Shown: positions 1-64,000 of the stretch, piece after piece
Layout: every line of letters begins with the position of its first letter
Position numbering within the stretch: position 1 is the first letter of the stretch
Assembly (NCBI RefSeq): GCF_002224645.1
Contig: NZ_CP022121.1
Span: 1,990,501-2,054,500 of the forward strand
Length of the DNA stretch: 64,000 nucleotides
From: Dehalobacterium formicoaceticum
Lineage (GTDB): Bacteria > Bacillota > Dehalobacteriia > Dehalobacteriales > Dehalobacteriaceae
Direction: 5' to 3'
Notes under the pieces: model-generated
What the model saw: only the letters and a program-made list of their open reading frames with translations
Databases searched by the model: none
What the model was told of the DNA's origin: nothing
Position numbers and translations under genes: made by a program

Positions 1-2
1 CG

Positions 3-1349
3 ATTCCTTTTGTTTGCATGTTATTATCTATTGCCCTGGGGCCCGTCCTGATCCCCAATATCTGGCATCACCATTTTGGAAAGATCTCGGCAGGTTGGGC
101 CGCTTTGATTGCCATTCCTTTGCTTATTTTTTATCAAAAAGAAGGTCTGGATGAATTACTCTTTGTCATGATTGCCGATTACATTCCCTTTATCGTGCTT
201 TTAGGCGCCCTCTTTACCGTGGGGGGAGGCATTCTGGTGCGTACTTCCCTCAAAGGAACCACCGCCGTCAATGCCGGTTTTCTTACCATAGGTGCCCTGC
301 TGGCCTCCTGGATGGGAACCACGGGTGCTGCCATGCTGCTGATTCGTCCTTTTCTCCGGGTGAACAAGCATCGTAAATACAAAGCTTTTATGGTCGTCTT
401 CTTTATTTTCATGGTCGCCAATGTGGGAGGAGCCTTAACCCCCTTGGGAGATCCCCCCTTATTTCTGGGCTTCCTGCATGGGGTGCCCTTCTTTTGGACT
501 TTGCGTTTGATCAGCCCTATGTTGGTGGTACTTGCTGCCTTACTGGTCATTTACATTGCCTTTGATAAGTTTTATCTCGGGAAAGAAGCCAAGGAAAACA
601 CCGGGCTTAAGATTCAACAGGGTTCTGATGGCGATTGTGCCGTCGCACCATCCAACGGGAAAAAATTAGAAATCCTTGGTACCCAGAATTTTATTCTTCT
701 GGCTGCTGTGATCGGCATCATTATCTTTAGCGGCAGTGTGAAAATGAGTGAAGTTTCCGTATTGGGCGTCCATCGCGGTTTACAGGATATCATTCGGGAT
801 TTGGTCCTGGTTGCCATTATGGTGATCTCCATGAAAATCACACCGAAAGCACTGCGCACCGAAAACGAGTTCTCCTGGGGACCGATTCAGGAAGTCGCTT
901 ATCTTTTCTTCGGGATCTTTATTACCATGGCTCCGGTCTTAGCGATTTTAAAAGCAGGAGAAGCCGGTGCCCTCAGTTTCGTCACCGCTGCCGTGAAGGA
1001 ACCGGCCCAATATTTTTGGATTGCAGGAGTTCTTTCCAGTTTTCTGGATAATGCGCCCACTTATCTGACCTTCTTCAGCACAGCCTTAGGCCAATTCTAT
1101 CCAGGTATGGCGGAAGCTCCGGCAGTGGCTCTGCTTCTCACGGAACATCCTACTCATTTGATGGCCATTTCTGCCGGATCGGTATTTTTTGGGGCAGTTA
1201 CCTACATTGGTAATGCGCCCAACTTTATGGTACGCTCCATTTCAGAGCAGTGCGGGGTAAAGATGCCCAGCTTCTTCGGCTATATGGCCTATAGTGTCTG
1301 CATCCTGCTGCCGTTATTTGCTTTGGTTACCCTGATATTCTTTCTTTAA
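3..1349 (+). CDS. NhaD-like sodium:proton antiporter (5' end outside window)
   Basis: Integral membrane ion transporter of the CitMHS/NhaD type, expected to exchange Na+ for H+ at the cytoplasmic membrane. The protein is almost wholly hydrophobic with about ten or more predicted membrane segments. It carries family-like stretches such as GALTPLGDPPLFLGFLHG near residue 140 and SSFLDNAPTYLTFF near residue 350 (paired Asn/Asp/Thr typical of ion binding). The frame is open to the first bases of the window and reads IPFVCMLLSIALGPVL, the usual N-terminal region of these antiporters. The ATG at 18 is therefore probably internal and the true start lies upstream. A rho-independent terminator follows at once. 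Substrate specificity is inferred from family only. Confidence 0.8.
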   Translation: MPFVCMLLSIALGPVLIPNIWHHHFGKISAGWAALIAIPLLIFYQKEGLDELLFVMIADYIPFIVLLGALFTVGGGILVRTSLKGTTAVNAGFLTIGALLASWMGTTGAAMLLIRPFLRVNKHRKYKAFMVVFFIFMVANVGGALTPLGDPPLFLGFLHGVPFFWTLRLISPMLVVLAALLVIYIAFDKFYLGKEAKENTGLKIQQGSDGDCAVAPSNGKKLEILGTQNFILLAAVIGIIIFSGSVKMSEVSVLGVHRGLQDIIRDLVLVAIMVISMKITPKALRTENEFSWGPIQEVAYLFFGIFITMAPVLAILKAGEAGALSFVTAAVKEPAQYFWIAGVLSSFLDNAPTYLTFFSTALGQFYPGMAEAPAVALLLTEHPTHLMAISAGSVFFGAVTYIGNAPNFMVRSISEQCGVKMPSFFGYMAYSVCILLPLFALVTLIFFL

Positions 1350-1387
1350 ATGCAGCTAGATCTTAATCATTCATGTTATGCTAAAAA

Positions 1388-1416
1388 AGCTCGGACACTA
1401 GTCCGGGCTTTTTTTT
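1388..1416 (+). terminator. Rho-independent terminator of the antiporter gene
   Basis: A 9-bp stem (AGCTCGGAC with GTCCGGGCT, one G-T pair) closes a 4-base loop and is followed by eight T residues, 39 bases after the stop codon. Confidence 0.9.
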
Positions 1417-1440
1417 CGCGAATTATGGGGAAGGTTCAGT

Positions 1441-1534
1441 TGCTTCCATCCCTGTTAAAAGCAGATAGACAAAACTATTAATAGAACAAACTCGCATAAT
1501 AACAAGGAAGCAAAAATACCGTCTCTGTGCTCCC
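1441..1534. repeat. Degenerate dispersed repeat, copy A
   Basis: About 95 bases resembling 10382-10480. Both start with TGCTTCCATCCC, run through an A-rich core containing ATTAATA, and end with AAGGAAGCAAAA then ACCGTC. The last part also resembles the AACCGTCCCCTG repeats at 27.6 and 30.3 kb. No coding sense is visible. It fills most of the 300-base gap before the LysM gene. Confidence 0.5.
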
Positions 1535-1649
1535 TATGCTCCAGGCAACATTAAAAGAACTGGTACATAAGATACAATTGAAATAGCCTGAATTTTGGGG
1601 TGCTGAAGTTTGTCAGTAAAGAAAGAAGAAAGGAGGAAGGATCAGTATT

Positions 1650-3344
1650 ATGAAATTTTATCTGGTGCAACCCGGTGATACACTAAATAAAATTGCCTCC
1701 CTTTATGGTGTCGCCGAGGAGGAAATTCTGCAAGCCAATGATCTGGAAAAGCCGGATTTGATTCAAGCGCATCAAATGATCTTAATACCTAAGTCTGCAA
1801 AAAACTGCCCTTTTCTTCAGCAAAAAATGGTGGTGGAAATTGAGAGAGATGGAGTCATTGCTACGGATAAATGCGTGCGTTCCCCAAACGGCACCTATAC
1901 CTACACGGTGCAAAGGGGTGACACCCTCTATAAAATTGCTCAGCGATTTGGTACTACTGTTGCAACCCTTGCGGCCTTAAATTATATTGCCAATCCTAAC
2001 GTGATAAGTCCAGGACAGGTACTAATCTTACCCCAGGCCGATACGACCATTTATACTGTAAAACCTGGTGATACTTTATATTTAATTGCCCAAAGGTTTA
2101 ACACCACCACCCAATCATTGGTTCAATTAAATAACTTGACCAATCCGAATTTGATCTATCCTGGCCAGGTGCTCCAAGTCCCCAGAGGAATGCCGGCACC
2201 GGTACCGCCTTCTCCGCCCGCGCCTGGACCTACAGAAGAATATGAAGTACGGCCAGGGGATACTCTTTATTTAATTGCCCAAAGGTTTAATACCACCGTA
2301 GAAACTTTGGCCCGCCTGAATAACATGGCAAATCCAGCACTCATTTATCCGGGAACAGTGATCTTGGTTCCGGTTACTCCATCAGAACCTGGCCCTGAGC
2401 CACCCTTCCTGGAAAGCCTCTGGTTTTATGTTCATTCCCCGGCCGCCTGGAGGAGCTTGCAGGAACATTACCAATCCATTTCGGCCTTGGTGCCCTTTTG
2501 GTACCAGATAACCGATGAGGGTGAGATTATCGACGGGACCAATCAGCAGGTGCTGGATTTTGCGAAGAGAAATAATTTATTTGTTTACGGTTTGTTCCAT
2601 AACTTTAACGGGGTAAGTTTTGATACGAAACTGATTGACCATGTACTATCAGATGCCCAACTGCGGGAGACGTTGATTGATAATATTGTTAATTTGGTCG
2701 AGGAAAAAGGCTTGAACGGAGTCAACATCGATTTTGAGTTTATTTCACCGGAAAACCGGGATAACTTGACACTGTTCATGAACAACCTATATCAGCGCAT
2801 GCATCCCCAAGGATATGTGGTAACCATTGATGTCCTGGCTAAGGAAAGTGATAATCCAACCAATCGGTTAAGCGGGGTGTATGACTATCGTGCTTTGGGA
2901 GAAGCAGCAGATCAGGTAATTGTATTGACCCAGGACGAACATTACATGTCCTTCCCCGATCCCGGACCGATTGCATCTCTTCCTTGGGTTAAAAGGATTT
3001 TAGATTATACGGTATCTCAAATACCCGCAGAAAAGGTAAAGATGGCTGCCCCGGTCTATGGATATGACTGGCCTATTGGTGCGCCGGGCCGACTTGTTAC
3101 CTATCCGGAAGTGGTGTCTTTGGCGGAGCGATATCAGGCAGAAATTCAATTTGACACCGAAAGTGCTTCACCTTATCTTGATTATACAGCAAACGGTATT
3201 GCCCACCAGGTATGGTTTGAAAATGCCATGAGCTTTGGTATGAAGCTAGAGACAGCGGAACAATATGGTTTGGGGGGTTTTGCCTCCTGGAAACTGGGCG
3301 ATGAAGACCCGGCAGTCTGGGCAGTAATAGAGCAGCACAATTAA
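1650..3344 (+). CDS. LysM-repeat glycoside hydrolase family 18 protein (SleL/YaaH-like)
   Basis: Probable peptidoglycan-binding glycosidase of the spore cortex-lytic SleL/YaaH type, which cleaves N-acetylglucosaminyl bonds. There are four LysM modules at about residues 2-48, 84-129, 134-177 and 197-241. They share the pattern V-GDTL-IAQRF-T and are joined by a proline-rich linker (PVPPSPPAPGP near 185). A GH18 barrel follows from about 253 to the end. The catalytic strand reads GVNIDFEF near 358-365, ending in the acid Glu. There is no signal peptide, as is usual for spore-targeted relatives. The start has a good AAGGAGG site. The gene stands alone, with its own terminator, so a sporulation or germination role is inferred from architecture. 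Confidence 0.88.
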   Translation: MKFYLVQPGDTLNKIASLYGVAEEEILQANDLEKPDLIQAHQMILIPKSAKNCPFLQQKMVVEIERDGVIATDKCVRSPNGTYTYTVQRGDTLYKIAQRFGTTVATLAALNYIANPNVISPGQVLILPQADTTIYTVKPGDTLYLIAQRFNTTTQSLVQLNNLTNPNLIYPGQVLQVPRGMPAPVPPSPPAPGPTEEYEVRPGDTLYLIAQRFNTTVETLARLNNMANPALIYPGTVILVPVTPSEPGPEPPFLESLWFYVHSPAAWRSLQEHYQSISALVPFWYQITDEGEIIDGTNQQVLDFAKRNNLFVYGLFHNFNGVSFDTKLIDHVLSDAQLRETLIDNIVNLVEEKGLNGVNIDFEFISPENRDNLTLFMNNLYQRMHPQGYVVTIDVLAKESDNPTNRLSGVYDYRALGEAADQVIVLTQDEHYMSFPDPGPIASLPWVKRILDYTVSQIPAEKVKMAAPVYGYDWPIGAPGRLVTYPEVVSLAERYQAEIQFDTESASPYLDYTANGIAHQVWFENAMSFGMKLETAEQYGLGGFASWKLGDEDPAVWAVIEQHN

Positions 3345-3356
3345 TATTTTAGCAAG

Positions 3357-3392
3357 AAAACTCCTGCCCAGGCTGATGGGAAGGAGTTTTTT
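3357..3392 (+). terminator. Rho-independent terminator of the LysM-GH18 gene
   Basis: Inverted arms AAAACTCCT and AGGAG followed by six T residues, 13 bases after the stop codon. Confidence 0.85.
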
Positions 3393-3501
3393 GTTGATCT
3401 GCTTCTTGGTGCATAAGGTCGTAGTCTGTCGAAAATTATCGAAATTTTACCGGTATCTAAAATACTGAAAAGTTAAATAATAATGAAAAGGTGGTGGTTT
3501 A

Positions 3502-4482
3502 ATGACGTTTTTTACGGCACCAAGGAGTAAGGCGGAAAAACAACAGCAGTTGGTGGATGTGGAGGAAGCTTATAATTTATGGGATACTTTGAGGTCGAAG
3601 TACAGTGTCATGGAACGATTGCAGATTTGGACGAACTTTGCTCATGATCCTGAGTTTGTGCTGATTCTTCGTAAGTTTTCCCATGATCTTAAAAAAGAGA
3701 TTAGTGTACTAGAGAAGGATCTCCAAAGATTCGCGATTCAGGGACCAAAAACAAACAGGTCAAAAATTAATTCATCTGTCAATTCGGAAGTGCTCCTGGA
3801 TGAATTATTAGCCAATGATTTCTTTCTGCTGCTTCAGGAACAAGTGGAAATGTTTTTAAGGGCCTTTGTCACATCAACGACAAATGATCAGGTCAGAAAA
3901 ATATTCCTGAAGCTGCTCTCCCACGCTGTTGAACGACTTACGCTCATGGCAAAATATCTGAAAGTTAAAGGGTGGATCGAAACACCGCCTCTTTATCCTC
4001 TCGTTCCCAGTGATGTGCCGGAGCGCTTGGATTCGGGGGAGGCTTTTCACCTCTGGGATCATTTAACCTATCGTTACGATAATTTTGAAAAAACGGAAAT
4101 CTTTCATGATTTTGTATATGATGGTGATTTTAAAATTCTACTAAAAGTAGGTTTGCAAGGACCGCTGAAAAAGCAAATTTCCATGCTGGAGAAAGAATTA
4201 GAGTATTTTGGGATTCCCATACCCGAGCATCCCCCTAATGTTTTTACTCCACCGGACAACACTGAAATCCTGAAAGACGATTTTATGTTCAAAGACATTT
4301 TCGCGGGAATTCATGGGGCGGCAATTATGCATGCCCAAGCCCTGAAACAATCCACGACAAATAGCCGGGTTCAGAAAATTTTTAATGATTTATTGCTGGG
4401 GGAAGCCGACATTTTAAACCAATTAATTAAGTTTGGTAAGGTTAAAGGATGGATATATCCGGCACCTCAATACAGACTTTAA
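3502..4482 (+). CDS. DUF3231 family protein, two tandem copies of the domain
   Basis: Protein of the DUF3231 family, common in endospore formers and of unknown function. The 326 residues consist of two homologous halves, about 18-165 and 180-326. Each begins with EAYNLWDTL or EAFHLWDHL, continues with FAHDPEFVLIL or FVYDGDFKILL, and ends with KVKGWI followed by proline-rich residues and a tyrosine. Each half is mostly helical, compatible with the ferritin-like bundle suggested for the family. The start at 3502 follows AAAGGTGG. The gene is monocistronic. No metal ligand set could be assigned with confidence. Confidence 0.82.
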   Translation: MTFFTAPRSKAEKQQQLVDVEEAYNLWDTLRSKYSVMERLQIWTNFAHDPEFVLILRKFSHDLKKEISVLEKDLQRFAIQGPKTNRSKINSSVNSEVLLDELLANDFFLLLQEQVEMFLRAFVTSTTNDQVRKIFLKLLSHAVERLTLMAKYLKVKGWIETPPLYPLVPSDVPERLDSGEAFHLWDHLTYRYDNFEKTEIFHDFVYDGDFKILLKVGLQGPLKKQISMLEKELEYFGIPIPEHPPNVFTPPDNTEILKDDFMFKDIFAGIHGAAIMHAQALKQSTTNSRVQKIFNDLLLGEADILNQLIKFGKVKGWIYPAPQYRL

Positions 4483-4488
4483 ATATTA

Positions 4489-4537
4489 AGCCAGAAAGGG
4501 GATCAACTGACACGCCTCTTCCCGGCTATTTTTTTTG
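4489..4537 (+). terminator. Probable terminator of the DUF3231 gene
   Basis: Imperfect stem between AGCCAGAAAGGGG and CCTCTTCCCGGCT (two mismatches), followed by A and a run of eight T residues. Confidence 0.5.
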
Positions 4538-4709
4538 GGTGAATTGGCGAATCACGTGGACGTTTCCTGCGCGGTTCGTGTGCTGTTCAAAAAAACATAT
4601 GTGATGATAACTATCAATATGATAAAATGTTTTTATAGCAGTGGTTTTTACCCAAAAGACATGGTGAAAAATATGTTATGATGATAGAAAAAGTATGAGG
4701 GTGAACTAA

Positions 4710-5135
4710 ATGAATGAAGCAGCATTACAAGAGTTAAAGCAAAAGGCTGAAGAGTTATATCGGTGCGGTGATTACCTTTGCTCTGAAGCTGTCTTTACCG
4801 TAGTGAATGATTATCTTGGTCAACCATTGCCCCCGGAAGCTGTCAGGATCACATCCGGCCTTCCTGGTGGGATTGGATTTGCCGGTTGCACCTGCGGAGC
4901 TCTCAGCGGAGCAATTCTTTCCTTGGGATTAAAATATGGCCGTACCGGCCCCAGACAAGATAATGAAAAGATCTTGGCTTTAAGCAAGGAATTACATGAT
5001 GAGTTTAAAAAGAAATTTGGCAGTACCTGTTGCCGAGTTTTGATCCGCAATTTTACTTTCGGAAGCCCTGAACATCGTGAGCACTGTATTACAGTTACAG
5101 GGGAAGCTGCCAAAATGGCTTTGGAAAAGCTATAA
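4710..5135 (+). CDS. C_GCAxxG_C_C family redox-type protein (all-Cys form)
   Basis: Small cytoplasmic protein of the family named for its cysteine spacing (C_GCAxxG_C_C), thought to be a redox or metal protein and known to include selenoprotein members. In this 141-residue copy the landmarks are YLCSEAV (residues 22-28), GFAGCTCGALSG (52-63), STCCRVLI (106-113) and HREHCITVTG (129-138). No in-frame UGA is present, so this is the cysteine form. ATG 4710 follows GAGGGTGAAC. It lies one gene before a true selenoprotein and the lipoyl/DGC operon, which hints at a shared thiol-redox theme. The function itself is unknown. Confidence 0.8.
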   Translation: MNEAALQELKQKAEELYRCGDYLCSEAVFTVVNDYLGQPLPPEAVRITSGLPGGIGFAGCTCGALSGAILSLGLKYGRTGPRQDNEKILALSKELHDEFKKKFGSTCCRVLIRNFTFGSPEHREHCITVTGEAAKMALEKL

Positions 5136-5388
5136 TGTGAAATTTCTATCAGTAGGGGTCTTACGGACGCTTGGTGCGTGATAAATATATAAAGTTGATT
5201 TTGATCCGAACATTTAATTAAAAGCCTTGTGCGTTTAGGCATGCTCATGGCTTTTGTAATTTAAGAATTAGGAAAGGAATATGCCAGAAAAAATTCTTGC
5301 ATTATGGTAATTTTGGTATTAATATTTGAATATAAGAATTAATTAATATGGTTATAAGATTAAGATGTGAAAAAATTTAGGAGGGGTT

Positions 5389-5721
5389 ATGTTGATTGCA
5401 ACAGCATCTATCAAGGCGGGGATCTGTGGTTTTGTGACAAATGTTTCTGTTGACTGTGCAAGTATGTTTGAACCGGCTTATGTCAAGATTGATACAAATT
5501 GTGAGAAGATTGAAAAATTTAGTCAGACAGTGCAAGAAGTTACCCCGATGAAGGAAATTACCGAGGGTTTTGAGGGGCAGATCATGTCTGAGGCCAGAAA
5601 ATTCTTAACTGCCTGATGTGCCGCCTGTGTGGTGCCGGCCGGCATCTTTAAAACTGCGCAAGCGGCAGCAGGATTAGCTTTGCCCAAGGATGTCAGTATA
5701 GAAATGAAAAAAGAATCGTAA
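5389..5721 (+). CDS. Selenoprotein, DUF6951-like (UGA at 5614-5616 read as Sec)
   Basis: Ordinary gene calling would stop at the TGA at 5614. Reading through it continues in frame for 34 more codons to TAA at 5719-5721, giving 110 residues with Sec at position 76. The sequence around it is FLTA-Sec-CAACVVPAGIFKTA, followed by AAAGLALPKDVSIEMKK. The Cys-rich C-terminal tail with ALPKDV agrees with my memory of the DUF6951 family. The N-terminal half has more cysteines (GICGF, VDCAS, DTNCEK), so a redox or metal-binding role is likely. A GGAGGGG site sits just before ATG 5389. A hairpin at 5631-5646 fits a bacterial SECIS. The gene has its own terminator and precedes the lipoyl/DGC operon. The biochemical function is unknown. 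Confidence 0.85.
5614..5646 (+). promoter_or_regulatory. Candidate SECIS element and Sec UGA codon
   Basis: After the UGA come 14 bases, then a 6-bp stem (GGTGCC with GGCATC, one G-T pair) and a GGCC loop starting 21 bases downstream of the codon. Distance and a loop beginning with G fit bacterial SECIS elements recognised by SelB. The fold was done by eye, not by software. Confidence 0.55.
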
Positions 5722-5749
5722 AGAGAAATTAAGCAAAGTCTAATAATAG

Positions 5750-5790
5750 AACTCCATCCAAATTTAATGAGGAAGGAGTTTTAATTTTTT
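5750..5790 (+). terminator. Terminator of the DUF6951-like selenoprotein gene
   Basis: Arms AACTCCATCC and GGAAGGAGTT (one mismatch) around an 11-base loop, followed by TTAATTTTTTTC. Confidence 0.75.
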
Positions 5791-5880
5791 TCTAAAATTT
5801 TTCTTGATTTGGATTGAATCTTGTAATATTATAACTATATAAGAATTAAAGAATATGATAATGATGTAGGAGGTGAGGCC

Positions 5881-7332
5881 TTGGCGGAAAGCAATGATTT
5901 CAAAACAGACATTGCCATCTTAGGCGGCGGACCGGCGGGTTATGTGGCCGCAATCAGAGCAGCTCAATTGGGAGCTGAGGTTCTCCTGATCGAAGAGAAA
6001 GAACTGGGTGGGGTTTGTTTAAACCAGGGTTGTATTCCCACCAAGTCTTTTCTGAAAAATGCTGAGGCGGCCCACTTGGTGCAAACATCAAAGGAATACG
6101 GTATTGATGCCAAGATCCAGGCAGTCGATTGGCATTCAGCCTGGTTAAGAAAAGAGCGGGTCGTCAAGAATTCCCGCATGGGTGTAGAATCCTTGATCGC
6201 TGCCCATAAAATAATTTTGCTGAAAGGCAGAGGATATGTGGAAAATCCCCGAGAGATCAGAGTGGAAACTGGTCAGGAAAGTGTCAGGGTTTCTTGCCGG
6301 CATTTAATTATTACGGTGGGTTCGGAACCTCTGCTCCCTAAGATACCAGGCATCGACCTGCCCGGGGTGCTAACCAGTAATGAAGCATTGGAACTCAAGG
6401 AAATTCCCCGTTCTTTGGTCATTGTGGGTGCCGGAGTGATTGGTCTGGAATTTGCCGACATGTTCAATAGTATCGGAACTAAAGTGACGGTGCTGGAAAT
6501 GGAAAACTCCATTCTCCCAAAGGAAGACCGGGAAATTGGGGAAGAGCTGCTAAAAGTTTTAAAAAGAAAAGGCATCGGTTTTAAGCTGGGTGTTCAGGTA
6601 AAAAAGATTGAAGAAATTAAAGAGATTGAAGAAATTAATGAAATTAGTGATCATCAAGATCAGCTAAAAATTCTTTTTGAAGGTAACCGTAAGGAAACTG
6701 TTTTAAAGGCCGAGAAAATTTTAGTCGCCGCAGGCAGAAGAAGCAGAACTTATTCCTCTGACCTGATTGCTTTAGGTCTCGAAATTGAGCATGGGGCAAT
6801 TGCTGTCAATGAGAAAATGGCAACCAATGTGCCCGGTGTCTATGCTGCCGGTGATGTCATCGGGGGAAAACTTTTAGCTCATTTGGCTTATGCTGAGGGA
6901 CGGGTGGCCGTGGAGAATGCCCTGGGCCGGGAAACCAGACTTAATTATGATACCGTACCAACCTGCACCTATACCCATCCGGAAATAGCTACCGTGGGGA
7001 TAGGCGAGGAGGAAGCGGCCAAAAGAGGGATCAAGGTTTTGGTAGGACGTTTTGAATTGAGACATAACAGCCGGGCCATGACCCTGGGAGAAAGAGACGG
7101 TTTTGTTAAAGTCGTCGTGGATCGGGAGAGCGGCGTCATCCTGGGTGGTCAGATCCTGGGCTCTCAGGCTTCAGAAATGATCTCAGAGCTAACCCTGGCC
7201 GTTACCTTGGGGGTTAAGGCGGAAATAATAGCCGAGATGATGCACCCTCATCCAACCTTAAGTGAGGCGATCATGGAAGCATGCGGTGATGCCCTGGGCA
7301 GATCCATTCATAAGGTTAACGAAAAGAATTAA
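5881..7332 (+). CDS. lpdA: Dihydrolipoyl dehydrogenase
   Basis: FAD-dependent pyridine nucleotide-disulfide oxidoreductase that reoxidises dihydrolipoyl groups with NAD+, or runs in reverse. The FAD site GGGPAGYVAAIRAAQLG is at about 15-31. The redox-active disulfide CLNQGCIPTK is near 46-55, and the NAD-binding GAGVIGLEFADMF lies near 183. The C-terminal HPHPTLSEAI supplies the active-site His and Glu. At 483 residues the length is normal. A run of KIEEIKEIEEINEI near 240 looks like a repeat-expanded surface loop. TTG 5881 is the start, because AGGAGGTGAGG precedes it. No pyruvate or glycine decarboxylase genes are nearby. The next genes encode a lipoyl-domain protein and a ferredoxin, so the lipoyl partner is probably encoded in this operon. 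Confidence 0.9.
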   Translation: MAESNDFKTDIAILGGGPAGYVAAIRAAQLGAEVLLIEEKELGGVCLNQGCIPTKSFLKNAEAAHLVQTSKEYGIDAKIQAVDWHSAWLRKERVVKNSRMGVESLIAAHKIILLKGRGYVENPREIRVETGQESVRVSCRHLIITVGSEPLLPKIPGIDLPGVLTSNEALELKEIPRSLVIVGAGVIGLEFADMFNSIGTKVTVLEMENSILPKEDREIGEELLKVLKRKGIGFKLGVQVKKIEEIKEIEEINEISDHQDQLKILFEGNRKETVLKAEKILVAAGRRSRTYSSDLIALGLEIEHGAIAVNEKMATNVPGVYAAGDVIGGKLLAHLAYAEGRVAVENALGRETRLNYDTVPTCTYTHPEIATVGIGEEEAAKRGIKVLVGRFELRHNSRAMTLGERDGFVKVVVDRESGVILGGQILGSQASEMISELTLAVTLGVKAEIIAEMMHPHPTLSEAIMEACGDALGRSIHKVNEKN

Positions 7333-7389
7333 ATGAATAGTGAACTTGTTCAGCTAAAGCTAAATAATAAACAAAGGAGAGTCAGAAAC

Positions 7390-7788
7390 ATGGAAAACGA
7401 AAATCAAAAACAGCCGGGATTTATTATGTGTGTTTGTACGGGGAAATGCCCCGGTTTTGCCAAAATGGATATTTGGGATTTTATTAATCAGGTGCGGGTA
7501 GAGCTTCCTGTAGAATACGGTTTTATTCATCCCCAGCTTTGTGAGGAAGATGGAGACCGCTTCCTGGCTGACTTTTTAAAAGCCCACCGCAAAGTAGTGA
7601 TTGGCGGATGTGCGCCCAATATGCAGAAAAAGCTTTTCCGGGATGCCTTCGCCGATGCCGGGTTAGATATTACTAAAGATCTGATTCCTCTTGATATTAG
7701 AGAGATGACGACCCAAGAGGCGGTAGACAAGGTAGAAAAGGCATTGGAACAACTGGAAGAACTGGAAGAACTGGAGGAAGCAGAGTGA
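7390..7788 (+). CDS. HdrA N-terminal-like cysteine protein
   Basis: A 132-residue protein resembling the N-terminal segment of HdrA-type heterodisulfide reductase subunits. It has an early Cys pair region (MCVCTGKCPGF), then HPQLCEEDG and VVIGGCAPNMQKKLFRDAF. The last is the usual motif in which HdrA presents a conserved Cys. The flavin domain of full HdrA is absent. The C-terminus is an acidic LEELEELEEAE repeat. ATG 7390 was chosen because AAAGGAGAG precedes it; the longer frame from 7333 starts directly after the lpdA stop without a site. The stop overlaps the next start. A role in electron transfer to or from the neighbouring ferredoxin is inferred. Confidence 0.7.
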   Translation: MENENQKQPGFIMCVCTGKCPGFAKMDIWDFINQVRVELPVEYGFIHPQLCEEDGDRFLADFLKAHRKVVIGGCAPNMQKKLFRDAFADAGLDITKDLIPLDIREMTTQEAVDKVEKALEQLEELEELEEAE

Positions 7789-8078
7789 GCGAAAACACCT
7801 TTATGGGTGTACCCAGAGACAAAATTGACTGGGCCCCTACCATTGACTATACCAGGTGTGACTATTGTATGGAATGTGATATCTTTTGTCCCCATCAAGT
7901 CTTTGAAAGAAGAGAGCAGGAAGATAAAAAGCTGATCGTGAAGAACCCCAATAACTGCGTGGTGTTCTGCCGGGCATGCAGTAAGACTTGCGGTCCGGAT
8001 GCCCTGTCCTTTCCTAATAAAGCAGAAACCACGAAACGCATCAAGGAAATCAGGAAGGAGTTAGCGGGTAATGACTAA
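7785..8078 (+). CDS. 2[4Fe-4S] ferredoxin-type protein
   Basis: A 97-residue dicluster ferredoxin. Eight cysteines are arranged as CDYCMECDIFCP (about 26-37) and CVVFCRACSKTCGPDALSFP (about 62-81), enough for two [4Fe-4S] clusters. The second cluster motif has a three-residue first gap. The GTG start at 7785 overlaps the preceding stop, with GGAGGAAG upstream, and the stop overlaps the next gene's start. Translation is therefore probably coupled. It is the likely electron carrier between the HdrA-like protein, the lipoyl protein and an outside donor or acceptor. Confidence 0.85.
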   Translation: MSENTFMGVPRDKIDWAPTIDYTRCDYCMECDIFCPHQVFERREQEDKKLIVKNPNNCVVFCRACSKTCGPDALSFPNKAETTKRIKEIRKELAGND

Positions 8079-8949
8079 AAAATATACTGTGCTCCCCTGC
8101 AGCGGGATCGATAAAACGGCAGGCTCCATGTCACGGGAAATTGCCCTGCGGCTTGCCGAAGAGACCAAAAGCGAGGTTATCTGCCCCGTTTTTTACCGGG
8201 TGTCTGATGCTCGTTACAATAAACTGGCCCAGGAGAACCCCCTGCTGGTCATCGATGGCTGCGGCACCCGTTGTGCTTCCAAGCTGGCCGCCGAAAAGGG
8301 ACTAAAGATTGCCGGGAAAATCAATATTACTGAGGGAGCTAAGAAAAACCAGGTGGAAATTGGTTCATCACTGAGATTGGGTGAAAAGGAACTCCATTTA
8401 TGTACGTTGATCATGCATGACCTGCTGCAAGAAGAAGCAAAGACCGGAGAAGAAGAAAAAACAGCGGGCAAAGAGGCTCAGGCAGCCGGGGCAGTCCCGG
8501 AAAATATTCAATATGAGAAATACTCCAAAGATAAATTCATTTTCCGCATCCCCAAGGAAGGATTTTATTTTATCGAAAATGACTGCTGGGCTTATGTGGT
8601 GGGTAATAAGGCGCGCATCGGGGTGACCGATTTTGTGCAAAAAAGCCTGTCGGATATTATGTTTTTTACCCCTCCTGCCGTGGGGCGTGAAATTGAGCAA
8701 TTTGAGGAGGCCGGGTCCATTGAATCAGGAAAAGCCGTCTTCGAAATCATCTGTCCCGTTTCCGGCGTCATCACAGCTGTAAATCAAGAACTGCTGGATT
8801 ATCCCGAATATATCAATGACAATCCTTATGAAAAAGGATGGATCGCGGAGCTGGAGTTAACAGATTTTGAGAGTGACAAGGAACTCCTGGTTGGTTTTGA
8901 TGCATATTTTGAGATTTTGAAGAGGAAGGTTGATGAATTCCATGTCTAA
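8071..8949 (+). CDS. DGC-domain protein fused to a GcvH-like lipoyl domain
   Basis: Two-domain protein of 292 residues. The N-terminal part (about 1-115) is a DGC domain (putative zinc-binding family), seen as VLPCSGIDKTAGSM, VICPVFY and VIDGCGTRCASKLA. After an Ala/Glu-rich linker (near 130-145) comes a domain resembling glycine cleavage H protein: WAYVVGNKARIGVTDFVQ, then PAVGREIEQFEEAGSIESGK with Lys221 in the place of the lipoylated lysine, then CPVSGVITAVN and NPYEKGWIAELE. This implies a lipoyl swinging arm tethered to a cysteine/metal domain. The dihydrolipoyl dehydrogenase of the same operon is the obvious redox partner. This combination is unusual. The substrate is unknown. Confidence 0.8.
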   Translation: MTKKYTVLPCSGIDKTAGSMSREIALRLAEETKSEVICPVFYRVSDARYNKLAQENPLLVIDGCGTRCASKLAAEKGLKIAGKINITEGAKKNQVEIGSSLRLGEKELHLCTLIMHDLLQEEAKTGEEEKTAGKEAQAAGAVPENIQYEKYSKDKFIFRIPKEGFYFIENDCWAYVVGNKARIGVTDFVQKSLSDIMFFTPPAVGREIEQFEEAGSIESGKAVFEIICPVSGVITAVNQELLDYPEYINDNPYEKGWIAELELTDFESDKELLVGFDAYFEILKRKVDEFHV

Positions 8950-9343
8950 CAAAGTAAATGTGATCCCCTGCAGCGGGATGGGCAAAGTGCACGGACTGCT
9001 GGCCCGGGAAATGGCTTTAAAGGTTGTTCAGGAACTCTGTCCGGATATTTCCCAAACTGAGTGCCTGGCCTACATTGTCACCGGCGACCAGGAGGTCAGG
9101 AACAAAATTCGAACCGGTCAATGTATCACCATCGACGGCTGCCCTCTGATGTGTGCGGCAAAAAGCGTTAATCATGCCGGCGGTGTTATTGCCCAGGAAC
9201 TTCGCGTCTTGGATGCCTTAAAATCATATCGGGGGGTAAAACCGGGTACCGCCACAGCCCTTAATGAAGAAGGCTGGAAAATCGTGGACGAGACAGCAGA
9301 AAAAATTGCAATGCAAGTAAAAGAGATTTACGGGGAGGAATAG
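8942..9343 (+). CDS. DGC-domain putative zinc-binding protein (second copy)
   Basis: A stand-alone DGC-domain protein of 133 residues. Cysteine landmarks are VIPCSGMGKVHGLL near the N-terminus, LCPDISQTECLAYI, and TIDGCPLMCAAKSVNHAGG. These resemble the N-terminal domain of the preceding fusion protein and the next gene. ATG 8942, inside the end of the upstream gene, is preferred, but TTG 8930 and ATG 8933 are in frame and the AGAGGAAGG site fits none perfectly. Overlap implies translational coupling. The family is thought to bind zinc; no activity is known. Confidence 0.72.
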   Translation: MSNKVNVIPCSGMGKVHGLLAREMALKVVQELCPDISQTECLAYIVTGDQEVRNKIRTGQCITIDGCPLMCAAKSVNHAGGVIAQELRVLDALKSYRGVKPGTATALNEEGWKIVDETAEKIAMQVKEIYGEE

Positions 9344-9346
9344 AAA

Positions 9347-9766
9347 ATGGAACCGATCAAAATTGGGGTCGTATCTTGCAGCGGTGAAGATTGCCTGGGT
9401 GGGACCATTTCCCGCTTGGCAACGAGAAAGATTTTAGAGAGAATCCGTCTTGGTGAATCATCGGTAACCATTTGCCTACCTTTGTTTATTGCCGGCGGAG
9501 AAGAAGAAAGAGATTTTGCCAAAGATTACCCCACAATTACAGTCGACGGCTGCAACAAATATTGCGCCAGAAGGGCCACGGAGAAATTAAGCGGTAAGGT
9601 AACCGACACGATACAAGTGGGGGAGATAATCGGTGAGGAAATAGCAACAGGGTCGGCTCTTTCTACCAGAAACCTGACCCCAGAACACCATCAAATGGCG
9701 GATAAAGTTGCTGAGGAGATCAGTATTAAATTTGACCGGATTGTAGAAGGAAACTTCAAAAAATAG
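9347..9766 (+). CDS. DGC-domain putative zinc-binding protein (third copy)
   Basis: Third DGC-domain protein of the operon, 139 residues. It keeps VVSCSGEDCLGGTIS near the N-terminus, TICLPLFIAGG and TVDGCNKYCARRA. The IDGC motif of its sisters is VDGC here. It starts four bases after the upstream stop, with GGGGAGGAATAG as ribosome site. Three divergent paralogues side by side suggest a hetero-oligomer rather than redundancy, but this is inference. It is the last gene of the operon; no strong terminator was found in the following 228 bases, only a weak stem near 9828-9855. Confidence 0.72.
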   Translation: MEPIKIGVVSCSGEDCLGGTISRLATRKILERIRLGESSVTICLPLFIAGGEEERDFAKDYPTITVDGCNKYCARRATEKLSGKVTDTIQVGEIIGEEIATGSALSTRNLTPEHHQMADKVAEEISIKFDRIVEGNFKK

Positions 9767-9994
9767 CTGAAAATTGGGACTTCAGATGGGGAATCCACCT
9801 GCCTGAAATAAGAAGAAATAAGAAATAGGAACTCCTGCTTATGGAAGTGGGAGTCTTGGAATTTATTCTAATGATCTGACGAGTATTTGCCTGAATGTAT
9901 TTACGATGGTAGAATAAAACTGTAGCATATTTTGCTAATTGCTAAATTGCAGTAAATTATAGATATTAAATATCATGAAAGAGAGTGAAATACT

Positions 9995-10372
9995 TTGGAT
10001 AAAGGAATCTATCAAGCATTCAAGGCTCTGGGCGAACCTACCCGTTTGAAGATTATAAAAATGCTTTCCTATCAGGCCATGTGTGTCTGTGAACTGAGTG
10101 AAGTCTTAGATATGCTCCAGCCCAGGGTTTCCCAACACTTAAAGATTCTGAAAGATGCCGAACTGGTGGCAGAAAACAAAGAAGGAAATTTTGTTTGTTA
10201 TACCTTAAATCGGGATCAGCTGGATCAGTTGTGGCATGACTTTAATTTTTTCCTGAATGCGGAGGTTTCACGTTTGCCGGGTTATGAAAAGGAAAGTGAC
10301 CGCTTAAATAATTTATCATGCAACGAAAAAGTTAAAGAAATCAAGGAAAAATTAAAAAGTGAAAGCAGATGA
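9995..10372 (+). CDS. ArsR/SmtB-family transcriptional repressor
   Basis: Winged-helix regulator of 125 residues. The helix-turn-helix spans about 15-75 (ALGEPTRLKIIKML, then LQPRVSQHLKIL with the recognition helix). The MCVCEL segment near 30-35 matches the CxC metal-binding site of ArsR/CadC-type sensors, so release by a soft metal or metalloid is plausible. TTG 9995 is the apparent start with GAGAGTG upstream. It lies just downstream of the lipoyl/DGC operon, but no operator was identified. Regulation of that operon is only a suggestion from position. Confidence 0.82.
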   Translation: MDKGIYQAFKALGEPTRLKIIKMLSYQAMCVCELSEVLDMLQPRVSQHLKILKDAELVAENKEGNFVCYTLNRDQLDQLWHDFNFFLNAEVSRLPGYEKESDRLNNLSCNEKVKEIKEKLKSESR

Positions 10373-10381
10373 CGGTGCTTC

Positions 10382-10480
10382 TGCTTCCATCCCATTTAAT
10401 GCAGTCAGTCAAAATTAATAACAAAAAAGACATAGATAATGTCAAGGAAGGAAGCAAAAGAACCGTCCCTGTGTTTCTCC
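10382..10480. repeat. Degenerate dispersed repeat, copy B
   Basis: Counterpart of 1441-1534. It starts TGCTTCCATCCC and ends AAGGAAGCAAAAGAACCGTC, joining this family to the AACCGTCCCCTG repeats at 27.6 and 30.3 kb. It lies between the ArsR gene and the small Cys-rich gene. Confidence 0.5.
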
Positions 10481-10494
10481 TTGGAGGGGATAAA

Positions 10495-10716
10495 ATGAAT
10501 AAATGTAAAGATTGTGGTCTTTTAATGTCAGAGGGAAATGATTTTAAATGCTATCGGTATCAAACTGATCTAACTGAAACAGAAATAATAAGGGAGAGAG
10601 ATTGTCTGTTTTTTACCGAACCGATCTATGATGACGGCGAACCTATGCCTCCGGCTCAGTTAGTCCTCATCAAGGAATTGGATATTAAAAGCAGGAAAAT
10701 GCAAGGTCCGGTATAA
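10495..10716 (+). CDS. Small cysteine-rich protein, zinc-ribbon-like
   Basis: A 73-residue protein of unknown function. The first half has CKDCGLLMSEGNDFKCYRY and RDCLFF, a four- to five-Cys pattern that could bind zinc or an iron-sulfur cluster. The second half is Pro-rich and charged. ATG 10495 is preferred over the longer frame from 10369, since TTGGAGGGG lies just before it and the upstream part is the repeat at 10382-10480. It is probably transcribed with the ArsR gene. Confidence 0.6.
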   Translation: MNKCKDCGLLMSEGNDFKCYRYQTDLTETEIIRERDCLFFTEPIYDDGEPMPPAQLVLIKELDIKSRKMQGPV

Positions 10717-10750
10717 GGTACCCCATGCTGCTCAGACTCCTGACATAAGC

Positions 10751-12371
10751 TTATTGTTTGCCTAAAGAAAAAGAGTACTTGGGAAAGCGGACATAAAAGC
10801 TGGTTCCTTCACTACCGGTATCATAAGTAATGGCGGCATGATGCCGGGCGGCGACACTGAAACATACCGCCAAGCCCAGCCCGGTGCCCTCCGGTTTATT
10901 GGTAACGAAGGGGGTGCCCAGCTTCTCCATAATTTCCGGCGCGATGCCCCTGCCCTGATCCTTAATTTCCAGCACAACCTGTTGATCCTTTACATAGGTG
11001 CTGATCATCAGGTTGCCCCCTTTTTCCATGGCATCAAAACCATTGCGGCAAAAATTCAGGAGCATTTGTTTGATCTCAGATTCATCCAGGAATATTTCAG
11101 GAAGAGGATTCAACTCAAAGGTTACGCCGTGTTCGGTGATCATCGCATCAGATTCAATCAAGGGCGCCAGGGTTGAGATGACCTCATTCAGTTGTCTCCT
11201 GACCAGGCTGGTGGCTTTGTCTTTTGCCAGGGAGAGGTAGACCGTAATAATGCTGTTGGCCCTATCCAGCTCCTCAATCATCAAACCTACATGATCTTTA
11301 AGGGTCTCCCCGTCCTCGTCAATTTGATAAAGCTGTAAAAAACCTTTCACGGTGGAAATAGGATTTCTGATCTCATGGGCAATGCCGGCGGCCATTTCAC
11401 CCACCAGATTTAATTTTTCCATGCGGGCCATTTCCCTTTGGAATTGCTTTTGTTCCGTCTGATCAAGGATGATCCCTAAAAATCCGTTTCCATGTCCGTT
11501 CATATGATGTGCCTTGGCCTTATTAAGGATGACCTCCCGCCCAGCACCTTCCCGGTTGGTAAGCTTGTACTCCCCATGGGGGGATCCCGGGACGAAGGGC
11601 AAGGCCCTTTGCGGCGCACAAAAATCCAGGGCCAGCTTCATGGGAAAAAGATCCCAAATGGTTTTATCAAGAAGTTCCCCACGGCTGACACCGAAAAAAT
11701 CTTCAAAAGACTTATTGCACATGGTGAAATAAAGCTTATCATCGGTTTGAAAAATAGGATGAGGAATGGTGTCGATCAAATTTTGAAGAAAAGCAAGCTG
11801 CTCCTCATTTTTCTTTGCCACTCCTTTGCGGTAGATGATGTCTTCTTCCAGACGGGCTCTGTTTTCATACTGGGTTTCCATCATATGCCCCAAAAGCCAG
11901 GCTAAAAGAGTGATGATCCCTGCGAGCATAATATCGGCGTCGACATTAACAAAATTGTAAAGATAGCTGTGATAAAAATCAATAATGATGATCAAGAAAG
12001 CAGAAAGCAAAGCCATTCTCAAGCCATACTTCAGGGAAAGGACAATCACAGGCATGATGATAATGGTCTTAAAAAGATAGAGGAAATCCCCGTCTAAATA
12101 ATGAAGAATGATCCCTAAAAAAAATGAGGAAAACCATCAGCTCCACCAACCAGGCATATTTACCGCCCCCGAATTTGATCACGGGGAGGGAGATTAATAT
12201 GATGCTTGATATGAGGATGGCGCTCATTAAAACAATTGCTTCCTGGAAGTTGTTAAAGGTGGCCTGGCGGATATTTAAAACGAAAATACCTGCTAAAAAA
12301 ACAAAAAGAACCTGACTGATGATAATGTATTTGTTTGTTTTTTCATCTTGATAGTTTTGTATCAGCTTCAT
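10751..12371 (-). CDS. Membrane PAS sensor histidine kinase, split by a frameshift at 12117-12124
   Basis: Two minus-strand frames make one kinase of about 540 residues. The N-terminal part (12371 down to about 12124) has several membrane helices. The rest carries more helices, a PAS domain (LIDTIPHPIFQTDD), a HisKA box (AGIAHEIRNPISTV) and an HATPase (DQGRGIAPEIMEKLGTPF, then GTGLGLAV). The break lies at eight A on the plus strand (eight T in the mRNA). With seven T the sequence reads MVFLIFLGIILHYLDG straight into the downstream frame. ATG at 12371 follows GGAGGAC. The cause may be a sequencing indel, a real loss or phase variation. Without correction only a soluble kinase fragment starting near 12055 is left. 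No response regulator lies alongside. Confidence 0.78.
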
Positions 12372-12437
12372 AAAAAAGTCCTCCAAAACCAGGTTTTCAA
12401 GACATAAGTCTCATGCTACGGAGCAGCTTCATGATCC

Positions 12438-13958
12438 TTAACCGCGATACTGCAGGGCTTCGCCGATGTGGTGCACCTGGATCTCATGTGAGTTATCCAG
12501 ATCGGCAATGGTACGTGCCACCTTGAGGATCCGGTCATGGGATCGGGCACTGAGCTTCAGACGGTCAAAGGCTTCCTGCAATAGTTTTTTGGCCTCCGGT
12601 GCGGGACGGCAAAATTTTTCAATTTCTTTGCGCCCCAGATGAGCGTTACAGAGCAAGCCGGTTCCGGCCAGACGCTCTGCCTGAATGTTCCGGGCAGCTT
12701 CTACCCGCTGCCGGATTTGATCCGAAGACTCCTCCCGGTTCTCCGCTTCTAGGTCACGGTATTCCACCCGGGGGACATCCATGCGGAGATCAATACGATC
12801 CAGCAGGGGACCGGAAATCCGTCCTAAATATTTGTGAATTTGATGGGGGGTACAGCTGCATTCCTTGACCGGATCCCCGTAAAAACCGCAGGGGCAGGGG
12901 TTTAAAGCCCCGGCCAGCTGAAACTTGGCGGGAAAGGTATAGGATGCTTCCACCCGGGTAATGGTAACAAATTTATCCTCTAAAGGCTGGCGCAATGCTT
13001 CCAGAATGTTTTTTTGAAATTCTGCCATCTCATCTAAAAACAAAACCCCATGACAGGCCAGGCTAATCTCCCCCGGCCGGGGGGTGCGTCCGCCCCCGAT
13101 CAGGCTGGCGGCGGAAGCACTGTGATGAGGCGCGCGAAAAGGCCGCCGGGTGATTAAGGCCTGGTTTTTGGGCAGTAAGCCGGAAATACTGTAAATCCGG
13201 GTTAACTCCAAACTTTCCTCCAGGGTCAGGGAAGGGAGGATAGAGGGGAGACGCCGGGCCAGCATAGTTTTACCGGAACCGGGGGAGCCGGAAAGAAGAA
13301 TATTATGACTGCCCGCAGCGGCGATCTCCAAGGCCCTTTTCACCCCAAGCTGCCCCCGCACATCAGCCATATCCAAAGCATCATCCAGGGTCGTGACCAA
13401 TAAAAGTTGTTTGACATCCACGGTTACCGGGAGGAACTCCTCCTGCCCCTGAAAAAAGGCTGCCGCTTCCTTTAAATGAGCGACCCCGAAAACCGGCTTG
13501 CCGGGAATGAGGGCTCCTTCCGGGCCGTTTTCTTCCGGGACCAGGAAAGAGGCGATTTCCTGCCTTTGGGAAATTTCCTCGGACATGGCCAAAACGCCGG
13601 GAATAGGACGCACCTTGCCGTCCAAAGAAAGCTCCCCGACCAAAGCGGTACCCTGGAGTCTTTCCCCCAGGGAAATTTGATCCGTAGCCGCCATGATCCC
13701 GATAGCAATGGGCAGGTCAAAGAGGGAGCCTTCCTTTTTTATGTCCGCCGGAGCAAGATTGACGGTAATTCTTTTCATGGGAAAATCAAAGCCGGAATTT
13801 TTGATGGCCGTGCGTACCCGTTCCTTGCTTTCCTTGACGGAAGCATCCGGCAGACCTACAATGTCAAAGCCGGGCAGACCGCTGCTCACATCTACCTCCA
13901 CCCTGATCAAATGACCAAACATCCCATAGACACAACAGCTATTAATAATGGCGAGCAT
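12438..13958 (-). CDS. comM: ComM/YifB family Mg-chelatase-like AAA+ ATPase
   Basis: Full-length 506-residue YifB/ComM protein. In naturally competent bacteria ComM is a hexameric helicase that helps branch migration of incoming DNA. It has the N-terminal Lon-like fold (GLPGFDIVGLPDASVKES), Walker A GSPGSGKTM near 216, Walker B LFLDEMAEF near 300, and the C-terminal Mg-chelatase segment with zinc-type cysteines (CPCGFYGDPVKECSC). The start at 13958 is conventional. With dprA and xerC about 6 to 11 kb away the region concentrates DNA-uptake and recombination functions. It reads divergently from the GGDEF gene. Confidence 0.92.
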   Translation of the reverse strand: MLAIINSCCVYGMFGHLIRVEVDVSSGLPGFDIVGLPDASVKESKERVRTAIKNSGFDFPMKRITVNLAPADIKKEGSLFDLPIAIGIMAATDQISLGERLQGTALVGELSLDGKVRPIPGVLAMSEEISQRQEIASFLVPEENGPEGALIPGKPVFGVAHLKEAAAFFQGQEEFLPVTVDVKQLLLVTTLDDALDMADVRGQLGVKRALEIAAAGSHNILLSGSPGSGKTMLARRLPSILPSLTLEESLELTRIYSISGLLPKNQALITRRPFRAPHHSASAASLIGGGRTPRPGEISLACHGVLFLDEMAEFQKNILEALRQPLEDKFVTITRVEASYTFPAKFQLAGALNPCPCGFYGDPVKECSCTPHQIHKYLGRISGPLLDRIDLRMDVPRVEYRDLEAENREESSDQIRQRVEAARNIQAERLAGTGLLCNAHLGRKEIEKFCRPAPEAKKLLQEAFDRLKLSARSHDRILKVARTIADLDNSHEIQVHHIGEALQYRG

Positions 13959-14046
13959 CAGACTTCCCTCGTCTCTTTAGATTACTGGAACATATATTCG
14001 TTAGTGGTCTTCTAGTATTCTTCGCAAATCCAGGTGTTTCCTGCTC

Positions 14047-14080
14047 CCTGGCTAAAATATTTTAGCATATTTTAGCCAGG
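14047..14080. promoter_or_regulatory. Palindrome in the comM / GGDEF divergent intergenic region
   Basis: Perfect 13-bp inverted repeat (CCTGGCTAAAATA and its complement) around an 8-base loop. It lies between two divergent starts where no transcript should end, so a regulator site or stable 5' UTR hairpin is more likely than a terminator. The rest of the 13959-14285 gap is A-rich, with a direct repeat of AATAAGTGCACA near 14153. Confidence 0.4.
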
Positions 14081-14285
14081 GTTTCCTGAATTATATGGTA
14101 TAATAATCGTTATTAATAAGATTATTAGGCAAAAAAACAAATAAATATTCAAATAAGTGCACAAATAAGTGCACAAAAAAAAGTAGGAAAAAAGCAGGAA
14201 AAAAGCTGTCGGATGTAAAATATTGTATAACAAAAAAGGATTATGACAAAATTTATTTTCAGTTCTTGTAATGGAGTTGAAGAGA

Positions 14286-16433
14286 ATGGGAAGAGAATTT
14301 TATCAGGCCGTAATTGAAGACGCTCCCATGGGCTATGCCTGTCATCGGCTGATTTGTGACGACCTGGGCCGACCTTGTGATTATGTATTTTTGGAAGTAA
14401 ACAGTGCTTTTGAAGATCTTACCGGCTTAAAAAGAGAAAAGATTCTGGAGCATCGGGTGACGGAAATCATCCCCGGTATTCAAAAAACCTCTTTTGACTG
14501 GATAGCCTGCTTTGGAGAAGTTGCTTTAGGGGGCGGTAACAAAACACTAAAGGAATATATGGAGCCTTTGCAAAAATGGTATCATCTTTTTATCTCCTCT
14601 CCGGAAGAGGGAACTTTTGTCACCTGGGTGCAAGATATCTCAGATCTAGCACAGGATGCGGCAGATAAAGCCGTTCTGCAAACCACGATCAATGGTCTGA
14701 TCATCGAAGTGGACAATCAATACATGATGCAAAATATCATTGTAGTCCCTGAGAATTGGGGTTTTCTGTCCAAAGAAAGCCTGTTGGGCGGTGCACTGCA
14801 GGACATCCTGCCGGATGATCTGTTTAAGCTTTTTCGCGTTGCCATTGACGGGAGTATTCTTTCCGGAGAACGGGAGGTCCTGAGATTTCAAGCTCCCCAG
14901 CCCTATGACGGCCGCTGGTTTTTGGCAGAAATCTTCCCTTACCAAACGATCCAAGGGGAGCATCGTTTTATCATTAGTGTTCGTGAAATTACCCAGTATC
15001 AACGGCTGGCCCAGGCTTTAGCAGAAAAGTCCTTTGATTTGGAGATGTTTTTTAATGTGAATTTAGATTTACTTTGTATTACTGATCTGAAAGGCAATTT
15101 CCTGAAAGTCAATGCTTCCTGGGAGGAACTCCTGGGCTATCCCCTTCAGAAAATAGAAAAAATGAATTTTTTGGATCTGGTCCATCCGGAAGATCTGGAG
15201 GCAACTCTAGGGACCATTGCTCAATTGGCCAACCAGGAAAAGGTGATGAATTTTGTCAATCGCTACCGGTGTCAGGACGGAACTTACAAATTTATTGAAT
15301 GGCGCTCTTATCCCTATCATGATTTGATTTATGCCGCTGCCCGGGATATCAGCGATTGGAAGGAACGGGAAGAGAAAATCACCTATTTAAGCTTTCATGA
15401 TCAGCTGACAGGTCTTTATAATCGCATGTTTTATGTTGCGGAATTGCATCGTCTGGATCAGGAACGGAATCTCCCCATCAGCCTCATTATGGCAGATGTG
15501 AACGGATTGAAAATGACCAATGATGCTTTTGGTCATCAAGCCGGGGATCAAATACTCATCCGGACAGCCGAGGTTTTGCGCAAGGTTTGCCGCCAGGATG
15601 AGATCATTGCCCGTATCGGAGGGGATGAGTTTGTGATTTTGCTCCCCCATACATCAGATCTGGATGCGGAAAAGCTGGCTCGGCGTATCAAGGACGAAAT
15701 GAGACGCACCAAGGTGGAGATTGGGGATCTGGTGGATCAAATTGATCTCTCCGTTTCTTTGGGCTGGGCAGCGAAAACGAGCCCGGAGGAAGACTTCCAT
15801 CAGGTTTTTAAAAAAGCAGAAAGGGATATGTACCATCGGAAAATGGAAGAAAGCCGAAGCATGAAGGAAAAGACTGTGCAGACCATTGTCCAGGCTTTTT
15901 ATCGGCGCTATCCCAAGGAAAAGAAACAAGCGGAAATAGTAGGTCTGCTTTGTGAGGCCATGGGGAAAAAATTAGGATTTTCCCCGGTTGAATTAGGAGA
16001 ACTCAAAATGGCCGGGAGATACCATGATCTGGGTAAAATTATCTTAAAAGGGGACATCGTAAATTCGCCCGAACGGTTCTCACGCACGGAATGGACGGAA
16101 ATGCAGCGCCATGTGGAAGCCGGCTATCGTATCTTGAGTTCTGTGACTGAACTGGCCCAGCTGGCAAAATATATTTTTCACCATCATGAACGCTGGGATG
16201 GTACCGGTTATCCCAATGGGTTAAAGGGGGAAGAGATTCCTCTCCAATCACGGATCATCAGCATCGCCGACGCCTATGCTTCCATGACCACGGAGCAATA
16301 CTTCCGCAGGGCCATGGAGGTGGGAGAAGCCTATGATGAAATCAAAAAAAATGCGGGCAGCCAGTTTGACCCGGATTTGGCAGAGCTTTTTCTGCTTTTA
16401 AATGAAATCAAAAACGGCAGCCTACGCTCTTGA
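14286..16433 (+). CDS. PAS-PAS-GGDEF-HD-GYP c-di-GMP turnover protein
   Basis: Soluble multidomain signalling protein of 715 residues. There are two or three PAS-like regions in the first 370 residues. A GGDEF domain follows (ARIGGDEFVILLPH near 455), then an HD-GYP domain (RYHDLGKI near 580, HHHERWDGTGYPNGLKGEE near 635). It can in principle both make and break c-di-GMP. The inhibitory I-site position reads RQDE instead of RxxD, so product feedback may be weak. ATG 14286 is preferred to 14271, because GGAG lies at proper distance before it. No membrane helix is seen. The PAS ligand is unknown. Confidence 0.87.
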   Translation: MGREFYQAVIEDAPMGYACHRLICDDLGRPCDYVFLEVNSAFEDLTGLKREKILEHRVTEIIPGIQKTSFDWIACFGEVALGGGNKTLKEYMEPLQKWYHLFISSPEEGTFVTWVQDISDLAQDAADKAVLQTTINGLIIEVDNQYMMQNIIVVPENWGFLSKESLLGGALQDILPDDLFKLFRVAIDGSILSGEREVLRFQAPQPYDGRWFLAEIFPYQTIQGEHRFIISVREITQYQRLAQALAEKSFDLEMFFNVNLDLLCITDLKGNFLKVNASWEELLGYPLQKIEKMNFLDLVHPEDLEATLGTIAQLANQEKVMNFVNRYRCQDGTYKFIEWRSYPYHDLIYAAARDISDWKEREEKITYLSFHDQLTGLYNRMFYVAELHRLDQERNLPISLIMADVNGLKMTNDAFGHQAGDQILIRTAEVLRKVCRQDEIIARIGGDEFVILLPHTSDLDAEKLARRIKDEMRRTKVEIGDLVDQIDLSVSLGWAAKTSPEEDFHQVFKKAERDMYHRKMEESRSMKEKTVQTIVQAFYRRYPKEKKQAEIVGLLCEAMGKKLGFSPVELGELKMAGRYHDLGKIILKGDIVNSPERFSRTEWTEMQRHVEAGYRILSSVTELAQLAKYIFHHHERWDGTGYPNGLKGEEIPLQSRIISIADAYASMTTEQYFRRAMEVGEAYDEIKKNAGSQFDPDLAELFLLLNEIKNGSLRS

Positions 16434-16530
16434 CAATGAACGTATAAAAGAGGCAGAATAAACATACAAAATAAAGATACAAAATAACGATAGGATCTGG
16501 GAAAAGAACCATAATTTTGGAGGTTGGGCC

Positions 16531-17628
16531 ATGACAAAAAAAATTCATGCAGGTATTCTATTCGGCGGGAAATCGGCAGAGCATGAGGTTTCGGTACGTT
16601 CGGCCAGGAATATCTATCAAGCCGTTGATAAAAATAAGTATCAGGTGACGATGATCGGCATCAGCAAGTCAGGACGCTGGACGCTGGATCGGAAGATTGA
16701 GGCAGGGGTGCCCTTTGATTTTGTGGCGGAGCCGGAGCAGCCGGAAGAAATTCTGGCTTTGGTTACCGGAGGGGGCGAGAATCAGCTGATCAATTTAAAA
16801 GGGGAAAAACCGGTGCCCCAGCTGGATATTGTTTTCCCGATCCTGCACGGCCCTTTTGGAGAAGACGGTACGGTGCAAGGGGCCTTAAAGCTGGCGGGAA
16901 TTCCCTTTGTCGGACCGGATGTTTTGGGTTCTGCCGTGGGGATGGATAAGGATGTGATGAAAAGACTGCTTCGGGATGCCAATCTCCCTAATGCCAACTT
17001 TCTGGTGCTTTATAAATACCCGGGAGAAGAAGAAAATCCCGGTTATCATGAGATCGTTGCCAAATTGGGCTTGCCCGTATTTGTCAAACCGGCTAACTTA
17101 GGTTCCTCTGTGGGCATCAGCAAGGTGGAAAACGAAGGTGAATTTGAGGCGGCAATTGAAGAGGCCTTTTTATACGATCATAAATTAATCGTGGAAAGCG
17201 CCATTATCGGGCGGGAAATTGAATGTGCCGTTCTTGGCAATGAATGTCCCCGGGCCTCCATCCCGGGAGAAGTGATTAACACCAAGGATTTCTATTCCTA
17301 TGATGCCAAATATGTCAATGACCAGGATTCCATTATTAAAATTCCGGCAGAGTTATCTCCGGAGGCTGTGGCAAAGGTGCAAAAGGCCGCTATTCAGACT
17401 TATCAGGCTTTATGCTGCCAGGGTTTGGCACGGGTGGACGTTTTCCTCACCCCGGAAGAAGAAGTGATCATTAACGAAATTAACACCCTGCCCGGCTTTA
17501 CCTCCATCAGCATGTATCCCAAGCTTTGGGAGATTTCCGGGATTTCTTATACCGATTTAATTGACCGTTTGCTAACCTTGGGTATGGAGAAATTTCAGCA
17601 GGATGCAGCCCTGAAAACATCCAAATAA
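16531..17628 (+). CDS. ddl: D-alanine--D-alanine ligase
   Basis: ATP-grasp ligase making the D-Ala-D-Ala dipeptide of peptidoglycan in the cytoplasm. The N-terminus GILFGGKSAEHEVSVRSA and the central FPILHGPFGEDGTVQGALKL are typical. GSSVGISKV near 191, EINTLPGFTSISMYP near 321 and the ATP-grasp LIVESAIIGREIECAVLG complete the set. At 365 residues it is full length. The start follows GGAGGTTGGGCC. It sits 13 bases before murF, which uses the product, so they form one operon. Confidence 0.95.
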   Translation: MTKKIHAGILFGGKSAEHEVSVRSARNIYQAVDKNKYQVTMIGISKSGRWTLDRKIEAGVPFDFVAEPEQPEEILALVTGGGENQLINLKGEKPVPQLDIVFPILHGPFGEDGTVQGALKLAGIPFVGPDVLGSAVGMDKDVMKRLLRDANLPNANFLVLYKYPGEEENPGYHEIVAKLGLPVFVKPANLGSSVGISKVENEGEFEAAIEEAFLYDHKLIVESAIIGREIECAVLGNECPRASIPGEVINTKDFYSYDAKYVNDQDSIIKIPAELSPEAVAKVQKAAIQTYQALCCQGLARVDVFLTPEEEVIINEINTLPGFTSISMYPKLWEISGISYTDLIDRLLTLGMEKFQQDAALKTSK

Positions 17629-17641
17629 TGGGGTGGAATCA

Positions 17642-19024
17642 ATGAAAAGTATGACCTTGGATGAAATTGCCCGGGAGGTGGCAGGGGAACTCCGGGGAGA
17701 TTCGTCGAATCTTAAGATTGAGCAGGTTTCTACGGACAGCAGAAAGGTAAAACCGGGGGATCTTTTTCTGGCACTCCGGGGAGATCTTTTTGACGGTCAT
17801 GATTTTATCCCCCAAGCGGTGGCTAAGGGGGCAGGGGCGGTGCTGGCGGAACGCCATGTTTTGACCGATCCCGCCCTTCCTTTTATTTTGGTGCCGGATA
17901 CCCGCCAGGCTTACCTAGATCTGGCTAAAGCCTACCGGCAAAAGTTTGATAAGCCGGTGATTGCCGTGACAGGCAGCGTGGGGAAGACCAGCACCAAAAA
18001 TATGATTGCCGCCGTGCTTTCCGCCAAGCTCAAGGTACATAAAACAGCAGGTAATTTTAATAATGAGATCGGCCTGCCTCAGACGATTTTAGGGTGGCGG
18101 GAGGACCAGGATGTGATGGTGTTGGAGATGGGCATGCGGGGCCAGGGGGAAATTCGTCTCCTCACCGGGACGGCCCGGCCCAATATTGCCGTGATTACCA
18201 ATATCGGCGTCTCCCATATCGAAAGACTGGGCGGCCGGGAAAACATTCTTAAAGCCAAGATGGAAATTGTGGAGGGCATGGGAGAGAAGGGTCTTTTAAT
18301 CTTAAACGGCAATGATCCCTTGTTGGGAGAAATTTTTGCAACCTTTCCTGAACTGAAGAATAAATTTACCGGCCGAATCCTGACGGTGGCCGTGGAAAAA
18401 CCTGCGGATTATACCGCCTTTGACCTGGAGCATCAAGGGGAGGCCGGAGTTTCCTTTAAGGTGGAGATACAGGGAAAAACGTATCCCTTCCATATTGCCG
18501 CCCTGGGGGAGCATCATGTAGCCAATGGCTTAATGGGCATTGCCTGTGCTATGGAACTAGGCTTAAGTCCTGAAGAAGCCCAGGCCGGGATGGCCGGCTT
18601 TAGGTTGGAGACGATGCGGGGTGAGATTCTGGAACTGGACGGCATCCAATTTATCAATGATTGCTACAATGCCAGCCCTGATTCCATGAAATCAGCCCTG
18701 GCAGTTTTAAAGAGGCTGGCCCGGGGAAAAAAATCCGTGGCAGTGCTGGGCAATATCTTCGAGTTAGGGGCTTTTGCCGGGCCGGGTCATTTCCAGGTGG
18801 GGCAAATGTGCCGGGAGAATGATGTGGATTTTACGGTGCTGATGGGAGAAAATGCTGCTGATGTCGCGGCAGGAATCGACAATGAGGAAAAATGTCGAAT
18901 ACTCGCTAGCCATGAAGAAATCGTCTCCTTTTTAAAAGCTTATCTCCAACCGGGGGACGTGGTTTTGCTTAAAGGTTCCCGGGGCATGGAGATGGAGCGA
19001 ATTTTGACCCTTTGGCAAAGATAA
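17642..19024 (+). CDS. murF: UDP-N-acetylmuramoyl-tripeptide--D-alanyl-D-alanine ligase
   Basis: Mur ligase that adds D-Ala-D-Ala to the UDP-MurNAc tripeptide. P-loop AVTGSVGKTSTKNM lies near 113, followed by HKTAGNFNNEIGLP, and the substrate part FINDCYNASPDSMKSAL lies near 338. At 460 residues it has normal length. ATG 17642 follows GGGGTGG; an in-frame GTG at 17633 is less likely. The gene is downstream of ddl and ends just before a 19-bp inverted repeat that probably terminates transcription. Confidence 0.94.
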   Translation: MKSMTLDEIAREVAGELRGDSSNLKIEQVSTDSRKVKPGDLFLALRGDLFDGHDFIPQAVAKGAGAVLAERHVLTDPALPFILVPDTRQAYLDLAKAYRQKFDKPVIAVTGSVGKTSTKNMIAAVLSAKLKVHKTAGNFNNEIGLPQTILGWREDQDVMVLEMGMRGQGEIRLLTGTARPNIAVITNIGVSHIERLGGRENILKAKMEIVEGMGEKGLLILNGNDPLLGEIFATFPELKNKFTGRILTVAVEKPADYTAFDLEHQGEAGVSFKVEIQGKTYPFHIAALGEHHVANGLMGIACAMELGLSPEEAQAGMAGFRLETMRGEILELDGIQFINDCYNASPDSMKSALAVLKRLARGKKSVAVLGNIFELGAFAGPGHFQVGQMCRENDVDFTVLMGENAADVAAGIDNEEKCRILASHEEIVSFLKAYLQPGDVVLLKGSRGMEMERILTLWQR

Positions 19025-19036
19025 TACCTGGCAGAA

Positions 19037-19092
19037 AGAGAGGGCTGGGGCAGGTCCTGTTGCAATCAACGGAACCTGCCCCAGCCCTCTCT
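19037..19092. terminator. Strong inverted repeat between murF and a convergent small ORF
   Basis: Perfect 19-bp arms (19037-19055 and 19074-19092) around an 18-base loop, G/C-rich. There is no T run on the plus strand. It lies between convergent genes and could serve both as a bidirectional terminator or transcript-stabilising stem. Confidence 0.65.
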
Positions 19093-19113
19093 CCCCAATT
19101 GCCTTCCATATTG

Positions 19114-19224
19114 CTAGGGGCGGTTTTTCCAAGCCTTCCAGGCCATGCGGGCAAAGATCAGTACCACAATGACAGAAAAAATATTAGGTAAATTTACGGC
19201 GAGAAAATCCTTTAGAGCATCCAC
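19114..19224 (-). CDS. Small single-pass membrane protein, 36 residues
   Basis: Minus-strand frame starting GTG at 19224 and ending TAG at 19114-19116. It is preceded at a good distance by AGAGGAGA. The peptide has a short polar N-terminus (MDALKDFLAVNLP), one hydrophobic stretch (NIFSVIVVLIFA) and a basic, Trp-rich tail (RMAWKAWKNRP). That arrangement is typical of tiny bacterial membrane proteins. Its stop lies near the convergent inverted repeat shared with murF. The function is unknown; the case rests on site, composition and position. Confidence 0.5.
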   Translation of the reverse strand: MDALKDFLAVNLPNIFSVIVVLIFARMAWKAWKNRP

Positions 19225-19311
19225 CGGCAGTCTCCTCTCTTGTAACTTAACTTATGGACTTTTCTGTATTATTGATTATAACGGGAAGCAAGTACTTTGA
19301 CAACGGGAGAC

Positions 19312-19359
19312 GACAGTTGGACAGTTGGACAGTTGGACAGTTGGACAGTTGGACAGTTG
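19312..19359. repeat. Octamer tandem repeat (GACAGTTG, six copies)
   Basis: Six perfect head-to-tail copies of an 8-base unit, followed by a decayed copy, in the 470-base gap between murF and dprA. Length variation between strains is likely. The gap otherwise holds the 36-residue ORF and A-rich sequence. Confidence 0.9.
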
Positions 19360-19496
19360 GTCAGCAGTCAGGAAAAGAAAAAGAACAAAGAAAATAAGGG
19401 ACTAAAAAATAAAAGCGATAGCTTTGGAGAGAATCATGGGAAAAGCAGCAGAACATAAGCTGACCAAAAAAAGGATTTTTCTCTTTAAGGGAGAAA

Positions 19497-20672
19497 ATGA
19501 AAGCTAGAGATCAGTCTAAAAAGAACCAAGCTGGGCAGACGCAGGGGGGAGAGACAGAGATGGAAGAGCGGGAATTAAAATATCTTTTGGCCTTATACAG
19601 CTTGCCGGGCATGAGCCAACGGCAGCTGAAAATATTGGTTGACTATTTTCAAAGTTTTGAGTATGCTTGGCAACAGAGTGACCGTTGGCTGGATATTTCA
19701 GGATTTTGCTTCGGGCATGGAGTTCCTCCGAAAAAAAACTGTCCGGAAAGTCAGGCAGATCGGGTCTTGGACCAATTTTTCCAGGCTGATGCTCGGATTA
19801 TCACCTTGGAGGATCAGGATTATCCGAAGAATTTGAAAAACATTTATGATCCCCCATCCTTCCTTTTTTATCGAGGCAAGTTGCCTAAAGAGGAGGAGCA
19901 ATGTATCGCCATGGTGGGCTCCCGGAAGGCTACGGCTTATGGGCGTTTAATGGCGGAAACCATCGCCCGGGATTTAGCAAAGGAAAGCGTTTGGGTAGTG
20001 AGCGGTTTGGCTCGGGGCATTGATACCTGGAGTCACAAGGGCTGCCTTAAGGCGGATGGCAAGACCATGGCCGTTTTAGGATGCGGCATTGATGTGGTTT
20101 ATCCCCGGGAAAATCGGGAGCTTTATCAGGAAATCGCCGAAAAGGGCGTAATTCTTTCTGAATTTCCCTTAGGGGCACCTCCTTTGCAGCATCATTTCCC
20201 CATGCGCAACCGTATTATCAGCGGTGTGAGCAAAGGGGTGCTGGTGGTGGAAGCAGCGGAAAAGAGCGGTTCCCTGATCACCGTGGATTATGCCTTGGAG
20301 CAGGGACGGGATGTTTTTGCCCTGCCCGGTCCCGTGACCAGCCCTTTAAGCCGGGGTACCCACAAATTAATTCTCCAGGGAGCGAAATTAGTGGAGAAGG
20401 CCCAGGATATTCTGGAGGAATATCTGGAAGGTTATGGTGCAGACTATGGGCAAAAGGAGCAGCAACCGGAAAAAACGAATTTATTTACCTTTTCCCAGCA
20501 AGAACGGGAACTGCTGGAGCTTTTGACCGGAGGCAGCGTCCATTTTGATCAATTGGCGGAGCAATCAGGTCTTGGGGCACCGGAACTGGCTGCCCTTTTA
20601 ACCCAATGGGAAATTAAAGGTTTAATAAAGCAGACACCGGGTAAATATTATATGATAAATGTTATTCTATAA
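19497..20672 (+). CDS. dprA: DNA-processing protein DprA
   Basis: Cytoplasmic single-strand DNA-binding protein that loads RecA in transformation. The N-terminal helix-hairpin region is SLPGMSQRQLKILVDYF. The Rossmann-like core has MVGSRKATAYGR near 138 and VSGLARGIDTWSHKG near 170, with GVSKGVLVVEAAEKSGSL near 240. A C-terminal winged-helix domain ends the protein (FDQLAEQSGLGAPELAALL near 350). Two starts are possible: ATG 19497 after AAGGGAG, or ATG 19560 after GGGGGGAG, the latter giving the more usual N-terminus. The gene lies directly upstream of topA, as in many Firmicutes. Confidence 0.92.
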   Translation: MKARDQSKKNQAGQTQGGETEMEERELKYLLALYSLPGMSQRQLKILVDYFQSFEYAWQQSDRWLDISGFCFGHGVPPKKNCPESQADRVLDQFFQADARIITLEDQDYPKNLKNIYDPPSFLFYRGKLPKEEEQCIAMVGSRKATAYGRLMAETIARDLAKESVWVVSGLARGIDTWSHKGCLKADGKTMAVLGCGIDVVYPRENRELYQEIAEKGVILSEFPLGAPPLQHHFPMRNRIISGVSKGVLVVEAAEKSGSLITVDYALEQGRDVFALPGPVTSPLSRGTHKLILQGAKLVEKAQDILEEYLEGYGADYGQKEQQPEKTNLFTFSQQERELLELLTGGSVHFDQLAEQSGLGAPELAALLTQWEIKGLIKQTPGKYYMINVIL

Positions 20673-20703
20673 TCTTAAATCGAACCCTGTTAGAGGTGAG
20701 TGT

Positions 20704-22890
20704 ATGTCAAAAACTTTAGTGATTGTGGAGTCCCCCACCAAGGCCAAAAGCATCGGTAAATTTTTGGGCCGCAATTATACGGTCAAATCCTCCATGGGCC
20801 ATATTCGGGATCTGCCCAAAAGCCAGCTGGGGGTGGATACAGAAAATAATTTCGAGCCCAAATATATTACCATTCGGGGCAAAGGGGAGCTTTTAAAGGA
20901 ATTAAAGGCCAGTGCTAAAAAGTCTTCTAAGATTCTGCTTGCCGCTGACCCGGACCGGGAAGGGGAAGCCATTGCCTGGCATTTAAAAACCTATTTGGGC
21001 ATTCCCGATGAGGAAAAATGCCGCATTGAATTTAATGAAATCACCAAGACGGCAATTCAGGCGGCGGTGAAAAAGCCTCGGGCTTTGGATATGGACCGGG
21101 TGGATGCTCAACAAGCCCGGCGCACTCTGGACCGATTGGTGGGTTATAAATTAAGTCCCCTCCTGTGGAAAAAGGTGCGTAAGGGATTGAGCGCCGGTCG
21201 GGTGCAATCCGTGGCCATGCGCCTGATCTGCGACCGGGAGGAAGAAATTGAAAATTTCATCCAAGAAGAATACTGGAGCCTGACCGGAGATTTTCGTGCC
21301 GATCAAAAACCCCTAACGGCGAAACTATTTAAGATCAACAACCAAAAGGTTGAAATCCCAAATCAGGAGACCATGGATCAGATATTGGCCGAACTGGGTC
21401 GGTTGCCTTTTGTGGTGGACAAAATTGTCAAAAAGGAGAAAAAACGTAATCCTTCTCCCCCCTTTACCACCAGCAGCATGCAGCAGGAAGCTTCCCGCAA
21501 GCTGAGTTTCACGGCCCGTAAGACCATGCAGCTGGCCCAACAGCTTTATGAGGGGCTGGATGTGGGTGAGGGCACAGTTGGTCTGATCACCTATATGCGT
21601 ACCGATTCCACTCGTCTTTCGGAAACGGCGCAGCAAGAGGCTCGGGAATTTATCCAAAATAAATACGGGACACCCTTTGTACCGGAGCAGGTACGCCAAT
21701 TTGCTGATAAAGGTAAAGGCAAAGTGCAAAATGCCCATGAGGCCATTCGTCCTTCCGCGGTGCTGCGTACTCCGGAGCAGGTGAAACCCTTTTTAAAGGG
21801 GCCTCAGTTTAAGCTCTATAAATTGATTTGGGAGCGTTTTGTGGCCAGTCAAATGAGTTCCGCTATTTTGGATGTGACCACCGTGGATATTAAAGGAGAG
21901 CATGATACAGTCGATCAAAGCCGGGATTTCTTATTCCGGGCTTCAGGAACTATTGTCCGGTTTCCCGGCTTTATGCAGGTATATATCGAAGGGAAAGATG
22001 ATGAAACTGCGGATGAAAACGATCTTATTCCCCAGGTGACAGAGGGGCAAAGTCTCACTTTGGAAAAATTCATTCCCAAGCAGCATTTTACCCAGCCGCC
22101 GCCCCGTTTTTCCGATGCCTCACTGGTAAAAACCATGGAGGAAAAAGGCATCGGGCGGCCCAGCACCTATGCCCCTATTATCGATACCATTTTAGCCCGG
22201 GGTTATGTGCTCCGTCAGGAAAAACAATTTCATGCCACCGAATTAGGTAAGCTGGTGGTAGATTTATTAAAAGAATATTTCCCCAAAATCCTGGATGTGG
22301 AGTTTACCGCCGGGATGGAAGAACAGTTGGACCTGGTGGAGGAAGGAAAGCTTCCCTGGAAACAAATCCTCAATGAATTTTACCCCCCTTTCCAAAAAGA
22401 TCTGGAGTATGCTGAGGAGCAAATTGGGGAAATTGAAATCGAAGATGAGGTCTCAGATGAGATTTGTGAAAAATGCGGACGCAATATGGTCTATAAGCTG
22501 GGCCGCTACGGCAGATTTCTGGCCTGTCCCGGTTTTCCGGAGTGTCGCAACACCAAGCCGATTTTAACGGAAATCGGCGTCAAATGTTTGGCTTGCGGCG
22601 GAGAGATTGTGGAACGGAAGGGGAAAAGAGGCCGTATCTTTTACGGCTGCAAAAATTACCCGGAATGTGAGTATGTTTCCTGGGATAAACCCACTGGGGA
22701 AGCCTGTCCCACCTGCGGCAGCATGATGGTGGAAAAAGTAAACAAAAAGCAAGAAAAAACCGTTTACTGCCCCCAATGTAAAGCCCGGGAAAAAGAACCG
22801 GAACAGGAAGAAGCTCTGGAACAGGAAAAAACCTTGGAAAAAGAAGAAATTCCGGAAAAGGAAGAAACCCGGGAAAAGGAACAAGAATAG
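20704..22890 (+). CDS. topA: DNA topoisomerase I
   Basis: Type IA topoisomerase, relaxing negative supercoils. TOPRIM motifs are VESPTKAKSIGKFLG at the N-terminus and AADPDREGEAIAWHL near 80. The catalytic tyrosine is in LITYMRTDSTRLS (about Tyr297). Three zinc-finger segments follow near the C-terminus (CEKCGR to CPGFPEC, CLACGG to CKNYPEC, CPTCGS to CPQCK). The tail after residue 695 is a Glu/Lys repeat (EQEEALEQEKTLEKEE) not part of the family fold. ATG 20704 is the start, with GAGGTGAG upstream; the longer overlapping frame from 20659 is not needed. Confidence 0.96.
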   Translation: MSKTLVIVESPTKAKSIGKFLGRNYTVKSSMGHIRDLPKSQLGVDTENNFEPKYITIRGKGELLKELKASAKKSSKILLAADPDREGEAIAWHLKTYLGIPDEEKCRIEFNEITKTAIQAAVKKPRALDMDRVDAQQARRTLDRLVGYKLSPLLWKKVRKGLSAGRVQSVAMRLICDREEEIENFIQEEYWSLTGDFRADQKPLTAKLFKINNQKVEIPNQETMDQILAELGRLPFVVDKIVKKEKKRNPSPPFTTSSMQQEASRKLSFTARKTMQLAQQLYEGLDVGEGTVGLITYMRTDSTRLSETAQQEAREFIQNKYGTPFVPEQVRQFADKGKGKVQNAHEAIRPSAVLRTPEQVKPFLKGPQFKLYKLIWERFVASQMSSAILDVTTVDIKGEHDTVDQSRDFLFRASGTIVRFPGFMQVYIEGKDDETADENDLIPQVTEGQSLTLEKFIPKQHFTQPPPRFSDASLVKTMEEKGIGRPSTYAPIIDTILARGYVLRQEKQFHATELGKLVVDLLKEYFPKILDVEFTAGMEEQLDLVEEGKLPWKQILNEFYPPFQKDLEYAEEQIGEIEIEDEVSDEICEKCGRNMVYKLGRYGRFLACPGFPECRNTKPILTEIGVKCLACGGEIVERKGKRGRIFYGCKNYPECEYVSWDKPTGEACPTCGSMMVEKVNKKQEKTVYCPQCKAREKEPEQEEALEQEKTLEKEEIPEKEETREKEQE

Positions 22891-22902
22891 GAGTATAAGC
22901 AT

Positions 22903-24372
22903 ATGCCTGAAATAACCATCATCGGGGCCGGGTTAGCCGGGGCCGAGGCCGCCTGGCAAGCCGCCGAAAGGGGTGCTGCCGTTAAACTGATCGAAATGCG
23001 TCCGGAGAAAAAATCACCGGTACACCATAGCGGTGATTTTGCCGAACTGGTCTGCAGTAATTCCCTCCGGGCTGCGAACATCGAAAATGCCGTGGGCCTT
23101 TTAAAGGAAGAAATGCGCCGCTGCCGCTCCCTGATTATGACCAGCGCCGACCAGCACCGGGTACCGGCGGGCGGTGCCCTGGCGGTGGATCGGGAAGGCT
23201 TTGCCCATACCATTACCGAAAAAATTGAAAATCACCCCCGGATCACTGTCATGCGGCAGGAGGCCCAAACCATTCCCGGGGAAGGCATTGTCATTCTGGC
23301 CAGCGGACCTTTAACCAGTGCACCGCTGGCCCGGGAGATCGGGAAATTCTTAGGCACCGACTACCTTTATTTTCATGATGCTGTTGCTCCTATTGTCACC
23401 CTGGCCTCCGTTAACCAGGAAATTGTTTTTCGCGCCTCCCGTTATGGGAAAGGAGAAGATGATTATCTGAATTGTCCCATGACGGAAGAGGAATATGACC
23501 GTTTTTATGAAGCTTTGATTAACGGGGAAGTCCATGCAGCACATGAATTTGAGCAGGAAAATGAGCACATAGAAAATGAGCAAATTGAACAAATAAAAAA
23601 TGAACAAGCAGAAAAAATAGAAAATGAACAGCATGAAAAGCATGAAAAGCATGAACAGCTCAATCATGATATCAATGGTTATGAACCAATCAAAGCAGGG
23701 GTTAAGGAAAAATATTTTGAAGGCTGTATGCCTGTGGAGGAAATGGCGCGCCGGGGGAGAAAAACCCTGGCTTTTGGTCCTTTGAAACCCGTTGGTTTAA
23801 CAGACCCCCGGACGGGAAAACGCCCCTATGCTGTGGTCCAGCTGCGCCAGGATAATGCCGCCGCCACCTTGTATAATCTAGTGGGCTTTCAGACCCACCT
23901 GAGATGGTCTGAGCAGCGGCGCATTTTCTCCATGATTCCCGGCTTGGCAGCAGCGGAATTTGTCCGCTACGGGGTGATGCACCGCAATACCTATATCAAT
24001 TCACCCCAGGTTCTGCTCCCCACTTTGCAGAGCAGAAAGGACCCCCGGATTTTCTTTGCCGGACAAATTACCGGGGTAGAAGGTTACGTGGAGTCGGCAG
24101 CCGCCGGCCTGGTGGCAGGGATTAATGGGGCACGTCTCATTCATAACCGGGAGCCGGTGATTTTCCCCCGGGAAAGCGCCCTGGGGAGTCTGTGTCATTA
24201 CATTACCACTGGCGAGGGCAAGGATTTTCAGCCTATGAATATCAATTTTGGCATTATGCCGTCATTAGAAAAACGCATTCGGGACAAAAAAGAAAAAAAC
24301 CGCCAACTGGCGGAGAGATCTCTGGCCGCTCTGGAGCAATTTATCAAAGTTAACCAACTGACTACCGATTAA
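22903..24372 (+). CDS. trmFO: tRNA (uracil-54-C5)-methyltransferase, folate/FAD-dependent
   Basis: FAD enzyme that methylates U54 of tRNA using methylenetetrahydrofolate. FAD site [20 protein letters not shown] is at the N-terminus. LVCSNSLRA near 47 and [12 protein letters not shown] near 274 are family motifs, and the C-terminal [20 protein letters not shown] is present. Residues about 213-262 are an unusual insertion of short Glu/Asn/His/Lys repeats ([22 protein letters not shown]) where homologues have only a short loop. The stop codon lies inside a tandem repeat that continues downstream. Position between topA and xerC is the standard Firmicutes order. Confidence 0.94.
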
Positions 24373-24373
24373 C

Positions 24374-24462
24374 TGACTACCGACTACCGACTACCGACTA
24401 ACCGACTAACCGACCAACCGACCAACCGACCACTAACCAACAAACAAATAACCAACTAACAA
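24374..24462. repeat. Mixed 7/8-base tandem repeat downstream of trmFO
   Basis: Runs of ACTACCG, ACTAACCG and ACCAACCG units grade into each other through the trmFO-xerC gap. A 13-base duplication (AACTGACTACCGA) starts inside the last trmFO codons. It ends just before the xerC ribosome site. Confidence 0.85.
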
Positions 24463-24476
24463 AGGAGAATGGCGGG

Positions 24477-25475
24477 ATGGACAAGAAAAAAGAGCAGGCA
24501 AATGATCTTTCCCCGGGTAGTTCCATGGACTTACTGGTGGAACAATTTATGGCATACTTGCGGATGGAGAAGCATGCCTCCCCTCATACCATGGAAGCAT
24601 ACGGTCATGATCTGGAAGAGTTTACCCAATTTTTAATTCAGGATTGGTCAGGTGGTGCCAAAGGAGTGGATCCCACTCAGATAGATTACCTCACGGTACG
24701 GCGTTATTTGGCGGAATTGAAAAAAAGGGGTCTGGAACGTACAACCCTGGCCCGCAAGCTGGCCGCCCTCCGGTCTTTTTATCGTTATTTAAGCCGGGAG
24801 GATATTATTGGGAATAATCCGATGCTGATGATCAGCACGCCCAAAAAGGAAAAGAAGCTGCCTCAGTTTCTTTATCAGAAGGAAATGGAAGCTCTTTTGG
24901 CAGCACCGGATCAGTCCCCTATGGGGCAGCGGGACCGGGCTATTCTGGAAGCTATTTATGCCGGGGGGCTTCGGGTAAGCGAGTTGGTGGGCTTAAATAT
25001 TCATGATCTGGATTTCCATCTTGGCTGCGCGAAGGTTACCGGTAAAGGGAAAAAGGAACGCATTGCCCCATTGGGGGTGCCGGCCATGGAAGCTTTAAAA
25101 GCTTATCTTTACGACGGGCGTACCAAACAGGCGGCGAAAAACAGGGGAAGTAAGGATATTAAGGATATTAAGGATATTAAGGAAAATAATGAAGAGGAAA
25201 AGGCTCTTTTTTTAAATAAATTCGGCACCCGACTCTCTGCCCGGAGTGTGCGAAACATTGTCAATAAATATGTGGATCAAACGGCCCTGAACAGGGAAAT
25301 CAGCCCTCATACCCTGCGCCATACCTTTGCCACCCATCTTTTGGAAGGGGGGGCGGACCTGCGTTCCGTACAGGAATTGTTGGGTCATGTCAATATGTCC
25401 ACTACGCAAATTTATACCCATGTGACCAAAGGCCACATGAAAAAAGTGTATCTCGAAACCCATCCCAGGGCATAA
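24477..25475 (+). CDS. xerC: Tyrosine recombinase XerC
   Basis: Site-specific recombinase for chromosome dimer resolution. The N-terminal SAM-like domain spans about 15-110. The catalytic domain has Arg in AGGLRVSELVGLNIHDL near 163, Lys in VTGKGKKERIAPLG near 193, HTLRHTFATHLLEGG near 281, and the C-terminal LGHVNMSTTQIYTHV with the nucleophilic tyrosine. An expansion made of repeated KDIKDIKDIKE units lies near residues 225-236. ATG 24477 follows AAAGGAGAATGGCGGG. XerC rather than XerD is inferred from location ahead of hslVU. Confidence 0.9.
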   Translation: MDKKKEQANDLSPGSSMDLLVEQFMAYLRMEKHASPHTMEAYGHDLEEFTQFLIQDWSGGAKGVDPTQIDYLTVRRYLAELKKRGLERTTLARKLAALRSFYRYLSREDIIGNNPMLMISTPKKEKKLPQFLYQKEMEALLAAPDQSPMGQRDRAILEAIYAGGLRVSELVGLNIHDLDFHLGCAKVTGKGKKERIAPLGVPAMEALKAYLYDGRTKQAAKNRGSKDIKDIKDIKENNEEEKALFLNKFGTRLSARSVRNIVNKYVDQTALNREISPHTLRHTFATHLLEGGADLRSVQELLGHVNMSTTQIYTHVTKGHMKKVYLETHPRA

Positions 25476-25510
25476 GGGGTGCTAAGAGTCATTTTGGGCG
25501 GCAGCAAAGA

Positions 25511-25560
25511 ATCCTGAAAGGACAAGATCCTTCGCTGTCACTGTCGCTGTCGTTCAGGAT
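25511..25560. repeat. Small inverted repeat upstream of hslV
   Basis: Arms ATCCTGAA and TTCAGGAT enclose GATCCTTCGCTGTC and a CTGTCG tandem. Similar CTTCGCT...CAGGATGACAT phrases recur between genes in many Clostridia; a shorter GGATGACATG occurs near 42388. It is probably an intergenic repeat, not a gene part. Confidence 0.35.
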
Positions 25561-25622
25561 GACATGATAAGCTGCCAAATAGTCTTATAATTAAAAATAT
25601 CCTGCTAGGAGGTGTTTGTGAT

Positions 25623-26153
25623 ATGTTTCATGGAACTACCATTGTGGCCGTGCGGCGGGGCGATCGGGTTGCCGTAGCCGGAGACGGCCAGGTGACCCTG
25701 GGCAACTCCATTGCCATGAAGCACAGGGCCAAAAAAGTGCGCAAAATCTATCATGATAAGGTGGTAACCGGGTTTGCCGGTTCCGTGGCCGATGCCTTTA
25801 CCTTGTTAGGGAAATTTGAAACCAAGCTGGAGGAATACCGAGGCAATCTGCAAAGAGCTGCCGTGGAGCTGGCCAAAGAATGGCGCATGGACAAATATAT
25901 GCGCCAGCTGGAAGCGATGCTGATTGTGGCGGATAAAGATAATCTCCTCGTCTTATCAGGTACGGGTGAAGTGATTGAACCGGATGATAATATTACGGCC
26001 GTCGGTTCCGGCGGACCATATGCTTTGGCTGCGGCCCGGGCTCTGGCTGCTCATTCTGATCTGGAACCGCGCGCCATTGTGGAGGAAGCCCTGAAAATCG
26101 CTGCGGATATCTGTGTCTATACCAATCACAATATCACCATCGAAGAACTTTGA
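25623..26153 (+). CDS. hslV: ATP-dependent protease proteolytic subunit HslV
   Basis: N-terminal nucleophile threonine protease, core of the HslVU complex. [22 protein letters not shown] shows the threonine that becomes the active N-terminus after removal of the first residues. The [14 protein letters not shown] stretch near 123 is typical. At 176 residues the length is normal. AGGAGGTGT precedes the ATG. It is 64 bases upstream of its partner hslU. Confidence 0.95.
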
Positions 26154-26217
26154 CACTCCCAGGGCTAAAGCGAAGGGACGATTGGATATTGGATAATTGA
26201 AAGCTAGGAGGATGGAA

Positions 26218-27609
26218 ATGGTAAATTTAACTCCCCGTCAAATCGTGAAGGAATTGGACAAATATATTGTCGGGCAGCAAAATGCCAAAAAATGTGTGGC
26301 CGTGTCGCTCAGGAACCGCTACCGCCGACAACAGCTGGGGCCGGCCATCCAAGATGAAATCATGCCCAAAAACATTATTATGATCGGCCCTACCGGGGTG
26401 GGAAAAACTGAGATTGCCCGCCGTCTGGCCAAGCTGGTCCATGCTCCCTTTATTAAGGTGGAAGCGACAAAATTTACCGAAGTGGGCTACGTCGGGCGGG
26501 ATGTGGAGTCCATTATTCGTGATTTGGTGGAGACTTCCATTCGGGGCGTGAAAAGTGAAAAAATGGAGCAGATGCGGAGTAAAGGAGAACAATTAGCCGA
26601 GAACCGCCTTCTTGATCTCTTGGCACCTAAGCCCGGCAAAAGTGGCGGCCGCAATCCCATGGAAATGCTTTTCGGGGGCGGAAGCGAACCTCAGGAGGAC
26701 AATCATGAAGGCAATGTGCGGGAAGAAGTGCGCCAGAGAAGAGCCCGCATCAAGGAGCAATTACACCGGGGTGAGCTGGAAGACGAAATGGTGGAGGTGG
26801 AGCTGGATGAGCAGTCCCCGCCCATGATGGAAATCTTCGGAGGCACCGGCATGGAAGAAATGGGCATGAATCTCCAGGATATGCTGGGCAACATGATCCC
26901 GAAAAAAAGAAAGAAAAGGCGCCTTCCTGTCTCGGAAGCCCGGAAAATTCTGGCCCAGGAGGAAGCCCAGAAATTAATTGATATGGATGAGGTCATCAGT
27001 CTCGGTGTCAACCGGGCGGAACAATCGGGGATCATCTTTCTGGATGAAATTGATAAAATTGCAGGGAAGAACGGTCACGGCGGTGTTGATGTTTCCCGGG
27101 AAGGGGTGCAGCGAGATATTCTACCCATTGTGGAAGGTTCTACCGTGATGACCAAGTACGGCCCGGTGAAGACAGATTATATGCTCTTTATTGCCGCCGG
27201 TGCCTTTCATATTGCTAAGCCCTCGGATTTGATTCCTGAGTTGCAAGGCCGTTTCCCCATCCGGGTGGAATTAGACAGCCTGTATAAGGAAGATTTTAAG
27301 CGCATTTTATTGGAGCCGCAAAACTCCCTGATCAAGCAATATGTGGCTTTGCTCCAGACGGACGGTGTTCATATTACTTTTGGCGAAGACGGCATTGACG
27401 CCATTGCGGAAATTGCCGATCTGGTGAATGGCCAGACGGAAAATATCGGTGCCCGGCGTCTCCATACCATTCTAGAAAAGGTACTGGAAGATCTCCTTTT
27501 TGATGCCCCCGACGCCGCAGAAAGCCAAGTGACCATTACCCGGGATTACGTGGAAGGAAAGCTGGGCAATGTGATCAGGAATGAAGATCTGAGCAAATAT
27601 ATCCTCTAG
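26218..27609 (+). CDS. hslU: HslU AAA+ unfoldase subunit
   Basis: ATPase that unfolds substrates and feeds them to Hsl[23 protein letters not shown] at the N-terminus is standard. Walker A is GPTGVGKTE near 57, followed by [16 protein letters not shown]. The I-domain spans about 110-240, and Walker B is [10 protein letters not shown] near 272. The C-terminus ends in the DLSKYIL peptide that docks into HslV. ATG 26218 is chosen because AGGAGG ends six bases before it; a TTG at 26197 is in frame but has no site. Relatives often have codY next; here repeats and a transposase remnant follow. Confidence 0.95.
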
Positions 27610-27614
27610 GGTAG

Positions 27615-27635
27615 AACAGGGGACGGTTCTTTGTT
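27615..27635 (-). repeat. REP-like 21-base repeat, inverted copy
   Basis: The 21 bases (AACAGGGGACGG then TTCTTTGTT) are the exact reverse complement of two tandem copies at about 30.3 kb. It stands six bases after hslU and just before the RAYT fragment. Confidence 0.75.
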
Positions 27636-27639
27636 TGAC

Positions 27640-27683
27640 AATCGCCTCACCAGTATGGTAGCATACTGGCGAGGCGATTTTTT
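27640..27683 (+). terminator. hslU terminator or REP palindrome
   Basis: An 18-bp stem with one mismatch (AATCGCCTC.CCAGTATG against its complement) and a 4-base loop is followed by six T residues. It can end the hslVU transcript. It directly abuts the start codon of the RAYT remnant, where such transposases usually carry REP hairpins, so both readings are possible. Confidence 0.75.
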
Positions 27684-27911
27684 ATGCCAAGAACGGCAAG
27701 GGAAAAGAGTGAAAATGGAAAATATCATATTATGTTAAGAGGGATCAACCAGCAGACCATATTTGAGAATGAAGAAGATAATGAAAAATTCATTGATATT
27801 CTTGAAAAATATCAGAAAGAGCTATATAGTGAAACGATTTTACTCATAAGAAAAGCTACCCCTACGCTTAACGGTAAAAAAGCAATTGCTTCAATCCATG
27901 AGAAGGTCTGA
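27684..27911 (+). pseudogene. Truncated REP-associated tyrosine transposase (RAYT)
   Basis: The first 50 codons read MPRTAREKSENGKYHIMLRG and then NQQTIFENEEDNEKF, an unmistakable start of a RAYT/Y1 transposase (IS200-like), including the HIMLRG segment that precedes the HUH site. From about 27834 the frame runs into sequence that is the antisense end of ecsB, so the HUH motif, the catalytic tyrosine and the C-terminal part are missing. It is therefore a dead fragment. The adjacent 21-base repeat matches REP-like copies at 30.3 kb, its likely former substrates. Confidence 0.75.
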
Positions 27912-29041
27912 TAACCTATGGCAAAACTGACTACCATCAGGCCAGGCAGTGACATTAAAAATAGGAACTTGCGTGTAGCAAGGTATTTATCTTCCTTTTT
28001 CCACTGAAAGACCTTAATGAAATCAGATCTCATTGATTCTTTCCAATCTACATTGACAAAATTAGTTAGAATAAAAGAAAGTATGAACCAGATCAGCCAC
28101 TTATAAGTGGAAAACCCCAACACTGCTAAGAGGCAGATGGAAACGAATGTAATATATTGCTGCATGCGTTGTTTGCTTCTTAAAGTTGACTTAATACCGA
28201 ATTCCACTAATCCATTCACAGCTGTACGTTTATTAAAAATTATATTGGAATTTCGAAAAAGCAAGGGCCGCTTTTTCGGCTTTTGAGGATTCTTGAAATT
28301 TGTTCCGGATACCTTTAATAAAAAAGTTACATATTTTAACCTCTCGCGATATTCTCTCTCAATATCCAAAAGGAAGCAGCCTGTAATATTCATCCTTTTA
28401 TTGATCAATATGGAGATGATCAGTAACAGGATTAAGATGCAAGGAATATAAAGGGTAGAGTTCGACAGGATATTAGGTATGCACGTAACAAAGAGAAAAC
28501 CGAAAAGAATGAGCATACCTTTAAGAATAATCCACTGCTTAACGCCTTGAAAGATTAAAGTAAGAAGTTGTTTTAGGAGGTTCAGAACTATCTTGACTAA
28601 AAAAGTAATTAAACCAAAAGAGATAAGCTCATTTATACTCATCTGGTAATGCCCGATAAGAAGCGGAGCCAACAAAAGGAAGAAAAGCACGCTTGTAGTA
28701 AGGTTTAGGCAAATTGAGTAAATAATTCCCCTTCGGATCATGGTATCAAGCCATTTATGCCGGTTCCATAAAAAAAGTTGATCGGCTTCTTGAAAAAACA
28801 CCCTAATGGTACCGGACCAGGCAAATATTAAGGAAGTCATAGCGAAAAGGCTGAATGGTACTAGATCAAGCCAATGGGGAGTAGCTTTCCACCATTCCAA
28901 GTATTGATAGGCGGCAAAGGCCAAGAAGGGAATTACGATGTATAAAGCTACTGTCCAATCAATAACCGTTTTCCACACACCAAAGTTGTATTTCCATTCA
29001 GATATTAACCTGTGACAAAATAATTTCTCAGGGGTGGTCAT
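27812..29041 (-). CDS. ecsB: EcsB-like ABC transporter permease
   Basis: Membrane subunit of an EcsAB-type ABC exporter, 409 residues with about ten hydrophobic segments. The DQLFLWNRHKW stretch near 86 and the C-terminal WKESMRSDFIKVFQWKKEDKYLATR resemble EcsB. It overlaps ecsA by four bases, so the two are translationally coupled. The last codons overlap the RAYT fragment tail to tail. Known EcsAB systems affect protein secretion, competence and peptide pheromone export. The cargo here is unknown. Confidence 0.8.
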   Translation of the reverse strand: MTTPEKLFCHRLISEWKYNFGVWKTVIDWTVALYIVIPFLAFAAYQYLEWWKATPHWLDLVPFSLFAMTSLIFAWSGTIRVFFQEADQLFLWNRHKWLDTMIRRGIIYSICLNLTTSVLFFLLLAPLLIGHYQMSINELISFGLITFLVKIVLNLLKQLLTLIFQGVKQWIILKGMLILFGFLFVTCIPNILSNSTLYIPCILILLLIISILINKRMNITGCFLLDIEREYRERLKYVTFLLKVSGTNFKNPQKPKKRPLLFRNSNIIFNKRTAVNGLVEFGIKSTLRSKQRMQQYITFVSICLLAVLGFSTYKWLIWFILSFILTNFVNVDWKESMRSDFIKVFQWKKEDKYLATRKFLFLMSLPGLMVVSFAIGYQTFSWIEAIAFLPLSVGVAFLMSKIVSLYSSF

Positions 29042-29748
29042 GATTCATTCTCCAGGATAGCATTGAAGCAATCAAATAAAGAGGCGTTCGGCAAGAGGCA
29101 TTTTTCCCGGATTTGGCTTAAGTTACCCTGGGCTACTAACTTACCGTCGGCTATTAAAATGATAGAATCACAGATTCTTTCTGCGATATCCAGTTGGTGT
29201 GTGGAGATCAGAATACCGGCTCCATGTGTCTTTTCTTTTTCCAATAAATTTATGAATTGCATAGTTGCTCTAGGATCCAGGCCAACAAAAGGCTCATCAA
29301 TGATATATACTTCCGGTTGAATTAATAAACCTATAATAATCATTAGTTTTTGCTGCATCCCCTTGGAAAAACTTCCGGGAAAATGATGTTTCACCTCTGT
29401 AAGATGAAACAGAGCAAGTAATTCCTCACTTCTTTTGACAAAGTATTGCCGGTCCATCTCATAGGCAGCTGCCGCCAATTCTAAATGTTCCCATAAAGTC
29501 AGCTCATCATATAAAACAGGTTGTTCCGGAATATAGGCACAGGTTTTATTTTCACCTATAAAGCGGATATCTCCCGCCACATCAGGAAGAAGATTTACGA
29601 TAGACTTGATCGTGGTGCTTTTTCCTGCCCCGTTCGGTCCAATCAAACCCACCAGATTGCCCCCTGCTAAAGTAAAGTGAATATCTTTAACAGCGTCTTG
29701 ATTTCCTGAATAACCAGCATGATTAATTTCAACTTTTAATACGTCCAA
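29038..29748 (-). CDS. ecsA: EcsA-like ABC transporter ATP-binding protein
   Basis: ABC ATPase of 236 residues. It has Walker A GPNGAGKSTT near 37, the FSKGMQQKLMIIIG signature near 130, Walker B PEVYIIDEPFVGLDP near 148, and the H-loop ISTHQLDIAERI near 180. It pairs with the overlapping ecsB gene downstream on the minus strand. The ecsAB pair points against the flanking housekeeping genes, in the place between hslU and rpsB, and is surrounded by repeats. Confidence 0.87.
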   Translation of the reverse strand: MDVLKVEINHAGYSGNQDAVKDIHFTLAGGNLVGLIGPNGAGKSTTIKSIVNLLPDVAGDIRFIGENKTCAYIPEQPVLYDELTLWEHLELAAAAYEMDRQYFVKRSEELLALFHLTEVKHHFPGSFSKGMQQKLMIIIGLLIQPEVYIIDEPFVGLDPRATMQFINLLEKEKTHGAGILISTHQLDIAERICDSIILIADGKLVAQGNLSQIREKCLLPNASLFDCFNAILENES

Positions 29749-29930
29749 AATTATAGCCTCTTTCTACGTGTGACTCTTTAATAATGATACAAAATATGAT
29801 ATTTAAAGTCAATGTAAGGGAAAAGATGGTGATACTAATAACTATGCCACAATCTAAATATATTGATGTTTGTACCGTAAAAAGTGTTCTCAAACTATTT
29901 TGTATAGAGCACTACTTTAATTAATATATA

Positions 29931-29965
29931 GGATATAGGATATAGGATAAAGGATAAAGGATAAA
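29931..29965. repeat. 7-base tandem repeat (GGATATA/GGATAAA)
   Basis: Five consecutive 7-base units, two GGATATA then three GGATAAA. It lies in the 830-base ecsA-rpsB gap, which is AT-rich and otherwise holds REP-like copies and the rpsB promoter. Confidence 0.9.
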
Positions 29966-30289
29966 TATATTTGCCTATATCCAAGTGGAGCCGGTTAAAT
30001 GCCTTGCTTCTTTTTTTCGCTAATTGCGAAGATGGAACTTACTTCCGGATAGAATAATATGGGGGGAATAAGAAAAACGGCCAGCTAGGACTGCTTTTTA
30101 TATTTCTGCGCGGAGGGTCTATAATATTAAGTTGTTTTTTAGTGCTGATTAAAGCGTTTGGGGGAAATTAACTCCGGCTTTTTCGGCCCTGGAATTTAAC
30201 CGGTTGGGAATGGTTAAGGTTTTCTTTATGGCTCGATTATCATTCTCGCGGCGGTATTCATCGGTATCATCAACAACAAGAATAAGATT

Positions 30290-30363
30290 TACCGGTGCTA
30301 GAACAAAGAACCGTCCCCTGTTTGACGTACCGGTGCTAGAACAAAGAACCGTCCCCTGTTTGA
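30290..30363 (+). repeat. Tandem REP-like repeat, two 36-base copies
   Basis: Two identical 36-base units (period 38) start with TACCGGTGCTAGAACAAAG and end with AACCGTCCCCTGTTTGA. Partial CCTGTTTGAA copies continue to 30387. Their inner 21 bases match 27615-27635 in opposite orientation. An open frame here (30204-30386) is an artefact of this repeat. Confidence 0.85.
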
Positions 30364-30430
30364 ACCTGTTTGAATCCCCTGTTTGAATCTGCCTAAAAAT
30401 TTAGGAACTATGAAATTTGCGACAAAAAAC

Positions 30431-30460
30431 TTGCCAGAAAAGGGCACTTTATGCTATACT
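30431..30460 (+). promoter_or_regulatory. Sigma-A promoter of rpsB
   Basis: -35 TTGCCA (30431-30436), an 18-base spacer and -10 TATACT (30455-30460) with an extended TGC just before it. Transcription should start near 30467, leaving a leader of about 110 bases. Confidence 0.75.
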
Positions 30461-30466
30461 ATTTCA

Positions 30467-30578
30467 GGTATGATTACACACGGTTTTGGATGGATTCCGG
30501 GATGTGCCTTATTAGCATGAGGTCCCGGGAAACAGAGGAAAAAACCGGAGGTAACAACAAAAAAAAGGAGGAATAACC
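30467..30578 (+). ncRNA. rpsB 5' leader, possible S2 autoregulatory RNA
   Basis: The leader contains TTCCGGGATGTGCC, a short loop, then GAGGTCCCGGGAA, which can pair into a bulged stem. Ribosomal protein S2 leaders that repress translation are known in Firmicutes. The match to that class is by position and fold only. Confidence 0.4.
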
Positions 30579-31277
30579 ATGGGCGTAATTTCTATGAAAC
30601 AATTATTGGAAGCAGGGGTACATTTCGGACATCAGACGAGACGCTGGAACCCTAAAATGGCTGCCTACATTTTTACCGAACGAAACGGGATCTACATTAT
30701 CGACCTGCAGAAAACCGTAGGCAAGGTGGACGATGCCTATCACTTCATTAAGGATGTAGCAGCAGAAGGCAAGAGCATCCTTTTTGTCGGTACCAAGAAA
30801 CAGGCACAGGATTCCATTAAGGAAGAAGCGGAACGCTGCGGCATGTTTTATGTTAAGGAAAGATGGCTGGGCGGGATGCTCACCAATTTTCCCACCATCC
30901 AAAAGAGAATCCAACGTCTGCGCGAACTTGAAAAAATGGAAGAAGAGGGCGTATTTGAAGTATTGCCCAAAAAAGAAGTTTCTCAACTTAGAGGCGAGAT
31001 GGAGAAATTGGAACGCTTCTTAGGCGGGATTAAAGATATGAAAGGTCTGCCCGGCGCCATTTTCGTAGTAGACCCGCGCAAGGAAAGAATTGCTGTGGCT
31101 GAAGGCCGCCGCCTGGGTATTCCTATCGTGGGGATCGTTGATACCAACTGCGATCCGGATGAAATTGATTATGTAATTCCCGGCAATGATGATGCCATCA
31201 GAGCCGTAAAACTTCTCACCGCAAAAATGGCTGATGCTGTCATCGAGGGCAACCAAGGGTTGGCAATGGCTGAATAA
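30579..31277 (+). CDS. rpsB: 30S ribosomal protein S2
   Basis: Small-subunit ribosomal protein, 232 residues. [26 protein letters not shown] at the start and [21 protein letters not shown] with [23 protein letters not shown] near the end are diagnostic segments. AAAGGAGG precedes the ATG. It opens the standard rpsB-tsf-pyrH-frr block and has its own promoter and leader. The rpsB-tsf gap is 232 bases and full of short repeats. Confidence 0.97.
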
Positions 31278-31352
31278 TAGCACAAAGCATAGGTAGGGAT
31301 GACCAAGGGCAGTAGAACCTTATCTCATCTCTGCCTTTTTTATGCTTTCAAA

Positions 31353-31479
31353 ATATTAGTTGATATTAGTCGATATTAGTTGCGGAAAACGGAAAATAGA
31401 AGGTACTGACAACTAACACTAACACTAACCAACTAACCAATTAACAACGTACTTATACGGGATAATATACGGGATAATA
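31353..31479. repeat. Short tandem repeats in the rpsB-tsf gap
   Basis: Three sets: three 10-base ATATTAGTTG-like units (31353-31382), ACTAACACTAACC-type units (31411-31446), and two copies of TACGGGATAATA (31456-31479). Before them GGCAG/CTGCC arms with T6 near 31309-31341 may act as a weak attenuator between rpsB and tsf. Confidence 0.75.
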
Positions 31480-31509
31480 AATGAATAGAATATGGAGGTC
31501 GAAAGACAA

Positions 31510-32157
31510 ATGATCACAGCAGCAATGGTGAAAGAATTAAGAGAAAGAACTTCTGCAGGCATGATGGACTGCAAAAAGGCCCTTGGTGAAACCAACGGTG
31601 ATATGGATAAGGCCATCGAATTTTTACGGGAAAAAGGTTTAGCTTCTGCCGCCAAGAAAGCCGGCCGCATCGCCGCGGAAGGTCTGGTAGAATCTTATAT
31701 TCATGGGGGCGGCCGCATCGGCGTACTGGTGGAAGTGAACTGTGAAACAGATTTTGTCGCCAAAAATGACGATTTCCGTCAATTGTGCAAGGATATTGCA
31801 ATGCAGATTGCTGCCTCCAAACCGGAATTTATTAATCGGGAAGAGATTTCGGCAGAAGTCATTGAAAAGGAAAAAGAAATCATTCGTGCCCAGGCCTTAA
31901 ATGAAGGAAAACCGGAAAAAGTTGTGGATAAAATGGTCGAAGGCCGGATCGAAAAATATTATAAAGAAGTATGCTTATTGGAACAAGCCTTCATTAAAGA
32001 TCCGGATCTGACCGTTTTGGATCTGATTAATGAAAACATCTCCAAAATCGGAGAAAACATTTCTGTGCGACGCTTTGTACGATTCCAGGTAGCTGAAGGA
32101 TTAGAGAAAAAATCCAACGACTTGGCCGCCGAAGTAGCAGCTTTGACCAAGTGTTAA
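31510..32157 (+). CDS. tsf: Elongation factor Ts
   Basis: Guanine nucleotide exchange factor for EF-Tu. The N-terminal [21 protein letters not shown] is the UBA-like EF-Tu contact, and the core keeps [14 protein letters not shown] near 78. At 215 residues it is the short Firmicutes form. ATG 31510 is preferred, since GGAGGT lies ten bases before it; the in-frame ATG at 31492 lies before that site. A perfect terminator follows the stop. Confidence 0.96.
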
Positions 32158-32160
32158 ATA

Positions 32161-32187
32161 AAAGAGCACAATTTTGTGCTCTTTTTT
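32161..32187 (+). terminator. tsf terminator
   Basis: Stem AAGAGCACAA with its complement, very short loop and six T residues, 3 bases after the tsf stop. Confidence 0.92.
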
Positions 32188-32270
32188 AAAAAATTTGTTG
32201 TTAAAATCTTTGCCGAAGAGCAGGATTTTTAGCTTTAAATTAGAAAGATACTGTGGTAGACTGGAGGTAA

Positions 32271-33556
<1,286 letters not shown>

Positions 33557-33562
33557 TCTGAG

Positions 33563-33793
33563 ATGACCAAGATTCAACTTTCTGTACCGGACGTTTTAGG
33601 ACTTTACCTTGATCAAGCAGAAAAGATCCTTCAGGAGCAGGGTTTTGTGGTAACGGAAAAAACACTTACCATAAGCTCAAAAGGAGGCTGTCCTGAAGGA
33701 CGCTGCCGGGTAGTGCGCCAAAGGTCTTCCGGTCAGAATGTAAAATTAGCTTATGTTTATGAAAAATGGGTGTGTAAAGGAAAGGAGGTGTAA
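33563..33793 (+). CDS. Small PASTA-domain-like protein
   Basis: A 76-residue protein inserted between frr and uppS. The first 30 residues (VPDVLGLYLDQAEKILQEQG) fit one PASTA domain, the fold that senses cell-wall fragments in Ser/Thr kinases and PBPs. There is no membrane segment or signal, so it is probably cytoplasmic. A Cys pair lies in GGCPEGRCRVV and a third Cys near the end (WVCKG). It ends inside the ribosome site of the following ferredoxin gene, implying coupling. The function is unknown. Confidence 0.68.
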   Translation: MTKIQLSVPDVLGLYLDQAEKILQEQGFVVTEKTLTISSKGGCPEGRCRVVRQRSSGQNVKLAYVYEKWVCKGKEV

Positions 33794-33796
33794 TGG

Positions 33797-33961
33797 ATGT
33801 ACAAAATTACAGATGAATGTGTTGCCTGCGGCACATGTATCAGTGAATGTCCCCACGATGCCATTAAAGAAGGTGACATTTACGTAATCGATCAGGAACT
33901 TTGCCAGGAGTGTGGTGCTTGCGTAGATGCATGTCCCACAGAAGCAATTATTGAAGAATAA
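33797..33961 (+). CDS. 2[4Fe-4S] ferredoxin, 54 residues
   Basis: Short gene easily missed by length cut-offs. It encodes a classic clostridial ferredoxin with [16 protein letters not shown] and [16 protein letters not shown], eight cysteines for two [4Fe-4S] clusters. ATG 33797 lies four bases after the upstream stop, with AAAGGAGGTG before it; the nearby ATG at 33793 is out of frame. Ferredoxin is the electron donor for IspG further downstream in this block, which may explain its location, although this is inference. Confidence 0.9.
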
Positions 33962-33967
33962 GATTCA

Positions 33968-33993
33968 GACCCCCTCCCTGGAGGGGGTCGTTT
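33968..33993 (+). terminator. Terminator-like hairpin after the ferredoxin gene
   Basis: GACCCCCTC pairs with GAGGGGGTC around a 4-base loop, then GTTTA. The T run is short, so termination may be partial and the operon may continue into uppS. Confidence 0.6.
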
Positions 33994-34030
33994 AATAAAT
34001 CCGGATCTAAGATTTAAGGGAGGGGCCTTC

Positions 34031-34810
34031 ATGGGGAGGTTTTGGACTTTGTTTTTTGGTAAGTTCAAGGGGCATAAAGAAGAGGGGGACCTTCTTGCTC
34101 AAATAGATCGGACTAAAATACCCCAACATGTGGCAATAATTATGGATGGAAATGGACGCTGGGCCAAAAAGAGGGGTCTGCTCCGCACCGTAGGACACCG
34201 CTATGGAGTAGAAGCATTGCGCCAGGTAATTGAAGCTGCGGTAGAGCTGAAACTCCCGGTGATGAGTGTCTACGCTTTTTCTACGGAAAATTGGAAGCGG
34301 CCAAAGGATGAGGTCTCCGTCCTGATGAACTTGATTGTGGAGTATTTGCAAAAGGAGATCAAAGAGCTGCACCGGCAGCAAGTGAAAATCCGTCCCATTG
34401 GTTTTATTGAGGATCTGCCCCCCGCCGCCCAAAGAGAGTTAAACCATGCGCAAAACGTAACCGCAGGGAATACGGGACTCCAGCTGAACGTGGCCTTGAA
34501 TTATGGGGGACGATTGGAAATTGTCCATGCCGCCCGCACCTTGGGGGCTAAGATTGCCTCCGGGGAACTGAAAAGTGAAGCGGTGACCGAGGAGCTTTTT
34601 GCCTCCTTTCTTTTTACAGCGGGACAGCCGGATCCGGATCTTTTGATTCGTCCTTCCGGAGAATTTCGCATCAGTAACTTTCTTCTTTGGCAGCTGGCTT
34701 ATGCCGAATTTTATTTTTCCGATATTAATTGGCCGGATTTTGGCAAGGAGGAATTTTATCGTGCCATCCTTGATTTTCAAACCCGGGAGCGCCGTTATGG
34801 AGGTATCTGA
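34031..34810 (+). CDS. uppS: Isoprenyl transferase (undecaprenyl pyrophosphate synthase)
   Basis: Cis-prenyltransferase making the C55 lipid carrier of cell-wall synthesis. HVAIIMDGNGRWAKKRGL near 36 holds the pyrophosphate-binding Asp, then HRYGVEALRQ, STENWKRPKDEV and the C-terminal DLLIRPSGEFRISNFLLWQ with AEFYFSDINWPDF. At 259 residues it is complete. GGGAGGGG precedes the ATG. Confidence 0.96.
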   Translation: MGRFWTLFFGKFKGHKEEGDLLAQIDRTKIPQHVAIIMDGNGRWAKKRGLLRTVGHRYGVEALRQVIEAAVELKLPVMSVYAFSTENWKRPKDEVSVLMNLIVEYLQKEIKELHRQQVKIRPIGFIEDLPPAAQRELNHAQNVTAGNTGLQLNVALNYGGRLEIVHAARTLGAKIASGELKSEAVTEELFASFLFTAGQPDPDLLIRPSGEFRISNFLLWQLAYAEFYFSDINWPDFGKEEFYRAILDFQTRERRYGGI

Positions 34811-34873
34811 TCAATAGACAGAAGTTAGATCTGAAATGTATGAAACGTATGAAATATGTGGAGGTATCATCAT

Positions 34874-35656
34874 TTGCTGTGGCAAAGAATTTTGAGCTCA
34901 GTTTTAGGTATTCCCCTGGTGCTGTGGGTTTCTTATCAGGGAGGACTGATTTTTCGTATTGGTGTGGCAGGAATCATTTTAATCGGACTTTATGAATATG
35001 GTACCATGATGAGAAGCAAAGGTTATCAAGTGCCGTTCATCTCCCTTTTTGCCGGCGGTTTGCTGGTGCTTATGGGGGCAATGGGTGTCTATTTTTTACC
35101 TGGAGGAATCTTTTTTCCGATCTTGCTTATTTTTATCTTCACTGTGATTTTCAAGGGTGGAAATTATGAATCCAGTGCCCTTTCCCTTACAGGTTTGTTT
35201 TTATTTGCCTGGACCATAGCTCATTTAATCTTAATTCGAGAAACCTTCCCTTCGGGATATAAATACATATTTTTAGCATTCGTGATCACCTGGACCACGG
35301 ACACCGGAGCTTACATCTTCGGCCGTTTATTGGGCCGCCATAAGCTTGCTCCCCGCATCAGTCCCAATAAAACCATCGAAGGTGCTCTGGGAGGAATGCT
35401 CCTCTGTTTGGTACTGGTCTATGCCTTAAAAGGATTTTTTCCCCAGATCACCCTTAATTTGTTCATGGCTTTGGGCGGAATAGCTTCTCTCCTGGGTCAA
35501 ATGGGGGACCTGATGGAATCCGCCGTGAAACGCTGGGCAGGGGTGAAGGATTCCGGCAATATCATCCCCGGTCACGGAGGGGTCTTAGATCGTTTTGACA
35601 GCTTGACATTAGTGGCGCCTCTGATGTACTATTTTTTAAAACCATTGATAGGATGA
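34874..35656 (+). CDS. cdsA: Phosphatidate cytidylyltransferase
   Basis: Membrane enzyme forming CDP-diacylglycerol from phosphatidate and CTP. The 260-residue protein has about seven or eight membrane segments. The C-terminal signature starts at LAPRISPNKTIEGALGG, then GQMGDLMESAVKRWAGVKD and IPGHGGVLDRFDS. TTG 34874 is taken as start, since GGAGGT ends eight bases earlier; the in-frame ATG at 34856 lies before that site. It stands in its usual place between uppS and dxr. Confidence 0.94.
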   Translation: MLWQRILSSVLGIPLVLWVSYQGGLIFRIGVAGIILIGLYEYGTMMRSKGYQVPFISLFAGGLLVLMGAMGVYFLPGGIFFPILLIFIFTVIFKGGNYESSALSLTGLFLFAWTIAHLILIRETFPSGYKYIFLAFVITWTTDTGAYIFGRLLGRHKLAPRISPNKTIEGALGGMLLCLVLVYALKGFFPQITLNLFMALGGIASLLGQMGDLMESAVKRWAGVKDSGNIIPGHGGVLDRFDSLTLVAPLMYYFLKPLIG

Positions 35657-35669
35657 GGTGAAAGCTTTT

Positions 35670-36725
35670 ATGGAACGATTTATCAAGGCAGGTACCCTGG
35701 CCCTGGTGGCCATTTCCCTTTACCTGCTTTATTATCATATCTTTCCCGCTGCAGGAGCGATTATAGGATACGTGCTACCGGCATTAGCTCCTTTTATTTT
35801 TGCTTTGGTGGTGGCGGTGCTCATTGATCCTCTGGTCAGCTGGATGACGAAACGATTAAAAGTTCCCCGGGGCCTTGCAGTGCTGGCCATGCTATTGGCT
35901 TTTTTTGCCCTTGTTTCCGGTATCCTGATGCTCCTGATCTCAAAATTGATCACAGAGCTTCATCGCTTCTCGCAAAATTTACCGGAACTGAATCAACTCT
36001 TTACCAATCTGTTCAATGATTTTCTGTATTATTACAATAATATGGATCTGTCGCCGGAAGTGATGAGCCAAATTCAGCAAGGTCTTTCCAATGCCACCCA
36101 GACCTTAACATCTTTCGTCTATTCCGCTATCAATGGGATTGTCGGTTTCGCGGCAGCTTTGCCCAGTTTTCTGATCATGTTGGTGATTACCATCATTGCC
36201 ACCTTTTTCATTTCCCGGGATAAGCTAATGGTAGAAAAATTCTTTTTGAGCATCCTGCCCAAAAAATGGCAGGGATCTGTGGAAAGTGTTTATCTGGATA
36301 TGACCTCTTCCTTAGTGCGTTATTTGGGCGCCATTGTTGTCCTGGTAAGCATCACCGCTCTTATTTCCATTATCGGCTTATCCATTTTAGGGGTGGATTA
36401 TGCTTTTTCCATGGGGGTCTTAATTGGATTTGTGGACATTCTCCCCGTACTTGGTCCGGGATTGGTCTTTGTCACCTGGATTATTCTTTCCTTAATCATG
36501 GGGAATTTTAAATTTGCCTTCAGTCTGTTAATACTTTATATCATTATTACCGTGAATAGACAGATTATGGAACCTAAGCTGGTGGCTACCACCATTAATG
36601 TTCATCCCTTGTCCACCCTGGCCGCTATTTTCATCGGTTTGAAGCTTTTAGGTCCCTGGGGTGTGATCTTGGGACCAATCACCCTGGTAGCAGGAAAATC
36701 TATTAGCAAATTAAGGAAAAAATAA
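35670..36725 (+). CDS. AI-2E transporter/YtvI-like membrane protein
   Basis: Polytopic membrane protein of 351 residues in the AI-2E transporter (PerM) family, which includes the sporulation protein YtvI. Landmarks are VLPALAPFIFALVVAVLIDP near 32, PSFLIMLVITIIATFFISRD near 165, VDILPVLGPGLVFVTW near 255 and the C-terminal VHPLSTLAAIFIGLKLLGPWG. ATG 35670 fits the GAGGTG site; the in-frame GTG at 35658 overlaps that site. Members of this family have been linked to signal export or Na+ transport; the substrate here cannot be told. It is an insertion between cdsA and dxr. Confidence 0.82.
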   Translation: MERFIKAGTLALVAISLYLLYYHIFPAAGAIIGYVLPALAPFIFALVVAVLIDPLVSWMTKRLKVPRGLAVLAMLLAFFALVSGILMLLISKLITELHRFSQNLPELNQLFTNLFNDFLYYYNNMDLSPEVMSQIQQGLSNATQTLTSFVYSAINGIVGFAAALPSFLIMLVITIIATFFISRDKLMVEKFFLSILPKKWQGSVESVYLDMTSSLVRYLGAIVVLVSITALISIIGLSILGVDYAFSMGVLIGFVDILPVLGPGLVFVTWIILSLIMGNFKFAFSLLILYIIITVNRQIMEPKLVATTINVHPLSTLAAIFIGLKLLGPWGVILGPITLVAGKSISKLRKK

Positions 36726-36746
36726 AACGGAGGGAATGTATATTTC

Positions 36747-37886
36747 ATGAAATATATCGCTTTATTGGGCTCCACCGGGTCCATTGGCCGTCAGGCTTTG
36801 GAAGTGACGGATTGGTTTCCGGAGGAATTTTCCTTAATCGCTTTAGCGGCCCATTCCAATGTAGATTTATTAGCCCAGCAAGTAAAAAAATATCAGCCTC
36901 AGGTGGCGGTGATATACGACGAAGACCGCTACTTAGACCTGAAGGAACAACTGCCCTTTTTTAAGGGAGAAATCCTGACGGGCATGGAAGGCTTAATAGC
37001 CGCCGCCACCTTGGCGCAAGCAGATCTGGTCCTTACGGCTGTCTCTGGGGTGATCGGTCTTCAGCCTACTTTGCAGGCGATTGCCGCGGGGAAGGATATC
37101 GCCCTGGCCAACAAAGAAACCTTGGTGGCGGGAGGTTCCCTGGTGATGCCTCTGGCCAAAGAAAATGGGGTAAAGATTCTCCCTGTAGACAGCGAGCACT
37201 CTGCTGTTTTTCAATGTCTGGAGGCAGGGGAGAGAATTGAAAAAATTCTTCTCACCGCCTCCGGAGGGCCTTTTCGCACATATCCCCGGGAGGAAATGAA
37301 ATTCATCACCCCGGCCATGGCTTTAAAGCACCCCACCTGGCAGATGGGACCGAAGATCACAGTTGATTCCGCCACCATGATGAATAAGGGACTGGAGGTC
37401 ATTGAGGCCCGGTGGCTTTTTGACATCCCTTTTGAAGATATAACCGTGGTGGTTCATCCCCAAAGTGTGATCCATTCTATGGTCCAATATCAGGACGGAT
37501 CAATTTTAGGTCATTTGGGCAAGACGGATATGAAGATTCCGATTCAATATGCCCTCACCTATCCCCGACGTTGGCGGAACGATTTAGAGCGCCTGGATTT
37601 TGGCAAGCTGAAAGAGATTACCTTTGCAGAGCCGGATCTTAATAAATTTCCCTGCCTTAAACTGGCCTATGAAGCAGGGCAGGCGGGAGGTACTTATCCA
37701 GCGGTGCTGAATGGGGCCAATGAGGTATTGGTACAAAAATTCCTGCACGGGGAGATCGGCTTTATGGATATTCCCCGGCGTATTGAGGGTATTCTAAAGA
37801 AACATGAGATGATCCAAAAGCCCACCTTGGATGATCTCTTGACATCTGATCGGTGGGCACGGGAAATGTTAGAGGAGGTTCAATAA
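36747..37886 (+). CDS. dxr: 1-deoxy-D-xylulose 5-phosphate reductoisomerase
   Basis: Second step of the MEP isoprenoid pathway, using NADPH and a divalent metal. NADPH site LLGSTGSIGRQALEV lies at the N-terminus. ALANKETLVAGGSLV near 120 and PVDSEHSAVFQCLEA near 147 hold the metal ligands, followed by the TASGGPFR loop and GPKITVDSATMMNKGLEVIEA near 202. At 379 residues it is complete. It directly abuts rseP (no gap) and shares the pathway with ispG two genes down. Confidence 0.96.
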   Translation: MKYIALLGSTGSIGRQALEVTDWFPEEFSLIALAAHSNVDLLAQQVKKYQPQVAVIYDEDRYLDLKEQLPFFKGEILTGMEGLIAAATLAQADLVLTAVSGVIGLQPTLQAIAAGKDIALANKETLVAGGSLVMPLAKENGVKILPVDSEHSAVFQCLEAGERIEKILLTASGGPFRTYPREEMKFITPAMALKHPTWQMGPKITVDSATMMNKGLEVIEARWLFDIPFEDITVVVHPQSVIHSMVQYQDGSILGHLGKTDMKIPIQYALTYPRRWRNDLERLDFGKLKEITFAEPDLNKFPCLKLAYEAGQAGGTYPAVLNGANEVLVQKFLHGEIGFMDIPRRIEGILKKHEMIQKPTLDDLLTSDRWAREMLEEVQ

Positions 37887-38933
37887 ATGTCAATCCTCTG
37901 GTCCATAATTATTATCGGAATTTTGATTTTGGTCCATGAATTCGGCCATTTTGTTACGGCCAAGAAAAATGATGTGCAGGTAGATGAATTTAGCTTAGGC
38001 ATGGGACCGAAGCTTTTTGATATTGAAAAAGGGGACACGGTCTATACCTTACGCATCTTGCCCATCGGGGGCTATGTACGCATGGCGGGAATGGATGAGG
38101 GGGAAAAGGATGGGGAGGGGGAGAAAGAATCTTTCGTCAGCGGAGACGATCCCCGGGGTTTTAATAAAAAAACCGTACTCCAGCGCATGTCCATTATTTT
38201 TGCCGGACCCCTGATGAATTTTGTGGCGGCGATTGTGTTTTTTATCATTGCTTATATGGGGGTAGGCACTCCTTCCAATGAAAATGTGGTGGGTCAGGTC
38301 CTGCCCGACCAGCCCGCCGCACTTGCGGGATTGGAGACGGGAGACCGGGTGACGGCCATTAACGGCCAGGCGATTGGCACCTGGGAAGAAATGGTAAAGA
38401 TCATACATCAGAGCCCGGATCAGGAATTGACCATGACCGTAAACCGAGGTGAGGAAATCAAAATCTTCCGGGTTGTGCCGGAGCGGGACCCGGAGAGTGA
38501 GATCGGTCTCATCGGTGTGACCACCTCCATGGAGAAAAAAGGCTTTTTGGAGGCGGCTTCCCTGGGTGTTACCCAAACCTATGAATTTACCAAACTCCTG
38601 ATTATGTCCATCGTGCAAATGATTACCGGGGTTATCAAACCGGATTTAGCCGGCCCCGTAGGCATCGTTTCCATGGTGGGAGAGGTATCCCGGCTTGGCA
38701 TCGGCAGTATCTTAACTTTTGCCGGTATTTTAAGCATCAACCTGGGACTGATTAATCTGTTTCCCATCCCTGCTTTGGACGGCAGCCGGTTGGTCTTTCT
38801 GGCCCTGGAAGGCTTGCGGGGGCGTCCCCTGGCCCCGGAAAAGGAAAATTTCATTCATTTGATTGGATTTGTCCTATTGATGGGTTTGATGCTCATGGTC
38901 ACCTACCAGGATATTCTGCGTTTATTCCAGTAA
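37887..38933 (+). CDS. rseP: Site-2 intramembrane metalloprotease RseP
   Basis: Zinc protease that cuts regulatory proteins within the membrane. HEFGH at residues 17-21 is the zinc site. The PDZ domain runs about 125-200 (VVGQVLPDQPAALAGLETGDRV). The second motif NLFPIPALDGSRLV near 290 supplies the third ligand. Four membrane segments are visible. At 348 residues it is the short Firmicutes form. The start immediately follows the dxr stop. Confidence 0.95.
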   Translation: MSILWSIIIIGILILVHEFGHFVTAKKNDVQVDEFSLGMGPKLFDIEKGDTVYTLRILPIGGYVRMAGMDEGEKDGEGEKESFVSGDDPRGFNKKTVLQRMSIIFAGPLMNFVAAIVFFIIAYMGVGTPSNENVVGQVLPDQPAALAGLETGDRVTAINGQAIGTWEEMVKIIHQSPDQELTMTVNRGEEIKIFRVVPERDPESEIGLIGVTTSMEKKGFLEAASLGVTQTYEFTKLLIMSIVQMITGVIKPDLAGPVGIVSMVGEVSRLGIGSILTFAGILSINLGLINLFPIPALDGSRLVFLALEGLRGRPLAPEKENFIHLIGFVLLMGLMLMVTYQDILRLFQ

Positions 38934-39019
38934 AACGGCGCTAAAATGATCAGAATCAGCTCTTTCGAACCAAGCAGGCAGCTGCTCCAGGGAAAAGGAA
39001 AAATGGAGAGGAAGCATTG

Positions 39020-40093
39020 ATGAAAAGAAGAAAAACCCGGCAAATTCAAGTAGGTGCAGTAGCCATTGGGGGGGATGCCCCCATCTCCATCCAGTCCATG
39101 ACCAATACAGATACCCGGGATGTGGCCGCTACTGTAGCTCAGATTAAAAGGCTGGAGGAGGCGGGCTGTGACATTGTGCGCTGTGCCGTCCCGGATCGGG
39201 AAGGGGTGGAAGCCCTGCCCCGGATCCTGGAGGGAATTAAGATCCCTCTGATTGCTGATATCCATTTTGATTACCGCCTGGCCCTGGGAGCGATTGCCGC
39301 CGGGGTACAGGGCTTACGGCTGAATCCCGGGAATATCGGAGGGCAAGAACGGGTGCAAAAGGTCGTTCAAGCGGCAGCGGCAAGAGATATTCCCATTCGT
39401 ATCGGTGTCAACGGAGGTTCCTTGGAGAAGGAGCTTTTGGAGAAGTATGGTCATCCCACTCCGGAGGCTTTAGTAGAAAGTGCCATGGGACATGTTGGCA
39501 TCCTGGAGAATTTGCATTATAATATGATTAAAATTTCTTTAAAATCCTCCTCCATTCCTTTGATGCTGGCAGCCTACCGGCTGCTGGCGGAAAAGACGGA
39601 CTATCCCCTGCATTTGGGGGTTACGGAGGCGGGTACCCTGAAAAAAGGCAGTATTAAATCAGCTGTGGGCATCGGAGCCTTGTTGGCGGAAGGTATCGGC
39701 GATACGATCCGGGTTTCTTTAACCGGGGATCCGGTAGAGGAAATCTTTGTAGCCCGGGAAATTCTACGCACCCTGGATCTCAGAAAAGAAGGGATTGAAT
39801 TTATCTCCTGCCCTACCTGCGGCCGCACTCAGATTGACCTGATTGCCATTGCGGAGCAGGTGGAAGAAAGCTTAAAGGGCATGCATGTCCCCTTTCCCAT
39901 CACCGTGGCCGTGATGGGCTGTGTCGTAAACGGCCCCGGAGAAGCCAGGGAAGCCGATTTTGGCATTGCCGGAGGGAAGGGCGCAGGTCTCCTTTTTAAA
40001 AAGGGCGAGGTGATCAAAAAACTTCCCGAGGATCAGCTGGTGCAGGCCCTGATCGCGGAAATACGTCACTTTTGCCAGGAGGGACATAGATAA
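39020..40093 (+). CDS. ispG: 4-hydroxy-3-methylbut-2-enyl diphosphate synthase (IspG/GcpE)
   Basis: [4Fe-4S] enzyme of the MEP pathway, reduced by ferredoxin or flavodoxin. IQSMTNTDTRDVAATVAQI near 25, IPLIADIHFDYRLAL near 73 and GLRLNPGNIGG near 95 are TIM-barrel motifs. The C-terminal cluster-binding cysteines are in ISCPTCGRTQ and MGCVVNGPGEAREADFGIAG. ATG 39020 with GGAGAGGAAG is used; TTG 39017 is also in frame. At 357 residues it is the bacterial length. Confidence 0.95.
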   Translation: MKRRKTRQIQVGAVAIGGDAPISIQSMTNTDTRDVAATVAQIKRLEEAGCDIVRCAVPDREGVEALPRILEGIKIPLIADIHFDYRLALGAIAAGVQGLRLNPGNIGGQERVQKVVQAAAARDIPIRIGVNGGSLEKELLEKYGHPTPEALVESAMGHVGILENLHYNMIKISLKSSSIPLMLAAYRLLAEKTDYPLHLGVTEAGTLKKGSIKSAVGIGALLAEGIGDTIRVSLTGDPVEEIFVAREILRTLDLRKEGIEFISCPTCGRTQIDLIAIAEQVEESLKGMHVPFPITVAVMGCVVNGPGEAREADFGIAGGKGAGLLFKKGEVIKKLPEDQLVQALIAEIRHFCQEGHR

Positions 40094-40330
40094 TGGAGGG
40101 GCTAGGATTGCAAGAATATGGTAAAGATAAGGGTGTGTCCCTGTCTTAGTCAATGTTTATTAAAAATTTTTGGCTATTATATATTATATATTTATATATT
40201 AAATGATTATTCCATAGGTATCTATTGCTTTTTGAGAAGGCTAGTTTACTTCCCTTTGGTAGCAGACCAGGTTTTCAAAAATTCATCAAGATAGCAGTCA
40301 GATTAAGCGAATGGAACAGGAGGAAAAAAG

Positions 40331-42040
40331 ATGAAAGCTTCACAAATGTTTGCCCCTACCTTACGGGAGGTTCCCGCTGAGGCGGAAATTGTCAGCCATC
40401 AACTGTTAATGCGTTCCGGCATGCTGCGCAAAACAGCGTCCGGTGTTTATACATACATGCCCTTGGCCTGGCGCACCATGAAAAAAATTATGGATATCAT
40501 TCGGGAGGAAATGGACGCTGCCGGGTGTCAGGAATTAATGCTGCCCATTGTTCACCCGGCGGAGCTATGGCAGCAGTCCGGGCGCTGGCAGGTTTACGGA
40601 GATGAATTATGGCGCTTAAAAGACCGCCATGGCAGAGATTTTTGTCTGGGACCCACCCATGAAGAGGTGATTACCGATCTGGTGTCCGGGGATGTGAAAT
40701 CCTATAAGCAGCTTCCTTTAAGGCTTTACCAGATTCAGAATAAATATCGGGATGAACGCCGTCCCCGTTTTGGTTTAATGCGGGGCCGGGAATTTATCAT
40801 GAAGGATATGTATTCCTTTGACCGGGATGAAGAGGGACTGGAGGAAAGTTACCGCCTGATGCACCAGGCTTATACCAATGTCTTCACCCGCTGCGGACTG
40901 GATTTTCGTCCTGTGGCGGCGGACAGCGGTGCCATCGGCGGAGATACGAGCCAGGAATTTATGGTGCTGGCGGAATCCGGGGAAGCGGGGATTATTTACT
41001 GCACATCATGCACCTATGCCGCCAGTACGGAAATCGCTGCCGCCTATTTGGACAAAACCCCCAGTCAGGAAATCCCTGAAGCCCTGGAAGAGGTTTATAC
41101 CCCCGATTGCAAGACCATGGAAGCTTTGACCGCATTTTTAGGCGTACCCCTGGAAAAAACCTTGAAAACCCTGTGCTATATGGCAGATGAAAAATTTGTC
41201 ATGGTCCTGCTCCGGGGAGATCGGATGGTTAATGAAATTAAAGTAAAAAATCGCATCGGCTGCCTGGAGTTAAATATGGCCGGTAATGAAGAAATTCGTA
41301 AGCATATCGGTTCTCCCGCCGGTTACTTAGGACCGGTAGGTGTGCATAATATCCGCATCATTGTGGATCAGGAAGTTCCCTATCTGGCCAATCTGGTGGG
41401 CGGTGCCAACAAAGATCAGTACCATCTCAAGAATGTGAACCCGGGACGGGATTTCCCCATTGATGATGTGGCGGATGTGCGCCTGGTGGAAGCAGGGGAG
41501 CTGTGCCCCCAGTGCCGGCAAGAACTGGCTTTTGCCCGAGGCATTGAAGCGGGTCAGATCTTCAAGCTGGGCACCAAGTACAGTGAATCCATGGGCGCCA
41601 AATACTTGGATGATAACGGAAAAGAACAATTGATGGTCATGGGTTGTTATGGTATCGGCGTGGGCCGGACCATGGCAGCGGCCATTGAACAGAATCATGA
41701 TCAAGACGGCATCGTCTGGCCTTTGGCCATTGCCCCATATCATGTGGTGGTAGTGCCGGTGAGCGATAAGGATCCCGATCAAATGGCAGCGGCGGAAAAA
41801 CTTTATCAGGAACTGACCCGGGCCCGGGTGGAGGCGGTACTTGATGACCGCAAGGAACGTCCCGGGGTGAAATTTAAGGATGCGGACCTCATCGGCTATC
41901 CTTTCCGGGTCACCATTGGCCCCAAAGCTTTGGCTGAAGGAAAAGGGGAGGTTAAGCTGCGCTCGGTTGGGAAGGTGGAAATGGTCGCGCTGGATGAGAT
42001 TGTGCCCTTGATCTTGGAAAAGATGAAAAAACATATGTAA
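40331..42040 (+). CDS. proS: Prolyl-tRNA synthetase, bacterial type with editing domain
   Basis: Class II aminoacyl-tRNA synthetase. Motif 1 and 2 segments are [18 protein letters not shown] and [25 protein letters not shown]. The INS editing domain spans about 225-405. Motif 3 lies at [20 protein letters not shown] near 440, and the anticodon-binding domain ends the 569-residue protein. AGGAGGAAAAAAG precedes ATG. The 237-base gap upstream is very AT-rich (ATATATTATATATTTATATA near 40178); I saw no T-box hallmark in it. Confidence 0.95.
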
Positions 42041-42051
42041 AATGATTAACA

Positions 42052-42092
42052 GAGTTCTTGGCATCAGGTGGAGTCTTTACTCCATCTGATGC
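42052..42092. repeat. Palindromic repeat, first copy
   Basis: GAGTTCTTGGCATCAGGTGG begins a hairpin whose 13-bp inner stem (42061-42073 with 42080-42092) is nearly perfect. The same element is at 57958-58008 with a 21-bp stem. It starts 11 bases after the proS stop and lacks a T run, so it is more REP-like than a terminator. Confidence 0.6.
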
Positions 42093-42118
42093 TTAGAAAT
42101 CGTTATCCAGGAACTTAG

Positions 42119-42324
42119 TGCCACTTATCCCACCGCTTTCACCTGACTAACTTGGCGTAAGTCTCCCGCATTAATTAAGGATATTCCTTGAAGAGATGTC
42201 TCCCCTGACTGCTAAAGCGGGAGTCAAACGCCAACTAAGTCATGCATTAGCAGTTCTAAAACTTGCTAAGAAAACCACTTAGCAAGTTAAGAACTTGCGT
42301 CAAGAAGCGGGGATATTAGTGGCA
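42119..42324. other. Nested inverted-repeat element of unknown nature
   Basis: The ends TGCCACT (42119) and AGTGGCA (42318) are complementary. Inside, 42150-42169 and 42217-42236 match as inverted arms at 16 of 20 positions. A perfect 11-bp hairpin with a 7-base loop sits at 42260-42288. No reading frame is evident. It occupies most of the 439-base proS-glycosyltransferase gap. It could be a MITE, a structured RNA or a transposon end. Confidence 0.45.
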
Positions 42325-42479
42325 GTTAGTTATCGGATAAATGTAGTTATGTCTGATTAATGCTGTCATGTTGAGCATAGGTAAGGATGACATGTTAGGT
42401 TGTTCGATAAGTTTTAGCGTTGATAATGTACCGGTCCTTAGGATGAAAAAGATGCACTTTAATGGAGGTCATGAATTTA

Positions 42480-43187
42480 ATGTCAAGCGTCACAGCTATT
42501 ATTCCGGCTTTCAATGAAGAAAACACCATCGGCGGAATCGTTAAGGTTTTAAGTCAAATCACGGAAGTTAAAGAAATCATTGTCGTGAGTGACGGTTCGG
42601 CGGACAATACGGCGGAGAGAGCCCGGGCAGCAGGGGCTAAGGTAATTGAACTGCAGGAAAATGTGGGCAAAGGGGGCGCGATGAGCGCCGGCGTAGCTCA
42701 GGCTCAGTATGAGGTGATTCTTTTTCTGGATGCGGACCTGATTGGCCTTACTCCTACCCATGTCCGGGATATGCTTGATCCCGTGCTGAAGGGAGCAGCG
42801 GCTATGTCCATCGGGATTTTTGAAAAAGGCCGTTTAGCCACAGATCTGGCTCAGGTGGTTGCCCCCTATCTTTCCGGACAGCGAGTCCTGAGGAAGGACT
42901 TGCTGCGGGCAATGCGGGATGTTGAGGACAGTGGTTTCGGCGTGGAAGTAACCTTAACCAAATATGCCCATGACCATCATCTCAAGGTTCAGGAAGTAGA
43001 GCTGGCTGGGATGACCCATATTATGAAGGAAGAAAAATTGGGTTTCAAAAAAGGCTTGCAGGCGCGCATGAAAATGTATTGGCAAATCGCCAAGGCTGTT
43101 GGCATTGGGCTGAAGCATAAAAATGGTTATCACGATCAGCCTGATGAGCCAGATGAAGCCGTGGGAGCAGAGAAAAATAATCAGTGA
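42480..43187 (+). CDS. Family 2 glycosyltransferase
   Basis: GT-A fold glycosyltransferase of 235 residues, of the dolichyl-phosphate mannose synthase-like kind. TAIIPAFNEENTIGGIVKVL at the start, IIVVSDGSADNTAERARAAG near 35, GKGGAMSAG near 63 and the metal-binding LFLDADLIGL near 83 are clear. No membrane helix, so it probably works on a nucleotide sugar and a lipid or soluble acceptor at the cytoplasmic face. ATG 42480 fits GGAGGT at ten bases. Its position between proS and polC is not part of the canonical order. Confidence 0.85.
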   Translation: MSSVTAIIPAFNEENTIGGIVKVLSQITEVKEIIVVSDGSADNTAERARAAGAKVIELQENVGKGGAMSAGVAQAQYEVILFLDADLIGLTPTHVRDMLDPVLKGAAAMSIGIFEKGRLATDLAQVVAPYLSGQRVLRKDLLRAMRDVEDSGFGVEVTLTKYAHDHHLKVQEVELAGMTHIMKEEKLGFKKGLQARMKMYWQIAKAVGIGLKHKNGYHDQPDEPDEAVGAEKNNQ

Positions 43188-43225
43188 GTTTGTGATACAG
43201 TGAACCTTCTAAATGAGGTGTACAG

Positions 43226-46200
43226 ATGACAGATTTAAATGACTTAATCGCCCAATGTGGTCTCCCCCGGGAGACCAAAGCTGTTTTTAGACAGATGCAG
43301 GTAAAAAAAGCACGGATCAGTAGGAAAAAGAGATCTCTCACCCTGGTGGTGGAACTGCCCTGCCCGATTTCTGAGGAGGATGTGGGGTTTTTTTGTGCGC
43401 TGATTCAGGAAAATCTCCCTGCTTTTCAGGAGGTTGTTCTGGAAGTGATGACAGGGAGGGAAAACTACACCCTGGCTCAGGTGATTGAAAAGGAAAGAGG
43501 AGTGCTCCTGGAGACCTTGGAGGAGAAGGTTGCCGGTGTGAAAAATTGGCTGCATATGGCGAAATGGCAATGCGCTGATCTCCCTGCTCCCGATGGTTCC
43601 GGTCTTGAGGGGTTGATCTTAACCTTTCCCCATCCTTTTGCCGTGGAAATCTTAGAAGAAAAAAAACTGCCCCAGATTCTCGGCAGTCTGATGCATTTTC
43701 GCTACGGTCTGGATGTCCCAGTAGAACTGAAATTGGATGATGAGGCGGAAGAAAATTATGAGGAGCATGGCAGGGAAGGGGATAAGGATCAAGAGGCGAT
43801 TCCTTACGAGGAAATAGACCGGGCGGCCCTTCTGCAATATTGCGCCGTCTCTGATTCTTCATCCCCCGCTGCTTCCCGGGGCGAGGGGAAAAAGGCGATC
43901 CCTACCCAGGGTGATGTGATCCTGGGCAAAGTGATTAAAGGGGAACCAATCCCTCTGGAAAAAATTAGGGAAGAAGAGCGGAGTGCGGTGGTCATGGGCC
44001 GGATTATTTCCCTGGCAACCAGGGAACTTCGCTCCGGCCGCACCTTAATCATCTTCGATCTTACCGACGATACCGACTCCATCAGCGTTAAGCTTTTTAC
44101 AGATGAAAAAACCCCGGATAAGGTTTTTACCGCCCTGAAAAAAGGGGCCTGGGTAAAGGTGCGGGGTCCGGTTCAGACGGATAAATATTCCCAGGAATTA
44201 ACCCTGATGGCTTATGATATCAGTACCGGGCAGGCGGTGGAGCGGGAGGATCACGCCCCGGAAAAAAGGGTGGAGCTTCATCTCCATACCAAAATGAGTT
44301 CCCTGGATGCGGTGGTGGATACCAGCCGGGTGGTGGCTCTTGCCGCCAAGTGGGGCCATCGGGCCATTGCCATCACTGACCACGGCGTGGTGCAGGCTTT
44401 TCCCGAGGCCTATCAGGCCGGCAAGGAACACAAGATTAAAATTATTTATGGGGTGGAAGGATACCTGATTGACGATGAAGAGACAGACATCCCCTGGCAA
44501 AAGCAAAAATCCCATCATATTATCATTTTAGTGAAGAACCAGGGGGGGTTGTTGAACTTATATCGTCTGATTTCTCTTTCCCATTTGGAAACTTATTATC
44601 GTAAGCCTCGGATTTTAAAAAGCGTCTTACAAAGGCACCGGGAGGGACTGATTTTAGGTTCTGCCTGTGAGGCGGGAGAATTGTATCGGGCGATACTAAA
44701 CAAAAAAACCGGGGCAGAAATTGAAGGAATTGCCCAATTTTACGATTACCTGGAGATTCAGCCTCTGGGGAACAATGAATTTCTCGTGCGCAATGACCAG
44801 GTACCTGACCGCAAGAGCTTAATGGAAATCAACAAAACCATTATTGCTTTAGGGGAAAAACACCAAAAGCCGGTAGCGGCCACCGGGGATGTCCATTTTA
44901 TCGAGGAGGGAGATGCCATCTATCGGAAGATCCTGATGGCAGGGAAAGGCTTTGAGGACGATATCCAGGCCCCCCTCTATTTCCGCACCACGGAAGAAAT
45001 GCTGGCCGAGTTCTCCTATTTGGGAGAGGAGACGGCGCAAAAAGTGGTGATCCGGGATCCCAATTGGATCGCTGAACAAATTGAGGATGTTCTGCCCATT
45101 CCCCAGGAGCTTTACCCGCCGGAAATCGAGGGGGCTGAGGAACAGGTAGAGGAGATGACCTGGGGCACCGCCCGGTCTCTCTATGGAGAGACGCTGCCGA
45201 ATCTCGTCCAGGCCAGAATTGATAAAGAGCTGAACTCCATTATCAAACACGGTTTTTCCGTGCTTTATTTGATCGCTCATAAACTGGTCAAGAAATCTAA
45301 TGATGATGGTTATCTGGTAGGTTCCCGTGGTTCTGTGGGTTCCTCCATGGTGGCCACCATGATGGGGATTACCGAGGTTAATCCTTTGCCCCCTCACTAT
45401 CGGTGTCCCGGATGTTGCTACAGCCGGTTTATCACCGATGGCTCCCTGGGTTCCGGACCGGACCTGCCTGATGAGGACTGTCCCCGGTGCGGAAAAGCTT
45501 TGGTCAAGGACGGCCACGACATTCCTTTTGAAACCTTCTTAGGTTTTGAAGGGGACAAGACCCCGGATATTGACCTGAATTTTTCTGGGGATTATCAGCC
45601 CCGGGCCCATAAATATGTAGAAGAACTTTTCGGCAAAGACCATGTCTTTCGCGCCGGCACCATTTCCACCATCGCAGAACGGACAGCTTTCGGCTTTGTG
45701 AAAAACTATTTGACGGACCGGAATCTTCAAGCCCGGGATGCGGAGGTTAATCGATTGGTTAGTGGCTGTTCCGGGGTAAAAAGAACCACGGGCCAGCACC
45801 CGGGAGGATTGATGGTGGTCCCGACCAAACTGGACATTCATAAATTTTCCCCCATTCAGCATCCGGCGGATGATATGAAATCCGATATTATCACCACCCA
45901 TTTTGACTATCATTCCATCAGTGACCGCTTGGTCAAGCTGGATATCCTGGGTCATGATGATCCTACGATGATCAAAATGCTGGAAGATTTGACGGGGATT
46001 GACGCCAAGAACATTAAATTGGACGATCAGGAAACCTTATCCCTTTTTTCCGGGGTGGAGATATTAAAGGTGACACCGAAGGAGATTCGCTCTAATGTGG
46101 GTACCTATGGAGTACCGGAGTTTGGCACTAAATTTGTCCGCCAAATGCTGGAGGATATTCGGCCCAGCTCCTTTTCGGACCTGGTGCGTATCAGCGGATT

Positions 46201-46984
46201 CTCCCACGGCACCGACGTGTGGTTGAATAATGCCCAGGAATTAATTCGTTCCGGCACCTGCAAAACCTCAGAAACCATTTCCTGCCGGGATGACATTATG
46301 GTTTACCTGATGCAAAAGGGCCTGGAGCCCCAAATCGCCTTTAAAATCATGGAGGATGTGCGGAAAGGAAAAGGGGTCAAACCGGAATACGAAGGGGCGA
46401 TGAAATCCTGCCAGGTGCCGGATTGGTATATTGACTCCTGCAAAAGAATTAAATATATGTTTCCCAAGGCTCATGCCACCGCTTATGTGACTATGGCCTA
46501 CCGGATCGCCTGGTTCAAAGTCAACTTCCCGGAAGCCTTTTATGCCTCCTTCTTCTCCGTCCGGGCCGATGAATTTGATGCCGACCTGATGGTTCGGGGC
46601 GTGAAAGGGGTCTTAAGAGCCATGGACGAAATTGAGGGTAAAGGAAATGAGGCCAGCACCAAGGAAAAGAATCTGCTCACCATTCTGGAGGTGGTATTGG
46701 AAATGTATCAGCGGGGGATTGATCTCCTGCCGGTAAGTCTGGAAAACTCTGCCGCAGAAAAATTTCACATTACCGACCGGGGCATTCTGCCGCCTCTCTC
46801 CAGCCTGCAGGGATTGGGGGTTACGGCCGCCCACAATTTGGTGGCGGCCCGGGAAGAAAAACCCTTCTGCACCTGGGATGATATCCGTCTCCGGGGCAAG
46901 GCCAGCAAAACGGTGATCGATATGATGGCCGCCCACGGCTGCCTGGATCATTTGCCGGAAAGCAGTCAAATGTGTTTGTTCTAA
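43226..46984 (+). CDS. polC: DNA polymerase III alpha subunit PolC lacking the exonuclease domain
   Basis: Replicative polymerase of low-GC Gram-positives. N-terminal domain, then the OB-fold (VVMGRIISLATRELRSGRT near 253), PHP domain from about 350 (ELHLHTKMSSLDAV, AIAITDHGVVQAFPEA), and the polymerase core with GSRGSVGSSMVATMMG near 690, zinc-type CPGCCYSRF and CPRCG, PDIDLNFSGDYQPRAH near 780 and the C-terminal helix-hairpin domain. Standard PolC has a DnaQ-like 3'-5' exonuclease of about 170 residues inside PHP after GVEGYLVDD. Here GVEGYLIDDEETDIPW runs straight into SHHIIILVKNQGGLLNLYRL (residues about 408-445). At 1252 residues it is shorter by just that amount. No frameshift is seen. 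Proofreading would need a separate protein. Confidence 0.95.
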   Translation: MTDLNDLIAQCGLPRETKAVFRQMQVKKARISRKKRSLTLVVELPCPISEEDVGFFCALIQENLPAFQEVVLEVMTGRENYTLAQVIEKERGVLLETLEEKVAGVKNWLHMAKWQCADLPAPDGSGLEGLILTFPHPFAVEILEEKKLPQILGSLMHFRYGLDVPVELKLDDEAEENYEEHGREGDKDQEAIPYEEIDRAALLQYCAVSDSSSPAASRGEGKKAIPTQGDVILGKVIKGEPIPLEKIREEERSAVVMGRIISLATRELRSGRTLIIFDLTDDTDSISVKLFTDEKTPDKVFTALKKGAWVKVRGPVQTDKYSQELTLMAYDISTGQAVEREDHAPEKRVELHLHTKMSSLDAVVDTSRVVALAAKWGHRAIAITDHGVVQAFPEAYQAGKEHKIKIIYGVEGYLIDDEETDIPWQKQKSHHIIILVKNQGGLLNLYRLISLSHLETYYRKPRILKSVLQRHREGLILGSACEAGELYRAILNKKTGAEIEGIAQFYDYLEIQPLGNNEFLVRNDQVPDRKSLMEINKTIIALGEKHQKPVAATGDVHFIEEGDAIYRKILMAGKGFEDDIQAPLYFRTTEEMLAEFSYLGEETAQKVVIRDPNWIAEQIEDVLPIPQELYPPEIEGAEEQVEEMTWGTARSLYGETLPNLVQARIDKELNSIIKHGFSVLYLIAHKLVKKSNDDGYLVGSRGSVGSSMVATMMGITEVNPLPPHYRCPGCCYSRFITDGSLGSGPDLPDEDCPRCGKALVKDGHDIPFETFLGFEGDKTPDIDLNFSGDYQPRAHKYVEELFGKDHVFRAGTISTIAERTAFGFVKNYLTDRNLQARDAEVNRLVSGCSGVKRTTGQHPGGLMVVPTKLDIHKFSPIQHPADDMKSDIITTHFDYHSISDRLVKLDILGHDDPTMIKMLEDLTGIDAKNIKLDDQETLSLFSGVEILKVTPKEIRSNVGTYGVPEFGTKFVRQMLEDIRPSSFSDLVRISGFSHGTDVWLNNAQELIRSGTCKTSETISCRDDIMVYLMQKGLEPQIAFKIMEDVRKGKGVKPEYEGAMKSCQVPDWYIDSCKRIKYMFPKAHATAYVTMAYRIAWFKVNFPEAFYASFFSVRADEFDADLMVRGVKGVLRAMDEIEGKGNEASTKEKNLLTILEVVLEMYQRGIDLLPVSLENSAAEKFHITDRGILPPLSSLQGLGVTAAHNLVAAREEKPFCTWDDIRLRGKASKTVIDMMAAHGCLDHLPESSQMCLF

Positions 46985-47020
46985 AGTGGATCGGGATCAA
47001 TGTTTCCACTATCGCATAAG

Positions 47021-47046
47021 AAAAACCGGGCGTTAGCCCGGTTTTT
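47021..47046 (+). terminator. polC terminator
   Basis: AAAAACCGGGC pairs with GCCCGGTTTTT around a GTTA loop. The 16-base core CCGGGCGTTAGCCCGG is identical in the terminator at 54512. Confidence 0.92.
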
Positions 47047-47156
47047 CCTATGCAAGAGCAAAAACAGGAGCTTTTTTTAAAGGAAATTAAACTAATCTCT
47101 TGAATTCTATCAATATGATTCATATCTATGATTTATATCTGGGAGGGATCCCCATC

Positions 47157-48767
47157 ATGAAACTCATATCCGAAAGAAGCCATCCTGCTGAAATCAAGGA
47201 TGTTATCGAGGAACTTACCAGGCAAAATAAACGTTTAACCATCATTAACCACATTGCCCAAAGCATCAATGTAGAGATGTCCTATGATGAAATCATCCAT
47301 CAGGTTGCCGTGCCGCTGAAAAAGGTATTACCCTACGATCTATTAAGCTTTTGTCTCATTGAAAACAATCAATTGATTATTAAATCCGGTATCCCCAAGG
47401 AACAAAAAATTTTAGGCGAGGGATGGGTGCTTCATGCTGAAAATTCAGCTCCCTGGAAAGCAATCCATGACAAGCACTGTTTCTTGCGACAGGATATCCC
47501 CAACGACCCTCATCAGTATCAGGAGGACGAGGATTTACTTTCTCTTCCTATACGTTGCGCCATTATGGCGCCTCTTCTGGTTAATAATGAAGTCATCGGC
47601 GCTCTTAACTTCGGCAGCAAAAACACCTATGCCTATCGGGAGCATGATTTTCTTTTTGTCCAGCAATTAGCGGATCAATTAGCTGTATGCCTCAAAAACA
47701 CTCAGCTTTTTAACCAAATTTCCAGAATTAAAGCAGATTGGGAACAAACCTTCCAAGCTGTCCCGGATCAATTGTTTCTCATGGATCAGAACTACACCGT
47801 CTTAAGGCATAACCAGCTTCCAGAGATCTCTACCTCTCCCGAACGACCGAAATGTTATCAGATCTGTAATCGCTGCCACGGCCACCTGCAGCTCTGTCCC
47901 GGGGGAGAAGCCTTTATCCAAGGTGAATCCGCCACTAAGGAGCTGATCAGTGCTGATCAGCAAAAGATTTATCTTATTTCCGCATACCCTGTCAGAACCA
48001 GTCAGGAAAAAGTCAGTAATGTGGTGCTCTATATTCAAGATATCACGGAAAAACGGTTGCTGGAATACAAGCTCTTTGGATCAGCAAAAATGGCTTCCAT
48101 CGGGGAGATGGCAGCAGGAGTGGCTCATGAGTTGAACAGTACCCTGACCGCAATTATTGGCAACTCCGATTTGCTTTTAAGAAACCCCCTCTCGGAATAT
48201 AAATCCACTAAGCTCCTTACTGATATAAGAAACTGCGGCCAGCGCAGCAAAAAAATCATCCAAAACCTGCTCACCTTTTCCCGACAGGATAATGTAGCCT
48301 TAGAAACTGTGCTAATTAATGATGTGGTGAAAAACAGTCTTTCCCTTATTTCCTATCAGATTGAAAAAAATAATATTACTATTCAAGAAAACTATCTGAG
48401 AAATATCCCTCCTTTGCTGGGTAACAAGCTCCAGTTGGAGCAAGTGGTGATTAATTTTCTTTTGAATGCCCGGGACGCATTACAAAAAAATGAAAATGGC
48501 ACCATTACAATCAGCACCACCCTTACCGACGATATTAAAACAAGAACCACCTGGGCGGTGGTGACCGTGGAAGATAATGGCGAAGGCATTTCTAAAAAGA
48601 ATCTTAATAAAATTTTCCAACCATTTTTTACCTTAAGAGCCAAGACAGGAGGTACGGGGCTGGGGCTCCCCCTCAGCCTGGGCATTGCCCAAACCCATGG
48701 AGGCAGGATTGAAGTATGGAGCGAATTAGGCAAAGGAAGCAAATTTTCCTTAATGCTTCCCCTTTGA
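47157..48767 (+). CDS. GAF-PAS sensor histidine kinase with a Cys-rich PAS
   Basis: Soluble sensor kinase of 536 residues. A GAF domain spans about 30-190. A PAS domain follows and includes CYQICNRCHGHLQLCPGG near 232-249, four cysteines that could bind a metal or iron-sulfur cluster. HisKA has AAGVAHELNSTLTAIIGNSD with the phosphorylated His near 322. HATPase has VEDNGEGISKKNLNK and TGGTGLGLPLSLG. ATG 47157 follows GGGAGGG and is preferred to the longer frame from 47100. The sigma-54 activator downstream starts 47 bases after its end and is the likely cognate regulator. Confidence 0.88.
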   Translation: MKLISERSHPAEIKDVIEELTRQNKRLTIINHIAQSINVEMSYDEIIHQVAVPLKKVLPYDLLSFCLIENNQLIIKSGIPKEQKILGEGWVLHAENSAPWKAIHDKHCFLRQDIPNDPHQYQEDEDLLSLPIRCAIMAPLLVNNEVIGALNFGSKNTYAYREHDFLFVQQLADQLAVCLKNTQLFNQISRIKADWEQTFQAVPDQLFLMDQNYTVLRHNQLPEISTSPERPKCYQICNRCHGHLQLCPGGEAFIQGESATKELISADQQKIYLISAYPVRTSQEKVSNVVLYIQDITEKRLLEYKLFGSAKMASIGEMAAGVAHELNSTLTAIIGNSDLLLRNPLSEYKSTKLLTDIRNCGQRSKKIIQNLLTFSRQDNVALETVLINDVVKNSLSLISYQIEKNNITIQENYLRNIPPLLGNKLQLEQVVINFLLNARDALQKNENGTITISTTLTDDIKTRTTWAVVTVEDNGEGISKKNLNKIFQPFFTLRAKTGGTGLGLPLSLGIAQTHGGRIEVWSELGKGSKFSLMLPL

Positions 48768-48814
48768 GTATGGGATTCAAATCGATGATTTCCCAGGATA
48801 AGGAGGTCAAAATT

Positions 48815-50254
48815 ATGGAAAAGCTAAAGATTCTCGTTATTGATGATGAAGTAGAAGTATGTACCTTCTTTTCCTTCTATTTTCAGGAGGAAAAAGGCCT
48901 GACTGTTCAGGTGGCTTATTCCGGCAAGGATGCCCGGGCATGTTTTTCTAATAACAGTTACGATCTGGCCTTGGTGGATTTGAAGCTTCCTGATGACGAC
49001 GGTATCAGCCTGTTAAAAGCAATAAAGGCCTCCAACCCTTATTGCCGTGTGATGATTATGACTGGCTACAGCACCATTAAATCTGCCGTAGAAGCCATCA
49101 AATACGGTGCTGATGACTATATTGACAAGCCTTTTGACGATCTGAATCAACTGGATGAAATCCTAGGTCAGGTGCTCCAAGAGATCCAGGACGCCGAGCC
49201 TCATTTTACTCCGGAATTAGACGCGGATGCTTTAAACTACGGCATTGTCCTGGCCAAAAATAGTCCTCTGAAACAGGTGCTGGCCCTGGGAAAAAAAATC
49301 GCCAACAAAAAAATCCCCATTCTCATTGAAGGAGAAACAGGCACCGGCAAGGAGCTTTTAGCGCGCTTTATTCACGGCCATAGTCATCGGGGGAACCAAC
49401 CTTTCATTCCTGTTAATTGCGGTGCCCTGACAGAGACCTTATTAGAAAGTGAATTATTCGGCTACGAAAAAGGTGCCTTTACCGGGGCATCAGGCACCAG
49501 AAAAGGATTTTTTGAGATTGCTCACAACAGCACTCTTTTTCTGGACGAGATTAATAGTGCCTCCCCGGCCATCCAATTAAAGCTGCTACGGGTTTTAGAG
49601 ACAGGAGAATTCTTTCGCGTGGGCGGGGAAACGCCTGTTAAAACAGACGTGCGCATTATCGCCGCTTCCAATCAAAATCTGCGGCAAGCTGTGCAAGAAG
49701 GGTATTTTCGCGAGGATCTCTTCTATCGATTAGATGTGGTTAAGTTACTGTTGCCATCCTTGAAGGAGAGAAAAGCAGACCTCCCCCTGCTCATTCAATA
49801 TTTTATTGATAAGAATAAACCGGAAAAAGGGGAGGGATCCTTGATTTCTTTTACCCCGAAGGCCTTTGAAGCACTGATGAATTATTCCTGGCCCGGGAAT
49901 GTGAGAGAGCTATCCAATATCATCATCCGTGCTTTAACCCTATGTGAGGAAAAGGAAATACCTGCTCATATCCTGCCCAAACATATTCTGGGCACTTCTG
50001 TCTCCATGACACTGTCTGAGGAGCAGGGTAAAGACTGGCACAGTTGGCGGGAAAATCAATTACATTTCATTATGAGTCAGGATTCCATTCAGTTTATGGA
50101 CATCCTGGAAAAATGGGAGGCTGAAAAATGCCTTTTTCTGCAATCACTCATTATGGAGGTCCTGAAAAAAACAGAAAATGATCAAAAAGAAGCGGCACGG
50201 CTTTTAGGTATTACCCCTCGAACCCTGCGTTACTGGAAAAATGAACAAAAATGA
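48815..50254 (+). CDS. NtrC-type sigma-54-dependent response regulator
   Basis: Three-domain activator of 479 residues. The receiver domain (1-120) has ILVIDDEVEV and the phosphoacceptor in LALVDLKLPDDDG near 56. The AAA+ domain (about 145-385) has GETGTGKELLARFIHG, the sigma-54 contact loop GYEKGAFTGASG near 217-228, and LFLDEINSASPAIQLKLLR. A Fis-type helix-turn-helix ends it (QKEAARLLGITPRTLRYW). ATG 48815 has AAGGAGG before it. It is cotranscribed with the kinase, and a -24/-12 promoter lies just downstream in front of the hydroxylase operon, its probable target. Confidence 0.93.
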   Translation: MEKLKILVIDDEVEVCTFFSFYFQEEKGLTVQVAYSGKDARACFSNNSYDLALVDLKLPDDDGISLLKAIKASNPYCRVMIMTGYSTIKSAVEAIKYGADDYIDKPFDDLNQLDEILGQVLQEIQDAEPHFTPELDADALNYGIVLAKNSPLKQVLALGKKIANKKIPILIEGETGTGKELLARFIHGHSHRGNQPFIPVNCGALTETLLESELFGYEKGAFTGASGTRKGFFEIAHNSTLFLDEINSASPAIQLKLLRVLETGEFFRVGGETPVKTDVRIIAASNQNLRQAVQEGYFREDLFYRLDVVKLLLPSLKERKADLPLLIQYFIDKNKPEKGEGSLISFTPKAFEALMNYSWPGNVRELSNIIIRALTLCEEKEIPAHILPKHILGTSVSMTLSEEQGKDWHSWRENQLHFIMSQDSIQFMDILEKWEAEKCLFLQSLIMEVLKKTENDQKEAARLLGITPRTLRYWKNEQK

Positions 50255-50263
50255 TAGCTTTTC

Positions 50264-50294
50264 AAAGAGGATCAGGAAGAAATTGATCCTCTTT
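50264..50294 (+). terminator. Terminator-like hairpin after the response regulator gene
   Basis: AAAGAGGATCA pairs with TGATCCTCTTT around a 9-base loop. The T run is short. Confidence 0.6.
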
Positions 50295-50322
50295 ATCATT
50301 TAATGACCTAACCGCCACAGTA

Positions 50323-50361
50323 AATAGCCGTAATATCGATAATGCCGTTTTTTCGGCTATT
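50323..50361. promoter_or_regulatory. Candidate upstream activator site 1
   Basis: AATAGCCG (50323) and CGGCTATT (50354) form an inverted repeat with TAATATCGATAATG and T-rich sequence inside, about 200 bases before the -24/-12 promoter. It shares AGCCG/CGGCT half-sites with the palindrome at 50457. Confidence 0.5.
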
Positions 50362-50456
50362 TGGCCCATGAATAAATTAATTTTATCAAACATGGATAAA
50401 TCATATAATTATCCTTTATAATGCCCTGTCTAAACTTTAATATATCTGGTTCATAT

Positions 50457-50472
50457 AGCCGAAATCTCGGCT
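50457..50472. promoter_or_regulatory. Candidate upstream activator site 2
   Basis: Perfect palindrome AGCCGA-AATC-TCGGCT about 60 to 75 bases before the -24 element. Distance and symmetry suit an NtrC-family enhancer site. Confidence 0.55.
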
Positions 50473-50532
50473 GCCAAATTATTGCATTCCTTTCTTTTCT
50501 TACTCCTGCTTAGTTTTCGGAGAATCCCCTCC

Positions 50533-50550
50533 TTGGCACCCTTCTTGCAC
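50533..50550 (+). promoter_or_regulatory. Sigma-54 (-24/-12) promoter of the molybdenum hydroxylase operon
   Basis: TTGGCAC, then CCTTC, then TTGCAC matches the sigma-54 consensus TGGCAC-N5-TTGCA at all ten key bases. Transcription should start near 50561, leaving an mRNA leader of about 135 bases before the FAD subunit gene. Confidence 0.88.
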
Positions 50551-50695
50551 TATACATATCACATATCACATCAACCATATTCCGTATTTCATTTTAAACT
50601 TCACTTTCCATATTTTGCTTTTTACTACCACTTGCTGCATACGACAAATTGCTTCCCTGAAATCTTATTGACAAAGGAAAAGGAGGTTCATGCTC

Positions 50696-51583
50696 ATGAT
50701 AGAGGAGTATTATTTCGCAAAATCAGTCTCTGATGCCCTATTTTTCCTCAAGGAAAATCAAGGTCAAGCTCGGATTATTGCCGGTGGTACAGATTTATTG
50801 TTGGATCTCGCGGATGAAAAAAAGCATGCGGCCAAACTGGTGGATATCACCCACATCTCCGAACTGGCAGAAATCACGGTGGAAGAAAATTTCATGCGCA
50901 TCGGCGCCGCCGTGACCCATACCCAGATTACCAGATCGCCCCACATTCAAAAACACTTCCCGGCCTTGGCTGCAGCTTCCGGTAAAGTAGGTTCTTTACA
51001 AATTAGAAATATTTCCACCTTGGTGGGAAATATTATCAATGCCCAACCGGCAGCAGACGGAGCTGTTGCCTTAAGTGCCTTAGATGCCCGCATTGAGATG
51101 ATGTCCGAAGGGAGCTTAAGCACTTTGCCCTTGGATGATGCTTATCTGGGCACGGGAAAAAGCGCTGTCAATAGCCAGGCGCAACTGGTCACCGGCGTGA
51201 TCATTCCTCTGCCCCAGAAAAATCAAAGCTCCGCTTTTATTCGTCTGGAGCAAAGAAAGGCTCTGGCACTGCCGATGTTAAATGTGGCTGTTAATGTTAC
51301 ACTGGATGCTTCACTGGAAGGCTTTGTCAGAGCAGCCATCGTGATGGCGCCTGTAGGTCCCAAACCCACTCATGCAATGGAAGCAGAAGCTTTTCTGCAG
51401 AATGTCCCCGTCACACCGGACACAATTAGGCAAGCTGCCCAATTAGCTGCCAAGGAAGCTAATCCCCGTACCAGCCTGATTCGCGGCTCAAGAGAATATC
51501 GTATCAATGTCTTACCGGTATTGGTACAAAGAGCCCTTGATCAGGCAATACAACAAATCAAGCAGGACAATCATTTAATGTAA
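50696..51583 (+). CDS. Molybdenum hydroxylase, FAD-binding subunit (xanthine dehydrogenase family)
   Basis: Medium subunit (CoxM/XdhB type) of 295 residues. FAD-binding loops are ARIIAGGTDLLLDLADEK near 24 and STLVGNIINAQPAADGAVAL near 109. It takes electrons from the 2Fe-2S subunit. ATG 50696 lies nine bases from AGGAGG and is preferred to ATG 50690. It is the first gene of a three-gene operon in the order FAD, 2Fe-2S, Mo, driven by the sigma-54 promoter. The substrate (purine, nicotinate or aldehyde-like) is not evident. Confidence 0.9.
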   Translation: MIEEYYFAKSVSDALFFLKENQGQARIIAGGTDLLLDLADEKKHAAKLVDITHISELAEITVEENFMRIGAAVTHTQITRSPHIQKHFPALAAASGKVGSLQIRNISTLVGNIINAQPAADGAVALSALDARIEMMSEGSLSTLPLDDAYLGTGKSAVNSQAQLVTGVIIPLPQKNQSSAFIRLEQRKALALPMLNVAVNVTLDASLEGFVRAAIVMAPVGPKPTHAMEAEAFLQNVPVTPDTIRQAAQLAAKEANPRTSLIRGSREYRINVLPVLVQRALDQAIQQIKQDNHLM

Positions 51584-51599
51584 AGGAGGCACTTCCGCT

Positions 51600-52120
51600 A
51601 TGTTTAACCTAAAATTCACCTTAAACGGAGAGGCTGCAGAAGTCTTGGTTGCTCATGGGGCAATGCTGGTTGATATTCTGCGGGATCAGCTGACCTTAAC
51701 CGGCACAAAAAAGGCTGCGGCAAAGGAGAATGCGGAGCCTGTACCGTAATTATGAACGGTATTGCCGTAAACTCATGTATGATCCCCGCGATGAAGGCCT
51801 TTGGCTCAGTGATTGAAACCATTGAAGGGATTGCTCCTAAGAATGGGGTGCATCCCCTCCAGGAATCCTTTATGGATGAAGGGGCAGTCCAATGCGGCTT
51901 TTGTACCCCGGGGATGATCATGTCTGCCAAGGCCTTGTTGGATCATAGACCTCACCCTACCTCAGAAGAAATTAAGGAAGCGATCGGCGGAAATATCTGT
52001 CGCTGCACAGGCTATGTGAAAATTGAGAAGGCCATCCAAAGAGCGGCTGAAGAAATAGAAAAAGCAAAAAATGAAGAAGTAAAGTGCCAAAAAGGGAGGG
52101 ATTCTTGTGCAAACCTTTAA
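51600..52120 (+). CDS. Molybdenum hydroxylase, 2x[2Fe-2S] subunit, split by a -1 frame change at 51707-51713
   Basis: Small subunit (CoxS/XdhC type). The frame from ATG 51600 reads NLKFTLNGE to LTGTKK and then hits a stop at 51747. The next frame continues with GCGKGECGACTVIMNG and, further on, QCGFCTPGM and GNICRCTGY. Joined by -1 slippage at 51707-51713 (A-AAA-AAG) the product is about 173 residues and matches the family without gap. Eight cysteines then serve two [2Fe-2S] clusters. A six-A run makes a missing base, in sequence or in nature, the plainest explanation. The heptamer is also the classic -1 programmed frameshift site. AAAGGAGGC precedes the start. Confidence 0.85.
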
Positions 52121-54437
52121 TATCGTTGGGAAAAATATTCGCAGAAATGATGCTTTGGAAAAGGTCACCGGAACGGCCACCTTTTCCAGCGATCTGAATT
52201 TACCCGGCATGCTTCATGGTAAGGTTTTAAGAAGTCCCCATCCTCACGCCAAAATTTTATCAATTGATACCTCGGAAGCAGAAAAATATCCTGGCGTCAA
52301 AGCTGTCGCCACCTGGGAAAATACCCCCCGGGTATTGTTTAATACTTCTGCTTCCATGACTTTTACCGTACCTCATCTCACACCGGTGCTGGATCAATAT
52401 ATCTTTGATCAGGTGGTGCGCTATGTGGGAGATGAGGTCGCCGCTGTTGCCGCAGTCAGCGAGGAGGCAGCCGCGGAAGCCCTGAAGCTGATCAAGGTAG
52501 AGTATGAGCTGTTACCTGCTGTTTTTGATCCTTTAGATGCCATCAGAGAAGATGCTCCAATCATTCATGAAAGCAAAACCGGGAAAAATATTTCCGGGGA
52601 GATTGTCAATATTCAACTGGGGGATACAGAGGCCGGCTTTGCCGAATGCGATCTGGTTCTTGAAGAAACATTTAAGCTTCCGGTGCAAAAACAAGTTCAG
52701 TTAGAAACCCAGGCTGCAGTAGCTCGTGTGGGCACCAACGGAGAAATTACAGTTTATTCCACAACCCAAACACCCCACCCCAGCAAAATGATTTTAGCCG
52801 GAATCTTTGGTATCCCCCAGAGTAAGGTTCGTGTCCTTAATCCCCCTTATGTAGGGGGAGGATTCGGCGTCCGTATTGGTCTCAGCGCCAAAGCGGAACC
52901 CATAGCTGTTGCCCTGGCACAGCTTTCCGGTCATCCGGTAAAAGTAGTCTATTCCCGTGAAGAAGATTTTATCGCTTCGGATACCAGACACGGGGGTTAC
53001 GTAACCATCAAGCTAGGTGCCAAAAAAGACGGTACCTTTCATGCCATTCAGCTTCAATCAAGGTTGAACGGCGGCGCCTACTGCAGCTTTGGGGGAGAGG
53101 TACCTGGAGTCCTGGGAGCAATGGGTCTGTCTGTTTACCGCATTCCCCACCAAAGTTATCAGGGATATACCGTCTATACGAATCGCACCCCTGCCGGTGC
53201 TATGCGAGGTTTTGGAAATCCCCAAGCCATGTTTGCCATTGAATCCATGGTAGATATGATGGCAGAAAAATTAGGCATGGATCTTTTAGAGCTCCATCGG
53301 AAAAACATTATGCAGGTGGGAGACACTTGGTGCCTGCCCTATGCTTGCTCCTCCACCGGGCTTATGGAATGTATGGAAAAAGCCGCTCAAAGTATCGGCT
53401 GGGAAAGAAGGGGTAAATTAAATCAACCGGGAGACACAAAACGTCGGGGCATCGGTATGGGTGTAGGTACCCATGTCAGCAACTCCTGGCCCTTCTGTGT
53501 CGACTATGATAATGCCTTAATCACGATACAGCAGGATGGCTCCGTATTGTTATCCTCCGGTGTTCCGGATATCGGTACCGGCACAACCACCACCCTGCCC
53601 CAGTTAGCAGCCGAAGTTTTAGGTATTTCCATGGAGCAAATATATATGACCTTTGCCGATACTCTTACCACTCCCTTCGATATTGGCAGCCATGCCAGCC
53701 GCACCCTGTATGCCGCCGGAACAGCCGTTATTGCCGCGGCGCAAGATGCTAAACAACAAATATTAGAATATGCGGCGGATCTTTTAGATACACCGGCAGA
53801 ACGATTAGATATCAAAGAAGGTATGGTCCATATTCAAGGACAGCCCTTTGGCATCTGCTACGGCAGTGATGCCTGTAAAATGGGGAACGCCAAGTTCACA
53901 AGTATCACTCTTAAGGATCTGGCCTACTATGCCCATCTGAGAAATAAACAATTTATCGGTGTAGGTCGTATCATTCCGGCTAATGCTCCGCCTTGGCATG
54001 CACACTTTGTAGAGGTAGAGGTAGATACGGAAACCGGTGTGATCCAGATCATTAAGGTAGCAGCCGCCCATGACGTAGGTCGGGCTATCAATCCCAAAAT
54101 TGTGGAAGGACAAATTGAAGGTGGCGTGGTAATGGGTCTCGGTTATGCCCTGGGAGAAGAAATTCTTGTGGACGATAAAGGTAAACCTCAACACACCGGC
54201 ATCCATAAATATTTCCTGCCCACCGCCATGGATATTCCGGAGATTGATGCCATGTATGTGGAATCCATTGATCCCACCGGCCCCTTTGGCGCCAAGGGTG
54301 TAGGAGAATGTGGCTTGGTACCTACGGCACCAGCTGTAGCGACAGCAGTATTTGATGCCATCGGCATACGTTTTACCGAGATCCCCATGACCCCAGAAAG
54401 AGTTTATAAAAAAATCAAGGAGCAAAAGGGGAGGTGA
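52107..54437 (+). CDS. Molybdenum hydroxylase, Mo-cofactor catalytic subunit (xanthine dehydrogenase family)
   Basis: Large subunit of 776 residues holding the molybdopterin cytosine dinucleotide site. GKNIRRNDALEKVTGTATF is the usual N-terminus. PPYVGGGFGVRIG near 247, RTPAGAMRGFGNPQAMFAIE near 360, and FGAKGVGECGLVPTAPAVA near 727, with the active-site Glu of GVGE, are family motifs. GTG 52107 overlaps the small subunit gene and follows GGGAGGG, so coupling is likely. The enzyme should be soluble, oxidising an N-heterocycle or aldehyde with water as oxygen donor. No transport or ring-opening genes are nearby to name the substrate. Confidence 0.92.
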   Translation: MQTFNIVGKNIRRNDALEKVTGTATFSSDLNLPGMLHGKVLRSPHPHAKILSIDTSEAEKYPGVKAVATWENTPRVLFNTSASMTFTVPHLTPVLDQYIFDQVVRYVGDEVAAVAAVSEEAAAEALKLIKVEYELLPAVFDPLDAIREDAPIIHESKTGKNISGEIVNIQLGDTEAGFAECDLVLEETFKLPVQKQVQLETQAAVARVGTNGEITVYSTTQTPHPSKMILAGIFGIPQSKVRVLNPPYVGGGFGVRIGLSAKAEPIAVALAQLSGHPVKVVYSREEDFIASDTRHGGYVTIKLGAKKDGTFHAIQLQSRLNGGAYCSFGGEVPGVLGAMGLSVYRIPHQSYQGYTVYTNRTPAGAMRGFGNPQAMFAIESMVDMMAEKLGMDLLELHRKNIMQVGDTWCLPYACSSTGLMECMEKAAQSIGWERRGKLNQPGDTKRRGIGMGVGTHVSNSWPFCVDYDNALITIQQDGSVLLSSGVPDIGTGTTTTLPQLAAEVLGISMEQIYMTFADTLTTPFDIGSHASRTLYAAGTAVIAAAQDAKQQILEYAADLLDTPAERLDIKEGMVHIQGQPFGICYGSDACKMGNAKFTSITLKDLAYYAHLRNKQFIGVGRIIPANAPPWHAHFVEVEVDTETGVIQIIKVAAAHDVGRAINPKIVEGQIEGGVVMGLGYALGEEILVDDKGKPQHTGIHKYFLPTAMDIPEIDAMYVESIDPTGPFGAKGVGECGLVPTAPAVATAVFDAIGIRFTEIPMTPERVYKKIKEQKGR

Positions 54438-54511
54438 CCGCTAATTCCCTCATAGCGAAAGTCCTGATTAATTCCAGCTCGCCTTATGGATATTGAATAG
54501 ATAGGCGTTAA

Positions 54512-54541
54512 AAAAGACCGGGCGTTAGCCCGGTCTTTTTT
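54512..54541. terminator. Bidirectional terminator between the hydroxylase operon and gltA
   Basis: AAAAGACCGGGC pairs with GCCCGGTCTTTT around GTTA, T run following and A run preceding. It serves both the plus-strand operon and the convergent citrate synthase gene. Its core is identical to the polC terminator core. Confidence 0.92.
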
Positions 54542-54550
54542 AGCCACTCT

Positions 54551-55939
54551 TCAACTCTTTTTATTAATTGAGCCTTTAGAACGGTTCTCCAGAGGAATAT
54601 ATTCCCGCTGCTCTAAAACTGACTTATAAGCCGGCCTGATAATTTTGCCCGCATTTGCGATTTCTTCCATGCGGTGGGCCGACCACCCGGCTATGCGGGC
54701 AATGGCAAACAATGGGGTGAACAGCTGCAAGGGCAGATCGAGCATATTGTAGACAAAGCCGTTGTAGAAATCTATATTTGCGCTGACACCTTTATAAATT
54801 CGCCGTTTCTCCCCGATTATCCCCGGCGCCAGCCTTGCGACCAGCGCATAAAGATTATATTCTTCGACACGGTTCTTTTCTTTGGAAAGACTTTCCACGA
54901 ATTTTTTAAGCATGTTGGCACGAGGATCACTCAGGGAATATACAGCATGTCCCATCCCGTAAATCAAGCCAGCACGGTCAAATGCCTGTTTGTCCAGCAG
55001 CCGGCCGAGATAGTCGGCAACGGCGTCTTCATCGGTCCAATCGGATATGTTATCCTTCATGTCCTCAAACATCTGCACAACCTTAATGTTAGCACCGCCA
55101 TGCCTGGGCCCTTTAAGAGAGCCAAGTGCCGCAGTAATAGCCGAATAAGTGTCTGTCCCTGTGGAGGTTACCACATGAGTGGTGAAGGCAGAATTATTAC
55201 CTCCGCCATGCTCTGCATGCAATACCAGGGATAAATCTAGGATCCTTGCTTCCAATTGAGAATACTGGCTGTCCGGACGCAGGATGTGCAAAATATTTTC
55301 GGCGGTGGATAATTCGGCTTGAGGCGGGTGGATAAAAAGACTTTTATTGTCATGGTAGTGACAATAAGCCTGGTATCCATACACAGACAACAAGGGAAAC
55401 AGCGCCGTTAACTGCAGGGATTGGCGCAATACATTAGGCAGCGAGGTGTCATCGGCATGATCATCGTAGGAATACATCGTCAACACGCTTCGGGCCAGTG
55501 TATTCATCATATCCTTGCTGGGAGCCTTCATAATAATATCACGTACAAAGCTTGTCGGCAGGGATCGATAGTCAGCCAAAACGCTGTTAAACTTGTCTAG
55601 TTGGCCAACATCAGGCAACTCACCGAACAATAATAAGTAAGCGACCTCTTCATAACCAAAGCGATTTTCCTTTGAAAAGCCTGCCACTATTTTTTCTACA
55701 TCGATACCTCTGTAATAAAGTTTCCCCTCACAGGGGCTTTCTTTTCCATCAACAATTTCATATGAGACGATTTCCGAGATCTTCGTCAATCCTGTCAGCA
55801 CACCCTTGCCCTTTAAATCACGAAGTCCTCTCTTTACATCGTATTTATCGTAAAGCTTCGGGTCAATTTTACTATTTTTTTCAAACAAGGCCGAAAATTC
55901 TGATATTTCAGGAGTTATCTGTGAGAAACGGTTGGTCAT
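54551..55939 (-). CDS. gltA: Citrate synthase
   Basis: Condenses oxaloacetate and acetyl-CoA. The 462-residue protein has LYYRGIDVEKIVAGF near 81, LVLHAEHGGGNNSAFTTHVV near 235 with the catalytic His, SLKGPRHGGANIKVVQMFED near 271, and GMGHAVYSLSDPRANMLK near 324. Arg and Asp ligands are at the C-terminus. It is slightly longer at the N-terminus than the commonest forms. It is encoded alone on the minus strand, without other TCA genes, as in anaerobes with an incomplete cycle used for glutamate synthesis. Confidence 0.93.
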   Translation of the reverse strand: MTNRFSQITPEISEFSALFEKNSKIDPKLYDKYDVKRGLRDLKGKGVLTGLTKISEIVSYEIVDGKESPCEGKLYYRGIDVEKIVAGFSKENRFGYEEVAYLLLFGELPDVGQLDKFNSVLADYRSLPTSFVRDIIMKAPSKDMMNTLARSVLTMYSYDDHADDTSLPNVLRQSLQLTALFPLLSVYGYQAYCHYHDNKSLFIHPPQAELSTAENILHILRPDSQYSQLEARILDLSLVLHAEHGGGNNSAFTTHVVTSTGTDTYSAITAALGSLKGPRHGGANIKVVQMFEDMKDNISDWTDEDAVADYLGRLLDKQAFDRAGLIYGMGHAVYSLSDPRANMLKKFVESLSKEKNRVEEYNLYALVARLAPGIIGEKRRIYKGVSANIDFYNGFVYNMLDLPLQLFTPLFAIARIAGWSAHRMEEIANAGKIIRPAYKSVLEQREYIPLENRSKGSINKKS

Positions 55940-56189
55940 TTATGGATTCACGCCTTTCATTATTTCAAGATATCTTTAATTATACATTATAAACTCTTTT
56001 TGGGAAACTGTTTGTGATTTGCGTCCATATTGGCTTGCCTGGTCATATTGTACTATATCCCAGACATTGCATATTTATTTATTCTGGTTTGGTGGATATT
56101 TTTTTAAAAAATGGAGTGCTATAATAAAAGTACATGAAGTACATTGAATTACGCAGCCAGGAACGAAAATGGGCTTCAATCGAATTTTA

Positions 56190-56226
56190 AAAAACAGGGA
56201 CATGCGTTATGCACGTTCCTGTTTTT
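56190..56226 (+). terminator. Orphan terminator hairpin
   Basis: AAAAACAGGGACATGC pairs with its near-complement around a GTTA loop, ending in five T residues. No gene ends upstream on this strand. TATAAT at 56120 suggests a short transcript of about 100 bases, but the -35 is poor. Confidence 0.6.
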
Positions 56227-56254
56227 AATTATTAGCTGCTTTGGTTTCTGCTGA

Positions 56255-56632
56255 AGCAGTCTTAAGAATTATTTTTATCCGGGATTTTTTCCTGCGGCGT
56301 ATCTGCTTTACAGTCTCTTAAGGTTACTTGGCCGGATTGAAGGGGAGCAAGTATTCATCAAAGAGAATGTGGAGCTTCTTAGACGCATTTCCTGGAGTTG
56401 TTTTGTCGGAGCAGCTGTTTCATTGATTTCTACATTTTATTATTTACCGTGGATGTTTGTATTTGTGGCCGCTGCCTTTATGGGATTGATCGTCCGTGTG
56501 GTGAAAAATAAGTTGGTGTCAGGCACCTACCCGTCTGTCAGGCACCGGCCCGTTCAGAGAGACAAGTTACTGCCTTTTGCCTTTGAGTATCTTTTTAAAG
56601 AATTGACACAAAATTATAGATACTCCCGCTAA
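56255..56632 (+). pseudogene. DUF2975 membrane protein, N-terminus lost
   Basis: The open frame from 56255 reads YFYPGFFPAAYLLYSLRLLG then GEQVFIKENVELLRRISWSC and two further membrane segments, the C-terminal two thirds of a DUF2975 protein. The first membrane segment and any start codon are missing; a stop lies at 56252. Near the C-terminus the frame crosses GGTGTCAGGCACC and a second TGTCAGGCACC, palindromic repeats that seem to have altered the end. The helix-turn-helix gene usually found next to DUF2975 genes is absent. A decayed remnant is the best reading; a GTG at 56369 would give only 87 residues. Confidence 0.6.
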
Positions 56633-56679
56633 CAAGTATTTTTCGGTACTGTCCTAATATTATTAAGTATAATTAGTAA

Positions 56680-56711
56680 AATAGCCAGCTGTTTTCAATC
56701 AGCTGGCTATT
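56680..56711 (-). terminator. Terminator of the minus-strand dehydratase-like gene
   Basis: Perfect 12-bp stem (AATAGCCAGCTG and complement) with an 8-base loop, 46 bases past the end of the gene at 56757, followed on the minus strand by TTTTACTAATT. Confidence 0.7.
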
Positions 56712-56756
56712 AAATGAATAAGGGAAATTAAAGTTATCCAGTGCTTTCCCGGGCAC

Positions 56757-57926
56757 CTAAAGCCATCTGGCAGGTTCCATTTCAATAAATGCAGATATTC
56801 TTGTTTTAATCTGGCCCAGGTCGGATTTTGAATAATCTGTTTCAATGGACATGTGTGGCAGCCCGGCATCATTAACAAGCTCCTTGATTGTTTTCGTTTC
56901 TACACTATAAGGGTGACAAGTCTGTAAAATGACTTCAATTACACCTTCAATTTTAAATTCTTTAAGTAATTCAGGAAGCATTTCCATTCGTCTTGGATTA
57001 GGTGACATGACAGAGCAGCCTATTTTCAGATAGCGGTCAGCAATTGCACTGACAATGTCTTCTGTATTTTCATCCACTAGATGCCTTACAGGCTTGACAC
57101 CGCCACAATTTTCAAAGCAAACAACTACACCGCCATTGTTTTCAATAGTATTTACAACCTTGTCAAGAACACCACCTATGGGACAGCCCGTCACCAGTAT
57201 TCTTTTTGCTTCCGCGGCAACCGGTCTGTCGCCGGCTTCATAAGCATTTTTTGTGTTATCTATCAGTTCACGAAGTTTTATGCAGGTTTCTTCCACATCA
57301 AAGCTGAAGCCAGAGCCTTCAATCACCTTGTACACATCAAAGCCCCTGATTGGAGGTGGATCCAATTTACTCAATTCAAAAAGCTCGTTAAATATTTTCC
57401 TCTGTTTGTTTCTGAGAGATACAGCCTTTCTAAGCTTTTCTTCTGTGATATCAACTTGGAATTTTTCCTCCATGGTCTTGATCAAACGATGTAATTCACT
57501 TTCCCACATTTTATGAGCATATTCTCTATCAACCCCCTGAGGCAATTGCATAATATATGTATCTTTGATTTCACCTAAAAGCTCATACATTTTCTTTTTT
57601 CCATCGCAAGTTGTCTCACCTATTATAATATCGGCAAAATAAGTGTAAGGGCATTTTTCGGTTAATGCAAAACCGTAACTGGATTTGATCAAGGGACACA
57701 AATTTTTTGGAAGGTCTGTTTCGGCATCAATTATAGTTTCTTCACTCATTCCACATAATCCCACAGAGAAAATGCCTGCTGCATCTAATATTTCAGATGG
57801 AGTAAAGGTGCAAAAAACGCCTGCTATCTTACCTCCATTTTCTTTTATTTCCTTTACCTTCAGAAATCCTTGCCTTCTGGCATCAGCAAATTCTTCAAAT
57901 TTATTTGGCAAATTTACGATTGACAT
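56757..57926 (-). CDS. 2-hydroxyacyl-CoA dehydratase family protein (double-cubane-like), copy 1
   Basis: Protein of 389 residues in the HgdB/FldC superfamily, whose members bind iron-sulfur clusters for difficult low-potential reductions. Cysteines occur in AGVFCTFTP, GLCGMS, NLCPLIKSSYG, KCPYTY, ETTCDGKKKMYELLG, VCFENCGG and QTCHPYS. It most resembles the stand-alone, double-cubane cluster type rather than a two-subunit dehydratase, since only one subunit-like gene and no activator ATPase is found here. It reads away from the Sec cluster across a 270-base gap. A paralogue lies inside that cluster at 62253. A role as reductase for the system is inference. Confidence 0.85.
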   Translation of the reverse strand: MSIVNLPNKFEEFADARRQGFLKVKEIKENGGKIAGVFCTFTPSEILDAAGIFSVGLCGMSEETIIDAETDLPKNLCPLIKSSYGFALTEKCPYTYFADIIIGETTCDGKKKMYELLGEIKDTYIMQLPQGVDREYAHKMWESELHRLIKTMEEKFQVDITEEKLRKAVSLRNKQRKIFNELFELSKLDPPPIRGFDVYKVIEGSGFSFDVEETCIKLRELIDNTKNAYEAGDRPVAAEAKRILVTGCPIGGVLDKVVNTIENNGGVVVCFENCGGVKPVRHLVDENTEDIVSAIADRYLKIGCSVMSPNPRRMEMLPELLKEFKIEGVIEVILQTCHPYSVETKTIKELVNDAGLPHMSIETDYSKSDLGQIKTRISAFIEMEPARWL

Positions 57927-57957
57927 GACTTACCTCCTAATACTTTTCCTGTATAAC

Positions 57958-58008
57958 GAGTTCTTGGCATCAGATGGAATAAAAACTCCACCTGATGCCA
58001 AGAACTCT
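57958..58008. repeat. Palindromic repeat, second copy
   Basis: A 21-bp stem with one G-T pair (GAGTTCTTGGCATCAGATGG side against 57988-58008) around a 9-base loop. It lies between the divergent dehydratase-like gene and saoT. One arm is shared with 42052-42072. Confidence 0.75.
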
Positions 58009-58197
58009 GTTTATCTACTACCTCTCTCCTGCTAATTATATACGAAATATTTAATAACTGTTATAAAATATTTCTTTAAAAGAATGCTTATCCATGAAAT
58101 TTATCTATATATATAGAACCAATATTTCCTGTATGCTATATTGATTAAAGCAATAATACTTGGATTTGTATTAATAAATTTTAAGGGGGAGATAACG

Positions 58198-58452
58198 ATG
58201 AGCAAACCTTTTATTGAATATATCAGTGCTTGTGCCTGATGTGAAGTATTCGGAGAATTCGTGAAATCTCTCGCAGAACAATATCAAGGACAAATTAAAG
58301 TAACAATCTATAAAGTCGGAGAAGACTTTGATTACATAAAAAAATATGGCCCTACTACCAAGAGCATGTTGATCATCAATGAATCAAGAGTAGTAACAAA
58401 GTTAAGCAAGGAATCCATACGAAAAGCATTTGAGGAGGTATTAAAAGATTGA
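58198..58452 (+). CDS. saoT: Selenocysteine thioredoxin-like protein (SaoT-like; UGA at 58237-58239)
   Basis: Small 84-residue protein with Sec at position 14. From ATG 58198 (AAGGGGGAG upstream) it reads MSKPFIEYISACA-Sec-CEVFGEFVKSL. The remainder fits a thioredoxin-like fold (KVTIYKVGEDFDYIKKYG, then TTKSMLIINESRVV). The active site is C-A-U-C. Ordinary calling would give only a 63-residue fragment from GTG 58261. GTATTC-GGA-GAATTC shortly after the UGA could be a minimal SECIS. The next gene overlaps its stop. The Sao name is from memory of family annotation and could not be checked. Probable role: reducing or passing on a soft metal or organometal bound to Cys/Sec. Confidence 0.85.
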
Positions 58453-59552
58453 TCCTGGAGTTCTGGGAGTTCTTAGTCAGTATTTTCTATTCTACTATCA
58501 ATATGTTGAACAGTGCATCTGTATGGATGGTTGTGAGTTTTGGTATTGCTGGAATATTCCATGCGTATATGAGTCCGGAAAGGATGCGCAAAAGCAGTGT
58601 CGGCAGCACAAGGCTTTCCGGTGTTCTATGGACAACGATTGCCGGCACGGCCGTACCCATTTGCAGCTGTGGCAGTACTCCTTTGGGCATCAGCTTATAT
58701 TATTCTGGTGCTTATTTAGGCCCCACCCTGGCATTTATGACCTCCACGCCGGTGCTTAATCCTGTGGCTATTATCCTGACCTGGGGATTATTGGGGAAGG
58801 AAGTTGCGCTTATTAATATTATCACCGGACTTACGGTTCCGGTGATTGTGGGAATCATTGGCAATAAATTTGCCGGAGAAGAACTTCATATCAAAGACTT
58901 GCCTGATGGGACGGAAAGAAAAACCCTTATTTTTGATGAACCTTCACATTTTGAAAAGATCAAAGCAGGTCTGAAGTGGTCCTATACGGAACTGGCCGTA
59001 ACCATTTCTAAATATATGGTGTCCGGCCTTTTGGTCGCCGGGGTGATTTTTAACATCGTCCCTCAATCTTTCATCCAGACTTATTTAGGGAATCCCGGGT
59101 TTATATCTCTCCTGGGCATCACCCTTGTTGCTGCCTTGATGTATGTGTGTGCGGTTGGTCATATTCCAATGATTGCAGCTATCGTAGCCAGCGGTGCGGC
59201 ACCGGGGGTAGCTATTACCTTTCTCATGGCAGGAGCGGCGACAAATATTCCGGAGCTTTTGACGATATCTAAAACTATTGGCAAAAGAGCAATGATTATT
59301 TTTCTGATAACCCTTGCGGTTTTATCCAATGTGGCCGGATATATTACCAACCTTTTGTTAATGCCAGGTTTTGAACCAGTCTTGGATTTTGATGCCACCT
59401 CCCGAACCGTAGAAACAGCCAATAAGCTGATTTTTGTCCAGCCGGAATGGTTGCAATATGCGTGTACGTCTATATTGGTAGCTTACGCATTATACTCTTT
59501 ATTTAAATTGATTAAAGGAGAAACAGCGAAACATCTGCCTACAGGAAGATGA
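58449..59552 (+). CDS. saoE: ArsP-like permease (SaoE-like efflux transporter)
   Basis: Integral membrane permease of 367 residues with about eight or more hydrophobic segments. The segment PICSCGSTPLGISLYYSGAY near 71 is the family's conserved cysteine region, and TSTPVLNPVAIILTWGLLGK near 97 also fits ArsP/DUF318 permeases, some of which export trivalent organoarsenicals. TTG 58449 overlaps the saoT stop. The second half has AVGHIPMIAAIVASGAAPGVAI and NIPELLTI. Export of an organometal after capture by Sec proteins is inferred from neighbours. The symbol is from memory. Confidence 0.75.
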   Translation: MILEFWEFLVSIFYSTINMLNSASVWMVVSFGIAGIFHAYMSPERMRKSSVGSTRLSGVLWTTIAGTAVPICSCGSTPLGISLYYSGAYLGPTLAFMTSTPVLNPVAIILTWGLLGKEVALINIITGLTVPVIVGIIGNKFAGEELHIKDLPDGTERKTLIFDEPSHFEKIKAGLKWSYTELAVTISKYMVSGLLVAGVIFNIVPQSFIQTYLGNPGFISLLGITLVAALMYVCAVGHIPMIAAIVASGAAPGVAITFLMAGAATNIPELLTISKTIGKRAMIIFLITLAVLSNVAGYITNLLLMPGFEPVLDFDATSRTVETANKLIFVQPEWLQYACTSILVAYALYSLFKLIKGETAKHLPTGR

Positions 59553-59559
59553 GGAGAAT

Positions 59560-60078
59560 ATGAACAATAAATTCTTGAAAAATATTTTATCGATTATTAT
59601 TGTGGTGGCGGTGGCCTTTGCCGCAAAGCAATATCTGGAAGCCAGGGAAGAAAGAAAATATCAGGATCAAACAGCCTGGATGGGAGGGGAAGGAAAAGAC
59701 TTTGCGGTAATGGTGCCGGAGGATAACCGAGCCTTGCAGTATTTCAAGGAAGAATTTCCTGCCCGGGAAGTGATTTTGGCTTGTGCGGAAGACATTACCG
59801 ATGATCAACTGCAGGATCTGCTGGTCATCTATCGGGAAAATGAACATACCAGGCTGGCAGCCCTGATCGATAAAGGGGAGGGGCATTGGTATATATCCCC
59901 TGAGATACCGGCCCCCATAGAAAATCAGACGATACGGTTCAAGAATATCGACAAAGAGGCAGAAATGGAGTTTATCATTACCGGAGAAAAAGAAGGAGCG
60001 GTGGGATATGCCGTTTACCGTATGATCGATGGGGAAATCAAGGATCTCTTTGGAGAAGGAATGGCAGATTGTTGTTAA
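59560..60078 (+). CDS. saoC: Membrane-anchored protein ending in Cys-Cys (SaoC-like)
   Basis: A 172-residue protein with an N-terminal signal anchor (KNILSIIIVVAVAFAAKQYL) and an otherwise soluble, extracytoplasmic domain. It has a single Cys at ILACAEDITDDQL, and its last residues are GMADCC, so the chain ends with adjacent cysteines. Some members of what I recall as the Cys-Cys-COOH (seleno)protein SaoC family have Sec there; this copy has Cys. GAGGAGA precedes ATG 59560. A terminal vicinal thiol on a flexible tail is a plausible soft-metal carrier. Function is inferred from the system only. Confidence 0.72.
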   Translation: MNNKFLKNILSIIIVVAVAFAAKQYLEAREERKYQDQTAWMGGEGKDFAVMVPEDNRALQYFKEEFPAREVILACAEDITDDQLQDLLVIYRENEHTRLAALIDKGEGHWYISPEIPAPIENQTIRFKNIDKEAEMEFIITGEKEGAVGYAVYRMIDGEIKDLFGEGMADCC

Positions 60079-60104
60079 ATAGATAGATAGAGAGTGAGAA
60101 GTAG

Positions 60105-60902
60105 ATGAGTATAAATAAGAGGATATTTTTTGTCATGGTCACAGCTCTAATTGCTGTTTTTTTCACAATCTCCTTGCTGCCCAGTGATACCGGTCGAAGT
60201 GATCGGGGAAATGTCTTACGTGTTGGCGCAGGTGATGATACCAGCGGTTTGCTTCTGGATCAGATTGGAAAGATTGGTAGAGATTCAGGCAGTAAAACTG
60301 AGATTGTTTATAATGATTTAAATATGGAGGGCTATAAGTTCTTGGATTGTTGAAGTAATACCTCCCAATGGGCCTTGAGCTCAGACGAAATCGATATGGG
60401 CTTTTACTGCAATCATAAAGCTATTCATATGGTCAAAGCAAATGATCGTTTTGTAATTTATGGGCCGGTCATCATGAATTCAGAGGTGCTGGCCTACAAG
60501 GGTAACATTGTGGATCAGCAAGTGCTGGGCATCGGCCAGGATCGAAAACATATCTGGGAGCAGGTACGAAAAAGCTACCCCAATATCAAGGAAACTCAGG
60601 AAATGGTCGTGGCAGCATTGGGATATACCTTAGAAAATAAGCAGATAGATATAGCGGCTATTGATGTCAGCAAAGCGGCACTATTATCGAAATACAACTT
60701 CGCTCCTATTTCTCAGGAGGATTATATTTCATACAGCCTGATAGTACGAAAGGATTTAATCGATACAGAAGCCTTTGATAATTTTCTTGTTAGTTATAAC
60801 AAAGCAGTAGAAGAATTAAATAAAAAAGAAACAATGATTTCAGTCATGGGAATGACCAAAGAATTTTGGGATATGGTTAACTTAAAATTCTTAGAATTAT
60901 AA
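60105..60902 (+). CDS. saoB: Selenocysteine ABC substrate-binding protein (SaoB-like; UGA at 60351-60353)
   Basis: Periplasmic-type binding protein of the nitrate/taurine/sulfonate family, 265 residues. There is an N-terminal signal or anchor (RIFFVMVTALIAVFFTISLL), then residues GNVLRVGAGDDTSGLLLDQI. The TGA at 60351 follows a cysteine: KFLDC-Sec-SNTSQWALSSDEIDMGF. After it the frame runs without break to the TAA at 60902. Both pieces are incomplete alone and together match the family's two-lobe length. The Cys82-Sec83 pair would bind a soft metal or organometal. Conventional annotation would give two fragments (60105-60353 and 60375-60902). It lies before the ABC ATPase. Confidence 0.85.
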
Positions 60903-60919
60903 GTTAGGAAGTGTATGAA

Positions 60920-61792
60920 ATGTCAATATCAGTTAGAGGGATTACAAAAGAATTTAAAAACAAAAGAGAAAAAAACAAAAGTCAACTTGTATTAAAGGAT
61001 ATCTCTTTTGATGTGGAGGAGGGGGAATTTGTTACCCTGCTCGGTCCTTCCGGTTGTGGCAAGACAACAACACTAACCATTATCGCAGGTTTTCAGAAAT
61101 ATAATGGAGGAAAAATATTGATCAATGGGAATGTGGTTAACAAACCAGGTCCGGACAGGGCTTTTGTATTCCAAAACTATGCTCTTTTTCCGTGGATGAA
61201 AGTGGGAGAAAACATTATGTATCCTATGAAAAAGAGGAAGATACCAAAAAAGGATAGGATAAATAAGCTAAAAGAACTATTGGAGATGGCGCAGCTAGAA
61301 GGTTATGAAAATTACTTTGTTCATGAATTATCCGGCGGCATGAAGCAAAGAGTTGCCCTGCTTCGTGCCTTGGCTTGTGAGCCTCAGGTACTACTTATGG
61401 ACGAACCTCTTGGGGCAGTTGATTTTCAAATGAGGAAGCTTCTGCAAATGCAATTGGAGACTATTTTACAGAAAAAAAATGTGACGGTATTGATGGTAAC
61501 ACATGATGTGGATGAGGCAATTTATTTAAGTGACAGGGTGATCATCATGTCCAGGGATCATGGCAGGCTTTTAGGAGATATTAAAGTTGATTTGCCCCGA
61601 CCCAGAGATAGGAACTGTGATATGTATCATAACTATATGAGTCAATTGACAGAAATACTGAAATCAGCATTAAATGGTGATGTTAAAAATAAAGAGGATG
61701 AAGATCTAATGGACTTCATAAAAAAGAACGAGCATAAAAGTGATGATGCAACAACCAGGCTAGATCAAAGCAAAAAGCTTGAAAATTGTTAA
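60920..61792 (+). CDS. saoA: ABC transporter ATP-binding protein (SaoA-like)
   Basis: ATPase of the nitrate/sulfonate/taurine importer family, 290 residues. It has Walker A LLGPSGCGKTTT near 41, Q-loop FVFQNYALFPWMKV near 83, signature ELSGGMKQRVALLRALA near 136, Walker B LLMDEPLGAVDFQ near 159, and the H-loop VTHDVDEAIYLSDR. A charged C-terminal extension of about 40 residues follows the core. ATG 60920 fits AGGAAG; GTG 60911 is also in frame. It should pair with the permease at 63431 and the Sec binding protein just upstream. Confidence 0.85.
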   Translation: MSISVRGITKEFKNKREKNKSQLVLKDISFDVEEGEFVTLLGPSGCGKTTTLTIIAGFQKYNGGKILINGNVVNKPGPDRAFVFQNYALFPWMKVGENIMYPMKKRKIPKKDRINKLKELLEMAQLEGYENYFVHELSGGMKQRVALLRALACEPQVLLMDEPLGAVDFQMRKLLQMQLETILQKKNVTVLMVTHDVDEAIYLSDRVIIMSRDHGRLLGDIKVDLPRPRDRNCDMYHNYMSQLTEILKSALNGDVKNKEDEDLMDFIKKNEHKSDDATTRLDQSKKLENC

Positions 61793-61836
61793 AGGTTATA
61801 ATTGCCAAATCCATTATAAAAAAGGAGATAGAAAGA

Positions 61837-62169
61837 ATGAGAGTGGCCTATGTATTTGAATCAGTTTACGCAAGAGAGATCCTGGAAAACATGATTATTC
61901 CCCAACTGGAGAAAGGTGACCATGGGGCTGAAGTAGCAGGTATGATGTTCTTTTTTGATAACACATATATGCTGCAAAAGGACAGCGATATTGCTAAGAG
62001 ACTGTCGGCCATCAGCGAAAAGTCAGGAATGCTTCTGATGGCTTGTGATAGGTGCTGTTATCAAAGAGAGATTGACGACAAGTTAATAGAACCTGCTGGA
62101 ATCGGTTGTTTCCCTAATTTGTATGCTGCCTTGAGCGGAGCAAACATTGATCAGGTTATCACTCTCTAG
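61837..62169 (+). CDS. saoD: DsrE-like protein (SaoD-like)
   Basis: Small 110-residue cytoplasmic protein with a DsrE-type alpha/beta pattern (RVAYVFESVYAREILENMI at the start, AGMMFFFDNTYML near 34). The region MACDRCCYQREIDDK near 67-81 has three closely spaced cysteines, plus Cys near IGCFPNLYAALS. DsrE relatives carry sulfur or other groups on a cysteine. ATG 61837 follows AAAGGAGATAG; the longer frame from 61786 overlaps saoA and lacks a site. Handling of a metal or organic group within the Sec cluster is likely but unproven. Confidence 0.75.
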   Translation: MRVAYVFESVYAREILENMIIPQLEKGDHGAEVAGMMFFFDNTYMLQKDSDIAKRLSAISEKSGMLLMACDRCCYQREIDDKLIEPAGIGCFPNLYAALSGANIDQVITL

Positions 62170-62252
62170 TAAAAGAGGGCAGGGCTTATGCCTACCTTTT
62201 TTACAATTAGGTTGTAAATAATGAAACAAGATTTAAGGGGTGATATTGTTTG

Positions 62253-63425
62253 ATGACATTACCTGAACGTTTTGATGAATTTGCGGAGGCACGGCGTAAC
62301 GGATTTTTAAAGGTCATGGAATTGAAGGAGAGCGGTGCCAATATCTGCGGCAGCTTTTGTCAGTATGCCCCAGCAGAGGTTATTTACGCTGCCGGACTTT
62401 ACAAAGTCAGTCTTTGTGGTAAGAGCAACGCCCCCATCGCAACAGCAGAGACCCATTTACCGGCAAATTTGTGTCCCCTGATCAAGGCAAGCTATGGTCA
62501 TGCCTTGGAAGATAGTTGTCCATATGCCTATTTTTCTGATGTTGTGGTTGGTGAAACCACCTGCGATGGGAAAAAGAAAATGTATGAATTGCTGGGAAAG
62601 CTCAAACCGATGCAAGTCATTCATTTACCCAACGTACCGGACAAAGAGCGCTCATTAGATGCTTGGGTAAAGGAAATCAAGCATTTTAAGGAAGCCTTGG
62701 AAGAACGATTTGATGTGGAAATCACAGATGAAAAACTTCATGAAGCAATAAAGTGGTGCAATAAGGAGCGCATTCAGGCGGCACGCATCTATGAGCTTGG
62801 CAGATATGACCCACCTGCCATTACCGGCTTGGATATGCGCAATGTGATGGATGGCGAACAGTATATGTTCAATAAATATGAAAAATATGAAAAGCTCAAA
62901 CAGATTTTAGATGAATGTGAAGAAAATTGGAAAAATGGCAATGGCCCTTACAAACCGAATGCAAAACCACCACGAATTTTGATATCAGGTGCCGGATTGG
63001 GGGGCGTTGTAGATAAGACTATTGCTGTTATTGAAGAACTGGGGGGAGCAATTGTTTGCTATGAGGGCTGCAGCGGTATCGTTTCACGCCGACGCCTCGT
63101 CGATGAATCTGACGAGAGAGACCCCATTACCTGCATTGCAGAAAAATACTTGGAGGTACCATGTGCGGTGATGTCTCCCAATCACAATCGCATGAGTCAG
63201 ATTGAGGCAACCATCGCAGAATGGCAGGTGGAAGGTCTGATTAATATTACACTGCACTCCTGCTTGCCCTTTGGTATTGAGTCGTGTAACATCGAAAAAG
63301 TCTGCAAGAAATGCCATACTCCTTATCTTCACATCGAAACGGATTTTTCTACCGGTGATGCGGGACAAATACGCACGCGTATTGAGGCATTTCTGGAAAT
63401 GGTCCTGGAAAGGAGACTAATGTAA
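62253..63425 (+). CDS. 2-hydroxyacyl-CoA dehydratase family protein (double-cubane-like), copy 2
   Basis: Paralogue of the minus-strand protein at 56757-57926, 390 residues. Cysteines lie in ANICGSFCQYAP, SLCGKSN, NLCPLIKASYG, SCPYAY, ETTCDGKKKMYELLG, VCYEGCSG, ITCIAEKY and LHSCLPFG, nearly the same pattern as copy 1. The segment ETTCDGKKKMYELLG is identical in both. ATG 62253 or TTG 62250 can be the start, both near AAGGGG. Placement between saoD and the ABC permease shows it belongs to the system. A low-potential electron source for cleaving or reducing the substrate is my inference. Confidence 0.85.
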   Translation: MTLPERFDEFAEARRNGFLKVMELKESGANICGSFCQYAPAEVIYAAGLYKVSLCGKSNAPIATAETHLPANLCPLIKASYGHALEDSCPYAYFSDVVVGETTCDGKKKMYELLGKLKPMQVIHLPNVPDKERSLDAWVKEIKHFKEALEERFDVEITDEKLHEAIKWCNKERIQAARIYELGRYDPPAITGLDMRNVMDGEQYMFNKYEKYEKLKQILDECEENWKNGNGPYKPNAKPPRILISGAGLGGVVDKTIAVIEELGGAIVCYEGCSGIVSRRRLVDESDERDPITCIAEKYLEVPCAVMSPNHNRMSQIEATIAEWQVEGLINITLHSCLPFGIESCNIEKVCKKCHTPYLHIETDFSTGDAGQIRTRIEAFLEMVLERRLM

Positions 63426-63430
63426 CATTA

Positions 63431-64000
63431 ATGGCTAATAAAGCAGACAGAGATATGGATCGGATGCTGCAATCGACCAAGATGACAGACAGACGTAATT
63501 TCCGAAATATGGTGGGGGAAAGCTACTATTTTTCCTTTGTGATAGCCTTACTGGTTCTGGCTGCCATGTGGTATTTTGCAGCTCATAGGGTCGACAAACC
63601 CTTTACCTTCCCATATCTGGAAAGTGTTATATATGAATTAGTTACGGCCCTGGCAGACCTGCATGTTATTAGGAGCTTCGGCATCACCATGCGTCGTGTC
63701 TTAATTGGGGTATGTTATGCAACACTCTTTGGATTCCCCTTAGGTATGCTGATGGGCTATTCGCGCCTGGTCATGCAAACCATCGCCCCCTTTATCAACT
63801 CACTACGTCAGATTCCCACCACTTCTTGGGTGCCCCTGGCGATCATATGGTTTGGATTAGGGGACGGCCCCACGATTTTTGTGATTACGTTTAATGCAAT
63901 TTTCACAATCATTCTTAATACGGTAGCAGGGGTGCAAAGTATCCAAAGTGATTTTTACAATGCAGCCCGCAGTATGGGCGCCAACACCTTGGATTTGGTA
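63431..64000 (+). CDS. saoP: ABC transporter permease, SsuC/TauC type (SaoP-like), cut at window end
   Basis: First 190 codons of a permease that continues past the window. Membrane segments start near residue 38 (FVIALLVLAAMWYFAAH). GVCYATLFGFPLGMLMGYS near 94, PTTSWVPLAIIWFGLGDGPT near 133 and the EAA-like loop NAARSMGANTLDLV at the end are typical of nitrate/sulfonate/taurine permeases. The ATG 63431 lacks a strong site at ideal distance. It should form the transporter with the ATPase (60920) and the Sec binding protein (60105). Genes beyond the end may include more of the cluster. Confidence 0.82.
   Translation, partial: MANKADRDMDRMLQSTKMTDRRNFRNMVGESYYFSFVIALLVLAAMWYFAAHRVDKPFTFPYLESVIYELVTALADLHVIRSFGITMRRVLIGVCYATLFGFPLGMLMGYSRLVMQTIAPFINSLRQIPTTSWVPLAIIWFGLGDGPTIFVITFNAIFTIILNTVAGVQSIQSDFYNAARSMGANTLDLV

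Follow-up and report, generated by a model that had tools for sequence, protein, structure and literature searches.

The SAO (Sec-assisted organometallic) system was described by Haft and Gwadz in 2023 (J Bacteriol 205:e00259-22, as cited in PMC13188914). A 2026 review (PMC13188914) presents one of its components, SaoB, as a predicted selenoprotein assigned to NF040727, with the motif CUxxT, in which Sec may be a metal ligand. As this review names SaoB and NF040727 and cites the SAO description, the protein analysed here is of a known kind, and both SaoB and its gene cluster are already known, in the literature and in the NCBI models. Two other groups of proteins serve as comparison. The alkylmercury lyase MerB, whose active-site cysteines are numbered Cys96 and Cys159 (PMC4525700), resembles SaoL. 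The NMT1/SsuA/TauA-type binding proteins and the TauBC/SsuBC transporters have relatives in SaoA, SaoP and SaoX.

We analysed a window of 64,000 nucleotides from the Dehalobacterium formicoaceticum genome. Reading of the open reading frame places saoB between an ATG at 60105 and a TAA at 60900-60902, that is 265 codons interrupted by a single in-frame TGA, with 82 codons on its 5' side and 182 on its 3' side. These numbers are exactly those of the preliminary description, which had reported the two halves in register with no further stop. The N-terminal portion of the protein is a hydrophobic segment. Three Cys/Sec residues, and no more, occur in SaoB: Cys82, Sec83 and Cys102. Their columns are invariant among the homologues, and the sequence C82-U83-S-N-T86 fits the reviewed CUxxT motif. 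The pair had been described as Sec-Cys: Sec does adjoin a Cys, but the Cys comes first and the order is Cys-Sec. Such a pair in a binding protein, then called very unusual, is unusual indeed, but it has already been published. Coordinates and profile scores are collected in the table below.

Features of the sao locus (positions in the window; those beyond its end are given on L007)
Feature	Position	Strand	Evidence or remark
Second double-cubane-cluster reductase, divergent from saoT	56757-57926	-	NF040772, 514.6 bits; kept next to sao in related loci
saoT, thioredoxin-like selenoprotein, motif C-A-U-C	58198-58452 (TGA 58237-58239)	+	NF040730, 102.9 bits (cut-off 65)
saoE, ArsP-type efflux permease	58449-59552	+	NF040736, 520.5 bits (cut-off 325); PF03773
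saoC, membrane-anchored, C-terminus Cys-Cys-COOH (Cys form here)	59560-60078	+	NF040734, 183.9 bits (cut-off 80)
saoB, ABC transporter substrate-binding selenoprotein, 265 aa with Sec83	60105-60902	+	NF040727, 245.7 bits (curated cut-off 140); alignment of 11 homologues
Sec codon TGA, residue 83, after Cys82	60351-60353	+	TGA in 3 and Cys in 8 homologues; the rest of the D-C-X motif is invariant
Candidate bacterial SECIS hairpin, UGGGC-CUUGA-GCUCA	60369-60383	+	Identical in the 3 TGA genes; energy not above background
Cys102 codon, sole other Cys of SaoB	60408-60410	+	Invariant in 11 homologues
saoA, ABC ATPase	60911-61792	+	NF040729, 433.9 bits (cut-off 360)
saoD, DsrE-related protein	61837-62169	+	NF040732, 189.2 bits (cut-off 169)
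Double-cubane-cluster anaerobic reductase, between saoD and saoP	62250-63425	+	NF040772, 465.7 bits (cut-off 350)
saoP, ABC permease, cut by the window end	63431-64000, on to L007:7431-8258	+	NF040733, 333.1 bits with TGA read through (cut-off 295)
saoL, MerB-like lyase, past the window end	L007:10207-10830		TGA at L007:10693 (U163), preceded by Cys
Activase of double-cubane reductase	L007:10974-11741	-

For protein searches the TGA was entered as Cys, standing for Sec. The equivalog model NF040727, named 'ABC transporter substrate-binding (seleno)protein SaoB', was matched by the read-through protein across positions 2-260 of 262. With this match, the CU motif, the SAO neighbourhood and the exchange of Sec and Cys among relatives, it is a plain member of the family and differs from it in nothing within the protein itself. 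The earlier assignment to ABC substrate-binding proteins agrees with this curated family, and the proposal of a thiophilic substrate agrees with both the curated SaoB and the published SAO context. The substrate-binding role itself, for which a two-lobed periplasmic-binding fold would be expected, is suggested by the operon context and the curated family name. Sequence and profile searches matched SaoB to no Pfam family and to no PDB chain. In this, and in its CU/CC plus Cys102 motif, it differs from the NMT1/SsuA/TauA-type proteins. An AlphaFold model computed from a two-sequence input, a shallow alignment, had a pLDDT of 41. Viral contigs yielded no relatives.

We aligned 11 SaoB sequences. 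Of 399 genomes sampled from the phylum, 9, this one included, gave matches above the cut-off; one more genome of the same family and a Lutispora MAG found by a genome-contig scan were added to these. D81, C82, the column of residue 83 and C102 are kept in all 11. Residue 83 is encoded by TGA in three sequences (the window, L046 and L026, which include a second Bacillota genome and the Lutispora MAG) and is Cys in the other eight. The SaoB proteins of the two other TGA-bearing genomes show 80% and 62% identity, and pairing the three TGA genes gives a dN/dS of 0.10-0.14 for saoB codons 84-265, which indicates purifying selection. The genome also encodes the selenocysteine machinery, with SelA, SelB, SelD and a tRNA-Sec with a TCA anticodon; the selD gene itself has an in-frame TGA (L049, genome position C1:806763-807683). 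The alignment called for in the preliminary description thus returned TGA or Cys at every position of the column, and its reading of the UGA as Sec holds.

By the bSECISearch consensus, a bacterial SECIS hairpin is located 16-37 nt downstream of its UGA, and we searched this interval past each UGA by folding, consensus folding and a hairpin scan. Hairpin energies were within background for saoB and for most other sao UGAs. The weak candidate listed for saoB places its apical loop 20 nt past the TGA and shows no covariation among the three sequences available. Third-position (synonymous) conservation shows no more than a slight rise 3' of the UGA (P 0.04-0.16). The lack of a SECIS above background would suit a true stop in a pseudogene or a sequencing error, but the same UGA occurs in three genomes with Cys in eight others, the downstream part is under purifying selection and the genome holds Sec genes, which makes this reading extremely improbable. 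Conservation and dN/dS dismiss the pseudogene, the sequencing error and the two-gene reading alike. As the same column is TGA in two other genomes and Cys in eight, and as the 3' part is under purifying selection, the TGA is not there by chance. Homologues, selection, machinery and operon company suffice for the Sec call without need of a SECIS: as judged from sequence comparison, the saoB TGA is a genuine selenocysteine codon.

Profile searches placed all nine SAO families above their own curated cut-offs, in a cluster that spans the window end. The genes are ordered SaoT, E, C, B, A, D and P in the window, followed by SaoX and SaoL just past its end; the series is broken only where a double-cubane reductase separates SaoD from SaoP and where a gene for a putative Se/S carrier-like protein (PF11823, L007:9666-9935) lies between SaoX and SaoL. 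The sao genes are also clustered in ten other genomes, where some loci are truncated. Four of the genes here, saoB, saoT, saoP and saoL, contain an in-frame TGA, and the positions concerned in SaoT, SaoP and SaoL are Cys in relatives. SaoT homologues mostly have CPCC or CSCC at the C-A-U-C site, and UPGC in L041; standard gene calling retains just a 63-codon 3' piece of saoT. The TGA of saoP encodes Sec219 (window-equivalent 64085, L007:8085) in the context V-U-A-E-F, a residue that is Cys in five relatives and TGA in four. Taken together, that the gene is the saoB of a complete SAO operon and that its UGA is decoded as Sec is in our view very likely. Elsewhere in the window, three consecutive genes (8071-9766) encode proteins with repeated CSG and DGC/DGCP/DGCN motifs, and adjoin a gene for an ArsR-like regulator (9995-10372).

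SaoL matches the MerB domain PF03243. Its comparison with MerB2 (5c17) scored 42.5 bits and puts C100, D103 and U163 on the positions of the C-x-x-D/S ... C pattern, C100 and U163 having the 63-residue spacing of Cys96 and Cys159 of MerB. SaoL thus shares with the alkylmercury lyase the catalytic pattern C-x-x-D ... C/U, its spacing and the Pfam domain, but similarity is low, and SaoL has Sec in place of the second catalytic Cys, with a Cys before it. Residue 163 is Cys in two relatives and TGA in one. The NCBIfam match of SaoL stops at residue 162, right before the Sec, and truncated annotations are therefore likely.

If the UGA is read as Sec, the product would be a membrane-anchored extracytoplasmic binding protein whose Cys82, Sec83 and Cys102 may grip a thiophilic organometal cation, for example an organomercurial, and pass it to the ABC importer SaoP/SaoA. 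SaoX would act as a second binding protein, capturing the soft organometal outside the membrane, and SaoT, SaoC and SaoD could be thiol/selenol relays of metal or electrons. By its homology to MerB, SaoL would cleave the carbon-metal bond, and SaoE would expel the freed metal. The organometal-capture mechanism, considered on its own, is somewhat favoured. Organic mercury-like compounds are probably captured by a SaoB-type binding protein, and direct coordination of the substrate by the Cys-Sec pair, as first proposed, may be part of it. Adjacent Cys and Sec are also able to form a selenylsulfide, and the operon includes a thioredoxin-like selenoprotein, SaoT, which might recycle the pair; Cys-Sec could then be redox-active, as a selenylsulfide switch or a reductase, rather than a metal ligand. 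Most homologues, however, have Cys-Cys and an invariant third Cys102, resembling soft-metal ligation, and the operon contains a MerB-like lyase and an efflux permease, so that we regard a redox role as unlikely. Less probable still is that the cluster serves selenium supply by handling organoselenium or a different organic chalcogen compound, instead of an organometal. The Se/S-carrier-like gene and the double-cubane reductases in the cluster would fit such a supply, as would the presence of sao genes in gene clusters proposed for methyl-selenium metabolism, whereas the MerB active-site pattern retained in SaoL and an ArsP-type efflux permease suited to metal or metalloid disposal speak for the organometal.

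The double-cubane reductases themselves are recurrent neighbours. In 7 of the 8 genomes with enough flanking sequence (G000, G003, G069, G116, G220, G342 and G412), NF040772 genes and sao genes are no more than about 10 kb apart, the eighth, G203, having no double-cubane reductase gene within that distance; two further genomes with contigs too short were left out of this count, one of which, G235, has a fragment of such a gene at its contig end. The Lutispora locus also has a double-cubane reductase near sao, and the activase is usually present across the linked loci. By simple arithmetic rather than a formal test, chance co-location would be about 1-3% per genome, for a 20-25 kb region, 1-3 strong copies and a genome of 2-4 Mb. 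The recurrent proximity supports a functional link. Other authors place both double-cubane and sao genes among the selenium-related genes of methyltransferase clusters; the linkage is strong and less documented than the SAO system itself. On a speculative reading, which we hold to be less likely than not, the reductase and its ATP-dependent activase would be regular SAO partners supplying electrons of very low potential, which might for instance serve to reduce the metal once freed or to detach it from selenol ligands. If so, SAO would be a reductive, not purely hydrolytic, organometal pathway.

The raw sequence and the DNA of homologues confirm the use of selenocysteine by a transporter binding protein, and SaoB is joined in one pathway by three more Sec proteins, SaoT, SaoP and SaoL. 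All four genes come out split or truncated from ordinary gene calling. If the proposed function is true, anaerobes would employ selenium in the capture and cleavage of organometals, a matter of relevance to mercury cycling.
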